Under the pieces are notes generated by a model. That model was not told the DNA's origin. It did not search any database and worked only from the letters and a program-made list of their open reading frames with translations. Shown here one piece after another: positions 1 to 58,013 of a DNA stretch of 58,013 nt; position 1 is the stretch's first letter, and every line of letters begins with the position of its first letter. The position numbers were made by a program, and so were the translations under genes. Origin of the DNA: Methanolobus sp. (lineage in GTDB: Archaea > Halobacteriota > Methanosarcinia > Methanosarcinales > Methanosarcinaceae); assembly GCF_030682845.1 (NCBI RefSeq), contig NZ_JAUXNK010000067.1, positions 1-58,013 on the forward strand. The letters run 5' to 3'.

Positions 1-2
1 TG

Positions 3-650
3 AAGGACAATGAGTTCAAGTTCTACACTGCTATTATACTTATAGCGACAGTTATTTTGACCTTCTCTCTTTGGAAAGATATGGGTCAGTCTGTCGGGAC
101 CGCATTCAGGTATGCTGTATTCCAGGTCGTCTCCATTATCACCACTACAGGCTACGCTTCTGCGGACTTTGATATATGGAGTGACTCTGCGAGGATCGTG
201 CTGCTGGCTGTCATGTTCATAGGCGGATGTGCAGGATCCACAGCAGGCGGGATAAAAGTTGTCAGGGTCCTGCTCTTATTGAAATATGGAAGAAACGTCC
301 TTTTTAAATCCCTGCATCCCAAGGCTATAAAGCCTGTGAAATATAATGGGAAAGCCGTCCCTGAGGATATCATGCATTCCATAGTATCCTTTGTTGTCCT
401 CTACATGATGATATTTGCAATATCTACAGGAATCCTGGCTCTTATGGGAATGGACCTGATAAGCTCCATCACTGCATCCATTACAACATTGGGAAACATC
501 GGTCCCGGGTTCAATGCTGTCGGCCCGATGGCTAACTTTGATGTAGTTCCGGATCTCGGCAAACTCCTGCTGATAGCTAACATGTGGATAGGCAGGCTTG
601 AGGTATTCACAGTAATAGTGATGCTGACGCCTGAGTTCTGGAAAGACTGA
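3..650 (+). CDS. TrkH-family potassium transporter, C-terminal part (5' truncated by window edge)
   Basis: This reading frame is open from the window edge, so the start lies outside. The product is very hydrophobic, with several membrane spans, and carries the pore-loop signature 'STTGYASADFD' and, later, 'TTLGNIGPGFNAVGP', which resemble the repeated selectivity-filter segments (TTGF/G...) of TrkH/KtrB potassium channels. The segment 'GGCAGSTAGGIKVVR' is another hallmark of the family. It ends with 'WIGRLEVFTVIVMLTPEFW', the usual TrkH C-terminus. TrkH forms the membrane pore for potassium uptake and normally works with a cytoplasmic NAD-binding TrkA subunit, which would lie upstream of the window or elsewhere. 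Identification is firm; the length of the missing part is unknown. Confidence 0.93.
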   Translation, partial: KDNEFKFYTAIILIATVILTFSLWKDMGQSVGTAFRYAVFQVVSIITTTGYASADFDIWSDSARIVLLAVMFIGGCAGSTAGGIKVVRVLLLLKYGRNVLFKSLHPKAIKPVKYNGKAVPEDIMHSIVSFVVLYMMIFAISTGILALMGMDLISSITASITTLGNIGPGFNAVGPMANFDVVPDLGKLLLIANMWIGRLEVFTVIVMLTPEFWKD

Positions 651-670
651 ACTTTATATATAATTTTAAT

Positions 671-713
671 CAAAAAATACATAAAAATGTGTGATCGGCA
701 TTAATTGCCGGTC
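671..713 (-). terminator. Intrinsic-type terminator of the geranylgeranyl reductase gene
   Basis: A stem with arms 693-700 and 706-713 (core CGGCA/TGCCG, one G-T pair) overlaps the stop codon of the minus-strand reductase gene. On that strand it is followed by T-rich DNA (671-690). This fits an archaeal U-tract terminator. Confidence 0.5.
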
Positions 714-1926
714 AGCGTTCAAAGTCCAATTCGTATTTGACCACATTCTTGAACAGCACTCTCAGATCCCACAGAAGCTTCTTGTTCGCCTTGAAAAGAG
801 CGTAAAGCAAATCAAGCAGGCTCATGCTCGAGAAATTCACACCTTCCAGTGAGTGAGCAAGAGAGTCAATCTCCTTGTCCGTAAAACCGGTGAAAATGTC
901 CTTAACTATCAGGCTGTTATCGATATCCATGCCTATTTTCTGGCGCCACTTTTTTTCATAAAGTCCAAGTGTTGCTGTTGAGACATCGTTCTTTGAAATG
1001 GCCTCAAATGCAACCTCACCTGCCATCTTGCCGGCTTCCATGGCGTTAATTATACCGCCTCCGGTAATGGGGTCTGACTGCCTCGCTGCGTCTCCCACAA
1101 GCATCAGTCCGTTAGCGATTGTCTTGTCGATACTGCCACTAACTGGTACTCCGCCTACATCTATCTCAAGTACTTTCGCATCAGGGAACTTTTTTGCCAC
1201 AAATTCCTTCAGGTAATCAATTGCATGCTTCTTTCCAGATTTGCTTCCGAGAATGCCGATACCTACGTTGGCGAGACCTTGTCCCTTTGGGAACACCCAG
1301 ATGTATCCGCTGGGCGCTATCTCGTTTCCCAGATAGAAATAGCAGTAGTTCTGGTCGATACCTGTGCCGCTCATCAGGAACTGGGCGCATGTTTCGATAT
1401 CTTTTGGCTTTAGTGAGGTGTCGATGCCTGCCCATCTTCCTACTTTTGACTCAACACCATCTGCACCGATGACCACCTTTGAACGAATCTCCCTCTCTTC
1501 TCCGAGGTGCATCAGTTTGACACCTCTGACAAAATGATCTTCTATGATGAGGCCTGTTGCTCTTGTCTTGACCATTACATCTGCGCCTGCTTTTGCGCTT
1601 TCACAGGCAAGTGCCCGGTCAAAGATCTTGCGCTCCAAAACGTAGCCGACCTCTCCTCCTGCGATTTCCTCTGCCATCTCGATCATGGAGCCGTCAGGTG
1701 AAAAAATACGTGATCCCTTTACGTCGGCACATATCCAGCGGTGGTCAGGTTCAATATGCTTCCGCAGCCACACCTTGCTGACTCCCTCTGCACACCTGAC
1801 AGGGTCTCCAATTTCCTGCCTTTTCTCGATCATCAGTACACTAAGACCTTTCTCAGCTGCAGCTTTAGCAGCACTCGATCCTCCAGGTCCTGCCCCTATC
1901 ACAATGACATCGTACTGGTCTTTCAT
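712..1926 (-). CDS. Digeranylgeranylglycerophospholipid reductase (geranylgeranyl reductase family flavoprotein)
   Basis: A 404-residue FAD-dependent oxidoreductase with the N-terminal dinucleotide-binding motif '[17 protein letters not shown]', a family-typical '[11 protein letters not shown]' segment, and the second FAD motif '[20 protein letters not shown]'. The family saturates the double bonds of the geranylgeranyl chains of archaeal ether lipids. In Methanosarcina acetivorans the homologous enzyme was shown to need an adjacent small ferredoxin as electron donor. The same arrangement occurs here: the upstream ferredoxin gene overlaps this start by 4 bases (ATGA), so the two are translationally coupled. 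Length and motifs are normal for the family. Substrate assignment is by family. Confidence 0.9.
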
Positions 1927-2096
1927 CTGGACACCTCAATGGCTCCTACCGGACAGATCTTGGCGCATATCCCGCAACTTGTGCAGCTGTCATCCACCTC
2001 GATCCAAGTTTCGACCAATTCAAGCGCACCGGGGAGGCACACACTTACACATGCACCACAGTATCCGCATTTGAATTTATTCACCTTGATGGTCAT
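1923..2096 (-). CDS. Small 2[4Fe-4S] ferredoxin, partner of geranylgeranyl reductase
   Basis: A 57-residue protein starting [16 protein letters not shown]. It has two Cys clusters, [11 protein letters not shown] followed by LPGA and [11 protein letters not shown] followed by PVGAIEV, with the first cluster starting at Cys10. This is the compact two-cluster ferredoxin fold. The stop codon overlaps the start of the geranylgeranyl reductase gene. In M. acetivorans the equivalent ferredoxin delivers electrons to the reductase for full saturation of archaeal lipids, so the same role is inferred. No other partner is suggested by the neighbourhood. Confidence 0.9.
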
Positions 2097-2221
2097 TTAT
2101 TATCACCTGTGTTAATGTAATGTTTTTCATAATGGGAATTATATATAAGCTCTCTTCCGGCAGAAAACCGGATATGGCATGAGGTTATCCTATATGGTGG
2201 AAGGGTTACAAATACTTTACA

Positions 2222-2854
2222 TCACTGTAGGAGTTCAAGCCTGGCCCTGGATTTGCCGTTCCCTTCAATTCCGAATTTGCTGTCGACATAGACTTTTGAC
2301 AGGCCATGTCCGTGAAGCATGACCTCTACAAGGTCATTAGGTTCATCTATATCGGTGCTCAGCAGGAATGAATCATATATGTGGACAGACTGTTTCATAT
2401 CTTTTGCTATCATGCAGTGTCTAAGAAAGCTGGAATCATAATAGCTGACATAGAATTTACGGGGATTCCTGATAAAGAGAACATTAGTACCTCCTCCTTT
2501 CCCAGGGACGATCACCAGGTCCTTGTCTATTGATGCTATCTCTTTTATGTGCATGGGGGATACCAGTGGAAGATCTGCCATTATGATAAGGACCGGCTCA
2601 CTGATGGTCTCAAGGTATTGGTTGATAGCCTCATTAAGATCGTGTTCACTGAAAAGAATGTTCGCTCCAAGGTCATTCGGGACGCCGTTGCTGGGGGTTG
2701 TGAGTATGTCGATATTACTGACACCTGCCTCCCTCAGGCTACCGACGACATCCCTAAGCATTAATTCCACAAAATGTTCCCGTTCCCTGATGGATAATGC
2801 GGGGGAGAGCCTTGATTTTGCATTTTGCTTTTTGTAGGGGATGAGTGCTTTCAT
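2222..2854 (-). CDS. cofC: 2-phospho-L-lactate guanylyltransferase
   Basis: CofC transfers a GMP moiety onto 2-phospholactate (or a related phospho-acid), giving the activated side chain used to build F420-0. The 210-residue protein starts MKALIPYKKQNAKSRLSP, matching the conserved nucleotide-binding N-terminus of the family (basic K-x3-K-x-R-L), and contains 'IMADLPLVSP' and 'PGKGGGTNVL', typical of CofC. An in-frame ATG two codons upstream sits only one base from the GAGGA ribosome-binding site, so the second ATG at 2854 is chosen. That start overlaps the stop of the preceding cofH-type gene (ATGA), making cofC the last gene of the F420 operon. Confidence 0.9.
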   Translation of the reverse strand: MKALIPYKKQNAKSRLSPALSIREREHFVELMLRDVVGSLREAGVSNIDILTTPSNGVPNDLGANILFSEHDLNEAINQYLETISEPVLIIMADLPLVSPMHIKEIASIDKDLVIVPGKGGGTNVLFIRNPRKFYVSYYDSSFLRHCMIAKDMKQSVHIYDSFLLSTDIDEPNDLVEVMLHGHGLSKVYVDSKFGIEGNGKSRARLELLQ

Positions 2855-3921
2855 CTGCATTCCTCATAGATGGCGTTCCTTCTTTTTGGTATCCTTCCGC
2901 TTTCCCTGATAATCCATTCAAGTTCACTTGCAGGAGTATATTCTCCGTTGCTGCCCCCGGAAGCGGTAGTTATGTGATCTTCCATGAGGGTTCCACCAAG
3001 GTCGTTGGCACCACTGAACAACGCAACCTGTGCAAGCTTTGTGCCCAGTTTCACCCACGGAGCCTGTATATTGTCAATATGGTTGTTGAGGATGATCCTG
3101 GAAATGGCAAACAGTTGAAGGTCTTCAATACCGCCGGTCATGTACTGCCCTCTTTCCATCATACTCTCTCCTATCCTGTTGTTATAAGGCATGAAGGGCA
3201 TGGGTATGAACTCTGTAAATTCTCCGGTCTGCTCCTGTATGCCACGTATCAGGAAAATATGCTCCAGCCTTTCCTTAATGCTCTCTACATGCCCATACAT
3301 TATGGTCGCGTTGGTGCGCAGGCCGATTCCATGTGCCGCCATTATGGTCTCAACCCACTGGCTTGTGCTTAGCTTTTTAGGGCATATTATATTACGCACT
3401 CTGTCCTCGAGAATCTCCGCAGAAGTGCCTGTAAGCGTGCCAAGTCCACTCTCCTTCAAAAGCATCATTGCCTCTTCAACAGGCATCCCTGCCTGACCGG
3501 CAGAATAGAATACTTCCATTGGTGAGAGGCCATGAATGGTCATCCCTGGATACTCTGAGCTGATAGCTTCAAAAATGTCAAGGTAGTAGTCAAGTTTAAT
3601 GTCCGGGTTATATCCTCCCTGCACACAAACTTCAACTGCACAGGCATCATTTGCAAGCTTGACTTCATGGAGTACCTCGTCCCTGGAAAGGATGTGGCCT
3701 TCATTCTGCTGGAATGCACAGAATCCGCAATTCCCGATGCATCGGTTTGTCAGGTAGATGTTCCTGTTAACCACATAGCTGACAGTGTCACCAACTGCAT
3801 CATATCGTATGTCATTCGCAAGGCTGAAGAGATCAAAGGGATTAGCATCCAGCAGTCTCAGGGCATCCTCATACCCGACTTCTCCGCGGCGGGCATCTTC
3901 TATAATGTCATCAGGGAGCAA
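2851..3921 (-). CDS. cofH: CofH-type radical SAM enzyme (second copy), FO synthase subunit 2
   Basis: A 356-residue radical SAM protein, paralogous to the gene immediately upstream. The cluster motif C-IGN-C-GF-C lies at about residues 61-68. 'FTEFIPMPFMPYNN' and 'GANDLGGTLMEDHI' are CofH-family landmarks. CofH joins the hydroxybenzyl part of tyrosine to 5-amino-6-ribitylaminouracil on the way to FO, the F420 chromophore. A longer frame reaches an ATG at 4035, but it would overlap the upstream gene by 106 bases. A TTG at 3921, preceded by TGAGGA that overlaps the upstream stop, gives a protein aligned with the first CofH, so it is preferred. Whether this copy is active, redundant or specialised cannot be told from sequence alone. 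Confidence 0.85.
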   Translation of the reverse strand: MLPDDIIEDARRGEVGYEDALRLLDANPFDLFSLANDIRYDAVGDTVSYVVNRNIYLTNRCIGNCGFCAFQQNEGHILSRDEVLHEVKLANDACAVEVCVQGGYNPDIKLDYYLDIFEAISSEYPGMTIHGLSPMEVFYSAGQAGMPVEEAMMLLKESGLGTLTGTSAEILEDRVRNIICPKKLSTSQWVETIMAAHGIGLRTNATIMYGHVESIKERLEHIFLIRGIQEQTGEFTEFIPMPFMPYNNRIGESMMERGQYMTGGIEDLQLFAISRIILNNHIDNIQAPWVKLGTKLAQVALFSGANDLGGTLMEDHITTASGGSNGEYTPASELEWIIRESGRIPKRRNAIYEECR

Positions 3922-3929
3922 AGTATTCC

Positions 3930-5048
3930 TCAGACGGTCCTTATATTTACTTTCCCCGGGCTCGCTGCATCGAACATCTTGGTGTAGACCGTGTTCCTTT
4001 GCTTTGGCTGCCTTCCTGCTGTCCGGATGAACCATTCAAGCTCCTGGGCTGACATGAATTCTCCGTTGTTTGCTCCTGCAGAACGGGATATCTTCTCTTC
4101 CATGAGCGTTCCGCCAAGGTCATTGGCGCCGCAGAATAAGGCCACCTGGGAGAGCTTCTTGCCTAATTTCACCCAGCTTGACTGGATATTCCTTATATGG
4201 GTGTTAAGTATTATGCGTGCAAGGGCGTACATTTTCAGGTCTTCCATGCCAGGAGTGACATACCTTCCGGACCTTAACATTTCCTCGCCTATCTTATTAT
4301 TGTAAGGCATGAAAGGCAAAGGTACAAATTCGGTGAATCCACCAGTCTGTCGCTGTATATCCCTGATAAGCATCATGTGCTCTATTCTTTCTTCCATGGT
4401 CTCTATATGCCCGTACATCATGGTGGCGGTAGTTGGTATGCCTGTCCTGTGAGCTTTTGTTATTACATCCGCCCACTCCGCAGTATTGAGCTTACCGGGA
4501 CATATTATTTTTCTCACTCTGTCTGAAAGTATCTCTGCTGCTGTTCCGGGCATCGAGTCAAGGCCAGCTTTCTTCAGTTCAAGGAGTGCGTCATCAATTT
4601 CCATGTCGCTCTGTCTTGCGGCATGGTATACCTCCATGGGCGAAAAGGCATGAGTGCTTATGTGAGGGAATCTTTCCTTTACTGACTCAATGATACTAAT
4701 ATAAAATCCAAGGTCTACGTCCGGCAGCAGTCCTCCCTGGATGCACACTTCAGTGGCTCCGAGTCGGTCTGCTTCTTCAACCTTTTTCAGTATCTGTTCA
4801 GTACTGAGGATGTATCCTGAATTATCCTTAAAAGCGCAGAAACCGCAGTTACCAATGCACTTGTTAGTGAAATTAATATTACGGTTCACAATATAGGTTA
4901 CAATATCCCCGACAGTCTCATAGCGTAACCTGTCAGCAAGTTCAAAGAGTTCGAAAGGGTGCGCCTGCAGAAGGGAGAGTGCTTCTTCCTTTGTAGTTCT
5001 TCCCGCAAGAGCATTTTCAATTACATCGTCACTTAAAGTCGGTTTCAT
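3930..5048 (-). CDS. cofH: 5-amino-6-(D-ribitylamino)uracil--L-tyrosine 4-hydroxyphenyl transferase, FO synthase subunit 2
   Basis: A 372-residue radical SAM enzyme that makes the tyrosine-derived adduct later cyclised by CofG to FO. The 4Fe-4S/SAM motif C-IGN-C-GF-C is at residues 64-71. Conserved CofH segments 'HAFSPMEVYHAARQ', 'FTEFVPLPFMPYNN' and 'GANDLGGTLMEEKI' follow. The ATG at 5048 has GGAG six bases upstream. It lies between cofG and a second cofH-like gene, with only 8 bases to the latter, so co-transcription is expected. The C-terminus has a short extra tail (FDAASPGKVNIRTV) that the paralogue lacks. Confidence 0.92.
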   Translation of the reverse strand: MKPTLSDDVIENALAGRTTKEEALSLLQAHPFELFELADRLRYETVGDIVTYIVNRNINFTNKCIGNCGFCAFKDNSGYILSTEQILKKVEEADRLGATEVCIQGGLLPDVDLGFYISIIESVKERFPHISTHAFSPMEVYHAARQSDMEIDDALLELKKAGLDSMPGTAAEILSDRVRKIICPGKLNTAEWADVITKAHRTGIPTTATMMYGHIETMEERIEHMMLIRDIQRQTGGFTEFVPLPFMPYNNKIGEEMLRSGRYVTPGMEDLKMYALARIILNTHIRNIQSSWVKLGKKLSQVALFCGANDLGGTLMEEKISRSAGANNGEFMSAQELEWFIRTAGRQPKQRNTVYTKMFDAASPGKVNIRTV

Positions 5049-5126
5049 GTAGTTCTCCGGTGTGTGCCATGTTCAGGTTAGACACTATTCTTCTGATTTA
5101 TCCCCCTTATACATTGCAGCACCATT

Positions 5127-6113
5127 TCAAACTTTTCGGTATCCTTCTTCATCGGAGAGGGACAAGATAAGGTCTTTTAGCTGGTCGCTGTACCAGCCAT
5201 TCTTTATATATTTAGGATATATCGGAAGCCTTTCCCTTAATGGGATGCCTCTTACCATATGCCTTAACTTTTCAATGCCAGGCCAGTTTGCTTCCGGATT
5301 TATCCAGTCGATGGTTGTAGGAGATATCCCGCCAAGATCGCGTGCTCCGCACTGTATGAGGATGTAAGGGTCAATAAGATTGGGTGCGACCTGTATTGCA
5401 ACATCCTGTGGAAGTATTTCGCTTGCTATCAATACTGTCTGCATCATTTCCTCATCGTTTGGCGAGGGACAGTCTGCCATGGGGGTATCTTTTTTTGGCA
5501 TGAAGTTCTGGATGATCACTTCCTGGATATGCCCGTATTTCTCGTGCAGTTCTGCTATTGATTGCAGGGAGTTTATCCTGTCATCCAGTGTTTCACCGAT
5601 CCCGATAAGCATGCCTGTGGTAAAAGGGATATGAAGCTCTCCTGCATAGCTCATTGTCTTTAGCCTGGCTGCGGGTTTTTTACCCGGACTGTTGGCATGT
5701 GCACTAAGATCCGCAGTGGTTTCAAGCATGAGTCCCATGCTCGCATTTAACGGCCTGAGGGCCTCAAGCTCTGTATAGTTGAGAACTCCTGCGTTGGTAT
5801 GAGGCAGAAGGCCGATGTCAATTGCAGTCCTGCATAGGTCGGATACATACTCAAGAGTAGAAGAAAACCCTGTCCCTGAGAGCAATTCCATATACCCGGG
5901 GACTTCTTCCGCGTATTCACCAAAAGTAAAGAGCACCTCTGTGCATCCTGCCTTTTTTCCTTCTGTCAGCAGGGGAATGATCTCTTCCTTGGTCATCAGC
6001 CTGGATTTCGGGTCATCCGGAGAGCGTCTGAAAGTGCAATAACCGCACTCATTTCTGCAGATATTGGTGACCGGTATGAAGACGTTGCGGCAAAAAGTTA
6101 TAAATTCAGGCAT
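5127..6113 (-). CDS. cofG: 7,8-didemethyl-8-hydroxy-5-deazariboflavin synthase, FO synthase subunit 1
   Basis: A 328-residue radical SAM enzyme. The N-terminus places the cluster cysteines at C19, C23 and C26 (NICRNECGYC). 'TLEYVSDLC', 'EVIIQNFMPKKDTPM' and 'GARDLGGISP' are CofG landmarks. CofG catalyses the radical ring closure that completes the 5-deazaflavin chromophore FO. It is the first gene of the minus-strand operon cofG-cofH-cofH-cofC, and its length matches stand-alone archaeal CofG rather than the fused FbiC of actinobacteria. The stop-to-start gap to the first cofH is 78 bases. Confidence 0.94.
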   Translation of the reverse strand: MPEFITFCRNVFIPVTNICRNECGYCTFRRSPDDPKSRLMTKEEIIPLLTEGKKAGCTEVLFTFGEYAEEVPGYMELLSGTGFSSTLEYVSDLCRTAIDIGLLPHTNAGVLNYTELEALRPLNASMGLMLETTADLSAHANSPGKKPAARLKTMSYAGELHIPFTTGMLIGIGETLDDRINSLQSIAELHEKYGHIQEVIIQNFMPKKDTPMADCPSPNDEEMMQTVLIASEILPQDVAIQVAPNLIDPYILIQCGARDLGGISPTTIDWINPEANWPGIEKLRHMVRGIPLRERLPIYPKYIKNGWYSDQLKDLILSLSDEEGYRKV

Positions 6114-6195
6114 CTTTAATCAATGAATACAATAACATCTACATAAGTTTAATTGAATGGGCTGTATCCATTTAACAGCCACATTCCAAATCAAC

Positions 6196-7482
6196 TTATG
6201 CCTTGCTTAATATCTCCATCATAGTGTTTTTCACGCCCAGGGCCACACCTTCGACCTCTATGCCACCCTTGCCTTTTGCACCATCCCCGACAACAAATAG
6301 ATTGGGCATGGGTGTCAGGTTCTTCAGGTCAGCCCCTGAGGGTGCCCTGTTTACCGGCCATTCGTTCGAGTATGACTGGATAAGAAGCACTTCATACTCC
6401 TTGCCGGCAAAGATGTCCTGCAGATCCTCAAGCCCAAAACTTATCTCCTCTTGCAGGTTTCCAAGGTCTTTCCAATGGACGCATTGATGGGACATTATCA
6501 GGTGCTTTCCGGGCGGTGCAAGACTGGGATCGATATTGGTGACCTCGTTTATTCCATTCACTCTCTTTGCATAGGGTGTGAGCATGACTCCACCGTGGCC
6601 TATAAGGGGTTTTTCAGATGAGAGGCATATCTTGATACCGGCAGATGGTTTCAGTTCATCTGCCATGTGGGCGTAATTCTGAAGTTCCTTGTTGGTATCA
6701 CCACTATTAAGAAGGCTTGCTGTGGCTACATGCCCTATATCACTGATAATAATGTCGGCATTATGCTCTGTGCCATCAACTATCACTCCTGTTGCTTTCC
6801 CGCCGGCTGTGGTTATTGCCGTAGCTTCTGTGGATGTATTTATAACTCCGCCGTGTGCATCTATTACTGCAACAAGGGCATCTGTGATGCCTTTACATCC
6901 TCCGATAGGAACGCCTGAACCTCCATAGCGGTAAAGGTTCTCTATTATCTCAAAAGCTTCTTCGGCTGGCACATCTGCCGACCTGAGGCTCAGAGCCCAT
7001 CCAAAGAAGGCATCAGAAATCCTGTGTGTCCAGTCCTGTTCTATGTGTTCTGTACACCATTGTGCAAATGATATCCCTTTAGGAGGGTTTTTCCGGGTAG
7101 TTATTACATAAAACACAAGCTTAAGGCGATTGATCAGGGAGAAGGGCACTTTAAAGTCCTCGAACAGGAGATCCCTGTGGCCGAATTTGTAGTCAGTATC
7201 TCCTCTTCTGCGAGGTACTCTTATTATAGCAGAAGGTTTTGAACGGACTATCTCCACGTCTGCACCAACTTCTTTCAATAACTTTGCGAGAGGACCGGCC
7301 GGTCCGTGCGGAATCATGTGCAGTGCACCCGTGGTCAGTTGAAATCCATGGTACGGTATGTTTGTGAACCTTCCTCCGACAATGGGGAGACGCTCAAATA
7401 CCTCTACCTCGTATCCTTCTCTTGAGAGCTTCGCTGCACTCAATAGTCCTCCAAGTCCGGCACCGATAACAATTGCCTTCAT
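6196..7482 (-). CDS. Phytoene desaturase/saturase-like FAD oxidoreductase
   Basis: A 428-residue flavoprotein with the FAD-binding motif 'MKAIVIGAGLGGLLSAAKL' followed by 'GYEVEVFERLPIVGGRF', the start typical of phytoene desaturase (CrtI), protoporphyrinogen oxidase and all-trans-retinol saturase relatives. The C-terminus 'NLFVVGDGAKGKGGIEVEGVA' is the second FAD contact of that clan. The reaction is not defined by sequence: an isoprenoid substrate (saturation or desaturation of a polyprenyl chain) is plausible. The start is directly coupled to a ferredoxin gene (one base between stop and ATG, GAGGG ribosome-binding site), which suggests electron supply by that ferredoxin and hence a reductive role. 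Other clan activities cannot be excluded. Confidence 0.75.
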   Translation of the reverse strand: MKAIVIGAGLGGLLSAAKLSREGYEVEVFERLPIVGGRFTNIPYHGFQLTTGALHMIPHGPAGPLAKLLKEVGADVEIVRSKPSAIIRVPRRRGDTDYKFGHRDLLFEDFKVPFSLINRLKLVFYVITTRKNPPKGISFAQWCTEHIEQDWTHRISDAFFGWALSLRSADVPAEEAFEIIENLYRYGGSGVPIGGCKGITDALVAVIDAHGGVINTSTEATAITTAGGKATGVIVDGTEHNADIIISDIGHVATASLLNSGDTNKELQNYAHMADELKPSAGIKICLSSEKPLIGHGGVMLTPYAKRVNGINEVTNIDPSLAPPGKHLIMSHQCVHWKDLGNLQEEISFGLEDLQDIFAGKEYEVLLIQSYSNEWPVNRAPSGADLKNLTPMPNLFVVGDGAKGKGGIEVEGVALGVKNTMMEILSKA

Positions 7483-7483
7483 T

Positions 7484-7639
7484 TTATCCCTCTATTGCCT
7501 TAACAGGACAGTAAGCTGCGCAAACACCGCATTCAACGCATTTTTCACCAATGCTTGCGCTACCCTTCACCAGAATAGCATCAAATTTGCAAAATGCTGC
7601 ACATTGACCGCATCCTACACAGTTCTCGTTCACTTTCAT
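7484..7639 (-). CDS. Small 2[4Fe-4S] ferredoxin next to the desaturase-like flavoprotein
   Basis: A 51-residue ferredoxin beginning MKVNENCVGCGQCAAFC, with a second cluster CVECGVCAAYC followed by PVKAIEG. An upstream in-frame ATG at 7675 would add 12 lysine-rich residues with no family support, so 7639 is chosen. It sits one base upstream of the FAD oxidoreductase and is likely its electron donor. This mirrors the ferredoxin/geranylgeranyl reductase pair at 712-2096. The region from 7640 to 7851 separates it from the divergent AsnC-type regulator. Confidence 0.85.
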   Translation of the reverse strand: MKVNENCVGCGQCAAFCKFDAILVKGSASIGEKCVECGVCAAYCPVKAIEG

Positions 7640-7818
7640 GGTTTTCACCGTTTTTTCTTTTAGTAACAATCTCAACTGTAAAAATGTTATTGTCTATACT
7701 ATTTATGTCCATTTTGCCTGGAATGAGCATTCTTTGTCTTTCGGGTGCAGAAAATGTCAGAATGACGTATTTACTTTTGCATCTCTTAATTTCTTTCCTT
7801 CAAAGCACAAAAACAGAA

Positions 7819-7827
7819 AAATATATT
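7819..7827 (+). promoter_or_regulatory. TATA box of the AsnC/Lrp-type regulator gene
   Basis: The A/T-only motif AAATATATT is centred about 29 bases before the ATG at 7852. A transcript starting at the usual archaeal distance would have almost no leader. No Shine-Dalgarno sequence is visible, consistent with leaderless translation. Confidence 0.45.
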
Positions 7828-7851
7828 ATTAACATTGGATATTTAATCTCT

Positions 7852-8313
7852 ATGGATGAGGTAGACATTGCTATATTGGAACGTCTCTCCGAGAACTGCA
7901 GAATGCACAGCACTGTGATAGCGAATGATCTTGGTGTGGCTACTTCCACTGTGCATAAAAGGATAGATAAGCTTCACAGCTCAGGTATCATCAAGGAATT
8001 CACTATCAGGGTAGACCCTTCTGTAGTCGGGTTCAATATCACCACTTTCATCGGGATAAACATAGAGCCGACAAAAAGGACAAGCGTGATAGAGAGTTTA
8101 AAACTGATCGATGATGTGCTTGAAATATATGAACTGCTTGAGCCATATGATCTGCTTTTGAAAGTGCAGACCTTTGATGTGCATACTCTCAAAGAGAACG
8201 TATTGAACAATATAGCCGGCATAGACGGTATTAAAAAGTCTTACAGCATCCTGACGACCAAGTGTCATAAGGAACGCTCTCTTTCTATCCGAAAAAGAAG
8301 CACACACATGTAG
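7852..8313 (+). CDS. AsnC/Lrp-family transcriptional regulator
   Basis: The 153-residue product has an N-terminal winged helix-turn-helix of AsnC type: 'MDEVDIAILERLSENCRMH' then 'VIANDLGVATSTVHKRIDKL' and 'GIIKEFTIRVDP'. It is followed by an alpha/beta RAM-like effector domain ('VVGFNITTFIGINIEP...'). Such proteins form dimers to octamers and bind palindromic sites, often sensing amino acids or other small metabolites. The frame is open further upstream, but ATG 7852 gives the family-typical N-terminus. A perfect 20-bp palindrome begins one base after its stop, just before the promoter of the next gene, and is a natural candidate target. The C-terminal tail is basic (RSLSIRKRSTHM). Confidence 0.88.
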   Translation: MDEVDIAILERLSENCRMHSTVIANDLGVATSTVHKRIDKLHSSGIIKEFTIRVDPSVVGFNITTFIGINIEPTKRTSVIESLKLIDDVLEIYELLEPYDLLLKVQTFDVHTLKENVLNNIAGIDGIKKSYSILTTKCHKERSLSIRKRSTHM

Positions 8314-8314
8314 A

Positions 8315-8334
8315 TATCATGAATAATCATGATA
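8315..8334. promoter_or_regulatory. Perfect 20-bp palindrome, candidate AsnC-type operator
   Basis: TATCATGA-ATAA-TCATGATA: 8-bp arms with a 4-bp spacer. It lies just after the regulator stop and about 15 bases upstream of the TATA box (8351-8358) of the downstream two-gene unit. Arm length and spacing suit an Lrp/AsnC dimer site. Confidence 0.55.
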
Positions 8335-8344
8335 GTTATCCGAA

Positions 8345-8364
8345 ATGCATTTATATTATTGCAT
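8345..8364 (+). promoter_or_regulatory. TATA box framed by a short inverted repeat
   Basis: The TATA-like stretch TTATATTA (8351-8358) is flanked by ATGCA (8345-8349) and TGCAT (8360-8364). It lies about 30 bases before the ATG at 8387 and is the likely promoter of the DUF22-like gene. Confidence 0.4.
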
Positions 8365-8386
8365 GATACTTCATTTTGGTGATCGA

Positions 8387-8812
8387 ATGAAAGAAGAAGT
8401 TGTCCGGGTAGTGTGCAGGAATAATGGCGAACTTGTATGCAAGATGGTCAAGGCAGCAACTTACGAATTCACACTTGCCACACGTGCTAAATGGGAGATG
8501 GTCATCTGTGACGAAGACACCAGTGTCCGTGCCGGGGAGTTCAAAAGGGTGAATGTCAAGGAAATCTATCTGGAGCCGGATATGGTTGCTATGCCCTGCA
8601 CCTTCACGCACCATGCTGTTGTTTCGCTGATGAAAGTGGGCACAAAAGGAGGTGCGAAGCCTGTGGATAACGAGCGTATAATCAATTATGCCTACATCTT
8701 GGGCCAGGAGACAGGCGAGGTCAGGAAAGGCGACCTGCTGGCGGTACTCAATATCTTTCCAATAATGTTCACCCGGGAAGCCATGACGCCTAAGGAAGTG
8801 CACGGACTGTAG
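8387..8812 (+). CDS. Conserved archaeal protein, DUF22-like
   Basis: A 141-residue soluble protein starting MKEEVVRVVCRNNGELVCKM, without membrane segments. Its composition and the pattern 'WEMVICDEDTSVRAGEFKRVNV' and 'VRKGDLLAVLNIFPIMF' look like a compact beta-rich domain and recall the archaeal DUF22 family; I recognise this only by general resemblance. The ATG at 8387 is preceded by GGTGAT at a good distance, so longer in-frame starts are rejected. The next gene begins 13 bases after the stop with a strong GGAGGTGG site, so the two probably form one transcript behind the AsnC-type regulator. Function is unknown. Confidence 0.65.
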   Translation: MKEEVVRVVCRNNGELVCKMVKAATYEFTLATRAKWEMVICDEDTSVRAGEFKRVNVKEIYLEPDMVAMPCTFTHHAVVSLMKVGTKGGAKPVDNERIINYAYILGQETGEVRKGDLLAVLNIFPIMFTREAMTPKEVHGL

Positions 8813-8825
8813 GAGGTGGCAGAGT

Positions 8826-9332
8826 ATGAACACCTGTCTTATATGCGGTGATATGCAGGATGCCAGGCATTATGCAGGTTACAATATATGCACTGCATGT
8901 GCCGATGTCATGGAAGATATCATGGGCGAGTATTTTGTGAGGACTATATGGAGAAGCGAACCAAAGGCTCACGAAGGTTACCTGAGTTACCTTGACCGCA
9001 CGACCAGATATATATCGGATTATAAGAAACTCACAAAAAGATCCGGCCAGTACACAATGAATGTCAGTAGCAGGATCCCGGATGCCATGCAAAGCAATTC
9101 CGGCCATCCTTCCAGACAGCGCTACTTTGAGTATATGCAGAAGGTCCTTGACTGGCTTGCAAAGACACCTGAGTTCTATCATTACTATTTCAAAGAATAT
9201 TATGTCTGCCCATCATGCGGGTCTTCGATATTTGAAAAATACGTCCGGCATAACATCGGGGAGTGGCTTGTGGTCTCATGTTCTAATTGTGATACTGTGA
9301 TCAAAAAATACTATTCTCCAAAGCAGGCCTGA
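8826..9332 (+). CDS. Zinc-ribbon protein of unknown function
   Basis: A 168-residue protein with two cysteine knuckle pairs. CLICGD plus CTACAD at the N-terminus and CPSCGS plus CSNCDT near the C-terminus could bind one or two zinc ions. The middle (residues about 30-130) is charged and aromatic ('YLSYLDRTTRYISDYKKL', 'RQRYFEYMQKVLDWL') and probably helical. I do not recognise a named family. It is the second gene of the small unit starting at 8387. A role in nucleic-acid or protein binding would be a guess. Confidence 0.7.
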   Translation: MNTCLICGDMQDARHYAGYNICTACADVMEDIMGEYFVRTIWRSEPKAHEGYLSYLDRTTRYISDYKKLTKRSGQYTMNVSSRIPDAMQSNSGHPSRQRYFEYMQKVLDWLAKTPEFYHYYFKEYYVCPSCGSSIFEKYVRHNIGEWLVVSCSNCDTVIKKYYSPKQA

Positions 9333-9703
9333 GTCGCATCCTGTATGGATTCTGGCAATAGCCCTAACTCGCCGCAAAATTGCTCTTCTTTCTTACTTTC
9401 CTCTAGGGAAATTACTGGGTGTTCCAGTCTGGTTTTGGCATTCTTCAAGGGCGACTTGACAAAGGCTATCAGAAAAGTTATGCTTTTTTCTGGAATGCTG
9501 CTCTGGAGCCCTGGAGCCTGAATTGCCACAATTTAAATATGATGAATTATTATCAAGTAGTAATCAACTCGCTCTATTGAAAAATATATCAAAAGATATG
9601 TTTTGTTTCGTCAAGGTTGTAAATGCGCGTATACGAAAAAAATTACACGGAAGGTGTTTTATACCTATAATCTCTCTACGTAATAACTATCAGGAGAATC
9701 GTT
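9333..9703. other. Intergenic region upstream of the fpo operon
   Basis: This 371-base gap holds no gene I can support. An open frame on the minus strand (9311-9529) lacks a ribosome-binding site and recognisable motifs. The right end carries a TATA-like TTTTATAC (9657-9664) about 40 bases before fpoA and the ribosome-binding site GGAGAA at 9693. The half site TTACACG (9643-9649) resembles one arm of the palindrome upstream of cheY, but it is single. Confidence 0.5.
9657..9664 (+). promoter_or_regulatory. Candidate TATA box of the fpo operon
   Basis: TTTTATAC lies about 40 bases upstream of the fpoA ATG, leaving room for a short leader with GGAG. It is the best A/T-rich candidate close to the operon start. 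No purine-rich BRE is convincing. Confidence 0.4.
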
Positions 9704-10093
9704 ATGTCTGGAATAATCGATATAAGTAACATAATATACAGTTACATACCGGTTGCAATCATCCTTGTTGTGGCACTCATGATGCCTCCTCTGACTATGT
9801 TCCTTGTTAAATCTTTAAGCCCAAGGAACAAATCGGCGGCAAAATACGATACATACGAGGCTGGTTCCATCCCTATCGGGGATGCAAGGATACAGTTCAA
9901 TGTCGAATATTATCTTTATGCCATTGCTTTTGTTCTATTTGATATCGCAGTCCTGTTCCTTTATCCGTGGGCCATGATCTTCCAGGGTCACGGGATCACT
10001 GAGATAGCAACCGTTGAAATGCTGGTCTTTGTTTTTGTTGTATTGTTTGGCTACGTGTACCTGTTGAAGAAGGAGGCCCTTAAGTGGCAGTAG
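9704..10093 (+). CDS. fpoA: F420H2 dehydrogenase subunit A (NuoA-like)
   Basis: A 129-residue membrane protein with three predicted spans, homologous to complex I subunit NuoA. The conserved loop 'KYDTYEAGSIPIGDARIQFNVEYY' around residues 45-68 corresponds to the quinone-site loop of NuoA (YEcG...). It is the first gene of the fpo operon, which encodes the membrane complex that oxidises F420H2 and reduces methanophenazine while pumping protons. GGAGAA precedes the ATG. Its end overlaps the GTG start of fpoB by 10 bases. Confidence 0.95.
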   Translation: MSGIIDISNIIYSYIPVAIILVVALMMPPLTMFLVKSLSPRNKSAAKYDTYEAGSIPIGDARIQFNVEYYLYAIAFVLFDIAVLFLYPWAMIFQGHGITEIATVEMLVFVFVVLFGYVYLLKKEALKWQ

Positions 10094-10611
10094 AGCAATC
10101 CGATTATGAGGAAGTCCCCGGTGTAATACTGACTGACCGTAACGCGATCAGCGACTTCCTGAAGACTACTAAGGCTCAGGATGTTCTCAACTGGGGCAGG
10201 AAGAACTCGCTATGGTTCATGGTGAACGCAATGGGATGCTGTGGTGTGGAGCTGCTCTCCACGGGCATGGCACATTATGATACCGATCGCTTCGGTATTA
10301 TCCCAAGGAACTCTCCAAGGCATGCAGATGTGCTCATTATCAGTGGGTATGTAACTAAGAAATATCTGCCTGCGCTCAAGAAGATATGGGACCAGATGCC
10401 TTCACCAAAATGGGTCATAGCCTTTGGGGATTGTGCCATCAGTGGAGGCCCTTTCTACGAATCTTACAGCACCCGGCAGAATGTGGATGAGATCTTCCCG
10501 GTCGATGTTTTCGTGCCAGGTTGCCCTCCAAGGTGTGAAGCCTTGATCCAGGCGTTCTTTGAGCTGCAGAAAAAGATCGAAGCAAAGCAGGATAAAGGCA
10601 CGGAGTATTGA
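10084..10611 (+). CDS. fpoB: F420H2 dehydrogenase subunit B (NuoB-like, N2 cluster)
   Basis: A 175-residue subunit carrying the terminal [4Fe-4S] cluster that passes electrons to methanophenazine. The tandem-cysteine motif 'NAMGCCGVELL', then 'FGDCAISGGPF' and 'VPGCPPRCEAL', supply the four NuoB-type ligands. The start is GTG at 10084, preceded by GGAGG at 10071-10075. It overlaps the end of fpoA. Its partners in the peripheral arm are FpoC, FpoD and FpoI. Confidence 0.96.
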   Translation: MAVEQSDYEEVPGVILTDRNAISDFLKTTKAQDVLNWGRKNSLWFMVNAMGCCGVELLSTGMAHYDTDRFGIIPRNSPRHADVLIISGYVTKKYLPALKKIWDQMPSPKWVIAFGDCAISGGPFYESYSTRQNVDEIFPVDVFVPGCPPRCEALIQAFFELQKKIEAKQDKGTEY

Positions 10612-10620
10612 GGTGATTCA

Positions 10621-11097
10621 ATGGATGCTAATACAATGATAGATTCACTTTCAACCCAGTTCCCGGATGCTATCTATGATACAAAAGTGGAATCCAAGAT
10701 AAGGATCATTGCCAAAGTGAAGCCTGAAATCATAACGGATGTGTGCAAGTATCTCAAGGAAAACCTGTCTTTCGGGCATCTGTGCTGTGAATTCGGCGTT
10801 GATTACCCCGGCAGGAATGAGATTGAAGTGGTGTACGTTATAGGCTCTTATGACCATTCGGTAGTACTTACCCTAAAGGCTATCCTTCCAAGGGACAATC
10901 CCGAGATCGAGTCTGTTGTGCCTGTGTTCTGGAATGCCAACTGGTATGAAAGAGAGACATACGAACTGTTCGGTGTGAAGTACCTTAATCATCCGGACCT
11001 GAAGCCTCTTGTGCTTCCGGAGGATATGCTTGGCGAATGGCCTCTCAGGAAGGACTATAAAGGCTTCCCAAATAAAACAGCTAAGAACCTGGTGTGA
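10621..11097 (+). CDS. fpoC: F420H2 dehydrogenase subunit C (NuoC-like)
   Basis: A 158-residue soluble subunit with the NuoC signature region 'ARDNPEIESVVPVFWNANWYERETYELFGV'-like (residues about 88-118; E-R-E-x-Y-E-L-F-G-V clearly visible), then 'LPEDMLGEWPLRKDYKGFP'. It forms the core of the peripheral arm with FpoD. It has a separate gene, not a NuoCD fusion. The gap from fpoB is 9 bases, with GAGGTGAT as ribosome-binding site. Confidence 0.95.
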   Translation: MDANTMIDSLSTQFPDAIYDTKVESKIRIIAKVKPEIITDVCKYLKENLSFGHLCCEFGVDYPGRNEIEVVYVIGSYDHSVVLTLKAILPRDNPEIESVVPVFWNANWYERETYELFGVKYLNHPDLKPLVLPEDMLGEWPLRKDYKGFPNKTAKNLV

Positions 11098-11106
11098 GGA
11101 TTTATT

Positions 11107-12231
11107 ATGGACGAAAAAGTTGGACCTTCTGAAATGATAGTACACCTCGGACCGCAGCACCCTATGATGCCTGGACCATTCAGGCTTAACGCTAAACTGA
11201 GGGGTGAGACGGTTGTAGATTCCGAGGTGGAGATGGGCTGGATCCATAAAGGGATCGAAAAGATACTTGAAAATAAGACATACCTCCAGGGCATAACAAT
11301 TGTTGACAGGATATGCTACCTTGCGGCACTAACTAACGAGGAAGCATACGTTGGATGTGTTGAGAAACTTGCAGGTATCGAAGTACCCCCGAGAGCACAG
11401 TACATTCGTGTTATAATGGAAGAGCTTTCCAGGATACAGAGTCATCTGCTTGGTATGGGAGAATATGCTTCCTTTGTCGGTTTTGTGAGCATGTTCATGT
11501 ACACGATCAGGGACAGAGAAGATGTAATGACTCTGATGGACTCTGTTACCGGGGCACGTGTAACGCACAGTTTCCTGCGGTTTGGCGGTGTGAAGGACGA
11601 CCTGCCTGAAGGGTTCAAGGATGATGTGAAGCGTGTTTTCGCGAGCCTGAGGAAAGCTGTCGATTCCTATGAAGAACTGTACAGCTCGGATGAGATCTAC
11701 AAATCAAGGACAGTGGGTATCGGTGTGCTTACTGCGGAAGTGGCAAAGGATATCGGAGTTTCCGGTCCGCCGCTGAGGGCAACAGGAGTTGCTTTCGACA
11801 TACGCAGGGATGAACCATATCTTGTCTATCCTGACCTGGATTTCAAGGTGTGCGTTCAGAAAGCTGGTGACGTCTACGCAAGAGTGCAGGTACGTCTCGA
11901 TGAGATGCGTGAGAGCATGTACATCATTGAACAATGCCTTGACCAGATCCCCGATGGACCCTTATTCCCGGAGGGAACAGCCTATGGCCGCAGGACACCT
12001 GTTATGAGAGTGCCTGCCGGAGAGGTGTTCCACCGTGTGGAGGATCCAAGAGGCGAAATGGGATTCTACATGATATCTGACGGTTCTGACAAACCTTACC
12101 GTGTTAAGATAAGAGGTCCGGTATATCCCACCTTACAGGGACTGCCCCCTCTGATCAAGGGAGTCAGGGTCGCCGACATCGTGGCAATCGCCGGAAGTAT
12201 GGATACATGTACAAGTGAGGTTGACAGGTGA
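11107..12231 (+). CDS. fpoD: F420H2 dehydrogenase subunit D (NuoD-like)
   Basis: A 374-residue homologue of complex I 49-kDa/NuoD and of the [NiFe]-hydrogenase large subunit. The N-terminal 'HLGPQHPMMPGPFRL' and 'EMGWIHKGIEKILENKTY' align with the quinone-pocket loop of NuoD. The NiFe-binding cysteines of hydrogenases are absent, as expected. 'EDPRGEMGFYMISDGSDKPYR' near the C-terminus is conserved. It should line the methanophenazine site with FpoB. Ribosome-binding site GAGGATTT precedes the ATG. Confidence 0.96.
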   Translation: MDEKVGPSEMIVHLGPQHPMMPGPFRLNAKLRGETVVDSEVEMGWIHKGIEKILENKTYLQGITIVDRICYLAALTNEEAYVGCVEKLAGIEVPPRAQYIRVIMEELSRIQSHLLGMGEYASFVGFVSMFMYTIRDREDVMTLMDSVTGARVTHSFLRFGGVKDDLPEGFKDDVKRVFASLRKAVDSYEELYSSDEIYKSRTVGIGVLTAEVAKDIGVSGPPLRATGVAFDIRRDEPYLVYPDLDFKVCVQKAGDVYARVQVRLDEMRESMYIIEQCLDQIPDGPLFPEGTAYGRRTPVMRVPAGEVFHRVEDPRGEMGFYMISDGSDKPYRVKIRGPVYPTLQGLPPLIKGVRVADIVAIAGSMDTCTSEVDR

Positions 12232-13262
12232 GCATTATGGAATTACCGGAAATCCTATTCAATCCTCTTGTAAGAGGTATTATCGGCATTTGCCTGATGA
12301 GTGCCATATTCCTTGGTGCTATGGCCGCAGTCTGGTTTGAGCGTAAACTATCAGCCGACATCCAGCAGAGATATGGTCCGATGAGGACAGGTCCTCACGG
12401 ATTACTACAACTGGTGGCAGATGCCATCAAGCTGTTCACTAAAGAAGACATTATACCCAGGAACGCTGACCGTTTGCTTTTCGTTGCAGCACCTATTATG
12501 ATGATGGGTTCTGTTTTCCTTATGCTTGTTGCTATTCCTTTTGGTGCGATAATCATCAATGGTAATACTTATCCGATAGCTGCCACCGATATGGACATCA
12601 GCATACTGTACATCGAAGCTGTATCTGCTATCTCCATCATAGGTATCTTCATGGTCGCATATAGTTCCAACAATAAGTATTCCCTTCTTGGTGCGTTCAG
12701 GAATTTTGCACGTATGATCGGATACGAGGTTCCGTTGGGTATCACTATCGTCAGTGTCGCTATCATGGCAGGCTCACTGAACATCGTGGAAATAGCACAG
12801 GCTCAGCACCCTCTGTGGTTCATTTTCAAGCAGCCCATCGGATTTATCGTGTTCTTCATTGCGCTTATGGCTGACATGGGACGTCTTCCCTTTGACCAGA
12901 ACGAGTCTGAGGAAGAGCTCATTGCAGGATGGATCACTGAATACACTGGTATGAGGTTCGGTCTTGGGTTCTTTGCAGAATACATCCACCTTATCCTGGG
13001 TTCAATGCTTGTTGTGCTGCTTTTCCTTGGCGGCTGGAACCTGCCTGCAGTATTGACATCCAACAATATCCTTGGAATAATCCTGCCGACAGTCTTCTTC
13101 CTGCTGAAAGTGGTTCTTGTGATGTTGTTCATCATCATGCTCAGGTGGGCTGTCCCACGGTTCAGGATCGATCAGGTAGTAGACATTAGCTGGAAAAAGC
13201 TGCTCCCCTTAGCCCTTCTCAACCTGGGCTGGGTAATTGCACTTGGACTGCTGGGAGTGTGA
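12228..13262 (+). CDS. fpoH: F420H2 dehydrogenase subunit H (NuoH-like)
   Basis: A 344-residue integral membrane protein with about eight spans, homologous to NuoH, which links the quinone-site module to the ion-pumping arm. 'AVWFERKLSADIQQRYGPMRTGPHGLLQ' (residues about 28-55) is the NuoH signature, and 'LPFDQNESEEELIAGWITEYTGMRFG' is the conserved acidic loop. The start is either GTG 12228, overlapping the fpoD stop (GTGA), or ATG 12237, which has AGGTGA at a good distance. Both give nearly the same protein. Confidence 0.95.
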   Translation: MSIMELPEILFNPLVRGIIGICLMSAIFLGAMAAVWFERKLSADIQQRYGPMRTGPHGLLQLVADAIKLFTKEDIIPRNADRLLFVAAPIMMMGSVFLMLVAIPFGAIIINGNTYPIAATDMDISILYIEAVSAISIIGIFMVAYSSNNKYSLLGAFRNFARMIGYEVPLGITIVSVAIMAGSLNIVEIAQAQHPLWFIFKQPIGFIVFFIALMADMGRLPFDQNESEEELIAGWITEYTGMRFGLGFFAEYIHLILGSMLVVLLFLGGWNLPAVLTSNNILGIILPTVFFLLKVVLVMLFIIMLRWAVPRFRIDQVVDISWKKLLPLALLNLGWVIALGLLGV

Positions 13263-13267
13263 AAGAA

Positions 13268-13711
13268 ATGGTTATCAAGAACATTATTAGAGCCGTTAAG
13301 AACATCTATTTCGGCCCCACGGTAACAAGGATGTGTCCGGAAGTACCCACAAGACTTTCAGACAGGTTCAGAGGTCTGCAGAAGCTTGATAAAAGCAAAT
13401 GCATAGGCTGTGGAATATGTGCAAACACATGTCCGAATAATGCTATAAAAATCGTAAAGGCAAGAGTAAGTCCTACAAGTGACAAAAAGAGATGGTTCCC
13501 TTCAATAGATATCGGACACTGTCTCTTCTGTGGCCTCTGTATTGACCAGTGTCCTCAAGAGGCATTGGAAAACAGCAAGGTGTACCTGACTGGTATAATC
13601 CGCTATGATCACTGTGACCTCCTCTTTACGCCTGATATGTTGGCAAGAGAAGTTGATATCAATGCTGAGAAAGAAGCAGGCAAGGAGGTGAGCAGATGGA
13701 CACCTCAATAG
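13268..13711 (+). CDS. fpoI: F420H2 dehydrogenase subunit I (NuoI-like, two [4Fe-4S] clusters)
   Basis: A 147-residue iron-sulfur subunit with two ferredoxin motifs, CIGCGICANTC followed by PNNA and CLFCGLCIDQC followed by PQEA, giving clusters N6a/N6b. It relays electrons from the F420H2-oxidising FpoF to FpoB. fpoF is not in this window; in Methanosarcina it is encoded elsewhere. The ATG at 13268 is chosen over an in-frame GTG at 13259 because GGGAG lies too close to the GTG. The end overlaps fpoJ by 16 bases. Confidence 0.94.
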   Translation: MVIKNIIRAVKNIYFGPTVTRMCPEVPTRLSDRFRGLQKLDKSKCIGCGICANTCPNNAIKIVKARVSPTSDKKRWFPSIDIGHCLFCGLCIDQCPQEALENSKVYLTGIIRYDHCDLLFTPDMLAREVDINAEKEAGKEVSRWTPQ

Positions 13712-13974
13712 GCACAATACTACATCTGGCTGTCTTTGCAATACTGGCAATAGCAGCAATCATGTTCTCGTTGTTCGTAGTGACCGCAAAGGATGTTGTC
13801 AGAGCAGCGTTGTCATTAGTATTTGCTATGTTTGTCATTGCAGGTCTGTACATCCTGCTCAATGCCCAGTTCCTTGGTGTCGTCCAGGTGCTGGTCTACA
13901 TAGGAGCTATTGGAGTACTCATACTGTTCGCTGTAATGCTCACGAAAAAGGAGTTTGGTACAGATGCTGAATAA
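13696..13974 (+). CDS. fpoJ: F420H2 dehydrogenase subunit J, N-terminal half (NuoJ-like)
   Basis: A 92-residue membrane protein corresponding to the first three spans of NuoJ. 'FVVTAKDVVRAALSLVFAMFVIAGLYILLNAQFLGVVQVLVYIGAIGVL' contains the conserved pi-bulge/Gly-rich helix of NuoJ (residues about 27-78). In Methanosarcina the NuoJ equivalent is likewise split into two genes. AAGGAGGTGA precedes the ATG, and the start lies within the end of fpoI. Confidence 0.92.
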   Translation: MDTSIGTILHLAVFAILAIAAIMFSLFVVTAKDVVRAALSLVFAMFVIAGLYILLNAQFLGVVQVLVYIGAIGVLILFAVMLTKKEFGTDAE

Positions 13975-14266
13975 ACAGTTTACAATAATGCAGATCATCA
14001 CTTCAGTATACAGGTACTTCAAGCCGCGTATCCTGGGAATGATTGTTGCATTCCTGTTCCTGGCTATTGTGATGGTCTCTGTCATCGGGACCAGCTGGCC
14101 CACAGTCGATCAGCTGCCGCAGAACCTGGAAGACCCGAGTAACATTGAAGGTATCGGACTGTTGATATTCACTCAGTTTGTCGTGCCTTTTGAGCTACTC
14201 TCTATCGTGCTGCTTTCAGCAATGATCGGTGCTATCTATATTGCAAAAGGGGAGGCTGGCAAATGA
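13964..14266 (+). CDS. fpoJ: F420H2 dehydrogenase subunit J, C-terminal half
   Basis: A 100-residue membrane protein with two clear spans ('[20 protein letters not shown]' and '[20 protein letters not shown]'), matching the C-terminal part of NuoJ. '[16 protein letters not shown]' is the recognisable NuoJ tail. An in-frame TTG at 13955 sits only one base after GGAG, so ATG 13964 is preferred. The gene overlaps the first fpoJ half by 11 bases and fpoK by 4 (ATGA). Confidence 0.9.
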
Positions 14267-14565
14267 TCCCTATCGAACTCTACATTGGACTCTCTGTTGT
14301 CATATTCTCAATAGGCCTTTACGGCTTCATGACACAGCGCAACGGAGTCAGGATGCTGATGTGTGTGGAACTCATGTTAAACTCTGCAAACATCAACCTT
14401 GTGGCGTTCTCAAGCTACCATGGGAACCTTACAGGACAGGTATTTGTTCTGTATGTGATCGCACTGGCGGCTGCAGAGGCTGTAGTAGGCTTTGCCATAC
14501 TGATGTCCATCTTCAGAACGAAGGACATGATCGATCTTGATAAAATAAACATCCTGAGGTGGTAA
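14263..14565 (+). CDS. fpoK: F420H2 dehydrogenase subunit K (NuoK-like)
   Basis: A 100-residue protein with three membrane spans and the NuoK pattern: '[32 protein letters not shown]' contains the conserved membrane glutamate of helix 2, and '[16 protein letters not shown]' the glutamate of helix 3. Both are part of the charged ion path through the membrane arm. ATGA overlap with the preceding gene implies coupled translation. Confidence 0.96.
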
Positions 14566-14568
14566 AAA

Positions 14569-16581
14569 ATGGCAGTAGGCGATTATGCGTTACTAATACC
14601 ACTCTTACCCGCACTGGCTTTTGTGCTCACCTTCTTCCTTGGGAAGAAACTGCCAAACGGCGGTGCGATCATACCTATCGTAGCAATTGCTACATCTTTC
14701 GTTATCTCCCTATTGATCACATTAGGCCTGCTTCAGAATCCTGAACAGGTGATAAACCAGTCAGTTACCTGGTTTGCAATGCTTAACCTCGGAATACTTG
14801 TGGACCCGCTTGCTGCGGTCATGCTGACAATGGTTACATTCGTCAGCCTGCTCATCCACATCTATTCAACAGGTTACATGTCACATGACAGGGCCCAGTA
14901 CAGGTACTTTGCAGTGACTTCACTGTTCACGGCTTCAATGCTGAGCCTGATCATTTCAGATAACATCCTGCAGCTCTTCGTTTCATGGGAGCTTGTGGGC
15001 CTGTGCTCATACCTGCTTATCGGGTTCTGGTATCAGAAACCTGCAGCTGCAAGTGCAGCCAAGAAGGCTTTCCTGACCACCAGGATAGGCGATGTGATGT
15101 TCCTTGCAGGTATCGTTGTGCTTTTCTCGGACCTGTTCAGGTTATACAACGGTTCCATTCCTGAAGGTGTATTCATACTGAAGTTCGATGAGATCTTCAG
15201 CCAGATCCCGCAGCTTGCTGCAATGAGCACTCCTATTCTGGGTTTCCAGGTAAACCACCTTACATTGATAACACTGCTCTTCCTGGGTGGTGCGATAGGC
15301 AAGTCCGGTCAGTTCCCTTTGCATGTGTGGCTCCCTGATGCAATGGAAGGTCCGACAACGGTTTCCGCTCTCATCCACGCTGCAACAATGGTCACAGCAG
15401 GTATCTATCTGGTAGCAAGGACATTCCCGATGTTCATTGCAGCCCCCGACTCACTCATGGTGGTTGCTTACATTGGAGCCTTTACAGCCATCTTTGCAGC
15501 AACCATGGGTATCGTGATGAATGACATGAAGCGTGTGCTTGCATACTCCACGATCAGCCAGCTCGGGTACATGATGCTTGGGCTTGGCCTGGGTGCAGTG
15601 ATAGGTGCTGAGGCAGTCGGAATCTCAATGTTCCACCTCATCAACCATGCATTCTTCAAGGCTCTGCTCTTCCTGTGCGCAGGCAGTGTAATCCACGCAG
15701 TGGCCACCCACGACATGAGGCAGCTTGGAGGCGTTGCGAAAGTAATGCCGATAACAGCAGCAACAATGATAATTGGAGCCCTGGCACTCGCAGGAATTGG
15801 TATCCCCGGTACCTCTATTGGTTTCAGCGGTTTCTTCAGTAAGGATGCTATCATAGAGGCAGCATTCCTTTTCGGTGAGAACGGAGGTGGCTGGGTGTTG
15901 TATGCACTTTCAATTGCAGCAGCCCTGCTGACGTCTATCTATATATTCCGTCTGATCTTCATGACCTTCTTCGGTAAGCCACGCACTGCATACGGCGGTC
16001 ATGAGGCCCATGCGTCCATGACTCTCCCTCTTTCCATACTTGCGATCCTTTCACTGGTATTCGGTGCTCTTACCATGGAAAGGTTCAACACCTTTGTCAG
16101 CGAGACGTTCGTCAACAATTTTGTACATATGGATATCCCGGCGCTTGCAGAACTTGGAGGATACCACCTTGCATCACATGCCGGACATGAGCCTCTCATA
16201 ATACTCTGGATGCCTGTCATCGTCGGAATTGCAGGTTTGCTCATCGCCTACCTGATATACGGTCTCAGGGTCGTTAACATGGACAGGCTCGTCTCAAGGA
16301 CCAATCCCATCTACAAACTCCTCTACAACAGGTACTACCAGAATGCTATCCTCACAAACTTCCTTTCAATTAAGGTCGTCTATGAGGGACTTGCTTTTGC
16401 AGGACGTGCCGTTGACACAGGGTTTGACTGGATCGTCAACTGGATCGGTGACGTCACTATCGATACAGGTGACGCTCTGCGCCAGCTACAGACAGGTGTT
16501 GTACAAAACTATGCAATGGTCGTAATTACAGGAGTAAGCCTCCTCGTAATACTTATTACAGTGGTCATGGAGGTACTCTGA
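14569..16581 (+). CDS. fpoL: F420H2 dehydrogenase subunit L (NuoL-like antiporter subunit)
   Basis: A 670-residue polytopic protein of the Mrp/NuoL family. 'QLFVSWELVGLCSYLLIGFW' carries the helix-5 glutamate, 'GAIGKSGQFPLHVWLPDAMEGPTTVSALIHAATMV' the helix-7/8 lysine and histidine region. The C-terminal extension after residue 550 fits the lateral helix and its anchor found in NuoL. It is the distal ion-translocating subunit of the complex. GAGGTGG precedes the ATG and one base overlaps fpoM. Confidence 0.96.
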   Translation: MAVGDYALLIPLLPALAFVLTFFLGKKLPNGGAIIPIVAIATSFVISLLITLGLLQNPEQVINQSVTWFAMLNLGILVDPLAAVMLTMVTFVSLLIHIYSTGYMSHDRAQYRYFAVTSLFTASMLSLIISDNILQLFVSWELVGLCSYLLIGFWYQKPAAASAAKKAFLTTRIGDVMFLAGIVVLFSDLFRLYNGSIPEGVFILKFDEIFSQIPQLAAMSTPILGFQVNHLTLITLLFLGGAIGKSGQFPLHVWLPDAMEGPTTVSALIHAATMVTAGIYLVARTFPMFIAAPDSLMVVAYIGAFTAIFAATMGIVMNDMKRVLAYSTISQLGYMMLGLGLGAVIGAEAVGISMFHLINHAFFKALLFLCAGSVIHAVATHDMRQLGGVAKVMPITAATMIIGALALAGIGIPGTSIGFSGFFSKDAIIEAAFLFGENGGGWVLYALSIAAALLTSIYIFRLIFMTFFGKPRTAYGGHEAHASMTLPLSILAILSLVFGALTMERFNTFVSETFVNNFVHMDIPALAELGGYHLASHAGHEPLIILWMPVIVGIAGLLIAYLIYGLRVVNMDRLVSRTNPIYKLLYNRYYQNAILTNFLSIKVVYEGLAFAGRAVDTGFDWIVNWIGDVTIDTGDALRQLQTGVVQNYAMVVITGVSLLVILITVVMEVL

Positions 16582-18062
16582 TGTTATTATCAATGATAGT
16601 GCTCATACCTCTGATATTCGCAGTATTGACACTACTCACAAAAACAAGAGAACAGGCAAGAGTAATGGCCCTGATTGCCACTGTATCCGTCCTGTTGCTC
16701 ACAGTATACACGTACTTCAATTTTGACAGTACGACAGCCGCAACGCAGTTCGAGGAATTTTACTCATGGGTACCTTCCCTGGGCATAAGCTACCATCTGG
16801 GAATTGACGGAATATCTCTTCCATTGATACTTCTCAATGCAATAGTTATGCCAATGCTCATTCTCTTCACATGGAATGACGACAGGAAAGCACCCAACAG
16901 GTTCTATTCCCTCATACTGATAACACAGGGTGCTGTCCTTGGTGTGTTCTGTGCACTGGACTTCTTCCTGTTCTACGTGTTCTGGGAACTGACACTTATA
17001 CCGCTCTTCTTCATGGTGAGTATATGGGGCGGTCCAAAGAAACACTACGCATCGATCAAGTTCTTTATCTACACCCATGTAGCATCACTTGTAATGCTTC
17101 TGGGCATATTCGGTCTGTACTTTGCAGCATGGGAAACAACCGGAACCCCGAGCCTTAGCATCCCGCACCTGCTCGCCCAGTTCCAGTTCATAGAATCCGG
17201 GATTACAAGGGACCTGATATTCCTTGCACTGCTGTTTGGTTTCATAGTCAAGCTGCCAGTGTTCCCGTTCCACTCCTGGCTACCGGATGCATACACAGAA
17301 GCGCCTACCGCAGGAAGCGTGCTCTTTGTACTGCTCAAGATCGGAGGATACGGTATCTTCAAGATAATGCTCCCGATGCTGCCATTCACAGCATCACCAA
17401 ACCTGATGATAACTATAATGGGAGCTCTTGGTGCAGTCAGCATCCTTTATGGCGCTTTCCTTGCGCTAGCGCAGAAGGATCTCAAGAGAATGGTCGCTTA
17501 CTCAAGCCTTAGCCACATGGGCTATGTAACATTGGGTGCAGCCGGTCTTGTATCCCTCTCCGTTTCAGGTGCGATGTTCCAGCAGTTCTCCCACGGACTG
17601 ATCATGAGCATAATGTTCATGTCATGCGGTGTTATCAATAAGGCTACAGGCACAAGGATTATCAACGAGCTTGGAGGCCTTGCGCAGAGAATGCCGAAAC
17701 TGGCTGTCATCATGGTGCTTGCATTCATGGCTTCACTGGGACTTCCGGGACTAACCGGCTTCATCGCCGAGTTCTCTGTGCTTGCAGGCAGCTTTGTGAA
17801 CCTGCAGGGTTATGTGGTGATCGCATTGATGGCAATAGTCATAACTGCAGCATACCACCTGTGGGCTCTTCAAAGGGCTATGTTTGGTGTCTATAAAGAA
17901 AAACTGGGTAACGTGGTCGATATCAATGGGTACCAGACACTCGCAATGGGTGTTATTGCCATACTGATCTTGTACTTCGGACTCAATCCAAGCCCGGTGC
18001 TTGATATGATGTTAACGAATTCAGAACATATAATTGGCCTGATGGCCGGCATGGGGGTGTAA
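16581..18062 (+). CDS. fpoM: F420H2 dehydrogenase subunit M (NuoM-like antiporter subunit)
   Basis: A 493-residue polytopic membrane protein. 'FFLFYVFWELTLIPLFFMVSIWGG' (residues about 134-157), 'KLPVFPFHSWLPDAYTEAPTAGSVL' and 'DLKRMVAYSSLSHMGYVTLG' are NuoM hallmarks with the key Glu, Lys/His and Lys positions. It is the middle antiporter-like pump module between FpoL and FpoN. The start TGATG overlaps the fpoL stop by one base. Confidence 0.96.
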   Translation: MLLSMIVLIPLIFAVLTLLTKTREQARVMALIATVSVLLLTVYTYFNFDSTTAATQFEEFYSWVPSLGISYHLGIDGISLPLILLNAIVMPMLILFTWNDDRKAPNRFYSLILITQGAVLGVFCALDFFLFYVFWELTLIPLFFMVSIWGGPKKHYASIKFFIYTHVASLVMLLGIFGLYFAAWETTGTPSLSIPHLLAQFQFIESGITRDLIFLALLFGFIVKLPVFPFHSWLPDAYTEAPTAGSVLFVLLKIGGYGIFKIMLPMLPFTASPNLMITIMGALGAVSILYGAFLALAQKDLKRMVAYSSLSHMGYVTLGAAGLVSLSVSGAMFQQFSHGLIMSIMFMSCGVINKATGTRIINELGGLAQRMPKLAVIMVLAFMASLGLPGLTGFIAEFSVLAGSFVNLQGYVVIALMAIVITAAYHLWALQRAMFGVYKEKLGNVVDINGYQTLAMGVIAILILYFGLNPSPVLDMMLTNSEHIIGLMAGMGV

Positions 18063-18065
18063 AAA

Positions 18066-19517
18066 ATGGATCTTATGCTTTTTGCACCTGAAATAACGAT
18101 GGTTGTCACAGGCCTGGCTGTACTGCTTATAGGCCTGTTCCTTCCTGTAGAATCCAAGAAAGTACTGGGTTACCTTGCAAGCCTTGGTATCATTGCAGCG
18201 CTATACTTAACTATAGCAAGCCTTGGAACAAATGCACTGGCCTTCTACGATACCTTATCTGTTGACGCTCTTTCGCAGTTCTTCAAGATAGTGTTCCTTG
18301 TAGTGGCTCTGCTCTTTTCCATAGCATCCATCAAGTATACCGAAGGTAGTGCTCATGTAGAGGAATTCTATGTGCTGGCTATATTTGCCACTATAGGGAT
18401 GATGTTCGTGGCATCCGCCAACGACCTTATGGTGCTTTTCGTGGCATTTGAGCTTGCAAGTATCTCGACCTACGTACTCGCAGGTTTTGAGAAGAAGAAC
18501 CCGCAGTCTCTTGAAGCTGCAATGAAATACTTCCTTATAGGTTCCCTCTCAGGTGCATTGATGCTCTTTGGTATCACCTTCCTTTATGGTGTTACGGGAA
18601 CAACAAGCATACCTGGTATCGCAGCCAGTGGAGCAGCTATTGCAGCAAGCCCCATCGGGATCATCTCTGTGGTGCTTCTGATCGCGGGTATGGGTTTCAA
18701 GATAGCTCTTGTGCCTTTCCACATGTGGGCACCTGACACATATCAGGGTGCACCTCCGCTTGTATCTGCCCTGCTCGCAGCGGGATCCAAGAAGATGGGT
18801 ATTGTGGCAGCCTTCAAGGTTTTCATAGTTGCCCTTATAGCACTCCAGGTACAATGGCAGATAGCATTCGCCGTCCTTGCAGTCATAACAATGACACTCG
18901 GAAACGTAGCGGCCCTTTCCCAGACAAGTGTCAAGAGAATGCTTGCATACTCTTCACTTGCACAGGCCGGTTACATCACAATGGCATTTGTTGTTCTCAC
19001 ACCAATGGCACTTGGCGGTGGCATACTCTATGCGCTGTCCCACGGCTTCATGAAGGCCGGAGCTTTCATAGCAACAGCTGCTGTCGTCTACATGGTACTC
19101 TCCGGGAACAAGGATGCAAAGGATCCGGACCATATTGACAACTTCAAAGGCCTTGGGCAGAGAATGCCTGTCACTGCGCTCTCAATGACGATATTTGTGT
19201 TTGCACTGGCAGGCATACCGCTCACAGCAGGTTACATGAGCAAGTTCGTATTGTTCTCCTCGACCATCCAGGCAGGGTTTGCATGGCTTGCGGTCATAGC
19301 TATAATTAACAGTGCAATCTCACTGTTCTATTATGCAAAGATCGTGAAATACATGTACTTCCTGCCTACCGAGGGAACAAAGGTATCAGAACCGCTTCCA
19401 TACACCATTGCCCTTGTTGTGGCTGTAATTGGTGTGCTTGCGATTGGCTTCTGGCCTGAGCCCTTCATCTACTGGGCAATGGAAGCTGGGAAAGTATTAC
19501 TTGCAGGAGGAATTTAA
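18066..19517 (+). CDS. fpoN: F420H2 dehydrogenase subunit N (NuoN-like antiporter subunit)
   Basis: A 483-residue membrane protein of the same antiporter family. 'LMVLFVAFELASISTYVLAGFEKKN' contains the helix-5 glutamate, 'FKIALVPFHMWAPDTYQGAPPLVSALLAAGSKK' the central Lys/His region, and 'SVKRMLAYSSLAQAGYITMAF' the second lysine. It adjoins the quinone module through FpoK/FpoJ. The start follows fpoM by three bases (TAAAAAATG with GGGGTG upstream). Confidence 0.96.
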   Translation: MDLMLFAPEITMVVTGLAVLLIGLFLPVESKKVLGYLASLGIIAALYLTIASLGTNALAFYDTLSVDALSQFFKIVFLVVALLFSIASIKYTEGSAHVEEFYVLAIFATIGMMFVASANDLMVLFVAFELASISTYVLAGFEKKNPQSLEAAMKYFLIGSLSGALMLFGITFLYGVTGTTSIPGIAASGAAIAASPIGIISVVLLIAGMGFKIALVPFHMWAPDTYQGAPPLVSALLAAGSKKMGIVAAFKVFIVALIALQVQWQIAFAVLAVITMTLGNVAALSQTSVKRMLAYSSLAQAGYITMAFVVLTPMALGGGILYALSHGFMKAGAFIATAAVVYMVLSGNKDAKDPDHIDNFKGLGQRMPVTALSMTIFVFALAGIPLTAGYMSKFVLFSSTIQAGFAWLAVIAIINSAISLFYYAKIVKYMYFLPTEGTKVSEPLPYTIALVVAVIGVLAIGFWPEPFIYWAMEAGKVLLAGGI

Positions 19518-19886
19518 ATGGCAGACTGTGATCTTTGCGGAGTAGCCCTCCCGACACTTATCCCTGTTAAGGTGTACAAACCTAAGTTCGTTCAGTCCTA
19601 TCCTCAGGGTATGTGGCAGGGTCTTTGCGACCAATGCGTAGGTGCCGCAATAATAGCAAGCGAGGAGCATGCCAGGACCGGCACATGCGGAACTGCCGGT
19701 ACATGTCAATTGTGTGGCTCCATTGAGCGCCTGTATGATGTGCCTATCATCAGGCCATCTTTTTCCAAGGGTTCAGAAAAAGATACTGCTTATCTCTGTA
19801 AGAGATGCCTCACTTCCATAGGGCAGGCCAAAGCAGAATGGGACCATGATAAGGCTACACACTCGCATGAACATATAACACACTGA
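19518..19886 (+). CDS. fpoO: F420H2 dehydrogenase subunit O
   Basis: A 122-residue Cys-rich soluble protein found at the end of fpo operons of Methanosarcinales and absent from bacterial complex I. Four CxxC pairs are visible (CDLC, CDQC, CQLC, CKRC), enough for an iron-sulfur or zinc centre. The literature on M. mazei places a [2Fe-2S]-type centre in FpoO but its role is unclear. The C-terminus is His-rich (HDKATHSHEHITH). It begins directly after the fpoN stop. Confidence 0.93.
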   Translation: MADCDLCGVALPTLIPVKVYKPKFVQSYPQGMWQGLCDQCVGAAIIASEEHARTGTCGTAGTCQLCGSIERLYDVPIIRPSFSKGSEKDTAYLCKRCLTSIGQAKAEWDHDKATHSHEHITH

Positions 19887-19904
19887 GTCAAGTGGCCAGT
19901 TAGT

Positions 19905-19933
19905 GATCCGGTATAAGCCGGATCTTCTTTTTT
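19905..19933 (+). terminator. Terminator of the fpo operon
   Basis: A perfect 7-bp stem GATCCGG (19905-19911) / CCGGATC (19918-19924) with a 6-base loop is followed by TTCTTTTTTT. It lies 18 bases after fpoO. Confidence 0.75.
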
Positions 19934-19999
19934 ATTGTAGAACTTCACGTTCAGTATATTAAATGATGGGAAATAAATATGTTAAAATTAGAAGACCTT

Positions 20000-20293
20000 T
20001 TATCTCTCTTCCCTTTCCATACAAAAATAGTCATTGCCTCTGGTCACAGCATCTTCTTTTAAATTTGCTGGTAATTCTTCCTTTGATGCTTTAGGGTATT
20101 GACTGCTTCCTGATGTGAACTCCTGCTTTAGGTCCCTTACGGTGATGTAACGTCTGTCTGAGATGTCCTGCAGGTCAGATATGACAGTTTCAGGAGCATT
20201 ATGCTTCCTGGCATAATCAAGTATTTCCTGTTTCTTCTTAGGATAATCCATTCCCTGTAACGCTTCCTCAACAGCAGCAGCATTGCTTCTCAT
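20000..20293 (-). CDS. DUF2795 domain protein
   Basis: A 97-residue hydrophilic protein. The first 55 residues (MRSNAAAVEEALQGMDYPKK, then 'KQEILDYARKHNAPETVISDLQDISDRRY') match the DUF2795 pattern: a 'YP..K.el..yA...gAp..v...L..l.dR.Y' helix bundle known from small stress-linked proteins in bacteria and archaea. Function is unknown. It is a tandem paralogue of the gene at 20357-20611 and sits next to hemerythrin/PRC genes, which hints at an oxidative or envelope-stress context without proving it. GGTGAG precedes the ATG. Confidence 0.8.
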   Translation of the reverse strand: MRSNAAAVEEALQGMDYPKKKQEILDYARKHNAPETVISDLQDISDRRYITVRDLKQEFTSGSSQYPKASKEELPANLKEDAVTRGNDYFCMEREER

Positions 20294-20356
20294 AAGCTCA
20301 CCTCCAAACTTAAAGGGTGGGCTATAAAGAATAACAACGATTTTCCCATATCTGTT

Positions 20357-20611
20357 CTATTTCTCATTCTTTCCCCCCGATGAATCATCATCCTCCACAG
20401 ATTGCCTGACTGCGCCTGATCGTCTCCCCTCCTGGAACTGATCTCTGATGTCAGATGGGCTATCATACACTCGATCCGATATATCCTGGAGATCTTCCAT
20501 AATGTCCTCTGGAAGATTATGGCTTTTGGCGTAGTCGGGTATTTCTTCTTTCCTTCGCGGATAGTCGACGTCTTCCAATGCTGCCTGTATTGCAGCTGCA
20601 TTGCTCCTCAT
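20357..20611 (-). CDS. DUF2795 domain protein, tandem paralogue
   Basis: An 84-residue protein sharing the start MRSNAAAIQAALEDVDYPRR and the DUF2795 helices with its neighbour, then an acidic, Ser-rich tail (SVEDDDSSGGKNEK). The two N-terminal halves are clearly homologous while the tails diverge, indicating an old tandem duplication. GGGGAAG lies upstream of the ATG. Function is unknown. Confidence 0.8.
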   Translation of the reverse strand: MRSNAAAIQAALEDVDYPRRKEEIPDYAKSHNLPEDIMEDLQDISDRVYDSPSDIRDQFQEGRRSGAVRQSVEDDDSSGGKNEK

Positions 20612-20937
20612 AGTTTCACTTCCCCTTTGTTAAAGGTATTTCCCCATGTACTATATTCTATGTAGTATAGATAAATGCTTTTACAATACTGTCATACGGA
20701 ATAAAGCAGCGTCTAAATCAATCGAAAGTCATGCCGGTATTTATGGTGCTTATAGTCTCCAAGGAATCCTGTTAGTTGCCTGAATGTCTTTGTTATTATC
20801 TGGCATGGCTCTTCAATGTAGTTTGATTCCGTTCCTAAGTTCTCATATTTCGCAATACTTAAATAAACTCCAGTCCCATATTACTTGGGGTAGGCAATAC
20901 ATTGCATCATATTGAAAATTAAAGGGGAGTGATAACT
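20612..20937. other. Intergenic region between DUF2795 and PRC-hemerythrin genes
   Basis: This gap of about 330 bases contains the divergent promoters: A/T-rich DNA near 20640-20680 for the minus-strand DUF2795 genes and a TATA box at 20859-20867 for the plus-strand gene. A stretch open for about 55 codons on the minus strand (about 20720-20885) reads like protein but has no start codon or family match. I do not call it a gene. Confidence 0.4.
20859..20867 (+). promoter_or_regulatory. TATA box of the first PRC-barrel/hemerythrin gene
   Basis: TTAAATAAA lies about 75 bases before the GTG start. This element and the following leader (including GTCCCAT and GAAAATTAAA) recur before the second copy at 21977-21985, so it is conserved across the duplication. 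Confidence 0.6.
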
Positions 20938-21864
20938 GTGGCTGTACCAGAGATGTTGTCAGTTAGTTCTATGGAAGGAGACAAAATCGTAAACGAAAAG
21001 GGTGAAAACCTTGGAGATATAAAAGATGTAATGATAGACATGCAGACAGGGTCTGTTGCTTATGTCGTGCTATCTTTTGGCGGTTTCTTAGGCATGGGGA
21101 ACAAGTTATTTGGCGTTCCGCTTGAGACTATGACAAAGAAACCGGATGAACATGCTTTCATTCTGAATATTGATAAAGAAAGGCTTGAAAATGCTCCCGG
21201 ATTTGATAAAGACCACTGGCCTGGAACCGAAGCTGGAGGGTCCTATGGGGAATACGTTACAAATGTGTACGATTATTATGGATATGAATGTCCCTACAAG
21301 GAAAATATCTACGGAGCGGGAAGAGGGGACCAGGAATTTGAAGAACCAGGCGGAAGAACATTAATAGACCCTCTGGGAAAAGCCAAAGCAGAGAGGGTCC
21401 ATGCTCGCGATACGGCAGAATGCACTGTTGCAGGCGAGCCTGGTGATATATACAGTATACTCAAGAACGAGCATGACCGGGTACTGAACCTGTTCGATGA
21501 AGCCATTAATAATCGCTCAAAGGACACTTTTATGCAGATAAGGGACGAACTTAACTCTCACATGAGTGGGGAGGAAGAAGTCCTTTATCCTGTATTAAGA
21601 GACAGGGACAGGACTCATGATGTTGCTATGGAAGGCTACCAGGAACATCATGTTGCAAAGCTGCTGCTCTCGGAACTTGAAGTCATGGATGAGAAAAGTG
21701 ACATGTGGGTACCGAAGATGAAGGTGCTGAAAGAAACTGTCAGGCATCATGTAAAAGAAGAAGAGAAGCAGATGTTCCCTGGTGCACAGAGAGAGATGAG
21801 CAAAAGTGAATCTCAGGAAGTTGCACGAAAATACTTGGACTTCAAGAACCATTACAGGGTATGA
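20938..21864 (+). CDS. PRC-barrel / hemerythrin HHE fusion protein, copy 1
   Basis: A 308-residue protein with an N-terminal PRC-barrel (residues about 1-85, 'GDKIVNEKGENLGDIKDVMIDMQTG' style), a linker, and a C-terminal hemerythrin-like four-helix domain (about 170-300). The likely iron ligands are visible: EHD in 'LKNEHDRVLNLFDEA', H-x3-E in 'HMSGEEEVLYPVL', EHH in 'GYQEHHVAKLL', and H-x3-E in 'RHHVKEEEKQMFP'. Such domains bind a di-iron centre that can hold oxygen or nitric oxide. GTG 20938 is chosen because GGGGAGTGAT precedes it and the N-terminus then equals that of copy 2. Cytoplasmic; an oxygen-protection or sensing role is inferred. Confidence 0.85.
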   Translation: MAVPEMLSVSSMEGDKIVNEKGENLGDIKDVMIDMQTGSVAYVVLSFGGFLGMGNKLFGVPLETMTKKPDEHAFILNIDKERLENAPGFDKDHWPGTEAGGSYGEYVTNVYDYYGYECPYKENIYGAGRGDQEFEEPGGRTLIDPLGKAKAERVHARDTAECTVAGEPGDIYSILKNEHDRVLNLFDEAINNRSKDTFMQIRDELNSHMSGEEEVLYPVLRDRDRTHDVAMEGYQEHHVAKLLLSELEVMDEKSDMWVPKMKVLKETVRHHVKEEEKQMFPGAQREMSKSESQEVARKYLDFKNHYRV

Positions 21865-21885
21865 TCACATACCCTTTGTATTTAG
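21857..21885 (+). terminator. Hairpin over the stop codon of PRC-hemerythrin copy 1
   Basis: Arms GGGTATG (21857-21863) and CATACCC (21868-21874), perfectly complementary with a 4-base loop, enclose the end of the TGA stop. A weak T-rich tail follows. It may end transcription between the two copies. Confidence 0.5.
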
Positions 21886-21976
21886 TTCATGATGTTTAAG
21901 ATTATTTTTTAAAGGCATGATCATATAGATGAACTATCTTTTAGGAACAATTTCCCGGCACTATGATTCACAGTTC

Positions 21977-21985
21977 TTATATAAA
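21977..21985 (+). promoter_or_regulatory. TATA box of the second PRC-barrel/hemerythrin gene
   Basis: TTATATAAA lies about 75 bases before the GTG at 22058, in the same position and sequence surroundings as the TATA box of copy 1. Confidence 0.6.
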
Positions 21986-22057
21986 GTCGGGTCCCATGTT
22001 ATACTGGTGAGGTTAAATCAATTGCCTCATATCGAAAATTAAATGGGAGTGTTATGC

Positions 22058-23113
22058 GTGGCTGTACCAGAAGTACTATCTGCTACTACAATTGAAGGGG
22101 ATAAGGTTGTAAACGAAAAAGGTGAAGATCTTGGGAACATAAAAGATATAATGATCAATTTGGAGGATGGATCAGTATCTTATGTTGTACTGTCATTCGG
22201 AGGGTTCTTAGGACTTGGGGATAAATACTTCGGAGTGCCCTGGAAGGCAATCCACAAGGATCCGGGCTCGCACAATTTCATATTGAATGTTGAAAAAGAA
22301 AGACTTGAGAATGCTCCCGGATTCGACAAGGATCGCTGGCCAGGAACGACGGATGAAGCTCACCGTGAATACGTAACAAGCATTTATGACTATTACGGAT
22401 ATGAGCAGCCCATGATCAGAAGAGGCACAGTTAATGAGGAAACAAGGGCACGGACTCATCTTGAGGAACCTGTGGTCATGTCCGGCAACGAATATGAGGA
22501 GACTTGGAAACGGAGCGAAAAGCGTGAGCCGGCAACTATGGGCGCAGAAGAAACAATGGCTGCATCACGCCAAGGAGAGATCATCGGTGCTGACACTACT
22601 GCCGGTATGGCTTCTTCAAGGACCACTGTCGTGAAAGAAGGCAGTATGACCCGTGAAAGCTATCCGAACACACACCGGGAGATATACCAGATACTCAAGG
22701 ATGAACATGACAAAGTATTGAGCCTGTTCGATGAGGCTATCCGGAATGGTTCAAGAGATACCTTTATGCAGATAAAGGATGAACTTGACACACATCTAAA
22801 CGGAGAGGAAGAACTCCTGTACCCGGTGCTTAAAAAAGAGAACAGGACTCATGATATCACCATGGAAGGCTATCAGGAACACCATGTTGCGAAAGTTCTG
22901 TTATCAGAACTGGATTCAATGAGTGAGAAAGATGAGATGTGGACTTCCAAGCTCAAGGTCCTGAGGGAGAACGTGAAGCACCACGTAGAAGAAGAAGAGA
23001 AAGAGATGTTCCCGGCTTCCCGGAAGGTTCTTAGTGAACAGAAGGCAGGAGAGCTTGCAGAACAGTATCTTGCTTTCAAGGATAAATACAGGGCTGCTCA
23101 CGGCAGAAGATAA
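22058..23113 (+). CDS. PRC-barrel / hemerythrin HHE fusion protein, copy 2
   Basis: A 351-residue paralogue of the preceding gene with the same order: PRC-barrel (residues about 1-85), a longer, low-complexity linker rich in Thr, Glu and Ala (about 115-210), then the hemerythrin domain with EHD, H-x3-E, EHH and H-x3-E ligand sets ('HLNGEEELLYPVL', 'KHHVEEEEKEMFP'). An ATG at 22043 would add five residues, but GTG 22058 aligns exactly with copy 1 and is spaced properly from GGGAGTG. Promoter and leader are duplicated with the gene. The longer linker is the main difference between the copies. Confidence 0.85.
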   Translation: MAVPEVLSATTIEGDKVVNEKGEDLGNIKDIMINLEDGSVSYVVLSFGGFLGLGDKYFGVPWKAIHKDPGSHNFILNVEKERLENAPGFDKDRWPGTTDEAHREYVTSIYDYYGYEQPMIRRGTVNEETRARTHLEEPVVMSGNEYEETWKRSEKREPATMGAEETMAASRQGEIIGADTTAGMASSRTTVVKEGSMTRESYPNTHREIYQILKDEHDKVLSLFDEAIRNGSRDTFMQIKDELDTHLNGEEELLYPVLKKENRTHDITMEGYQEHHVAKVLLSELDSMSEKDEMWTSKLKVLRENVKHHVEEEEKEMFPASRKVLSEQKAGELAEQYLAFKDKYRAAHGRR

Positions 23114-23135
23114 GGCCTATAAGCATAGAAAAATG

Positions 23136-23171
23136 CAGGGATAGTATATCCCTGATCTTTTTTACTTTTTT
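23136..23171 (+). terminator. Terminator after PRC-hemerythrin copy 2
   Basis: A perfect stem CAGGGATA (23136-23143) / TATCCCTG (23147-23154) with a 3-base loop is followed by a T-rich run. It lies between convergent genes and may also serve the minus-strand permease gene. Confidence 0.75.
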
Positions 23172-23191
23172 GTTAATAAAAATCTTCATGC

Positions 23192-24493
23192 TCAATAGAA
23201 TGCATAGTAGATTATACTGGTTATTGCCATGCTGGCGATTCCCATAACTATTCCTCCCATGGTGTACGTCTTCAATATTTCGGGTGTTTCCATATCGGCG
23301 AGGTCCCCTAATATCCAGAAGAAGGGATCATTAAAGTGAGAGATAAGGAACGTTCCGGAAGCCATTGAGAAAAGCACTATCTCGGCAGGCAATCCCAGTT
23401 GTGGCATAATAGGTATCACTAATGCTGAAGCAACGAATAATGTTACCATTCTTGAGCCCTGCACGGTCTGGATAGCTGCTCCTATAAGGAATGGTATGAA
23501 CAAGACAGGTACGCTTGAAGTGATCAACATATTGCCAAGTGCTTCGCCAACACCTGCCAGTACGAGGGTTGCTCCAAGAGCCCCTCCTCCACATATATCC
23601 AGCATTACCAGCCCACTCCTCCTGATGCCCTTCTCGATCCATGCCCGCACATCAGCAGCGGCGAATTTCCTTGTTGGCAATATCATTGCAACCACAGCCC
23701 CGGACATCAGTGCCATGCCAGGGTTCCCTATAAAATAGAACACATCTGCATGTGTGGTGATGCGCATAAGGATAAGTACGACCGGGATGATGATAGGTGC
23801 ATAGCATGCTACCCTGGTGGGAAGAAGACTCACAACAGCAGGGTCTTTTGCAGGAGTTGTGTATCGGAAATAATCTCCCTTTATATTCATTTTGAATACT
23901 TTCATTATGTAAAGATACCCTACCAGTGACACAAACACAGCAATAAGGGTCCCGGTGACCAATACTCTTAATGCACTAATTTCAGTTGTGGGCCCTACGT
24001 CCCTTACAAAGGCGTAAATGCCGGGTGAAGGATATACCAGCCCGAAGGAGACCATGGTCCCCAACGCCAAAGCACCTTCCGTCACACCTTTCTTCAGGTT
24101 GAGCTTCTCGCTCAGGTCTTTGGCAACAGGGAGGAATATGATGAAGGCCAGTATCAGGCACATCATAGGCACTGCAAACATGAATCCCAACAGGAAGAGT
24201 GCCAGTACAGGTTTTTTGAATATCTTTATAATATCATCTGCGATTATCGAGGTGGCACCGCTTCTTTGCAGTATGATCCCGATTATGCTTCCGGCAGTAA
24301 CGACAATTGCAAATTCCGCAAATATGCTGCTCATGCCTGCTGTAATCGCATCCATTGTTCCTTCGGCCTCACCTGCAAGCAGGCCCACCAGCATAGATGC
24401 AGCAATCAGACTCAGGAAGGGATGCACTCTCAAACGTGCGGTAAGGATTAAAATAAAAATCAAAGCTACTATGAAGATAGTTATTGGCCCCAT
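23192..24493 (-). CDS. GntP-family permease, copy 1
   Basis: A 433-residue membrane protein with about 12 hydrophobic spans. The start 'ILILTARLRVHPFLSLIAASMLVGLLAG', the 'MCLILAFIIFLPVAK' segment and the ending 'SHFNDPFFWILGDLADMETPEILKTYT' are characteristic of the GntP (gluconate:H+ symporter) family. Members import gluconate, glycerate, D-serine and similar small acids. The substrate in this organism is unknown, and sugar-acid use is not typical for methylotrophic methanogens. A tandem paralogue lies upstream on the same strand, 107 bases away. Confidence 0.85.
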   Translation of the reverse strand: MGPITIFIVALIFILILTARLRVHPFLSLIAASMLVGLLAGEAEGTMDAITAGMSSIFAEFAIVVTAGSIIGIILQRSGATSIIADDIIKIFKKPVLALFLLGFMFAVPMMCLILAFIIFLPVAKDLSEKLNLKKGVTEGALALGTMVSFGLVYPSPGIYAFVRDVGPTTEISALRVLVTGTLIAVFVSLVGYLYIMKVFKMNIKGDYFRYTTPAKDPAVVSLLPTRVACYAPIIIPVVLILMRITTHADVFYFIGNPGMALMSGAVVAMILPTRKFAAADVRAWIEKGIRRSGLVMLDICGGGALGATLVLAGVGEALGNMLITSSVPVLFIPFLIGAAIQTVQGSRMVTLFVASALVIPIMPQLGLPAEIVLFSMASGTFLISHFNDPFFWILGDLADMETPEILKTYTMGGIVMGIASMAITSIIYYAFY

Positions 24494-24600
24494 TGATACC
24501 CCATCTATTCTAACTTACGCTATGTTATTTAAACCAGATGGCTATCCAAAAAACGTTGCTATTATTTTTGCACTAATACAAACCTTCCCATGGTATAGCA

Positions 24601-25902
24601 TCAGTAGAACAGGAAGTATATCGTGGCTGTCATAAACAGACTGCTGATTCCCATTATTATGCCTCCGGCAGTGTAGGTTTTCAGTATTTCTAAAGTTTCC
24701 ATTTCAGCGAGATCCCCGAATATCCAGAAGAAAGGATCATTAAAGTGGGAGATAAGCAGCGTCCCCGAGGCCATTGAGAAAAGCACTATTTCGGCAGGCA
24801 GCCCCAGTTGTGGCATCACTGGCATTACCAGTGCCAGGCTGACAAGCATCGTCACGACCCTTGAGCCCTGTACACTCTGGATCGCAGCTGCAATAAGGAA
24901 CGGGATAAACAAGACCGGCATGTTCACTCCAAGCAGGAGGTTCCCTATTGCCTGTCCGGCCCCTGTCAAGGCAAGCGTTGCTCCAAGAGCCCCTCCACCG
25001 CACATGTCCAGAAGCACCACTCCTCCTCTTCGGATGCCTTTCTCTATCCATTCCCTGACCTGCACAGAGGCAATTCCCCTTGTCGGGAGCACCATTGAAA
25101 GTATAACACCAATCAGAAGGGCAACATTAGGAGTACCTATGAAGTCAAGAGGAGGAATCGCTATAAAAATTCCAGCAAGAATGAGTATTATCGGAACAAC
25201 AAGAGGTGCATATGAAGCTATCCTGCCGGGTGAATGTTTCATGCTCTCCTGTTCCTTCTCTTGAGGTGTATTCATCTTTTTATTGTTGTTGCTTTCCTTG
25301 TTCTCTTCAAGTCTGCAGAACCTGATTGCATAAAGGTAACCGATAATTGAAACTGTAAAGGCGATGATAAATCCCGTAAGCAGTACTTCCGTACGTACTA
25401 TACCCAGCTCGACCATGGCCGGATAGACCACAGGTGAAGGATATACCAGACTAAAGGATGCCAATGTTCCAAGCCCAAGAGATGTTGCAGCAACTCCACG
25501 CGGCGAACTCAGCTTGGTGCTTATTTCCCTGGCAACCGGGATGAATATCACATACGCAAGTATGCAGCACATAAGAGGTACTGAGAATATGAAACCCAGC
25601 ATGTTGAGCGAGAGGAATGGCTTTTTTGACAAACTGATGATATCCTCTGCTATAAGTGCAGTCCCGCCTGTCCTGTGAAGTATGGTTCCAATGATACTGC
25701 CTGCAGTTATCACAATAGCAAACTGGGCGAAGACCCTGCCCATTCCTGTGGAAATAGCATCCATTGTCCCTTTAGCTTCGCCTGCAAGCAGACCTACCAG
25801 TAGCGAGCCGGCAATCAGGCTAAGGAAGGGATGTATCCTCAATCGTGCAGTAAGTATAAGGATGAATGCCAGTGCAATAAAAAAAATTATAAGCGGGTTC
25901 AT
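24601..25902 (-). CDS. GntP-family permease, copy 2
   Basis: A 433-residue paralogue of the downstream permease, with the same N-terminal 'ILILTARLRIHPFLSLIAGSLLVGLLAG' and C-terminal 'SHFNDPFFWIFGDLAEMETLEILKTYT'. The cytoplasmic loop in the middle (about residues 205-225) is different and more polar (a run of N, K and Q residues). GntP proteins are inner-membrane proton symporters of small carboxylates. The gene follows a pair of Cys/His proteins by 53 bases and could be transcribed with them. Confidence 0.85.
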   Translation of the reverse strand: MNPLIIFFIALAFILILTARLRIHPFLSLIAGSLLVGLLAGEAKGTMDAISTGMGRVFAQFAIVITAGSIIGTILHRTGGTALIAEDIISLSKKPFLSLNMLGFIFSVPLMCCILAYVIFIPVAREISTKLSSPRGVAATSLGLGTLASFSLVYPSPVVYPAMVELGIVRTEVLLTGFIIAFTVSIIGYLYAIRFCRLEENKESNNNKKMNTPQEKEQESMKHSPGRIASYAPLVVPIILILAGIFIAIPPLDFIGTPNVALLIGVILSMVLPTRGIASVQVREWIEKGIRRGGVVLLDMCGGGALGATLALTGAGQAIGNLLLGVNMPVLFIPFLIAAAIQSVQGSRVVTMLVSLALVMPVMPQLGLPAEIVLFSMASGTLLISHFNDPFFWIFGDLAEMETLEILKTYTAGGIIMGISSLFMTATIYFLFY

Positions 25903-25955
25903 TGTTCGGAATAGCCTTAAGTATTTTGTTTACTTAAAGCCAGCCCTTAAAAAAG

Positions 25956-26573
25956 TTAACGTGAACTTCGCTCTTCCACGTACAACAGGTAAAGGCAACT
26001 GTTTTCTCTCATCTCCATGAACCCCTGGGTCTCGGAGATGCCTGCCTTTTCAAGTAAGACCTTCTTCCAGGATTCTGGAGGAAGTGCAATCTCTCCTGTA
26101 TACGCTTTGGCGCCTATCTGGGCATATTGCAGGGGTTTGCCATCTATCTTGATTCTTTTTGCCACTTCTTTCCTGTAGGTCTGATGCATCATGCATGCGC
26201 TGTGAGCTGCTGATGGCTGTATCGTGTGATTGTAGTGGTCTGTGGCCTCAACATGCACAGGATTGAAGTTGCCTATGCGTTTGATATACTCCCTTATAGC
26301 TTTGGAGAACGGGCATATATTGGTGACGAACCCGTATTTGCTTATCTGCTCTATGCTCTCAAAGGACGAGAATACAGATTCACCGCTGGCGACAGCTTTT
26401 GCAAAATCGTCCCAGGTCTCGTATTCTTCCTCAGGTACGGATTTGGCAAGTGATTCAGCCTGGCCGACCATATAATTAGTAAATCCTTCCACGCCCTGTT
26501 TATCTGAGATATCCTCAAAGAACAGGAAGACGGAAACATCAACAAAAGGATTGGATTCAATATTCTCTGCCAT
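25956..26573 (-). CDS. Conserved protein of unknown function with CP and Cys-x2-HQ motifs (paralogue 1)
   Basis: A 205-residue soluble protein. It shares with the next gene the pattern 'C-P-x5-R-x-Y-I-x-R-I-G' (here NICPFSKAIREYIKRIGNF, about residues 86-104) and 'C-x2-H-Q-x2-R' (ACMMHQTYRKE, about 131-141), plus a conserved 'D-x-Y-N' before the latter. Conserved Cys and His suggest a metal or haem site or a thiol catalyst; the L-2-amino-thiazoline-carboxylate hydrolase-like group came to mind but I cannot confirm it. GGGTGATAAT precedes the ATG. It follows its paralogue by 10 bases. Confidence 0.6.
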   Translation of the reverse strand: MAENIESNPFVDVSVFLFFEDISDKQGVEGFTNYMVGQAESLAKSVPEEEYETWDDFAKAVASGESVFSSFESIEQISKYGFVTNICPFSKAIREYIKRIGNFNPVHVEATDHYNHTIQPSAAHSACMMHQTYRKEVAKRIKIDGKPLQYAQIGAKAYTGEIALPPESWKKVLLEKAGISETQGFMEMRENSCLYLLYVEERSSR

Positions 26574-26583
26574 ATTATCACCC

Positions 26584-27210
26584 TTAATCGACTACTTCCT
26601 CACCAGCGCTCTTTCCTTTTACTATAATGGCGAATACGCATGATGCGCTGCGAAGGATACTTTTGATGTGGCGTTCATCCACATTTATCCTTGCAAGATT
26701 CTCAGGCACCATTTTCACATCTCCTGTCATGCCTTTGTTTGCAAGCTGCAGGCATTCAAGGGCCTGTTTAGCGACTGTGACATTATTGGCCGCGATCTCC
26801 CTGAATCTCTGGTGAGTGATGCAGTAATTGGAAACCGCTGAATCCCTGATGCGATTATTGTAACTATCTGCAACGTCGGTGTCTGAATCGGGAATTGGCC
26901 CTATCCTGGAGATGTATCTTCTCATTGTAGGTGCCATGGGACAGGTCTTCAGTGCATAGACATATCCAATAACATCCCCGTCCTTGTCAATAATGGCAAG
27001 ATCGGTAAGTACGTTAACTTCTCCTTCTACGGTAAGGGATGTCCTTCCCTCTTTCATTGCCACGTTAAAGGCGGGCCAGCCTACATAAGCTTCTTTTCCC
27101 ATCCTTTCGGCATAACTTTCACCTACACGGAGCCAGTATTCTACAACACCCTCCGTTCCTGCTTTGCTGACCATATCATCAACAAGTGAATATATTGCAA
27201 TGTCCATCAT
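26584..27210 (-). CDS. Conserved protein of unknown function with CP and Cys-x2-HQ motifs (paralogue 2)
   Basis: A 208-residue soluble protein homologous to the downstream gene. The shared motifs are 'KTCPMAPTMRRYISRIGPI' (about residues 88-106) and 'YCITHQRFREIA' (about 133-144), with 'DSYNNRI' between. The N-terminal part ('EGVVEYWLRVGESYAERMG') also aligns loosely with 'EGFTNYMVGQAESLAKSVP' of its neighbour. AAGGAGAACC lies upstream of ATG 27210. It begins the minus-strand group that continues into the GntP permeases. Function is unknown; a two-subunit complex of the paralogues is possible. Confidence 0.6.
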   Translation of the reverse strand: MMDIAIYSLVDDMVSKAGTEGVVEYWLRVGESYAERMGKEAYVGWPAFNVAMKEGRTSLTVEGEVNVLTDLAIIDKDGDVIGYVYALKTCPMAPTMRRYISRIGPIPDSDTDVADSYNNRIRDSAVSNYCITHQRFREIAANNVTVAKQALECLQLANKGMTGDVKMVPENLARINVDERHIKSILRSASCVFAIIVKGKSAGEEVVD

Positions 27211-27331
27211 GGCTATGGTTCTCCTTATTCGTCTCTCACCATTCTATCTAAATATACTATATTTATATATTAATTGCACTGATTGTTTTTATTCTTTGCT
27301 ATTGAATTATGCATATTATATTAAAATCGCA

Positions 27332-27883
27332 TTATTTTTTTGACCACTGGAATTCCGGGTTCCCCGGGTAGAGCATTGATGTTGTCATATTATCTTCTGA
27401 TATCACTTTCTCAGCTTCTTCAACAGAACCCACGCCTATTTCAAAAACCTCCTCTCCCGTTACGTTATACCTGAGCATTATCTGCCCGTTCCCTGGTTTT
27501 AGCAGCTGGACAAAATCATTTCCGGGAGAATCTATGCCAGTCTCATATCCCAATTGGCTTTTCGCAGTCCATCTGCAGAGCTCAGCGCACACGTTATCCT
27601 CGTTCAGGGGCTGGTCAACGGATGACAGGCTTGCAGACAGCGTAGCAGTGCTTGTGATAATGGGATGTTCAGCATGATCTTCAGCGCAGGCTGGGATGTG
27701 TTGTTCTTTTTTCTCAGAAACCTTGCTCCTGCTAAGCTGTGAACGACACTTCATGTGGAAATGGCTATCTTTCCCCTTCCCGCCATCTCTGGACAGGACG
27801 TGCAACATTTTCACAAAAGATGTTCCACGCTCCCTTTTTTCGGGTGATGCCCTTTCAAGATGTTGTATCCATTGGTTTTTCAT
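27332..27883 (-). CDS. Hypothetical protein at the end of the chemosensory cluster
   Basis: A 183-residue open frame without recognised motifs. The first 70 residues are basic with scattered Cys and His. The last 90 ('GNDFVQLLKPGNGQIMLRYN', 'VTGEEVFEIGVGSVEEAEKV') look like a folded alpha/beta segment. No clear ribosome-binding site precedes ATG 27883, so the true start may be further in (the C-terminal domain could be expressed alone). It lies 48 bases after the last cheC. Whether it belongs to that transcript is unknown. Confidence 0.4.
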   Translation of the reverse strand: MKNQWIQHLERASPEKRERGTSFVKMLHVLSRDGGKGKDSHFHMKCRSQLSRSKVSEKKEQHIPACAEDHAEHPIITSTATLSASLSSVDQPLNEDNVCAELCRWTAKSQLGYETGIDSPGNDFVQLLKPGNGQIMLRYNVTGEEVFEIGVGSVEEAEKVISEDNMTTSMLYPGNPEFQWSKK

Positions 27884-27931
27884 GCAGGATCAGTTTGTAT
27901 GATTTGTTTACTTGTTCACCTGTTTATCAGA

Positions 27932-28555
27932 TCAGGAGAGCATTTTTCCGATAGATTCCCTGAGCTTATCAAGAGAAGCCGGATCAAGCAGGAGAAACAT
28001 GTCTCCATAGATGGTATTCAATCCCTTCCCGTCACCGGCGTCATGAACCATGAACATCGTTTCAATATTCAGCAACTCGTCAGGTTCATTCTCTATCAGT
28101 GAGGAAGCTCTTTTAAGAACATTCAGTATCGTTCCTATGACTATCTCCGGGGTGCTATGGCGCACTGTCATATCAAGGAAAGATGTAAGAGCCCCTATAT
28201 AGGAGCCTGCAAGTATATTTCCCAGTTCGGCAAGTGCAGATTCATGCATTGTAGGATCATTGGCCTGTTCAGATTCGCCAAGCATAAGGCTGCTCAGGAG
28301 CACAGCATTGTTAAATTCGAATAGAAGCAGGGCAACGCCTCTGAGTTCTCCTTCGATCTTTAACATGACCCCTGCCATAGTGATAGATTCGGGAATCAGC
28401 ATTGAGACCTTTTCATGCTGCAGCATTCCCACGTCTGAGAGGTTTAGCCTTACATTACGGCTCACGAGTTTTGAAAGGGAGGTTGTTGCATTTCCCATCC
28501 CTATGCTTCCGATCTCTTTGAGCGCGTCAGTCTCAAAACTGTTCAACATATCCAT
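27932..28555 (-). CDS. cheC: CheC-family chemotaxis phosphatase, paralogue with altered site 1
   Basis: A 207-residue CheC. CheC-type enzymes dephosphorylate CheY-P using two sites of pattern (D/S)-x3-E-x2-N. Here site 1 is D10-x3-E14-x2-S17 (ALKEIGSIGMGN): the catalytic Asn is replaced by Ser. Site 2 in 'HESALAELGNILAGSY' is intact (S, E, N). The start ATG 28555 has GTGAGG six bases before it; the longer GTG start at 28567 overlaps that signal. It is the last recognised che gene of the minus-strand cluster, separated from the other three cheC genes by a membrane protein gene and cheD. Confidence 0.9.
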   Translation of the reverse strand: MDMLNSFETDALKEIGSIGMGNATTSLSKLVSRNVRLNLSDVGMLQHEKVSMLIPESITMAGVMLKIEGELRGVALLLFEFNNAVLLSSLMLGESEQANDPTMHESALAELGNILAGSYIGALTSFLDMTVRHSTPEIVIGTILNVLKRASSLIENEPDELLNIETMFMVHDAGDGKGLNTIYGDMFLLLDPASLDKLRESIGKMLS

Positions 28556-28572
28556 ACTATACCTCACTACTT

Positions 28573-29805
28573 TTATTCAGGCTCAATGACTAATTTTTCA
28601 TTCTCTTCGCTTTGTTCCATGTAGAACTTCTCTCCGACGTAGAAGCGAACATATTCCTCCCTGCCGCCCTTTACGATACGTATTCTGGAATGCATGATAT
28701 CTGCAAGATTGAGGAAAAGCCCTTCAAATCTGGAAACAATTTTTTCTTCATGTGCTGGTTTATTGAGGAGGCCTATAAGGGTAATCTCACTGGTGCTGAA
28801 CCTTTCGACCATTTTTGATACGAACTCGTAGATCTCCGTTTCTCCCTCACTGACTATAAGATGTGTAAGAGGCTCAAATATTATGGCGCAATCTTTGGGC
28901 AATTTGCTTGTGAGGTCGAAGAACTTATCGAGCTCTGTAGCCGGTAATTTAATTATTCCACCGTCTTCTGAGATCGTTTTTATAGTGGGTGAGATCTCGA
29001 TGAACTTCATAGCACCGACATCCATGAGGTCGGCCAGCTTTTCCTTATAAAGATTTGTCCGTGGCTGGGTGGAAACAAGTACTGTGTTCACTGTCTCTCC
29101 ATACAACCTGAGGCATATTTCGATAACTGCATCCTCATATCTCATATGAGGGGCATATTCAAGCAAAGTGGACCGTTTGAACAGATTTGCAGTCTGTTCA
29201 AACTCTGCAAAAACACCTGCCCTGTCATTCATGGGGCATTTATCGATCTCTTCTTCATACCTGATGCATGTGTCTAGTACATCACAGTCCATGCATGATG
29301 TCATGCCTTTGTCAACAACGCACTCATATATCAGGCATTTTTCTTCTGCATGCCTGTTCTTAGAAATGCATCCCGGACACTTCTCACTTTCATACATCTC
29401 ACAAAGGGAACATTTCTTTGCACATGCGGATTTCACGACCTGGTTCTTCTGGAAAACCATTCCTTCAAGAAGGAAATCCCCAAGTTTCTCCCGGGGAATG
29501 GTCCTGAAAGCAGTGAACATCATAAAGCCTGCTGCTGCAAATATGCTGGTATATACCGCACTCCAGAAACCCAGATATATAAGAATGGTTTCAGAAACTG
29601 TAGGGTCAGGTATACTGACTGCCACAGAAGGGAATATGGATGTGGTTATGAGGAATATAGCTGTGAGTGCAAGAAGCAGCCATGCGATGGACCCTTTCTT
29701 AGTCTCATAATATACCCTGACCCAGAAGTAAATAGCTGCTATCCCTGCTGAAAGTGAGATAGAGATGAATAATATGTATACCAATGTGATATCCGGGGTT
29801 AACAT
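28573..29805 (-). CDS. Membrane protein with Cys-rich segment and DUF835/RecA-like C-terminal domain
   Basis: A 410-residue protein. Residues 1-95 hold three membrane spans ('LVYILFISISLSAGIAAIYFW', 'SIAWLLLALTAIFLITT', and 'ILIYLGFWSAVYTSIFAAAG'-like). Residues about 125-195 contain some twelve cysteines in CxxC-type pairs (CAKKCSLC, CPGC, CMDC), suggesting a zinc or iron-sulfur site. Residues about 215-390 resemble DUF835, a RecA/KaiC-like fold without a Walker A loop. Such a layout suits a membrane sensor or adaptor. Its position between cheD and the last cheC links it to the chemosensory cluster, where no ordinary receptor gene is present. Confidence 0.65.
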   Translation of the reverse strand: MLTPDITLVYILFISISLSAGIAAIYFWVRVYYETKKGSIAWLLLALTAIFLITTSIFPSVAVSIPDPTVSETILIYLGFWSAVYTSIFAAAGFMMFTAFRTIPREKLGDFLLEGMVFQKNQVVKSACAKKCSLCEMYESEKCPGCISKNRHAEEKCLIYECVVDKGMTSCMDCDVLDTCIRYEEEIDKCPMNDRAGVFAEFEQTANLFKRSTLLEYAPHMRYEDAVIEICLRLYGETVNTVLVSTQPRTNLYKEKLADLMDVGAMKFIEISPTIKTISEDGGIIKLPATELDKFFDLTSKLPKDCAIIFEPLTHLIVSEGETEIYEFVSKMVERFSTSEITLIGLLNKPAHEEKIVSRFEGLFLNLADIMHSRIRIVKGGREEYVRFYVGEKFYMEQSEENEKLVIEPE

Positions 29806-29859
29806 TTTGCCGCCACCTTAATTCCTCATCAGATGCTGATATGTATTTATATTTATATG

Positions 29860-30333
29860 TTAATATATTTTTTGCCTTTTAAGAGCACTTTTCACTATAA
29901 GCTCGCCATTATCTGTGTCCAGGATTATCGTACGTCCATAGTTCTCGCCTGTATCTTCTGCGACCAGCGGGATCCTTAGTTTCTTCAGGATTTCCTTGGT
30001 TGCAGTGACATTCCTCTCTCCAATATTGAGCTGGGTGGTTGAGCTGAAGGAAAACATTCTAGCTCCTCCTGCGATTTTAGCTTTGATGGCACTCTTTGCG
30101 GCGCCTTCCTTTACCATACATTCTACGAGATAGGGTATACCTGTATCAGCAAACTTTGCAAGATTATCCTTTGCTCTTGCATTTTCTATACTTGGAAGCA
30201 TTATATGCACCATTCCGCCGACACAGCTGCTTTTATCGTACATGGCAACACCTACGCACGACCCCAGTCCAAGAGTCGTTATTTTAGCAGGTTTTTTTGC
30301 TACCGCGCTGTCTGCCATTCCTACGATTATCAT
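29860..30333 (-). CDS. cheD: Chemoreceptor glutamine deamidase
   Basis: A 157-residue CheD. The motif 'TLGLGSCVGVAMYDKSSCVGGMVHIMLP' supplies the catalytic Cys26 and His43. CheD deamidates receptor glutamines and, with CheC, forms a complex that raises CheC phosphatase activity in Bacillus and Thermotoga. It starts 5 bases after the stop of a cheC gene, matching the usual CheC-CheD coupling. The 9-residue lead before the conserved core is slightly long; M6 is an alternative start. Confidence 0.93.
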   Translation of the reverse strand: MIIVGMADSAVAKKPAKITTLGLGSCVGVAMYDKSSCVGGMVHIMLPSIENARAKDNLAKFADTGIPYLVECMVKEGAAKSAIKAKIAGGARMFSFSSTTQLNIGERNVTATKEILKKLRIPLVAEDTGENYGRTIILDTDNGELIVKSALKRQKIY

Positions 30334-30338
30334 GATAT

Positions 30339-30950
30339 TCAGGTACGCATTTTGTTGATCCTGTCAAGGATGTTCCTCATGGAGGCTGCATCCAGCAGCA
30401 TGTACATGTCACCGCTCAGGCTATGGTACTCATCTTCAGCTTCTATCTCAAACAGCGCGGTCAGCCCAATGATATGATCTACTTTTCCGTTGAGGTATTT
30501 TCCGCACTTTTTCAATAGGTCTTCAGGACTGCCTTCTGCCAGTACGGGCAATGAAGGTGTTACTGACATGTCAAGGAACTTTGAAAGAGCAGTACAGTAG
30601 GTACCTGCCAGGATATTTGCCACTTCTATGACAACTGAATTCCTCATGTAAGGATCATCTTCGTATTCTGTGTGTGCAAGCATCATCTCTGATAGTACTT
30701 CCGAATGCCTTTTATTCAACATGAGTATGAAACCGCCGTTCAGGTCACCTATTACCTTGACTATGGCTCCTGTCTTGCTATGATCCTCATGATCTGAAAT
30801 ACTGTCTGGGTCAAGGGATGTGAGTTCAGAGGCACTGACCTTGATCGTTTTTCCAATCAGTTGAGAAAGAGCTGTTGTGGCGTTTCCCATACCAATGTTC
30901 CCTATCTCATTAAGCGCGTCATAATAGAACTGGTCAAGTATTATTTTCAT
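30339..30950 (-). CDS. cheC: CheC-family chemotaxis phosphatase, both sites intact
   Basis: A 203-residue CheC. Site 1 is D11-x3-E15-x2-N18 (YYDALNEIGNIG) and site 2 is S-x3-E-x2-N in 'NSVVIEVANILAGTY': both complete. It is the only one of the four paralogues in this cluster with two full phosphatase sites. It lies directly before cheD (gap 5 bases), so it is the most likely classic CheC-CheD partner and CheY-P phosphatase. GGAGGTAGAAT precedes the ATG. Confidence 0.93.
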   Translation of the reverse strand: MKIILDQFYYDALNEIGNIGMGNATTALSQLIGKTIKVSASELTSLDPDSISDHEDHSKTGAIVKVIGDLNGGFILMLNKRHSEVLSEMMLAHTEYEDDPYMRNSVVIEVANILAGTYCTALSKFLDMSVTPSLPVLAEGSPEDLLKKCGKYLNGKVDHIIGLTALFEIEAEDEYHSLSGDMYMLLDAASMRNILDRINKMRT

Positions 30951-30966
30951 ATTCTACCTCCTTCAG

Positions 30967-31581
30967 TTATACCATATCGTTAATTCTTGTAAGGATCCTG
31001 TCCATTGATTCAGGATCGAACAAAGTTAGTAGGATACCTTCCATCCTGTTTTTTTCCATTGTGAAGAAGGTGTCAAAGAGAAATGTGTACTCCACGTTCC
31101 TACTCATTTCAATGAGTATCTGGTCCATGATGGCACCAAGCATGTCATAGGTCTGCATCGGAGGTGAGATCTTGAAATTCAGTCCCAGGAATTCAGAGAG
31201 TGAGCTTACGTAGGAACCTGCCAGGATATGTCCCACTTCCTCTATGAGGGATTGGTTCATGGAGCTCAGGATATCCGGAGCTTCTTCGCCGGTAATTGTG
31301 GTGCATATCGTTTCGGCGGTGTCCCTGGATAGCAACATCATGATGTAACCGTTAATGTCTCCGTCCAGATGCATAATCACTCCCGAGACCACCGTATCAG
31401 CGCCGCCGGCACTCTCCGGTACTTCCTCTATCTTCTCTATCTTTAGTTCTGGAACTTCTATACTGATCTGCTTGCCTATCATCTTTGAAAGGGAGGTCAC
31501 AGCATTACCCACGCCTATATTGACTATTTCCTTCAAAGCACTGGCCTGCAGCTCAGTCAATTCATCCATCCTGCCTGTCAT
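30967..31581 (-). CDS. cheC: CheC-family chemotaxis phosphatase, paralogue with altered site 2
   Basis: A 204-residue CheC. Site 1 is intact (S14-x3-E18-x2-N21 in SALKEIVNIGVG). Site 2 reads S-x3-E-x2-H in 'SLIEEVGHILAGSY', so the Asn is lost. The frame extends to an ATG at 31737, which would overlap cheR by 104 bases; ATG 31581 with GAGGA eight bases before it gives the normal CheC length and is chosen. The intervening 52 bases separate it from cheR. It probably binds CheY-P or CheD with reduced or single-site activity. Confidence 0.88.
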   Translation of the reverse strand: MTGRMDELTELQASALKEIVNIGVGNAVTSLSKMIGKQISIEVPELKIEKIEEVPESAGGADTVVSGVIMHLDGDINGYIMMLLSRDTAETICTTITGEEAPDILSSMNQSLIEEVGHILAGSYVSSLSEFLGLNFKISPPMQTYDMLGAIMDQILIEMSRNVEYTFLFDTFFTMEKNRMEGILLTLFDPESMDRILTRINDMV

Positions 31582-31633
31582 GTTTTTTTCCTCTGTATCC
31601 GTTTTTGATTTGCCTGGTTCTGTCGGCCCTTGG

Positions 31634-32470
31634 TCATTTGCAGTATATTCTTTCTTTTGCATTGAAAGGTCTGAAGCGGTCTTTGGAGGGTCCAAGGAGT
31701 GTTTCCGTTTTTCCCATGACAAAGAATCCATTCTCATTCAGTCCTTCGTAAAAGTCCATGTACAATTTTTCCTGCAGTTCTTTTTCAAAATAAATAGTGA
31801 CATTCCTGCAGAATATGATGTCAAATCCCTTGATCTTCGGGCCTGATATCATGTCATGGGACTTGAAGTGCGTCATCTTTTTGAGACTGTCTATTACATG
31901 GTACTGGTTTCCCTGCTGTACAAAATACTTTTTCAGGAACGTGGGCCCCACATCTTTCATTTCAATGTCGCTGTAGACACCCTGCTGGGCCTGCTGAAGG
32001 CTTGCCTTGTCTATGTCAGTGCCTGTTATCGATATATTGTATCTTTTGAGATTAACTCCCAGAATGTGGTCCAGAAGCATTGCAATGGAGTATGCTTCCA
32101 CTCCTATGGAGCAACCGGCGCTCCATATCTTTATGGATTTGAGAGGACTGCTGCCTTTCGACTTGATCACGGCAGGGAGTACTTCTTTTTCCACGATGTC
32201 ATATACCTCTGTGTTACGGAAGAAGTTCGTGACATTGACAGTCAGCGTATCCATGAGTACAGCACGCTCACCATCATTCTCTTTCAGGAGCTTTACATAA
32301 TCCCCATAATTATTCGAGCCAGAAGCTCTCAGTCTCACATCGATTCTCCTTTTAAAATGGGAATCCTTATAGTACTCACAGTTAAACCCGAGTTTGTCTT
32401 TGATCACGTTCTTGAGCATTGCAAAATCGGCATCCTCTTTCGTAACATGTTTCTCAGCAGTCTTAAGCAT
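31634..32470 (-). CDS. cheR: Chemoreceptor glutamate methyltransferase
   Basis: A 278-residue CheR. The N-terminal helical domain includes 'KRRIDVRLRASGSNNYGDY'. The SAM-binding loop 'IWSAGCSIGVEAYSIAMLL' corresponds to the usual GCS(T/S)GEEPYS, here with G-V-E-A in place of G-E-E-P. 'DIIFCRNVTIYFEKELQ' matches the conserved 'I.CRNVLIYF' motif. It methylates receptor glutamates for adaptation. Its start lies directly at the stop of the FtsA-like gene (TAAATG with GAGG in front), so the two are translated together. Confidence 0.92.
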   Translation of the reverse strand: MLKTAEKHVTKEDADFAMLKNVIKDKLGFNCEYYKDSHFKRRIDVRLRASGSNNYGDYVKLLKENDGERAVLMDTLTVNVTNFFRNTEVYDIVEKEVLPAVIKSKGSSPLKSIKIWSAGCSIGVEAYSIAMLLDHILGVNLKRYNISITGTDIDKASLQQAQQGVYSDIEMKDVGPTFLKKYFVQQGNQYHVIDSLKKMTHFKSHDMISGPKIKGFDIIFCRNVTIYFEKELQEKLYMDFYEGLNENGFFVMGKTETLLGPSKDRFRPFNAKERIYCK

Positions 32471-34588
32471 TTAAACCTCTTGGAATTCTATGCTAACTTT
32501 GTTTCCGTCTCTCAATGGTGTTGTAAAACGGGCGGGGGTACCGTTAACAAAGAGCTTGATGCTTTTTCCTACAAGCTCTTCTCTGTTTATGTCCATGAAC
32601 TCAAAAAGATCTGAAAGGATAGGGTTTTCATAAGCCCCTTCTTTTACTGTGATAGCATCGCCGTCAAACACTCTTTCAGAAAGTTCTGCCTTCTTTCCAT
32701 TAACCGTTATAGAACTATCGTGGCCGTTGAATGTCACTTTTTCACCGTTGAGTGTCACACTGGTACTTCTCCGGTTCTCAGGCACCTCAACAATATCATC
32801 AACGGTCCAGAAGGCTTCACATTTTTCTATCTGCACCTTATCCCCGTTCTTGATGATCATGCTGGGAAGATCAACAGGTTCTACCACATTCCCGTTCAGC
32901 ATGACTGATAATTTTATTCTGTCAAGGAGTTTTGGCTTCTTATTCACCGTGACCTGCATCTTGTCAGTGATATCGGCACATGCTAACTGAATAACTTCTT
33001 TCAGTGTGACGGGTTCGATAATGACTTCTGACCTGTCGGGCACATTATCCTCAGGTGAAGCTATTTTTCCATTTATATGAATAGGGGTCATCTGTCTGGC
33101 TACTTTATCATTGACAGTAATATCTGTAAACGCATTCATCTGCATTTTGGATATGAGCTCCCCGACCGTTATGCTTGCATCCCTGCCATCAGAAGGCGGT
33201 TCAAACTCTATTCTGGAACCCTTGTGAACCGGGTCCCCCAGTTTTGCTCTTTTTCCATCTAGCAGGACGCTGGCATGCTTCCCGGCATCTCCTTCAATGG
33301 TTATGAACTGAGAGTTCACTTTGAGTGTAAGGGCAAGCCCGGGGCGCGGATAAAGTCTTTTTATGTGTGTGGCCACAAGAGCGTCCATCACCGACAGGCC
33401 ATTAAGTGCCATTAGATGCACGGTTGTGTTATTGACTGTCAGCTCTGTGAATTCAATGCCCGTCTTGCGGATAGCTGTCAGGGCTATGCCAAGAGGTGTT
33501 ATCATATCGGCGCCAGTGACTTTGCCAGTAGTGTCCCTGAATGTATCTATCATCGCAGGAAGGCGTGCTCCTATTCGCTGCACAGGAACTCCCAGGTGCA
33601 CTGAAAGCCGCTCTTTGAGCTTAACTGTCTGTGATCCTCCTCCGACAAGGACGACTGCACGTGGGGACTTTCCATTTATTGCGAGTATCTCGTTTGCTAT
33701 GTGCAGAGCGAGTTTGTCCACCTCCTCGCCAATAACAGAGATCACTTCTGCAGCCTGTATCCTAATGACATTGCCAAAAAAGTCCTTAATCTCTATAATA
33801 TCACATGTGGAGACTGTTTGCTTGATCTCTTCGCCCTTTTTAAAATCGAGCAGGTAATGGTCACAAATAAAATCCGTTATTTCGTCCCCTGCCTCTGCAA
33901 CCATGCCATAGCCTATGACAGTTCCGTCATTGGTTACAGCAATATCTGATGTGCCTGCCCCTATATCTACAAGTGCTATGTTCAGTTTGCGCATATCCAC
34001 CGGGATGGCAACACTCAGTGCAGCTATCGGCTCCAGGGTGATACTCGAAACTTCCATGTCGCACCTGGCAAGCACCGCAAACATACTGTTAATAACGGCT
34101 TCAGGCAGAAAGGTTGCAAGGACCTCTATTGAAATTGAGCTTCCACTGTGTCCTGTTATGTTCGATATCCTCTGTCCGTCAAGCTCATAGCCGATAACTG
34201 AATAACCTACACAGTTAAACCGTTCGCCAGCATCTATTTCAGTGCTGGCTCTTGCCACGGCTTCGAATTCGATCTCTGACACATCATTCTCAGTGATCTC
34301 CCTGTAAGGCAGGTCAATAGACAGTTTTGCTTTAGATGTTTTAAGGGCCCTGCCGGCAACTGCCACACAGGCCCGTGTGAGTTTATACCCTATCTCTTTT
34401 TCGAGCTCGGCTTTTACTTTTCTTACGACCTCTGCAACCTTTTCCACATCGTGGATCTGCCCGTCATGCATACTGCGCTCTTCATGTTCGCATATGCATG
34501 CGGCTTTCACTTCCAGAGGCTCTCCTTCAACAATGAGCCCCACAACAGTCCTGGTACCTATATCCAGGGCAAAGTGGGAATTGTTCAT
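32471..34588 (-). CDS. FtsA/PilM-type actin-like ATPase with C-terminal beta-grasp-like repeats
   Basis: A 705-residue protein. Residues 1-375 form an actin/Hsp70-type ATPase core of FtsA kind: phosphate-1 motif 'FALDIGTRTVVGLIV' (6-20), an FtsA-like 1C/SHS2 insertion (about 80-165), phosphate-2 motif 'ALVDIGAGTSDIAV' (205-218) and adenosine motif 'AVVLVGGGSQTVKL' (311-324). Residues about 380-705 hold five or six repeats of the style 'V-N-G-x-x-...-V-x-D-G-D-x-I-x-V', resembling ThiS/SLBB beta-grasp units. FtsA proteins polymerise on membranes to anchor FtsZ in bacteria; archaea normally lack them. It is sandwiched between cheC (1-base gap) and cheR (0 gap). A scaffold or positioning role in the chemosensory machine is inferred, not shown. 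Confidence 0.8.
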   Translation of the reverse strand: MNNSHFALDIGTRTVVGLIVEGEPLEVKAACICEHEERSMHDGQIHDVEKVAEVVRKVKAELEKEIGYKLTRACVAVAGRALKTSKAKLSIDLPYREITENDVSEIEFEAVARASTEIDAGERFNCVGYSVIGYELDGQRISNITGHSGSSISIEVLATFLPEAVINSMFAVLARCDMEVSSITLEPIAALSVAIPVDMRKLNIALVDIGAGTSDIAVTNDGTVIGYGMVAEAGDEITDFICDHYLLDFKKGEEIKQTVSTCDIIEIKDFFGNVIRIQAAEVISVIGEEVDKLALHIANEILAINGKSPRAVVLVGGGSQTVKLKERLSVHLGVPVQRIGARLPAMIDTFRDTTGKVTGADMITPLGIALTAIRKTGIEFTELTVNNTTVHLMALNGLSVMDALVATHIKRLYPRPGLALTLKVNSQFITIEGDAGKHASVLLDGKRAKLGDPVHKGSRIEFEPPSDGRDASITVGELISKMQMNAFTDITVNDKVARQMTPIHINGKIASPEDNVPDRSEVIIEPVTLKEVIQLACADITDKMQVTVNKKPKLLDRIKLSVMLNGNVVEPVDLPSMIIKNGDKVQIEKCEAFWTVDDIVEVPENRRSTSVTLNGEKVTFNGHDSSITVNGKKAELSERVFDGDAITVKEGAYENPILSDLFEFMDINREELVGKSIKLFVNGTPARFTTPLRDGNKVSIEFQEV

Positions 34589-34589
34589 C

Positions 34590-35204
34590 TCATCCCATCA
34601 TCTTTTTCATGATCGCAGCCATTATAACGTCGCTTGCCTCAGGTTCGAACAGCATGTTGAACTCGTTCCTTGAGTTTGTGGACGGTATATAGCATTCTCC
34701 TTTAACGACTATGAACTCGTCAGCAAGCTGCCCAATCTCCTTCTTGATAAAATCAGTCACACCTTCCATATTCACATCCATCCGGGGGTCTCCGATCGCA
34801 AGGTTGATCCCGAGGAACTCATTGACCACACGCATGTATGAGCTACAGAGCCGCACTCCCATTTCACGAAGTTTGCGGATTTCCATCTCTTCTATCTTTG
34901 TGGTCGTCCCTATAGATTTTTTTAAAAGGAGGTCGGAGAATGAAAGTGCTGAGAACTTTGGTAAAAGGATCAGAGTTCCTCCGGTCACATCTCCTGAAAT
35001 ACTGAGGTGAATACCTACAACGCTCTTCTGCTTTCCATTGGAGGCCCTGGAGATGATCTCATCCAGCGATAGCATCTCTACAACAGGGATGTCTATCTTT
35101 ACCTCTCTGCTGACCATTTTGGAGAGAGCGGTTGCCAGATGACCCATTCCGATATTCCCTGCTTCCTGGAATGCTCCTTTTGTCATTTCGTCCATTTCAG
35201 TCAT
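34590..35204 (-). CDS. cheC: CheC-like protein, largely degenerate phosphatase sites
   Basis: A 204-residue member of the CheC/FliY fold. Site 1 reads G10-x3-E14-x2-N17 (GAFQEAGNIGMGH): the first acidic/Ser residue is lost but Glu and Asn remain. Site 2 reads R-x3-E-x2-V ('KLREMGVRLCSSY'), missing two of three residues. It starts 17 bases after the cheA stop with GAGGG, and ends one base before the FtsA-like ATPase. This variant may act as a binding or adaptor protein more than as an enzyme. Confidence 0.85.
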   Translation of the reverse strand: MTEMDEMTKGAFQEAGNIGMGHLATALSKMVSREVKIDIPVVEMLSLDEIISRASNGKQKSVVGIHLSISGDVTGGTLILLPKFSALSFSDLLLKKSIGTTTKIEEMEIRKLREMGVRLCSSYMRVVNEFLGINLAIGDPRMDVNMEGVTDFIKKEIGQLADEFIVVKGECYIPSTNSRNEFNMLFEPEASDVIMAAIMKKMMG

Positions 35205-35221
35205 TTTATACCCTCATCATA

Positions 35222-37255
35222 TCATATCAAAGTTGCAATGTCAAGGATCAGTGCAACGCTTCCATCTCCAAGGATGGTAGCACCTGCAAATCCCCTTGTG
35301 TTCTTCAAAAGTTTATTGTCAAGAGTCTTGATGATTACTTCCTGCTGTCCCAGAAGCTGATCAACAACAAATCCAATATTGCTGCCCATTCGTTCCACAA
35401 CGACCACTATAAGGTTCTCTTTCTTCTCAGCCTCTCCCGGGCAATCAAGAACATCGCGCAGCCTCAGCAGCGGCAATACCTCTCCACGTAGCAGGATGAC
35501 CTCTTTTCCCTCAATTGTCTTTATGTCCCTGGCCTTTATGCCCACGTCCCTAACAACATTTGCAAGAGGTATTGCATACGTTTCTCCTGCAATAGTCACC
35601 ATCAGGGACTGGATGATCGCAACAGTCAGGGGCAGTTGCAGTTTGATGGAGCTTCCCTGGCCCGGCACCGAGCTGACCTTTACAGTACCTCCAAGTGCTT
35701 CTATCTTAGTTTTGACCGCATCCATGCCGACTCCCCTGCCGGAGACATCGGTGATGGTCTTCGCGCCGCTGAAGCCAGCCACGAATATAAGGTTAAGTGC
35801 ATCCGTGTCAGAGAGCTTATCCACTTCTTCGCGGTTCATTATTCCCTTTTTAACCGCAATGTCTCTCAGATGCCCAGGATCCATACCTTTTCCGTCATCC
35901 TGCACCTCTATGATTACACTGTTCCTCTGCCTTGAAGCGGAAAGACCGACAAAACCAGCGACAGGTTTGCCGAGTTTTATGCGTTCTCCAGTAGGTTCGA
36001 TACCATGGTCTACGGCATTGCGCAAAAGGTGGACAAGCGGGTCTCCGATCTCGTCAAGCACAGTTCTGTCAAGTTCTATCTCCTTCCCTTCGATGACAAG
36101 GTCCACCTGTTTACCTTCTGATTTTGCAAGATCCCTTATCATTCGCGGGAACCTGCTGAACACCTGGTCGATAGGCACCATCCTGGCTTCCATGACCTCG
36201 TTCTGTATCTCGTTGGTCAGGCGGTCCAGGTTGGCAAGAGATTCATCAAGACTCTTGGCATTGATATCGGAAGCAAGCTGGTTCAGTCTGATCTTATTGA
36301 TTATCAGTTCACCCACAAGATTCATGAGATTGTCAAGGCGCTCAATGTTGACCCTGACGCTCTGGATACTTTTTACAGATTCTGATCTCTTGACACCTGA
36401 ACTACATTTCTGTGACTCTCTTGTGTCTTCTTTTATCGTGGATTCGGTTTCGTCATTTTCACATGCATACAAAGCTGAGATATCAATGGCCTTGATCTCC
36501 GATATCTTTGTAATTACTTCCGTAATTCTGGCATCATCCTCTTTTGTGGCAAAGACGACAGAAAACTCAAAGCCGAACTTCTCATCCTCCAGGTCTGCTT
36601 CTGATGGCATGCACTTAATGATCTTTCCCATCTTTGACAGGTTTATGAGCACAAGCGTGGATCTTGCTGACTTCAGTACACAGGATGGATCCAGCATGAC
36701 CTTTAATTCAAGTATCCTGTTCCCTTCATGGTGTGCAGTCTCAATGTCGGCATTTTCAGATTCTGACAACTGAATGTGCATTTCTGTTTCATGGGCCGGC
36801 TTTAAGTTTTCCTGTGTATTTATTGAGACTGTTCCTGCAAGGCTGCTTGCAATGTTACCTGTTGCTTCAACAGCACAAAGAGCGCCTTCCATGGCTTGCG
36901 TAAGTGTGGCCTGCAGGTGGGATATGTTAACCTCCCCTCCGGTGTCCACGCTCTCGACAAGGGCTTCAAGTGTATCCAGGCACTCAAAAAGTATATCGAT
37001 AAGGGAGTCACTGACAGCCACCTGGCATTTGCGTACCATGTCCATCAGATTTTCCATCTCATGGGTAAGTTCTGCGATGGTGCTGAATCCCATGGTAGCT
37101 GACATTCCTTTGAGGGTATGTGCAGAGCGGAACATCGTGTTGATGTATTCGATCTCCAGGGGGTTCTGTTCAAGCCCGAGCAGAGACTCATTCAACTGTT
37201 GGAGATGTTCTTCAGACTCTGCCTTGAAAATATCCTTATATTCGGACATATCCAT
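35222..37255 (-). CDS. cheA: Chemotaxis histidine kinase
   Basis: A 677-residue CheA with HPt domain (phospho-accepting His46 in 'FRSAHTLKGMSATMGF'), a poorly conserved P2 region (about 170-290), dimerisation helices (about 300-360, 'VRVNIERLDNLMNLVGELI'), an ATPase domain with N box 'LVHLLRNAVDHGIE' and G boxes 'DDGKGMD' and 'GRGVGMDAVK', and a C-terminal CheW-like regulatory domain (about 540-677). It phosphorylates CheY and CheB. No separate cheW is visible in the window. GAGGGGTG precedes ATG 37255. Confidence 0.96.
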   Translation of the reverse strand: MDMSEYKDIFKAESEEHLQQLNESLLGLEQNPLEIEYINTMFRSAHTLKGMSATMGFSTIAELTHEMENLMDMVRKCQVAVSDSLIDILFECLDTLEALVESVDTGGEVNISHLQATLTQAMEGALCAVEATGNIASSLAGTVSINTQENLKPAHETEMHIQLSESENADIETAHHEGNRILELKVMLDPSCVLKSARSTLVLINLSKMGKIIKCMPSEADLEDEKFGFEFSVVFATKEDDARITEVITKISEIKAIDISALYACENDETESTIKEDTRESQKCSSGVKRSESVKSIQSVRVNIERLDNLMNLVGELIINKIRLNQLASDINAKSLDESLANLDRLTNEIQNEVMEARMVPIDQVFSRFPRMIRDLAKSEGKQVDLVIEGKEIELDRTVLDEIGDPLVHLLRNAVDHGIEPTGERIKLGKPVAGFVGLSASRQRNSVIIEVQDDGKGMDPGHLRDIAVKKGIMNREEVDKLSDTDALNLIFVAGFSGAKTITDVSGRGVGMDAVKTKIEALGGTVKVSSVPGQGSSIKLQLPLTVAIIQSLMVTIAGETYAIPLANVVRDVGIKARDIKTIEGKEVILLRGEVLPLLRLRDVLDCPGEAEKKENLIVVVVERMGSNIGFVVDQLLGQQEVIIKTLDNKLLKNTRGFAGATILGDGSVALILDIATLI

Positions 37256-37316
37256 GTCTGTTCACACCCCTCTCAATTTCATTGTAATCATGTAGGTCAT
37301 CATTGTAATCCCCAGC

Positions 37317-38411
37317 TTATCTTAGCATATGGACTATCTCGCTTGATACTCTTTCAAGGCTCACTGTACTATCTGAAAGCCCGCGCTGGACAACCGCTTT
37401 TGGCATACCATAGACCACACAGGACTTCTCATCCTCTGTTATCACCTTGCCGCCGGCTTTCTTTATCTCTTCGGCCCCATCCGCCCCGTCTGCCCCCATT
37501 CCGGTGAGCACTACCGCCAGTATGTTTTGTCCGTAGAGCGGAACCAGGGATTTGAAAAGGATGTTCGCACATGGCCTGACACCCTGCTCACGCGGATTCT
37601 GGTTAAGGGAGACAACTTCTGATGTGCGTCCGCTTATGCTCTTCTGTACTATCTCCATGTGGTAGTTTCCCGGAGCAATGTACACAACGCCTGGTTCAAG
37701 CACGTCTCCATCCTTAGCCTCACATACCGTAAGTTGTGACTGCATGTCCAGCCTCTGTGCCATGGATGCTGTAAAACCTGCTGGCATGTGCTGTACAATG
37801 ACAACTGGTACCTTCAGGTCTGCGGGCAGTTTGGGAACTACCTGCTCAAGTGCCCGCGGTCCTCCGGTTGAGGAAGCTATCGCAAGTATCTTCTGGTTTG
37901 AAAAGTGCTTTTTCCTTGAGTCTTCGGGAGGCTTTGCAGGTATACTTAGCTCTTTTTTTGCATGGTTTCCTCTGGAATTCACATGTTCTTCCATAAAGCC
38001 TAGCTTTTTAAGGTCCACTTTAGATGCAATTTTGACTTTTAAGCGGATGTCATCAGCTATATCCATTATATTCAGGCTGATATTGCCGGAAGGCTTCTGG
38101 ATAAAGTCTACAGCTCCATATTCAAAAGCATTCAATGTTCTTTCTGCAGACTTCGGATCAATGGCCGTGAGCATTACCACTGGAGTCGGACACTCACTCA
38201 TGATATATCCGAGTGCGTGCAGCCCGTCAAGTGTTGGCATCTCTACGTCAAGAGTGACCACATCAGGCCTGAGCCTCTCAACTTTTTCTACAGCTTCGAG
38301 GCCGTTCCTTGCTGTTCCTATCACTCTGATCTCCTGATCTTCTGAAAGGATGTCAGAGATAACTTTACGCATCAGCGCCGAATCATCGACTACAAGGACA
38401 TTGATCGTCAT
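37317..38411 (-). CDS. cheB: Chemoreceptor methylesterase/deamidase response regulator
   Basis: A 364-residue CheB. The receiver domain has the phospho-acceptor Asp55 ('DVVTLDVEMPTLDG'), followed by a linker and the methylesterase domain with Ser in 'AIASSTGGPRAL', His in 'VIVQHMPAGF' and Asp in 'LTGMGADGADG'. It removes methyl groups added by CheR when phosphorylated by CheA. It begins immediately after the cheY stop codon. Confidence 0.96.
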   Translation of the reverse strand: MTINVLVVDDSALMRKVISDILSEDQEIRVIGTARNGLEAVEKVERLRPDVVTLDVEMPTLDGLHALGYIMSECPTPVVMLTAIDPKSAERTLNAFEYGAVDFIQKPSGNISLNIMDIADDIRLKVKIASKVDLKKLGFMEEHVNSRGNHAKKELSIPAKPPEDSRKKHFSNQKILAIASSTGGPRALEQVVPKLPADLKVPVVIVQHMPAGFTASMAQRLDMQSQLTVCEAKDGDVLEPGVVYIAPGNYHMEIVQKSISGRTSEVVSLNQNPREQGVRPCANILFKSLVPLYGQNILAVVLTGMGADGADGAEEIKKAGGKVITEDEKSCVVYGMPKAVVQRGLSDSTVSLERVSSEIVHMLR

Positions 38412-38768
38412 TTACATTACTTTTCCGATAACTTCCAGGACCTTTGCGGCATCAAAAGGCTTCACTATGAAATCAAGGGCGCCACTTTTGAGAGCATCAG
38501 TAACTACTGACTGCTGCCCAATGGATGAGCACATTACCACTCTTGCAGAAGGGTCCATTTGCATTATTTTCTTTAATGCGTCTGTTCCTTCCATGTTTGG
38601 CATAACGATGTCCATGAACACCAGGTCCGGTTTGAACTGGGGATATTTCTGGACAGCATCAAGTCCGTCAACACATTCAGCCACGACCTCATGACCATTC
38701 TTTTTCAGAATATCCTTGATGACCATGCGCATAAATGCGGCGTCGTCCACAATCATTATTTTTGCCAT
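38412..38768 (-). CDS. cheY: Chemotaxis response regulator
   Basis: A 118-residue single-domain receiver: acidic pocket D8-D9, phospho-acceptor Asp53 ('LVFMDIVMPNMEG'), switch Ser in 'VVMCSSIG' and Lys in 'FIVKPFD'. CheA phosphorylates it and CheC proteins dephosphorylate it. In archaea CheY-P acts on the archaellum switch through CheF; neither cheF nor archaellum genes are seen here, so the output is open. It is the first gene of the minus-strand cluster. AAGGGAG precedes the ATG and a dyad element lies 28 bases upstream. Confidence 0.95.
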   Translation of the reverse strand: MAKIMIVDDAAFMRMVIKDILKKNGHEVVAECVDGLDAVQKYPQFKPDLVFMDIVMPNMEGTDALKKIMQMDPSARVVMCSSIGQQSVVTDALKSGALDFIVKPFDAAKVLEVIGKVM

Positions 38769-38795
38769 TTTGTCTGTATCTCCCTTTATATTATG

Positions 38796-38812
38796 TGTGT
38801 AACCATTACACA
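38796..38812. promoter_or_regulatory. Dyad-symmetric element upstream of cheY (site 1)
   Basis: TGTGTAA-CCA-TTACACA: perfect 7-bp arms with a 3-bp spacer, 28 bases before the cheY ATG. It would lie in the leader or near the transcription start of the che cluster, a position typical of repressor operators. Confidence 0.5.
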
Positions 38813-38826
38813 GTTATAATTATTAT

Positions 38827-38843
38827 ATGGCTTTAATTGCCAT
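38827..38843. promoter_or_regulatory. Dyad-symmetric element upstream of cheY (site 2)
   Basis: ATGGC-TTTAATT-GCCAT: 5-bp arms in a 17-bp dyad whose centre is 31 bp (about three helical turns) from site 1. TATA-like sequences (about 38844-38880, read on the minus strand) lie just beyond. Confidence 0.35.
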
Positions 38844-38883
38844 GTTAATATATAGATGATTATATAATATATTAATTTATTGA

Positions 38884-39137
38884 TTAAACTTTATCCTTAA
38901 GGACCTCTCCTTTTAATCTGATTTTCTGTGGCAGGTTCAGTGCTTCGCTCAAAAAAGATATATCTTCAAATATCAGTGGCCGGTCCAACTTTGACCAAAT
39001 GGATTAGTTCTTTTAAGGAGTCTATATGTTGTTCATAACCCTCCTGGTTTGCAATAGGTATGGGGAACAAATACTCTGATTGGGCCCTTATCCGGAACGC
39101 TTAAATGTACCATTTTCAATCTATGCAAAATCCTCAT
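38884..39137 (-). pseudogene. Possible decayed small gene upstream of the che promoter
   Basis: The 459-base gap between cheY and the next gene has no intact gene. On the minus strand three short protein-like stretches occur in different frames: one from 39137 (VHLSVPDKGPIRVFVPHTYC), one around 38965-39090 (ending VKVGPATDI), and one at 38884-39003 (PLIFEDISFLSEALNL). They could be joined by two frameshifts into one small protein. There is no family match, so this may be chance. Confidence 0.2.
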
Positions 39138-39227
39138 AGGAGGCATATATCAATAATTGCAACTACAGATCTCTTTCTCGTAGTTACCTTTCAAATCTGG
39201 TTGACCTATGATGATCTTTACAAGCCG

Positions 39228-40166
39228 CTAATTTGCTATTGATAAAAGAACAAGTAGTATAACAAATCTCACAAGTACGCTTATGCCTGTTGAAAAAGTT
39301 ACTATGCCTATGCCTGTCCTTGCACCGAATATGGAAATGTACCTGGGTAGCAGGGTTCGGATACTGAAGATGGGGAGCATGAACATGCTTCCAAGCATGA
39401 GCACGATCATCGCCTGCAGGGGTGATATTCCGTTGTTGCCTAGCATCGGTCCAAGCAGCGATATCCCCAGGATGGGGCTTGCAACGAAACTTGTGAGGGG
39501 TACTATGCTTTCAGGAGGGATGCCGAATATATCTGCAAGGGGCAGAACACTGAAAACCTCAAATGCACCCCTGTCCCGGAGGTAGAATACCAGTGTTGTC
39601 ATTGCAAGATAGATCACGGCAATCTTTGTGAATAGCTTCTTATTCTTGGTAAGTGACTTTTTGACAGCTTCTTTGAGGCTTACTTTCTTGTCGGTGATAG
39701 TTTCCTCGAACTTACACGGGTTCTTTTTCAGGAGCAGCTTACTGAGGACAATGACAGTGCTCACTTTAACGATCGCTGTCAGTATGAAGACCGCCACATA
39801 GAAGCCACCCACGACCGGACCGAGCGCAGGCAGTACTATCGGTATCTGGTAAGTAAAGATCTCCCTTAGGTATGCAGGAGTACTGTTCATTACAGCGCAA
39901 AGGGCTGCCTCGCGGTTGTTTATACAACCGTTATCCCGGAAATTGACCACCATGGTATTAGCTGCAACAGTAGATCCCATGGATACCACAAACGATGAAG
40001 CGCATGTGTCCGGCAGGTTAGTGAACCTGAATACAGGACTTGCAAAACGCGATAATTTCTGCATCAGGCCCAGTTCTATAAGCACAGCGGTCCCGAACAG
40101 TCCTATGAATATCACTATCAGGATGGGGATAGCAAAGTCAAGGGCACTGATAAGGACAGAGAACAT
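39228..40166 (-). CDS. Nucleoside-recognition (Gate) domain membrane protein
   Basis: A 312-residue membrane protein with about eight spans. 'FIGLFGTAVLIELGLMQKLS', 'SFVVSMGSTVAANTMVVNFR' and, in the second half, 'SFVASPILGISLLGPMLGNN' form two related segments of the Gate/nucleoside-recognition kind seen in SpmA/SpmB and FeoB relatives. The substrate is unknown; the name 'nucleoside recognition' is historical. It stands alone, divergent from the Trm112-like gene, with about 140 bases between. Confidence 0.75.
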   Translation of the reverse strand: MFSVLISALDFAIPILIVIFIGLFGTAVLIELGLMQKLSRFASPVFRFTNLPDTCASSFVVSMGSTVAANTMVVNFRDNGCINNREAALCAVMNSTPAYLREIFTYQIPIVLPALGPVVGGFYVAVFILTAIVKVSTVIVLSKLLLKKNPCKFEETITDKKVSLKEAVKKSLTKNKKLFTKIAVIYLAMTTLVFYLRDRGAFEVFSVLPLADIFGIPPESIVPLTSFVASPILGISLLGPMLGNNGISPLQAMIVLMLGSMFMLPIFSIRTLLPRYISIFGARTGIGIVTFSTGISVLVRFVILLVLLSIAN

Positions 40167-40264
40167 GGATTATGGTAGAAGGCAGGAACTAAATTAAACT
40201 ATCTCTCAAAAGAAAAGTTCATGATTGAGATGCACATTCTTTGTCCTTGATTATTATTGCAAAA

Positions 40265-40273
40265 ACTTATATC
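40265..40273 (+). promoter_or_regulatory. TATA box of the Trm112-like gene
   Basis: ACTTATATC lies about 35 bases before ATG 40304. It is the only good A/T-rich candidate ahead of the plus-strand unit Trm112-DUF7524-pyrG. Confidence 0.4.
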
Positions 40274-40303
40274 ATTGTAATATATTGGTAGGTACTGATC
40301 GAG

Positions 40304-40486
40304 ATGAAAAAGAACCTCATGGAAATTCTTGCCTGCCCGATATGTAAGGGCGACCTGATCCTCAATATTGAAAAGGAGGATGCCAATGAGATTATTTCCG
40401 GGACTCTTTATTGTCCGAAATGCAAAGAATACTATCCCATTGAAGAGGGCATACCAAATATGCTTCCTCCTGACCTCAGGGAATAA
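40304..40486 (+). CDS. Trm112-family methyltransferase activator
   Basis: A 60-residue zinc-binding protein with CPIC ('LMEILACPICKGDLI') and CPKC ('GTLYCPKCKEYYPIEEGIPNMLP'), the full pattern of the Trm112/UPF0434 family. In archaea, as in eukaryotes, Trm112 binds and activates several SAM-dependent methyltransferases acting on tRNA, rRNA or translation factors. It is the first gene of a plus-strand unit; the next start is 17 bases downstream. Confidence 0.88.
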   Translation: MKKNLMEILACPICKGDLILNIEKEDANEIISGTLYCPKCKEYYPIEEGIPNMLPPDLRE

Positions 40487-40503
40487 CCGACGAGGATACA
40501 CAA

Positions 40504-41175
40504 TTGCAGCAGGTGCACATCAACAGGCTTGGAGTCAACTCTATTGAATTCGATACAGGTACGGTTGAGTTGCCTTTGTCGCCGGGTGAGGAAAGAAGTT
40601 TTGAGCTGGTGATGATAAATTATGGCGCTCCCACACATGTGAATCTATCTGTAAGCGATTCTCTGCGTGAGAACATTACTATGCTTGAGGATAATCCTTA
40701 TGTCCGTCATGAAGAGTACATCCCGATAATAGCCCGGATACCTTATGGGGGAAGGCTCTATACAAGAGGACAGGTATTTGTGACAGTCGGTTATGGCTCA
40801 AAAAAAGCCGGTTTTGAATTCAATGTAGGGCAGCCAGGGCCGGATGATGCAAATTTCACAGTTGATGTGGACACTTCATTATCAACTCCCCGTAAGAGTT
40901 CTTCGCATGGACGCAAGGACCGTGGGGAAAACTGGAGTTCTCAGCTTCCGGAGATATCGCTGCAGATGGTAAGGTCGGTCTTTGAGCTGGCTTCCTCCAG
41001 ATCGGTTTACATGGTAGCAGTTTTTGTGTTCCTCATGTCAGTGATGATTCTGGCGATGATATTGCTGTCTGTGGACTTTGGCCCCTTCTTTGGATTCTAT
41101 CCTTCTGTCTTCTATTCAATTCTTCTTACTTTTCTGATGGCTTTCTTAATGATCAGACTTCCTATATTCAAATAA
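40504..41175 (+). CDS. DUF7524-type membrane-anchored protein
   Basis: A 223-residue protein. The N-terminal part (VHINRLGVNSIEFDTG, 'GEERSFELVMINYGAPTHVNLSVSD') is a beta-sandwich-like domain that I associate with the archaeal DUF7524 family, widespread in haloarchaea. A Ser/Lys/Arg-rich linker follows (about 125-145), then two membrane helices ('VYMVAVFVFLMSVMILAMILLSV' and 'VFYSILLTFLMAFLMIRLPIF'). TTG 40504 has GAGGAT eight bases upstream; GTG 40513 is an alternative. Function is unknown. Its place before pyrG is probably operonic (gap 21 bases). Confidence 0.7.
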   Translation: MQQVHINRLGVNSIEFDTGTVELPLSPGEERSFELVMINYGAPTHVNLSVSDSLRENITMLEDNPYVRHEEYIPIIARIPYGGRLYTRGQVFVTVGYGSKKAGFEFNVGQPGPDDANFTVDVDTSLSTPRKSSSHGRKDRGENWSSQLPEISLQMVRSVFELASSRSVYMVAVFVFLMSVMILAMILLSVDFGPFFGFYPSVFYSILLTFLMAFLMIRLPIFK

Positions 41176-41196
41176 AAACAAGGCGATGTGCATCAT

Positions 41197-42795
41197 ATGA
41201 AGTATATTATAGTAACTGGCGGAGTAATGAGCGGGCTTGGCAAAGGAATAACCACCGCTTCTATCGGGCGCAACCTGAAGAACAAGGGTTATAAGGTAAC
41301 GGCCATCAAGATAGACCCGTACATCAATATCGATGCAGGCACAATGAGCCCTTTCCAGCACGGAGAGGTTTTTGTACTGAAGGATGGTGGCGAAGTAGAC
41401 CTTGACCTTGGTAATTACGAACGTTTTCTTGACACCGAACTTACAAGGGAGCACAACCTCACAACCGGAAAAGTTTACCAGTCTGTGATCTTAAAGGAGC
41501 GTCGTGGGGAGTACCTGGGCAAGACCGTGCAGATAATCCCTCACATTACAAATGAGATCAAGGATCGCATAAGGAAAGTCGCTGCAAAGAGCGGTGCCGA
41601 TGTATGTCTTGTGGAAGTTGGAGGTACTGTGGGTGATATTGAGAGTATGCCTTTCCTGGAGGCTGTCAGGCAGATGCACAGGGAAGAGCCCAAGGGTGAC
41701 CTGGCATTTGTGCATGTTACCTTGGTACCCATGGACCCTCAGGGAGACCAGAAGACCAAACCCACCCAGCACTCAGTGAAGGAACTGCGGGAACTTGGGT
41801 TAACTCCGCATGTCATTGTTACAAGATGCAAGGAACCGTTGCTTGATAGCACTATATCGAAGATCTCTCTCTTCTGCGATGTTCCGGAAGAGGCTGTTAT
41901 AAGTGCTCATGATGCAAAAGATATCTATGAAGTTCCCATCATGATGGAAAAGGAGGGTCTGACCGATTACCTAATGAAGCTAATGAACCTCCAGTCGGAC
42001 AGTGTGGACACGGCCTGGGCTCAAATGGTTGACAGGATGCATAATCTCAAAGGCAAGGTCAACATAGGCATCGTGGGGAAATACACTCATCTTGAAGACT
42101 CCTATCTCAGCATAAGCGCTTCCATCAAGCATGCAGCTATTGACTGTGGAGTTAATTATTGCACAACGTGGATCAATGCGGAGTCCTTCGAAAAGGACCC
42201 CTCTTTGGTGGCGACCCTGTCAAAGTATGATGGAATACTTGTTCCCGGAGGTTTCGGGGAAAGGGGTGTTGAAGGCAAGATCATGGCCATAAGATATGCC
42301 CGTGAGAACGACATCCCATACCTTGGACTCTGCCTGGGTATGCAGCTTTCTGTTATTGAGTTTGCAAGACATGTCTCTGGGCTGGAGAATGCGAACAGCA
42401 CTGAATTCGATGAGAACACACCTTATCCGGTAATCGATATACTTCCAGAGCAGGAGAACGTGGTTGACATGGGTGCCACAATGAGACTTGGTGACTATGA
42501 AGCAGACCTGAAGTCCGGCTCCCTTGCAGAATGCGTTTATGGCTGCCCTAAAATAATCGAGCGCCACAGGCACAGGTATGAGGTCAATCCCAACTTTGTT
42601 GATCGTATAGAGGAAAAGGGCATGGTGTTCTCAGGCAAGAACAGGAACCGGATGGAGATAGCAGAGATTCCCGGAAAGAAATTCTTTTTCGGTTCCCAGT
42701 TCCATCCGGAGTTCAAGTCCAGGCCCGGGAGGCCCTCTCCACCTTTCAGGGCATTCGTAGAGGCCATGATGTCCTCAGAGCGAAGTAATTCTTAA
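41197..42795 (+). CDS. pyrG: CTP synthase
   Basis: A 532-residue enzyme that aminates UTP to CTP with ATP and glutamine. The amidoligase start '[28 protein letters not shown]' carries the P-loop-like motif. '[23 protein letters not shown]' is the CTP/UTP site. The C-terminal glutaminase has Cys in '[18 protein letters not shown]' and the His/Glu pair in '[10 protein letters not shown]'. ATG 41197 is chosen because it yields the conserved N-terminus; an in-frame GTG lies three codons upstream. Length is normal. Confidence 0.96.
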
Positions 42796-42805
42796 AATAT
42801 AAACA

Positions 42806-42835
42806 TGAGGGAATTACACCCTCAGCTCATTTTTA
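42806..42835 (+). terminator. Terminator of pyrG overlapping the truD stop
   Basis: Stem TGAGGG (42806-42811) / CCCTCA (42819-42824) with a 7-base loop, followed by ATTTTTATT. The right arm contains the stop codon of the convergent truD gene. Confidence 0.55.
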
Positions 42836-44138
42836 TTGGCTCTACTTTCATGTATTCACGAAGGACTGTTGTGGCATAGCTCCCCTTTGGAAGCATGAAC
42901 CTCAGGACAGCCTTAGATCTTCCGGGGTTGAGCTCATCCTCTGATACCTCAAAGGAAGGCTTGCTGTGGAGCAATATCTCCCTGCGCAGCCCGGCTGAAG
43001 ATAATTCCGGCAGTCCGGGAACCCTGAAGTTCTCTGCAGGGATGCCTGCCTCTTCAAAGATATCCCTTTCTATCTTCCCGGGAGCACCGGATGCAAGGGG
43101 TGTGTCGTATCCTATGAGGGGTGCGGTCACAAAAGCCCTGTTCCTTTTTACCAGGTTATTCATGCCCTCCAGATTCTCCTCAGTGACCTGCTGCGTCTTT
43201 GTGACATCAGGCAGCCCCTCCTTGTTCTTGAAACATACGATGTCTCCAGGCACTGCAGCATCAAGGGGAATTCCCTCTTCTATACGCGTGCAGATCATCC
43301 GGTTGAACATATATGACTGATAAGCATGCACGAACATCTTGCTGATGTTGTGGGCAAGCACGCGGAAGGACCCTGCATAGTCTCCGGGATTCTCCACAAG
43401 GTAGTGCATCATAGCTCTCTCGTACCTGAGGCGCAAGGGATATATCTTTAGCCCCTGTGCAAAATCCCGGGTATTCCATACCAGATCACGCACTTCCCTC
43501 ACATCGTCCGGTTCATCAGGGAACGATCTGGCAATGTATGTCATAGCTGCCTTTTCAAGGTCGTCCAGCAGTATCTCCCTTCCAACGAGATGTGTAACAG
43601 GCCGGATGGCCCCAAAGCGCTGTATCCCAAAGAAGTTAGGCACTCCTCCAAAAGCGTTGAGCTCTGCAGTGATCCCGTCAAGGATGCCTCTGAGTTCATG
43701 TGGACCGTACACGATATCCCTTATAGTTATCACGAACTCGTTTCCGAAAAGGTCCCCAAGCTCAACAGACCGCTCAGACCTGCCAATGACCTTCAGCTCT
43801 ACGTCCTTGAGGTAGAAGTTCTCGATCTCCTCCTCTTTTCCATCATATATGCTGATCTTCTGTGTGGTCTTTGCCCTCTTGTCCTTTGTGCCTGCAAAAC
43901 CAATACGCTTCTGGCTGATACCCAGCTTCCTGGATATGTCCCTGGCCACATGATGCATATCCCAGTTGCTCTTGGTAAGTTCCAGGATCAGCTGTTTCCC
44001 GGAATCCCCTTCCTCGCGATTGCTGATCTCTTTTACAATGAAGTCTTCTATTTCCTGCCTTAGTTTCCCGCCAATTCCTGGCAGGGAAGTGCAATATATT
44101 TCAATGCCTATCTGTTTTTCCACAGGTGGTATGTTCAT
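42822..44138 (-). CDS. truD: tRNA pseudouridine(13) synthase
   Basis: A 438-residue TruD. The catalytic Asp86 lies in 'FAGTKDKRAKTTQ'. 'NFFGIQRFGAIRPVTHLVGR' is the second TruD signature, and the archaeal insertion domain is present in the middle. It converts uridine 13 in tRNA, and in archaea sometimes position 35 or rRNA sites, to pseudouridine. GGAGTGAATC precedes ATG 44138 and overlaps the stop region of the upstream lipoprotein gene, so the genes are co-transcribed. Confidence 0.95.
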   Translation of the reverse strand: MNIPPVEKQIGIEIYCTSLPGIGGKLRQEIEDFIVKEISNREEGDSGKQLILELTKSNWDMHHVARDISRKLGISQKRIGFAGTKDKRAKTTQKISIYDGKEEEIENFYLKDVELKVIGRSERSVELGDLFGNEFVITIRDIVYGPHELRGILDGITAELNAFGGVPNFFGIQRFGAIRPVTHLVGREILLDDLEKAAMTYIARSFPDEPDDVREVRDLVWNTRDFAQGLKIYPLRLRYERAMMHYLVENPGDYAGSFRVLAHNISKMFVHAYQSYMFNRMICTRIEEGIPLDAAVPGDIVCFKNKEGLPDVTKTQQVTEENLEGMNNLVKRNRAFVTAPLIGYDTPLASGAPGKIERDIFEEAGIPAENFRVPGLPELSSAGLRREILLHSKPSFEVSEDELNPGRSKAVLRFMLPKGSYATTVLREYMKVEPIKMS

Positions 44139-44141
44139 GAT

Positions 44142-45329
44142 TCACTCCTGATCCTTGGGTGCGATGTCTATAACGATGACTTGCGATGTGTTCTGGAAGG
44201 TCCATCCGCCTTTAACAGGCGCCGCACCCGCGGGAAGCCCTCCCGCATAAACGCTTGATGTCGGGTCCATTAGAAGCCAGGACCCATATTCATCTGTAGT
44301 ATAATACACAGGCAGATCGCCATAATACTGGCGTATCGCTTCAACTATTAATGCAGTATTGTCCGCATCTCCAATATAAACAGATGCAAATGCATGTGTG
44401 TCAGTAAGGTATATCCTGGAAGTGCCTCCAATGGCTTCGACAAGGGATGCCAGTAGTATGGCGTAATCTTCGCAGTCCCCCGCACCTATTTCCAGTGTAT
44501 CGGCCGGTGGAGACCAGAGGTCTCTGCCCCGGGGATCGCTTATGTAATCTATCCTGCTCTTCGTATCATCGAAAAGGGAGCACAACTGGTAGATATTATA
44601 CTGCCCCGGATATTTCTTTGCAGATACGGCCGCTATTTTCCGTACTCCTGTATCATAAGGGTCTATTTTACTATTCATTAAGGAAAAAACGCTCCGGGGA
44701 TTTGAGATGTATTCCGGACTTTCTGCTTGTGGCTCTTTTTCCACATCAATTGTGAATTCCTCAAAGTACTGCCTGTCACAATCATACCACTGCCCGGACT
44801 GTGTACTGACAAGGAGCGACATGCCAAGCTTGAGCTTAAGATTCTCTGCTCCTTCCGGCACCTGCACTGATACATACCCTATTCTCTTTTTCTCACCCGG
44901 GATTATGGTAATGCCGGTATCATGTCCGTACCAGCTACCAGTATCCACGTCAAGTAAGCCGAACTCATAAGCGAAGATCGTGTAGTCTCCCAAATTCTCA
45001 ACATAGATACCGGTCACTCCATCGCTGCCTTCATAGAATGTTGTATAGTAATAACTGCTGGCAAGCTGATACCCCGGAGAGCTCCTTGTTTCATAAGCAA
45101 ATGGTCTGTTCTCGTACCTGAAAGGGGCCTGCGCCGGTACGACAGGCACTGTCAGCCTTAGAGGATCGATATCATATGCCTTCTCATTATGCAGATAGGC
45201 AGTTGAGGGCGGGGCAATGTATTCGCCCAGCTTTTGCATAGGTTCGGAAACACACCCCAGAGAAATGACCGAGCATGTGGTGAGTATAAAGATTATCAAT
45301 ACGGAATACTTTTTTTCAAACGATCTCAT
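44142..45329 (-). CDS. Transglutaminase-like lipoprotein
   Basis: A 395-residue exported protein. A basic start, a hydrophobic stretch and lipobox 'VISLGC' (Cys26) indicate a membrane-anchored lipoprotein. Residues about 85-195 form a beta-rich domain. Residues about 270-375 have a transglutaminase-like (papain-type) triad: Cys286 in 'GAGDCEDYAILLASLVEA', His312 in 'DTHAFASVYIG' and Asp355 in 'LLMDPTSS'. Such enzymes cut or cross-link proteins or peptides at the cell surface. The target is unknown. It ends 3 bases before truD. Confidence 0.8.
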   Translation of the reverse strand: MRSFEKKYSVLIIFILTTCSVISLGCVSEPMQKLGEYIAPPSTAYLHNEKAYDIDPLRLTVPVVPAQAPFRYENRPFAYETRSSPGYQLASSYYYTTFYEGSDGVTGIYVENLGDYTIFAYEFGLLDVDTGSWYGHDTGITIIPGEKKRIGYVSVQVPEGAENLKLKLGMSLLVSTQSGQWYDCDRQYFEEFTIDVEKEPQAESPEYISNPRSVFSLMNSKIDPYDTGVRKIAAVSAKKYPGQYNIYQLCSLFDDTKSRIDYISDPRGRDLWSPPADTLEIGAGDCEDYAILLASLVEAIGGTSRIYLTDTHAFASVYIGDADNTALIVEAIRQYYGDLPVYYTTDEYGSWLLMDPTSSVYAGGLPAGAAPVKGGWTFQNTSQVIVIDIAPKDQE

Positions 45330-45365
45330 TCCATCCCTCTTACAATGGAGTTCCAGATATTATGC

Positions 45366-45713
45366 TCACAGCAGTTTCAGGTTGCCAGTGATCTTGTTCA
45401 GTTCTTCCTCTTTGGCAGGTCCGATGCCAAGGACAGTGATGGTGCCTGGCTTGATCTCCGTGAGTCCGGCATCCTGGATAAGAGCAGTGGGTATGTTCTG
45501 CCTTCTTGCCAGCTCCTTAAGCTCAAAGAGGCCCTGGGTGTTGGGCACACGTAAAACTACCTTCTTCTGCCCTCCCTCCTTCCACTTCTCCAGTGTGGAC
45601 CTGTCAGCCCACTCTGCGGACGATACTGCTGCATGAGCCACCTGGACAGCAAGCTTTCCGGGAGACAATTTGAGGTCATCCCGAACTATAATGCACTGTT
45701 TATATTCTGTCAT
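45366..45713 (-). CDS. pth2: Peptidyl-tRNA hydrolase, archaeal/eukaryotic type
   Basis: A 115-residue Pth2 that releases tRNA from prematurely dropped peptidyl-tRNA. 'YKQCIIVRDDLKLSPGKLAVQVAHAAVSS' is the diagnostic N-terminus with the conserved Lys, Gln and His. 'LIQDAGLTEIKPGTITVLGIGPA' gives the second active-site segment (Asp and Thr). A TTG three codons upstream is possible, but ATG 45713 has AGGTTGAT at proper distance and the usual length. Confidence 0.95.
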   Translation of the reverse strand: MTEYKQCIIVRDDLKLSPGKLAVQVAHAAVSSAEWADRSTLEKWKEGGQKKVVLRVPNTQGLFELKELARRQNIPTALIQDAGLTEIKPGTITVLGIGPAKEEELNKITGNLKLL

Positions 45714-45778
45714 CTGTATCAACCTTTTTTACAATCAGGCTTTATAAGGTATTTGCTTCTTTCCACCTGATTTGCATT

Positions 45779-46687
45779 TTACAGGCGTCTCATCACCGCT
45801 TCTACAATATGGTCAGCCACATTGATACCCCATGCTTTGTATATGCCTGCTCCTGAAGGGGTGCCATTTATTTCCAGCAGAATGCTGCCCGTGGGACCTT
45901 CTATGATATCTACTCCTGCATAGATCGCACCGACAGCATGTGCAGCCTTTTCGCAGATGGTGTGCTGCTCCGGAGTAAGCATGCACCTCTGGGCATTGCC
46001 TCCCTGGCTGAGGTTATTCAGCCACCAGCCCTGCGGAGCCTTCCGGTAGATAGCACCGATGACCTTTCCGTCAACAACGAAAGCTCTCGTATCCCTGCCG
46101 GAATTCTCCACGAATTCCTGGATGTACAGCATTCCCTTCTCCTGGAGGAGAGATGATACCAGCTCCTCAGGGCAGGCAGGGTCCATTGTGCCGTCAGGTT
46201 TGATGAGTTCCATGTTCTTTATGCGGTGTATTCCGATGCCCTTGTATCCGAAAACTGGCTTCACTAATGCATCTTTGAAGGATCCCAGTATTTTCATTGC
46301 CGCGTCTGTATCCTGAACGACCTTTGTCCGGGGGGCAGGCAATCCTGCCTTTGAAAAAAGATAAGATGAGTGATACTTGTTTGCAGCATTCTGTATCGCA
46401 GAGGTGGGGTTGGCGATCAGCAGGCCGTCCTTCTCAAGTTGCCTCAATATATCAAAACGGAAAGTAACTGCGTCATTCTTTCCCCCTCCCATGTCACGCA
46501 CGATTATAGCATCAAGTCCGCTAAGGTCTGTACCATTTACCTTGTAGTCCATTCCTGCATCGATACTGATCTCTGCACTCCGCAGGTCAAATATATGGGG
46601 TTCTATCCCCTTCTTTCTTACGCTATCAATAATGGCTTTCGTGGTCCAGTCATCAGCGTCAGTTATTGCAATTCCTAGCTTTTTCAT
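45779..46687 (-). CDS. mptN: RimK-family ATP-grasp glutamate ligase, likely tetrahydromethanopterin:alpha-L-glutamate ligase
   Basis: A 302-residue ATP-grasp ligase. 'DALVKPVFGYKGIGIHRI' is the ATP-binding loop, 'YIQEFVENSGRDTRAFVVDGKVIGAIYR' and 'LLEINGTPSGAGIYKA' carry magnesium and nucleotide contacts. The RimK subgroup in methanogens includes MptN, which adds glutamate to tetrahydromethanopterin to give tetrahydrosarcinapterin, and CofF, which adds alpha-glutamate to F420. MptN fits best by general resemblance, but CofF or a related ligase cannot be excluded. It follows a DUF434 gene by 10 bases. Confidence 0.72.
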   Translation of the reverse strand: MKKLGIAITDADDWTTKAIIDSVRKKGIEPHIFDLRSAEISIDAGMDYKVNGTDLSGLDAIIVRDMGGGKNDAVTFRFDILRQLEKDGLLIANPTSAIQNAANKYHSSYLFSKAGLPAPRTKVVQDTDAAMKILGSFKDALVKPVFGYKGIGIHRIKNMELIKPDGTMDPACPEELVSSLLQEKGMLYIQEFVENSGRDTRAFVVDGKVIGAIYRKAPQGWWLNNLSQGGNAQRCMLTPEQHTICEKAAHAVGAIYAGVDIIEGPTGSILLEINGTPSGAGIYKAWGINVADHIVEAVMRRL

Positions 46688-46697
46688 TTTATGCGCA

Positions 46698-47405
46698 TTA
46701 CCCTTTTGTTATCTGGTCTGTACTGGGGCTCAATGAATAAAGCAATTTCCGGCTATGTGGATCTCCTTTCATCACACAGTACGGAATATCGACAACCATT
46801 TCCACAGCATCGATAACCACTCCGTCAGCAGTCGCCACTATGGTATTGCCTCCGGCTATTTTAAGGTCGTGATCAGTGCTTGCTGATGTGAGCACTCTCC
46901 CATTTACGCCTGCTTCAGCCATCTTTTGCCTGATGGCCAGTGCAAGTTGCCCGCTCATGCTCATCTGCTCATCCAGCAATACAGTTATCGCTCCCGCGGC
47001 ACTTCTCCGGAGCACAAACAGCATGAGCTCTACGGATCGGAGTGTTGCTGCATCATTGACATGGTTCCTGAACACTCCTCTGTTGTCCCGGATGAAGCCA
47101 TCGTCTCCTATCCACATATCCTCACCTTTCAGGTAACTCTCAATGGTTATCAGTACATTGTATCCATCTATTAGGATGTGCCGTTCTCTTATTTCGCTGC
47201 ATGGTACATTCTTAATTCGGCGGGCAGAGGCTATTTCCGGTGCGAGCACATTTCGTGAAAGTATGTACCTGCGGCTTTTTTCAAGGCCGTAGTGATCGCC
47301 TACAAACCTCACTGCGCTGCCCTGAGGATACCTTTTCCCAAGCAGGTACCGTATGTCTGTGGCAGCCCTGATCAGCTTCTCTTCAGGATGATTCATTCCA
47401 TGCAT
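46698..47405 (-). CDS. DUF434 domain protein
   Basis: A 235-residue soluble protein. The N-terminal 'ATDIRYLLGKRYPQGSAVRFVGDHYGLEKSRRYILSRNV' motif (about residues 14-52) is the DUF434 signature, and the rest ('ILIDGYNVLITIESYLKG', 'LFVLRRSAAGAITVLLDEQMS') looks like a PIN/NYN-type nuclease-like fold with conserved Asp in 'IDGYN'. Function is unknown; an RNA-linked role is a guess from the fold pattern. It starts the minus-strand group leading to mptN-like, pth2, lipoprotein and truD. M4 (47396) is an alternative start. Confidence 0.75.
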   Translation of the reverse strand: MHGMNHPEEKLIRAATDIRYLLGKRYPQGSAVRFVGDHYGLEKSRRYILSRNVLAPEIASARRIKNVPCSEIRERHILIDGYNVLITIESYLKGEDMWIGDDGFIRDNRGVFRNHVNDAATLRSVELMLFVLRRSAAGAITVLLDEQMSMSGQLALAIRQKMAEAGVNGRVLTSASTDHDLKIAGGNTIVATADGVVIDAVEMVVDIPYCVMKGDPHSRKLLYSLSPSTDQITKG

Positions 47406-47662
47406 TCCTGGTGCGCTCCTGTAAATGTCCGATAAGTTCAGCTTAGAATACTTATTCTCGTATCAGGGTATCTGAGTTTGTATTTGACCGGATACAGGAA
47501 CTAGTATTCTTATATTTCCCCCACTATAATATTTATATGCTTATAATATATATCTTATCTTCTAACATGTATGGACCGTGAATGAAAAGTCTCCCGGTTC
47601 CGGAGAGGATGGCTCTATATTCCTGCAGAGATAATACTATCTTACTGAATGAGTGATTACAT

Positions 47663-49306
47663 ATGGGTGAAGTAAAAAAGGGGAAGGTGCTCATAGTCGA
47701 CGATGAGCAGGTGAACATAGCGTTACTGACAGCTTATCTGAAAGACAGCTATGACCTAATCTCCGCGCAATGTGGCAAAGAAGCACTTCATATGGCCCGG
47801 GAACATGAGCCTGACATCGTCCTCCTCGATATAATGATGCCTGATATTACGGGGTATGAAGTTTGTAGAATATTGAAAGGTTCTGAAAAAACCAGGTTCA
47901 TACCTGTGGTGATGGTAACTGCCCTGTCCGGTGCCGAAGACCGTATAAGGGGATTGCAGGCAGGTGCAGATGACTTCCTGATAAAACCTCTTGACAGGAT
48001 TGAGATAGTTGCTAGGGTGAGTTCTCTTCTCCGTATAAAACACCTGCATGACGAACTAATAAACGAACGTGACCAGGCTAATCTCTACCTTGAACTTGCT
48101 GCAGTTATGTTACTTGTAATGGACGAAAAAGGCACCGTAAAACTCCTTAGCAAAAAGGGGTATGATGTGCTGGGTTATTCTGAAGGGCAGCTGACAGGGA
48201 CCAATTGGTTTGACAATTGTGTTCCTGAGTCTGCAAGGGAGCTATCCAGGAAAATGCTCACGGATTTCTTTTCAGGAGTGATGTCCTTTGAAGGTTATTT
48301 TGAGACCCCTGTGCTGACAAAGGGTGGTAAAGAAAGAATAATCGGCTGGAACAATGTTGTTCTCATGAAAGACTACGGGAATGATAGCAGCCTGCTTATC
48401 TCAGGGACGGACATTACAGAAAAAAAGGATGCAGACGAGAAAATAAAGCGCGCTAATGAGTATCTCGGTAATCTTCTGGAAGCTTCTCCCATTGCAACTC
48501 TTTCAATTGACATCGACACGAATATTACCACTGCTAATAAGAATGCTGCCAACCTGCTTCGTATGCATGTGGACGACCTTCTGGGCAGACCTATCTCATC
48601 TCTTGTGGAGGGAGATGCATTTTCCGATTTTAAAGATATCAGGGATAGTGAAGTCACTTTTCTCAGGGGGAAAGGAGAAAAGGTTCCCATGAATGTTTCA
48701 ACTTCCTTGATAAAGAATAGCGAAGGGACTACGGGCCTTATCATCGCTTTGCAGGAACTGTCAAAACTTAGAGGTTTGTTCATCACCCCGCTGACGGAGG
48801 ATATGCAGTATACCGGGGACGATTTGCAACATGAGCTTGAGCCGGGTTCTATATATCTGGCAGACTGCAACAGGAAAGATGAGGGATACTTACTTTTCTC
48901 GAAACTTGTGAAACAGGGAAAACCAGGGTTATGTATAACAAGAAAGAATCCCGAGAAGATTCGCCTGCTTTATGGGCTCTCAAAGACCCCTCTGGTATGG
49001 ATGACCCGGAACAAAAGCACTGGCCAGCAAGCTCTGGACCCTTCTGAATTATTCAAGATACATCCGACCATACATGATTTCATTCACAAGGTCAGTGACG
49101 GCATAATACTAGTGGATGGCCTGGAATATCTGCTTCTTGATAATGATTTCATTTCCGTTATCAAACTTATCGAGCAAACAAATGACACTGTTATGGCATC
49201 GGATTCCAGACTTATAGTGCAGGTTGACCCCGGTACACTTGATAAGAAGGATTTCCACTTGCTTAAAAGATGGATGAAGCCATTAAAAGTTCTGAAGGAC
49301 ATCTAG
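47663..49306 (+). CDS. Response regulator with two PAS domains and DUF835
   Basis: A 547-residue signalling protein. Residues 7-125 form a receiver (D13-D14, phospho-acceptor Asp56 in 'IVLLDIMMPDITGYE', Lys in 'FLIKPLDR'). Two PAS domains follow (about 140-260, 'VMLLVMDEKGTVKLLSKKGY', and about 265-375, 'ASPIATLSIDIDTNITTANKNA'). The C-terminal 160 residues are DUF835: 'GSIYLADCNRKDEGYLLFSKL', 'DGIILVDGLEYLLLDNDF'. That domain reads like a KaiC/RecA core without Walker A. No histidine kinase domain is present, so its phospho-donor is elsewhere. The next gene, a KaiC-like ATPase, is 59 bases downstream. Confidence 0.85.
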   Translation: MGEVKKGKVLIVDDEQVNIALLTAYLKDSYDLISAQCGKEALHMAREHEPDIVLLDIMMPDITGYEVCRILKGSEKTRFIPVVMVTALSGAEDRIRGLQAGADDFLIKPLDRIEIVARVSSLLRIKHLHDELINERDQANLYLELAAVMLLVMDEKGTVKLLSKKGYDVLGYSEGQLTGTNWFDNCVPESARELSRKMLTDFFSGVMSFEGYFETPVLTKGGKERIIGWNNVVLMKDYGNDSSLLISGTDITEKKDADEKIKRANEYLGNLLEASPIATLSIDIDTNITTANKNAANLLRMHVDDLLGRPISSLVEGDAFSDFKDIRDSEVTFLRGKGEKVPMNVSTSLIKNSEGTTGLIIALQELSKLRGLFITPLTEDMQYTGDDLQHELEPGSIYLADCNRKDEGYLLFSKLVKQGKPGLCITRKNPEKIRLLYGLSKTPLVWMTRNKSTGQQALDPSELFKIHPTIHDFIHKVSDGIILVDGLEYLLLDNDFISVIKLIEQTNDTVMASDSRLIVQVDPGTLDKKDFHLLKRWMKPLKVLKDI

Positions 49307-49365
49307 AACATCACTGAATTACTATATTAATATATTACTATATCACTAACTGAGGGCAAGAACCA

Positions 49366-50064
49366 ATGAGATTCATAGATACTATACAGGGCCTGAACGA
49401 AGTATTCGGAACCGATATTCCCAGAGGCAGTGTCGTGATGGTGACAGGAGCTGCAGGCACATTAAAATCCGGATTTACATTCCAGCTTATCTCCAGCTAT
49501 CTGGAGGGAACGGATGAATCCGGACTTTATATCACACTTGAGCAGAGCAGGGAAAATCACCTGCAGAACATGCACAGTATGGGTATGAGTGTTTCAAGTA
49601 AACTCCATATATCTGATTTCAGCGATTACAGGGTCCTCTATGGTGACCTTCCCGGGGACCCGCTAGAGATACTTGAGAAGAACATCCTTGATTTCAGGAA
49701 AGATACAACAGGCACCTGCACCTGCCTTGCTATAGATTCCCTTGGAGCTTTGTATTCTCTGCTGGATATGGAAGCAAAGGACCTGCGCAAAAGAGTATAC
49801 AGGATGCTTGAGACTTTCCGGCGCGAGGGGCTAACAACTTTCATCATACTTGAAGACGACAGATACACAGGTATCAACGACTCTTCCACGGGCGTTGAAG
49901 GCTACCTGGCAGACGGTATAATAGAACTGGGTTTGCATCTCAAGGGTAATGTGGCTAACAGGTACATGCGTGTGCGTAAGATGCGGGCTGCATCTCATAG
50001 CATGGAACCATGGATCCTGTCAGTATCGGATAATGGGCTGCAAGTGTATAAGGGCACTTTCTGA
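49366..50064 (+). CDS. KaiC-like RecA-superfamily ATPase
   Basis: A 232-residue single-domain KaiC homologue. Walker A is 'GAAGTLKS' (residues 28-35), with 'GLYITLEQSRENHLQNMHSMG' after it (KaiC-like catalytic Glu) and Walker B 'CLAIDSLGALYSLL'. 'DGIIELGLHLKGNVANRYMRVRKMRAASH' is the conserved C-terminal part. Archaeal KaiC-like proteins of this kind (COG0467) are linked to signal transduction. It lies directly after a receiver-PAS-DUF835 gene and probably works with it. Confidence 0.85.
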   Translation: MRFIDTIQGLNEVFGTDIPRGSVVMVTGAAGTLKSGFTFQLISSYLEGTDESGLYITLEQSRENHLQNMHSMGMSVSSKLHISDFSDYRVLYGDLPGDPLEILEKNILDFRKDTTGTCTCLAIDSLGALYSLLDMEAKDLRKRVYRMLETFRREGLTTFIILEDDRYTGINDSSTGVEGYLADGIIELGLHLKGNVANRYMRVRKMRAASHSMEPWILSVSDNGLQVYKGTF

Positions 50065-50107
50065 GAGTTTTTTCCTATCTTACAATTTGCAGTCATTTTA
50101 TACCAGA

Positions 50108-51466
50108 TTATCTTCTATCGACAATCCTCTTCGGACGACCTTTGATGTGATAGAACTCAAGCTGCCCTGGTCCGACATAGTTGAAAATGATATCCAGACT
50201 GCCTTGTATGTAGGCATCCTCCAGAGCTCTTTTATACTTAAGGAAAGAGCCCAGGAAGTTGGCTTCTATCACTTGCCTGTTGCAATTCTGCGCATCTTCA
50301 CACTCAAGGCTTACTCTCAGGGTAACCTCTCCCTCATCCTCGCCTCCGTAAAGGAACGCTTCGTATTCTCCTGTAAGGTACTCCATATTCTCTCTCTGGA
50401 AAACCCCTTTCTCGATGTCGACCCTGTTGAAAGGGGTTTCAAAGATCCAGAAAGTTTCCGCCTCTCTTTGAGGGTTAAGGACTCTCATATGTGTTCTTCC
50501 ACATGAACATTTCTCGCGGTCCATCACCACGGTCGTATCTTCAGTGTCATAATTGAGGAGCACGTTGCCACACTTGGCGCCGACCGGAAGCAGGGTTGTG
50601 AGCACTATCCTGCCGCACTCGCCATCCTTTACAAAACCGTCCATCCGGGGGTCATAGACATCCATATGGACAAGATCTTCGGGTACATGAAGCCCTTTAA
50701 GATGGGAGCATTCCCCGCACATGGTGCCTTCGGTACTGCCGTAGGTGTTGAACACATCGCACCCCCATACCTCAGCAACATAATTGCGTGATTCATCCGG
50801 GAAACTCTCGCCTCCCACTATAAGTCGCTCAATGCTGGATTCTGTTGGGTCCATTCCCTGAACCTTCATTCTCTTAGCCAGGCTTATGAGCTTGAACACA
50901 CTTCCCACTATGGATGTGGGTTTATAGGAAGTCATGACCCGCGGCGGGAAATTGCATTTCCCTATGGGGATTATTGTCATTCCTATGTTCCTGGCTGCAA
51001 GTGTCATGGTATTGGCACCTACGTTCATGCCATAGGAAGCGCATACAATAACCCTGTCACCAGGACCAAATCCCTGTGAAACGAAACTCCTCGCGTATTT
51101 CTCGGCGTATCTCTCCCAATCCTCCCATGTGAGGAAGAACGATTTGGGTGTGCCGCTAGTGCCGCTTGTCTCATGTATGGTGAAAACGTCTTTCCAGTCA
51201 ACGGCCCTGAAACCAAAATCCACGGTTTCCGGAGGCTGGTTCTCCCGAATGGTCTTACCGGATATGATCGGAAGTTCCAGGAGATCTTCGTGTGATTGTA
51301 TATCAGAAGGCTTGATGTTATGTTCCAGGAACCACTTTTTGTAGAACAGGGAGTTCTCAGCAGCGTAGTTAACAGTGTACTTTATTCTCTCTTCCACTAA
51401 AGCATCGAGTTCTCCTCTTTCCATAGTTTCAATATCCGGATTATAGTACTTCGTTTTCAGGTTCAT
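50108..51466 (-). CDS. Coenzyme F390 synthetase / phenylacetate-CoA ligase family protein
   Basis: A 452-residue adenylate-forming enzyme. The AMP-binding motif 'ETSGTSGTPKSFFLTWEDWERYA', 'NTYGSTEGTMCGECSH' and 'RIVLTTLLPVGAKCGNVLLNYDTEDTT' match the phenylacetate-CoA ligase-like group, which in methanogens includes the F390 synthetase that adenylylates F420 under oxygen stress. A Cys pair near 'REKCSCGRTHMRV' may bind zinc. Family members of similar sequence could also act on other acids, so the exact reaction is uncertain. Stop-to-stop distance to the convergent KaiC-like gene is 43 bases. Confidence 0.75.
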   Translation of the reverse strand: MNLKTKYYNPDIETMERGELDALVEERIKYTVNYAAENSLFYKKWFLEHNIKPSDIQSHEDLLELPIISGKTIRENQPPETVDFGFRAVDWKDVFTIHETSGTSGTPKSFFLTWEDWERYAEKYARSFVSQGFGPGDRVIVCASYGMNVGANTMTLAARNIGMTIIPIGKCNFPPRVMTSYKPTSIVGSVFKLISLAKRMKVQGMDPTESSIERLIVGGESFPDESRNYVAEVWGCDVFNTYGSTEGTMCGECSHLKGLHVPEDLVHMDVYDPRMDGFVKDGECGRIVLTTLLPVGAKCGNVLLNYDTEDTTVVMDREKCSCGRTHMRVLNPQREAETFWIFETPFNRVDIEKGVFQRENMEYLTGEYEAFLYGGEDEGEVTLRVSLECEDAQNCNRQVIEANFLGSFLKYKRALEDAYIQGSLDIIFNYVGPGQLEFYHIKGRPKRIVDRR

Positions 51467-51517
51467 CTTTGGTTCACCATTTGTGTTTTGACTATTATTC
51501 TTTAACTTGTCCCGAAA

Positions 51518-53638
51518 TCAGTCTTTAAGTTGCCTGAGTATCTCTTTCCTGTCAGTTGAGGGCAGATTGCAGTTATAGTTCTGACAGATATGCACTGTCG
51601 TCCTGCCATCCTTCATGCTCATGTCGGATACGTACTCTGCAATTGCGGAAATCTCCGTTTCCCTGCCCTCATGTTTCAGGAGTATCACTTTGTTGGGCAC
51701 AAATTCCCTGTTGATGTCTGATATTATTCCCTGTGTTTCCTCACTTTCAGGGTCACCTGCCACAACTATCTCCCGGGAAGGGCCTGCTGCAAAATCAAGG
51801 GCGCACATGAGCTGTGTGTAACCGATAGGCATTTTTGACACCTGTCCGGAGAAAAGCTGCATTATCTCGTATGCTTTGTTCTCAAAGTCGGTGTTCCCTG
51901 TGATCCGCCCAAGATGCAGCAGGTTCAACGCACAAACCGAATTGCCGGAAGGAATGGCTCCGTCGTATATCTCCTTACTCCGCATGATGAGCTTTTCTGA
52001 GTCATCCGCAGTATGGAAGAATCCTCCGTGCATGCTGTCCCGGAAATGTAAAATCAGCTGGTCATTGAATAGCAGTGCGTTTCTAAGGTATTCCGTGTTG
52101 AAGGTAGCCTGGTAAAGTTCGATAAGTCCCCATATAAAAAATGCATAGTCGTCAAGGAAACCCTCAACAGCCACCTCTCCATCGCGGTACCTGTGGAATA
52201 ATCTCCCCCGGGGGCTGACCATCTTTGACAGGATGAAATCTGCGGTCAAGGCTGCTTCCCGGGCGTAAGCCGGCTCATCAAAGGCTCTGGCAGCTTTGCT
52301 TAGGGCGACTATCATAAGACTGTTCCAGTCAGTCATTATCTTATCATCTTTGGACGGATGCACGCGCATTTCCCTGTGCTCGAACAGTTTCCGGCGTGAA
52401 CTTTCGAAAGACTGCCTGAACCTGTCATAGTCCTCACCTCTTCTTTCTGCAGTCTCGCGGAGGCTTTCTTCCAGATGAAGGATATTCCTGCCTGTATGTG
52501 TCCTGCTTGCTTCATCAAGGAAATTACCTCCGGGACTTGTATGGAACACTTCCTTGAACATCCCGGCGTCCATTTCACCGAGCATATCCTCTAATTCCTG
52601 CTCTGTCCAGAGGTAGAACCTGCCCTCCTCGCCCTCACTGTCAGCGTCCTCGGCAGAATAGAAGCCACCTTCAGGGGAATGCATATCCCTGAGCACGTAG
52701 CTGAACACTTCCTCCGCGTTCTCTCTGTATTCGGGGTTTTGTGTAGCCTGGTAGGTTTCTATAAGAGCTATCGATATCAATGCCTGGTCATAGAGCATCT
52801 TCTCAAAGTGAGGTACCAGCCACCTGGAATCCGTGGAATAGCGGTGAAAGCCAAAGCCGATGTGGTCATAGATGCCTCCCTTACGCATTGCCTTAAGTGT
52901 TTCCTCTGCCATTTCCAGTGCTTTATCCTCTTTTGACCTCTTCCAGTATCGCAGCAGAAACGTAAGATGGTGAGGAGTGGGGAACTTTGGCGCGTTACCA
53001 AAACCTGCGCTGGAAGGGTCGAAACTGCTTCGTAGGAGTTGGTAGGTCCTGTCAAGAGCGCTCTCATCCAGCCCGGGACCTTCTGTGCCATCGCGCACAC
53101 CGCCTGATATTGCAGATACGATCTCCTCGGCATTAGATATGAGCTCTTCTCTCTGTCGGGTCCACATATTGCTGACTGCAGGAACAATGTCAAGCATGCC
53201 TGCCATTCCATACCTGCTTTCCCTGGGTATGTAGGTTGCTGCCATGAAGGGTTTTTTGTCCGGGGTCATTATTATGGAAAGGGGCCATCCTCCCCTTCCG
53301 GTCAGTGCCTGGCAGACAGACATGTATATAGTATCGATGTCCGGTCTTTCCTCCCTGTCCACCTTTATGGATACGAATGCCTCGTTCATCAGTTCCGCAA
53401 CCTGCGGGTCCTCGAAGGATTCCCTCTCCATCACATGACACCAATGGCATGTAGAGTATCCGATGGATAGGAATATCGGTTTATCATCCTGCTTTGCCTT
53501 ATCGAAAGCCTCTTCCCCCCAGGGATACCAGTCAACAGGATTATGCGCATGCTGAAGAAGGTATGGACTTTTCTCTCCTGCCAGCCGGTTAACATTATAT
53601 TCATTGTCATCGGGCTTATTTTCCTGCAATTGTTTCAC
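51518..53638 (-). CDS. Thioredoxin-domain protein of the DUF255/YyaL (SPATA20-like) family
   Basis: A 706-residue protein. Residues about 15-175 are a thioredoxin-like DUF255 domain: '[20 protein letters not shown]' and '[18 protein letters not shown]' with a CHWC redox-type motif. The remainder is an (alpha/alpha)6 barrel like N-acylglucosamine 2-epimerases ('[21 protein letters not shown]', '[18 protein letters not shown]'). The family is widespread but its reaction is not established. GTG 53638 or TTG 53629 may be the start; GAGGTGA favours TTG 53629. It stands alone upstream of a promoter-rich gap. Confidence 0.88.
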
Positions 53639-53783
53639 CTCTTGTGCGAGTGAACAGGATAATCATAAAAGCCAACCTCTCATAGATGCTTCTTCAGTTA
53701 GTTGATGTATCCCACTCATGTTAACTATCGAATTTGCTATTATTTATATGTGCCTGGGTATCATTTTCCATTTCCTCTCTCTA

Positions 53784-53799
53784 CATCATTATAATGATG
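53784..53799. promoter_or_regulatory. 16-bp perfect palindrome upstream of a surface-protein gene
   Basis: CATCATTATAATGATG, about 20 bases before a TATA-like TTTAAATAG (53820-53828). It could be an operator or a chance A/T-rich palindrome. Confidence 0.35.
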
Positions 53800-53903
53800 A
53801 AATTTTAAAGTATCACTAAGTTTAAATAGTTGTGAGCATGCAATAGTCAATTAGACCTCAAGATGAAGGCCAGATATATGACAACGATATGTGGGGTAAA
53901 AAA

Positions 53904-54257
53904 ATGGATAAGCGTTTATTGATAATACCTGTTATTCTTGTGATCGGATTTGCAATCATGCTCAGCGGTGTACTGAACATTTCTAACGACGATGTCCCGG
54001 CTGAGGCTGAAGATATAATAATTACAGAAGAACCTGAAACTATCTTCCAGTCGACAGACATTAATGATTCGGAAATGAACGAAACTCTCGAAGAGGCACC
54101 TTCAACTCCAAATATGGGAGGTATGGGGGGCATGGGAGGAGGTTTACCGCCAGCCACTCCGATAACTACCACGCCAGCAACAGATACCGATGACGAAACT
54201 GAAGAATCAACTGCATCAACTACTACCTACACCTTTTATATAAAGGTGGCAGAATAA
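53904..54257 (+). CDS. Small membrane-anchored, Thr/Glu-rich surface protein
   Basis: A 117-residue protein with an N-terminal hydrophobic helix ('RLLIIPVILVIGFAIMLSGVL', residues about 4-24) and an outward, acidic, Thr/Pro-rich region. In the middle is a Gly-Met run ('NMGGMGGMGGGLPPATP'), and the C-terminus 'TTTYTFYIKVAE' looks like a beta strand. It is probably exported and tethered by the helix. No family is recognised. ATG 53904 has GGGGT before it; an ATG at 53889 would add five residues without such a site. It has its own promoter and terminator. Confidence 0.65.
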   Translation: MDKRLLIIPVILVIGFAIMLSGVLNISNDDVPAEAEDIIITEEPETIFQSTDINDSEMNETLEEAPSTPNMGGMGGMGGGLPPATPITTTPATDTDDETEESTASTTTYTFYIKVAE

Positions 54258-54273
54258 ATCTAATACGCCTGTA

Positions 54274-54336
54274 AGCCGGGTTTCAGCAGGCAGGCGGATA
54301 TGATGCCCGGCTGAAATAGTTTTTTTATTTTTCAGT
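54274..54336 (+). terminator. Terminator after the surface-protein gene, with two alternative stems
   Basis: AGCCGGG (54274-54280) pairs with CCCGGCT (54306-54312), while TTTCAGC (54281-54287) could pair instead with GCTGAAA (54310-54316). A T-rich run follows. The convergent gene ends at 54332, so the region probably ends both transcripts. Confidence 0.55.
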
Positions 54337-54817
54337 ACATCACTTTTGCGAATCCCTGAGTCTGCTTCTTGCAGATGTTGGTATGCTTTTCTTCGTCTGC
54401 TATGAGTTTTTCCATATCCAGCATGAAATCTGCCCTGTCTTTCTGATCAGGGAGCAGTTCTTCTATGACAGCAGCCTCAGCGTTCCTGATATCCTTATAT
54501 GCATTCATGGCAAGTATCTCATACTTCTGTATGCTTCCAAAAATCTCTGGCGCCGATAATCCGTCAAAATCGAATATGTGTTTTGGGAGCCCCTTTGGTA
54601 TCGTCTGCGGGACTTCTATATTTGCTTTGATCATCCATTTCTCGACTATCGATCCGTGAAGGTCCGAGTCATGGGATAATACCTCCAATGCTTCGAGGTT
54701 TTCGTCCATCATCTCAATGCGTGCTTCCCATGTGCCCAGTTGTTCCATCTCGGATTCTATCCAGTACATACGCTGAAGTAGAGAAACAAGGACTTTTTTT
54801 TCTTTGATAACTGGCAT
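54332..54817 (-). CDS. Ferritin-like helical protein of unknown function
   Basis: A 161-residue, mostly helical protein. 'RMYWIESEMEQLGTWEARIEMMDEN', 'GSIQKYEILAMNAYKDIRNAEAAVIEELL' and 'MLDMEKLIADEEKHTNICKKQ' suggest a four-helix bundle with E-x-x-H (EEKH) and spaced Glu residues, the pattern of ferritin/rubrerythrin-like di-iron proteins. No rubredoxin cysteines are present. The first helix Glu and the EEKH motif are the best ligand candidates. It is monocistronic and converges on the surface-protein gene. Confidence 0.55.
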   Translation of the reverse strand: MPVIKEKKVLVSLLQRMYWIESEMEQLGTWEARIEMMDENLEALEVLSHDSDLHGSIVEKWMIKANIEVPQTIPKGLPKHIFDFDGLSAPEIFGSIQKYEILAMNAYKDIRNAEAAVIEELLPDQKDRADFMLDMEKLIADEEKHTNICKKQTQGFAKVMY

Positions 54818-54965
54818 TTAACATCCTCTTACAATATTATAATTAATTATATATTAATATCTGCTGGTATTACCAGCGATATTTTCTTATAGGAAAAATC
54901 TATTCTCCTAGTATTACTCGGGGAATACTTTTCCCGGATGCTTTCATTTATCTTTACATGTATCT

Positions 54966-55688
54966 TTGGAGGATATCATCATTAATGCTTCAATAGCCCT
55001 GTTAAGCAGCGGACTGGACTCGGTGACAGCTGTTTCATTAGCAAGAGAACACACAGAAGTGAAACTTGCACTTGTATTCGATTATGGCCAGCGTTCCGCA
55101 AAACGAGAGATAGAGTGCTCGAAAAAGATATGTGAGCATTTCGGAATCGGGCTTCAGGTAATTGAGCTTGGCTGGCTTGCGGGTATCACAAAAACATCCC
55201 TTGTGAACACTGACAGCGATGTACCTGCAATGTCCCTTGAGAAGATAGCCGGAGATGCGGACCCTTCTATCACTATTGAATCTGCAAAGAGTGTATGGGT
55301 GCCTAACCGTAATGGTGTGCTTATAAACATTGCAGCAAGCTTCGCAGAGAGTATGGGATATGAGAATGTCATTGTGGGTTTTAACAGGGAGGAAGCTGTG
55401 ACATTCCCGGACAATTCTTCGGATTTCATCGGGGCAATCAACGGCTCCCTTTCATATTCAACACTTAATGGAGTTAAAGTACTGGCTCCACTCATCGGTC
55501 TTGATAAAAAAAACATAGTTCTTAAGGCAATGGAATCCAAGGCTCCTCTGGAGTACAGCTGGAGTTGTTACCAGGGAGGAGAGCTGCCCTGCGGTGTATG
55601 TGAGAGCTGCGTGAGAAGGAAACGTGCTTTCGATGAGGCGGGCATTGCAGACCCGCTTTTTGTAAGGCTTGGGGTCACACAGGGATAA
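54966..55688 (+). CDS. queC: 7-cyano-7-deazaguanine (preQ0) synthase
   Basis: QueC converts 7-carboxy-7-deazaguanine to preQ0, the precursor of archaeosine in tRNA. The PP-loop '[16 protein letters not shown]' (residues about 11-26) binds ATP. The C-terminal zinc site '[15 protein letters not shown]' has four cysteines. There is no in-frame ATG before the PP-loop: the only canonical start is TTG 54966, and GGAGG lies inside the first codons, so a start at ATT 54981 or a leaderless TTG is possible. The out-of-frame ATG at 54985 stops after three codons. First gene of the preQ0 cluster. Confidence 0.92.
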
Positions 55689-55744
55689 ATGCAACAAAAG
55701 TGGCTGCATAATAATGATTGTGTGACAGGGAATCGAGTGATAAC

Positions 55745-56302
55745 ATGGAATGCATAATTATTGACAAGAGGATCGATTACGACGGGAGCCAGATATCTTC
55801 CCTGTGGGCCTACAACATGGCAGACGTACAGGCTGATTCGATCATAGGTTTCAGGGGAGCGTGCGATGTCAGGATCGAACACATGATCGACCTTGAGGAT
55901 AAGAAACAGGGTGACATCATATTCTCCACTGACATGCTCCACTTCGTTATAGAGCATTTCGACTCAACCGACCTGAAACTGGTGTATGCAAGACAGAGAC
56001 TGTTCACATCTATAGTTCGCGAGGTGCTCTCTCTAAGATACTCCGATATCACGCGCAACGGGGATGATCTTTTCATCGGTGAGAAAAAGCTTACAATATC
56101 CATTGCCAGCACTTCGGCGGTATCCCAGAAGATCCATTTCGGGATAAACGTTTTCCACGATTACTATGGAAGTCTTGAAGACCTGGGCATACAGGGGGAT
56201 GAAGTGGCGGTGGTGCTGCAGGAAATAGCAGAAGCTTATGTGCGTGAGTTCGATGATATCGAGAAGGACCTGCGCAAGTCCAGGCCATTGGATGTGATAT
56301 GA
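55745..56302 (+). CDS. DUF366 family protein
   Basis: A 185-residue soluble protein beginning MECIIIDKRIDYDGSQI, with 'HFVIEHFDSTDLKLVYARQRLF' and 'KIHFGINVFHDYYGSLEDLGI', matching the archaeal/thermophile DUF366 family. Function is unknown, but the gene is often found beside archaeosine/queuosine genes, as here between queC and queE. GAGTGAT precedes ATG 55745. The stop overlaps the queE start (ATGA), so it is co-translated with queE. Confidence 0.8.
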   Translation: MECIIIDKRIDYDGSQISSLWAYNMADVQADSIIGFRGACDVRIEHMIDLEDKKQGDIIFSTDMLHFVIEHFDSTDLKLVYARQRLFTSIVREVLSLRYSDITRNGDDLFIGEKKLTISIASTSAVSQKIHFGINVFHDYYGSLEDLGIQGDEVAVVLQEIAEAYVREFDDIEKDLRKSRPLDVI

Positions 56303-57033
56303 TGGCTGCTGACCAGATGACCGCCAATGTCAGCGAGGTGTTCTGTTCGGTGCAGGGTGAGGGTCCCTATGTCGGTTCAAGACAGGCTTTCGTACGCTTT
56401 ACCGGATGTAACCTCGACTGCTCTTATTGTGATACATCCGTTGGGAGCTCAAACATATGCAGGTTTGAGAAAGTCCCGGGTTCGGGTGTGTTCAAACTGG
56501 TAGAAAATCCCCTGTCCGCTGAGGATATAGGGAAGATGGCAGGCTCTTATGGGAAGATCCATTCTGTATCACTTACAGGAGGAGAGCCTTTGATGCATGC
56601 TGATTTTATTTGCCAGCTTGACATTGCAAGTCCTCTTTACCTGGAATCGAACATGACATTACCCCATATGGCTAAAAAGATAAGGGACAAGTTGTCCTAT
56701 GTAGCAGGGGATATCAAACTGCTGCCTTCGTCACCCGTGGATGATGTGGACCAGCATTTTGATAGGACCATAGAATGTTTCAGGACACTGAAGACAACCA
56801 AAGACAGGGAATGCTTCTGCAAGGTGGTCGTGACAAAGGATACTGACGCCGATGATGTGGAAGGCATGATTGGCGCGATCGCCGGCTATGTATCGTGTGT
56901 GGTACTTCAGCCCGTCTCACAAAAAGAGCTCCTTCCGGCTCCGGGATACCTAATAGGCCTCCAGGAACGGTTACTTGATCAAGTTGATACTAAAATAATA
57001 CCTCAGACTCACAGAATATGGGGGTGCCTTTAA
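56299..57033 (+). CDS. queE: 7-carboxy-7-deazaguanine synthase (radical SAM)
   Basis: A 244-residue radical SAM enzyme that contracts 6-carboxytetrahydropterin to the 7-deazaguanine ring. The cluster motif C-NLD-C-SY-C is at residues 37-44, preceded by 'EVFCSVQGEGPYVGSRQAFVRFTG', the typical QueE start. 'SLTGGEPLMH' is the SAM GGE motif. ATG 56299 overlaps the previous stop; ATG 56302 is the next codon. The stop overlaps queD by one base (TAATG). Confidence 0.94.
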   Translation: MMAADQMTANVSEVFCSVQGEGPYVGSRQAFVRFTGCNLDCSYCDTSVGSSNICRFEKVPGSGVFKLVENPLSAEDIGKMAGSYGKIHSVSLTGGEPLMHADFICQLDIASPLYLESNMTLPHMAKKIRDKLSYVAGDIKLLPSSPVDDVDQHFDRTIECFRTLKTTKDRECFCKVVVTKDTDADDVEGMIGAIAGYVSCVVLQPVSQKELLPAPGYLIGLQERLLDQVDTKIIPQTHRIWGCL

Positions 57034-57374
57034 TGAAGATGAAACTCGGAATAATTGATTATATAGACAGTGCCCATTATCTCCCGGGGCATGGCAAATG
57101 TGGAAAGGTTCACGGACACACCTATAAGGTAGAGATCGTGATAGAGGGTGATAAGAATGAAAGTGGAATGGTCATGGACTTCTATGATATAAAGAAGATC
57201 GTAAAAGAGGTAATGGCCGAATATGACCATGTGATGCTGAATGATATCCTGGAATATCCCAGTGTTGAGAATCTGTGCGAGCACGTGCACGCACGCCTGT
57301 CTGCTAGGCTCAGGTTCCCCGTGTCACTGAAAATATGGGAAGGTCAGGGCAAGTGGTGTGAAATAAGTCCCTGA
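57033..57374 (+). CDS. queD: 6-carboxytetrahydropterin synthase-like (QueD/PTPS family)
   Basis: A 113-residue member of the PTPS family. 'DSAHYLPGHGKCGKVHGHTYKVEIVIEG' gives the zinc-binding His residues and the active-site Cys of C-x3-HGHxY. 'YDHVMLNDILEYPSVENLCEHVHARL' and the closing 'IWEGQGKWCEI' (Glu for pterin binding) complete the fold. It makes 6-carboxytetrahydropterin for QueE. ATG 57033 has GGGGTG upstream; an ATG at 57018 would overlap queE more and is less likely. Confidence 0.93.
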   Translation: MKMKLGIIDYIDSAHYLPGHGKCGKVHGHTYKVEIVIEGDKNESGMVMDFYDIKKIVKEVMAEYDHVMLNDILEYPSVENLCEHVHARLSARLRFPVSLKIWEGQGKWCEISP

Positions 57375-57470
57375 ATGCATATTTTCTAGATATGCTTAAT
57401 ACAAAACTTTATCAATGGGTTTATGCTTAAATTGACATGAATTTACAGGAGCTGCCAAGGAGCTGTAAAT

Positions 57471-58013
57471 ATGGATAATAGCGAATCAGATACATGCGAC
57501 ATACAAGTTTCAAAGGGCGAGGATATGAAGAGGATAATTGCCCAGCATCCCTGCTATTCCAAGGATGCCCAGCATAAGTATGGAAGAATTCACCTTGCAG
57601 TAGCTCCCAAATGCAATATTCAGTGCAACTATTGCGACCGTAAGTTCGATTGCGTTAATGAGAGCCGGCCGGGTGTTACCAGTGAGGTTCTCAGTCCGCA
57701 GGAAGCCCTTGAAAAGACTAAGCAGGTGCTCAAGGAATATCCTTTCATCAAGGTTGTGGGTGTGGCAGGTCCGGGCGACCCGCTGGCAAACGATGAGACA
57801 TTTGAGACATTCAGGCTGATCAAGGAGGAGTTCCCGGATGCGACATTATGTCTGAGCACCAACGGGCTTGTGCTTCCGGAGAGACTCCCGGAAATTATAC
57901 GATCCGGCGTAACCACGCTCACAGTGACCCTTAACGCTATCGACCCCGAGATACAGGCAAAGGTCATTGGTCATATCAGTTATCACGGTAAGGTCTACAG
58001 AGGCATCGAAGCA
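57471..58013 (+). CDS. nifB: NifB-like radical SAM protein (3' truncated by window edge)
   Basis: The first 181 codons, still open at the window end. The start MDNSESDTCD is followed by 'HPCYSKDAQHKYGRIHLAVA' and the radical SAM triad C48, C52, C55 (CNIQCNYCDRKFDCVNESRPG), which is the NifB signature. NifB makes the NifB-co precursor of nitrogenase FeMo-cofactor; archaeal NifB lacks the C-terminal NifX-like domain, which cannot be checked here. Nitrogenase genes are not in the window. The role is nitrogen fixation or a related cluster assembly. Confidence 0.9.
   Translation, partial: MDNSESDTCDIQVSKGEDMKRIIAQHPCYSKDAQHKYGRIHLAVAPKCNIQCNYCDRKFDCVNESRPGVTSEVLSPQEALEKTKQVLKEYPFIKVVGVAGPGDPLANDETFETFRLIKEEFPDATLCLSTNGLVLPERLPEIIRSGVTTLTVTLNAIDPEIQAKVIGHISYHGKVYRGIEA

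Follow-up and report, generated by a model that had tools for sequence, protein, structure and literature searches.

Actin-like ATPases position the machines of cell division, pili, plasmids, and magnetosomes, and PilM binds a short cytoplasmic peptide of PilN. To our knowledge, no actin-like ATPase has been assigned to chemosensory arrays. In the present study, we analyzed a stretch of 58,013 nucleotides from Methanolobus sp. (hereafter, the window), in which a gene for an FtsA-like ATPase is located within an operon of chemotaxis (che) genes. Our literature search found no paper on this gene or its family.

The gene (32471..34588, minus strand) is an open reading frame of 705 codons with an ATG start, a TAA stop, and no internal stop codon, and Pfam/NCBIfam searches, an AlphaFold2 (AF2) model, and Foldseek identify the product as an actin-clan ATPase followed by a C-terminal tandem beta-grasp tail. 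The three actin-clan motifs noted in a preliminary description of this DNA are present, namely phosphate-1 (DIGTRTVVG, residues 9-17), phosphate-2 (DIGAGTSDIA, 208-217), and adenosine (LVGGGSQ, 314-320), and a check of the nucleotide site found their core residues to be invariant in 17 homologues (11 archaeal and 6 from Bacillota) with identity down to 35%. The FtsA-like 1C region of the same description was also recovered, both by the match to TIGR01174 (ftsA) over residues 7-353 (E=1.6e-28) and by a Foldseek alignment to FtsA spanning about 390 columns; the TIGR01174 score of 99.8 bits is below the equivalog cut-off of 175.85. The Pfam PilM_2 model (PF11104) matched residues 9-262 with 34.1 bits, above its cut-off of 27, and TIGR01175 (pilM) matched with 55 bits (E=6.5e-15), below its cut-off of 133; matches of residues 1-375 to EutJ and MreB were weaker than those to FtsA and PilM. 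The model of the full protein had a mean pLDDT of 82 and a pTM of 0.58, and its best PDB matches were FtsA structures, with the ATP-bound double filament 7q6f at the top (TM-score 0.82 by target length), followed by PilM structures. Judged by sequence and predicted fold, residues 1-375 (33464..34588, minus strand) form an intact FtsA-type ATPase domain with a 1C subdomain. The host has a second actin-clan protein of 359 aa (L002:1432-2511), which is MreB/salactin-like (MreB_Mbl E=3e-18, Salactin E=4.5e-5).

Residues 376-705 (32474..33463, minus strand) form the tail, which consists of about five alpha-beta-beta units of the ThiS/ubiquitin-like beta-grasp type. The VNG...DGD repeats previously read in this part are real, and they score as ThiS (PF02597, E=1.8e-8, 35.3 bits, above the cut-off of 22.5) and, more weakly, as Ub-Mut7C, both models covering the last two units. 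When modelled alone, the tail reached a pLDDT of 86 and matched bacterial multi-ubiquitin proteins and ThiS in Foldseek (3cwi, TMt 0.69). The chain ends in a beta-strand in the AF2 models, and thus the C-terminal amphipathic membrane-targeting helix of FtsA is absent from them. The C-terminal GG required for sulfur transfer or conjugation is also absent, the protein ending in EFQEV, and therefore the tail shows no sign of use as a sulfur carrier or in conjugation. The ATPase half is more conserved than the tail, both among archaea (73% vs 54%) and in comparison with Bacillota (45% vs 24%). The dN/dS ratio was about 0.16 overall, 0.09 in the ATPase domain, and 0.28 in the tail, and such substitution rates indicate purifying selection on the gene.

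All genes of the operon are on the minus strand and, unless otherwise stated, were identified by profile match. The order is CheY (the first gene, 38412..38768), CheB methylesterase (37317..38411), CheA histidine kinase (35222..37255, the sole one found by a search of the genome), a CheC-like protein (34590..35204, PF04509 E=1.8e-6), the FtsA-like protein, CheR methyltransferase (31634..32470, PF01739 E=3e-52), two further CheC-like proteins (30967..31737 and 30339..30950, the latter with both phosphatase motifs intact by eye), CheD deamidase (29860..30333), a protein with a hydrophobic N-terminus and a weak DUF3795 match (28573..29805), and a last CheC-like protein (27932..28567, from the annotation of the downstream operon genes). 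We read both junctions in the sequence, and they are as initially described: one base separates the 3' end of the upstream cheC from the ATG of the FtsA-like gene, and the ATG of cheR, at 32470, directly follows its TAA with no gap. Just downstream of the operon (25956-27210, minus strand), two adjacent genes encode small proteins of 208 and 205 aa, which are 82-100% identical across five genera of Methanosarcinaceae, a conservation similar to or higher than that of CheY; they matched no Pfam or NCBIfam family, apart from one weak PDC-sensor match (E=0.05). Farther downstream (23192-25902, minus strand) are two tandem GntP-family permease genes of 433 aa each.

The genome search of the host also detected MCP-domain matches at four loci besides the single CheA, and archaellum genes including archaellins, FlaC/DE, and T2SSE/T2SSF-type motor proteins; thus, the host has a motility output at its disposal. 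A genome search did not find Pfam CheF in the host, and strong CheF matches were limited to other genera. Downstream of the archaellins, a divergent CheF-like protein (L205:7398-7985) matched PF04283 below the cut-off (E=0.002). We considered whether the loss of CheF could explain the presence of the FtsA-like gene and dropped this idea, because the genera with the same operon and no FtsA-like gene also have no strong CheF matches, and because the host has the weak CheF-like protein beside its archaellins.

Among 101 genomes of Methanosarcinaceae, 24 have the FtsA-like gene (23 of Methanolobus and one of a sister genus), and in the 393 genomes sampled from the phylum it was not found outside this family; within the family, it is confined to these two genera. 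The che neighbours were the same genes around every archaeal copy (24/24). The gene is intact in 22 of the 24 sampled Methanolobus and occupies the same position in the operon in all of these and in the sister genus, so the embedding in a che operon seen in the window is conserved across the genus. In one Methanolobus (G095) and in three other genera (g14, g5, and g6), the che operon lacks the gene and cheC adjoins cheR. In another Methanolobus (G089, L064:6768-7418), an in-frame remnant of 216 aa without most of the ATPase was observed, in a draft genome in which misassembly is possible; in this remnant, the invariant DGQ motif is changed to GGQ. The gene is thus dispensable, because the che operon persists where it is absent (G095) or cut short (G089). 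It is an accessory gained into an already existing che operon, since the operon occurs without it in the three other genera and one Methanolobus. The arrival of the gene together with the che set, as suggested in the preliminary description, is therefore not supported, and we rejected a co-transfer with che genes because sister genera have the operon without the gene.

The preliminary description placed FtsA-like proteins of about 700 residues in Clostridia, and homologues of this length are indeed widespread in Bacillota, where 167 of 299 genomes have a homologue. Full-length homologues are 34-41% identical to the archaeal protein and co-linear over the ATPase and tail, including the named Bacillota in our alignment (35-36%, full-length co-linear). 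All five named Bacillota genomes searched have a second, shorter FtsA-type match (frames of 434-444 aa), which we take to be the division FtsA; in our tree, these shorter copies are on a deep branch (support 100) apart from the family of about 700 aa. The position of homologues mostly outside che operons had been named beforehand as evidence against a chemosensory role, and this is what was observed at the level of gene neighbourhoods. Of 66 Bacillota loci, 12 had cheR just upstream, mostly in a single context of heme genes, 7 had a flagellar rod gene of the flhO/flgG type beside the homologue, and 2 had a che cluster nearby; the neighbourhoods vary and have no common che operon context. The homologue of Anoxybacillus, for example, is annotated as PilM, with ccpA, ytxJ, and murC as neighbours. 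However, this is offset at the genome level by the co-occurrence with CheA: its dimerisation domain was found in 165 of the 167 carriers vs 81 of the 132 non-carriers (p=6e-19, with genomes treated as independent though related). Among the Bacillota genomes of 2.1 Mb or less, carriers made up 34 of the 60 with CheA and none of the 16 listed without it. The association may reflect flagella or sporulation instead. The near-exclusive occurrence of the homologues in genomes with chemotaxis genes suggests an unrecognised accessory of chemotaxis or motility. Matches to the homologue also occur in nine faecal records that are labelled Bacteriophage sp. and have no annotation; full-length copies (30-33% identity) are in MT838807.1, MT839800.1, MT835753.1, MT835512.1, and MT838720.1. 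These records may be mislabelled bacterial DNA. We considered a viral origin of the gene and set it aside, and no viral relative was confirmed among the IMG/VR contigs searched.

Most likely, the ancestor of Methanolobus and the sister genus gained the gene from Bacillota by horizontal transfer, a direction that we infer. Transfer into archaea is the simplest reading because of the wide spread in Bacillota vs the narrow archaeal island. In a quick tree, the archaea were nested inside Bacillota (SH-aLRT 94). A separate Bacillota clade was not rejected by the AU test (p 0.76), and thus the direction rests on the distribution and not on the tree; nesting of the archaea with the cheR-adjacent Bacillota clade was likewise not rejected (p 0.51).

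The explanation that we prefer, to which we give about an even chance, is that this horizontally acquired FtsA paralogue serves the apparatus of chemosensing or motility as a non-essential accessory, with an ATP-oligomerising core and a tail that binds a Che protein or the array. The link with chemosensing or motility is fairly well supported, and the scaffold mechanism, including oligomerisation, the binding partner, and the positioning role, is what we infer. By its insertion between cheC and cheR of a pre-existing CheC-rich operon, the gene would have become co-translated with both, as its position suggests. The ATPase core could then oligomerise in the fashion of FtsA, or act as a switch, in an ATP-dependent manner, and the beta-grasp tail might bind the array or one of the Che proteins encoded next to it (CheC or CheR), so that adaptation enzymes or arrays would be gathered or positioned. 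The adjoining CheC (34590-35204) is a candidate partner, because it is near-invariant among close relatives (dN/dS 0.00-0.02) and because inspection by eye shows a degenerate phosphatase motif, in which E and N are kept and the first residue and the second site are lost. In Haloferax volcanii, the NTPases MinD2 and MinD4 affect the positioning of arrays and archaella (PMC11588486); by analogy, an array-positioning role may be plausible in archaea. More tentatively, and with somewhat less than an even chance, the family, which has had no name so far and joins an actin-clan ATPase to a ubiquitin-like tail, may be a dedicated cytoskeletal element of chemosensing or motility in the majority of the Bacillota sampled, which moved into an archaeal che operon and there organises the array or its adaptation enzymes. 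Confirmation would tie chemotaxis to an FtsA-type protein in two domains of life, and would assign a function to a family that the majority of the sampled Bacillota genomes carry and of which one annotated member has been named PilM on the basis of similarity.

One possible alternative, which we consider rather unlikely, is that the ATPase is a PilM-like cytoplasmic clamp. It would hold a membrane protein by a short cytoplasmic peptide and connect it with Che proteins or with the platform of the archaellum or pilus, and would form no filaments. The PilM_2 match above the cut-off, the TIGR01175 match, the second rank of PilM structures in the fold search, the annotation of the Anoxybacillus homologue, and the absence of a membrane-binding C-terminal helix of its own are consistent with such a clamp. 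However, FtsA outscores PilM both by the full-length sequence model and by fold, no PilN/PilO-like neighbour was seen, and the putative membrane protein of the operon (28573-29805) is also present in genera without the FtsA-like gene. A slightly less probable possibility is a general motility or flagellar accessory of Bacillota, not specific to chemosensing, which in Methanolobus serves the assembly or positioning of the archaellum and merely uses the che promoter. The flagellar rod gene beside some homologues and the archaellum genes of the host fit this idea, and the presence of CheA is itself a proxy for motility; against it, no archaeal copy was seen outside the che operon, and cheR adjoins the homologue in some Bacillota.

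That the transferred gene landed in the che operon as a passenger with no functional tie to it seems improbable. Although it is absent or truncated in two Methanolobus with the operon intact, and Bacillota homologues are mostly outside che operons, a passenger would not be expected to be intact in 22 of 24 Methanolobus at a fixed position with an invariant ATP site, to have a dN/dS of 0.16, or to co-occur with CheA in Bacillota. Least probable by far is a cell-division FtsA working with FtsZ: the best matches are indeed FtsA, but this identity is disfavoured by the separate, shorter FtsA on its deep branch in Bacillota, the score under the ftsA equivalog cut-off, the lack of the C-terminal membrane helix, and the absence of the gene from most Methanosarcinaceae.

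Compared with known systems, the accessory that we propose is closest to FtsA (TIGR01174; PDB 7q6f, 7q6d, and 1e4f), with which it has in common the actin-clan ATPase, the 1C subdomain, and all nucleotide motifs. It differs in its low identity to FtsA (about 21%), its beta-grasp tail of 330 residues in place of a C-terminal membrane-targeting helix, and its che-operon context, and the Bacillota carriers checked have a separate division FtsA besides it. PilM (PF11104; PDB 2ych and 5eou) has the actin-like fold with 1C in common with it, and gives its name to the Anoxybacillus homologue; sequence and fold scores to PilM are lower, the tail is extra, and no pilN/O/P/Q (pilMNOPQ) genes are among the annotated operon neighbours. 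The tail units have the beta-grasp fold and the VNG...DGD signature of ThiS/MoaD/SAMP and bacterial multi-ubiquitin proteins (PF02597; PDB 3cwi and 9cd2), but here they form a tandem array fused to an ATPase, without a terminal GG. The likeness to MinD2 and MinD4 of H. volcanii (PMC11588486), as NTPases affecting the positioning of archaeal arrays and archaella, is a functional analogy only; these proteins, which were studied experimentally, have a ParA/MinD fold, which is not related to that of the actin clan.
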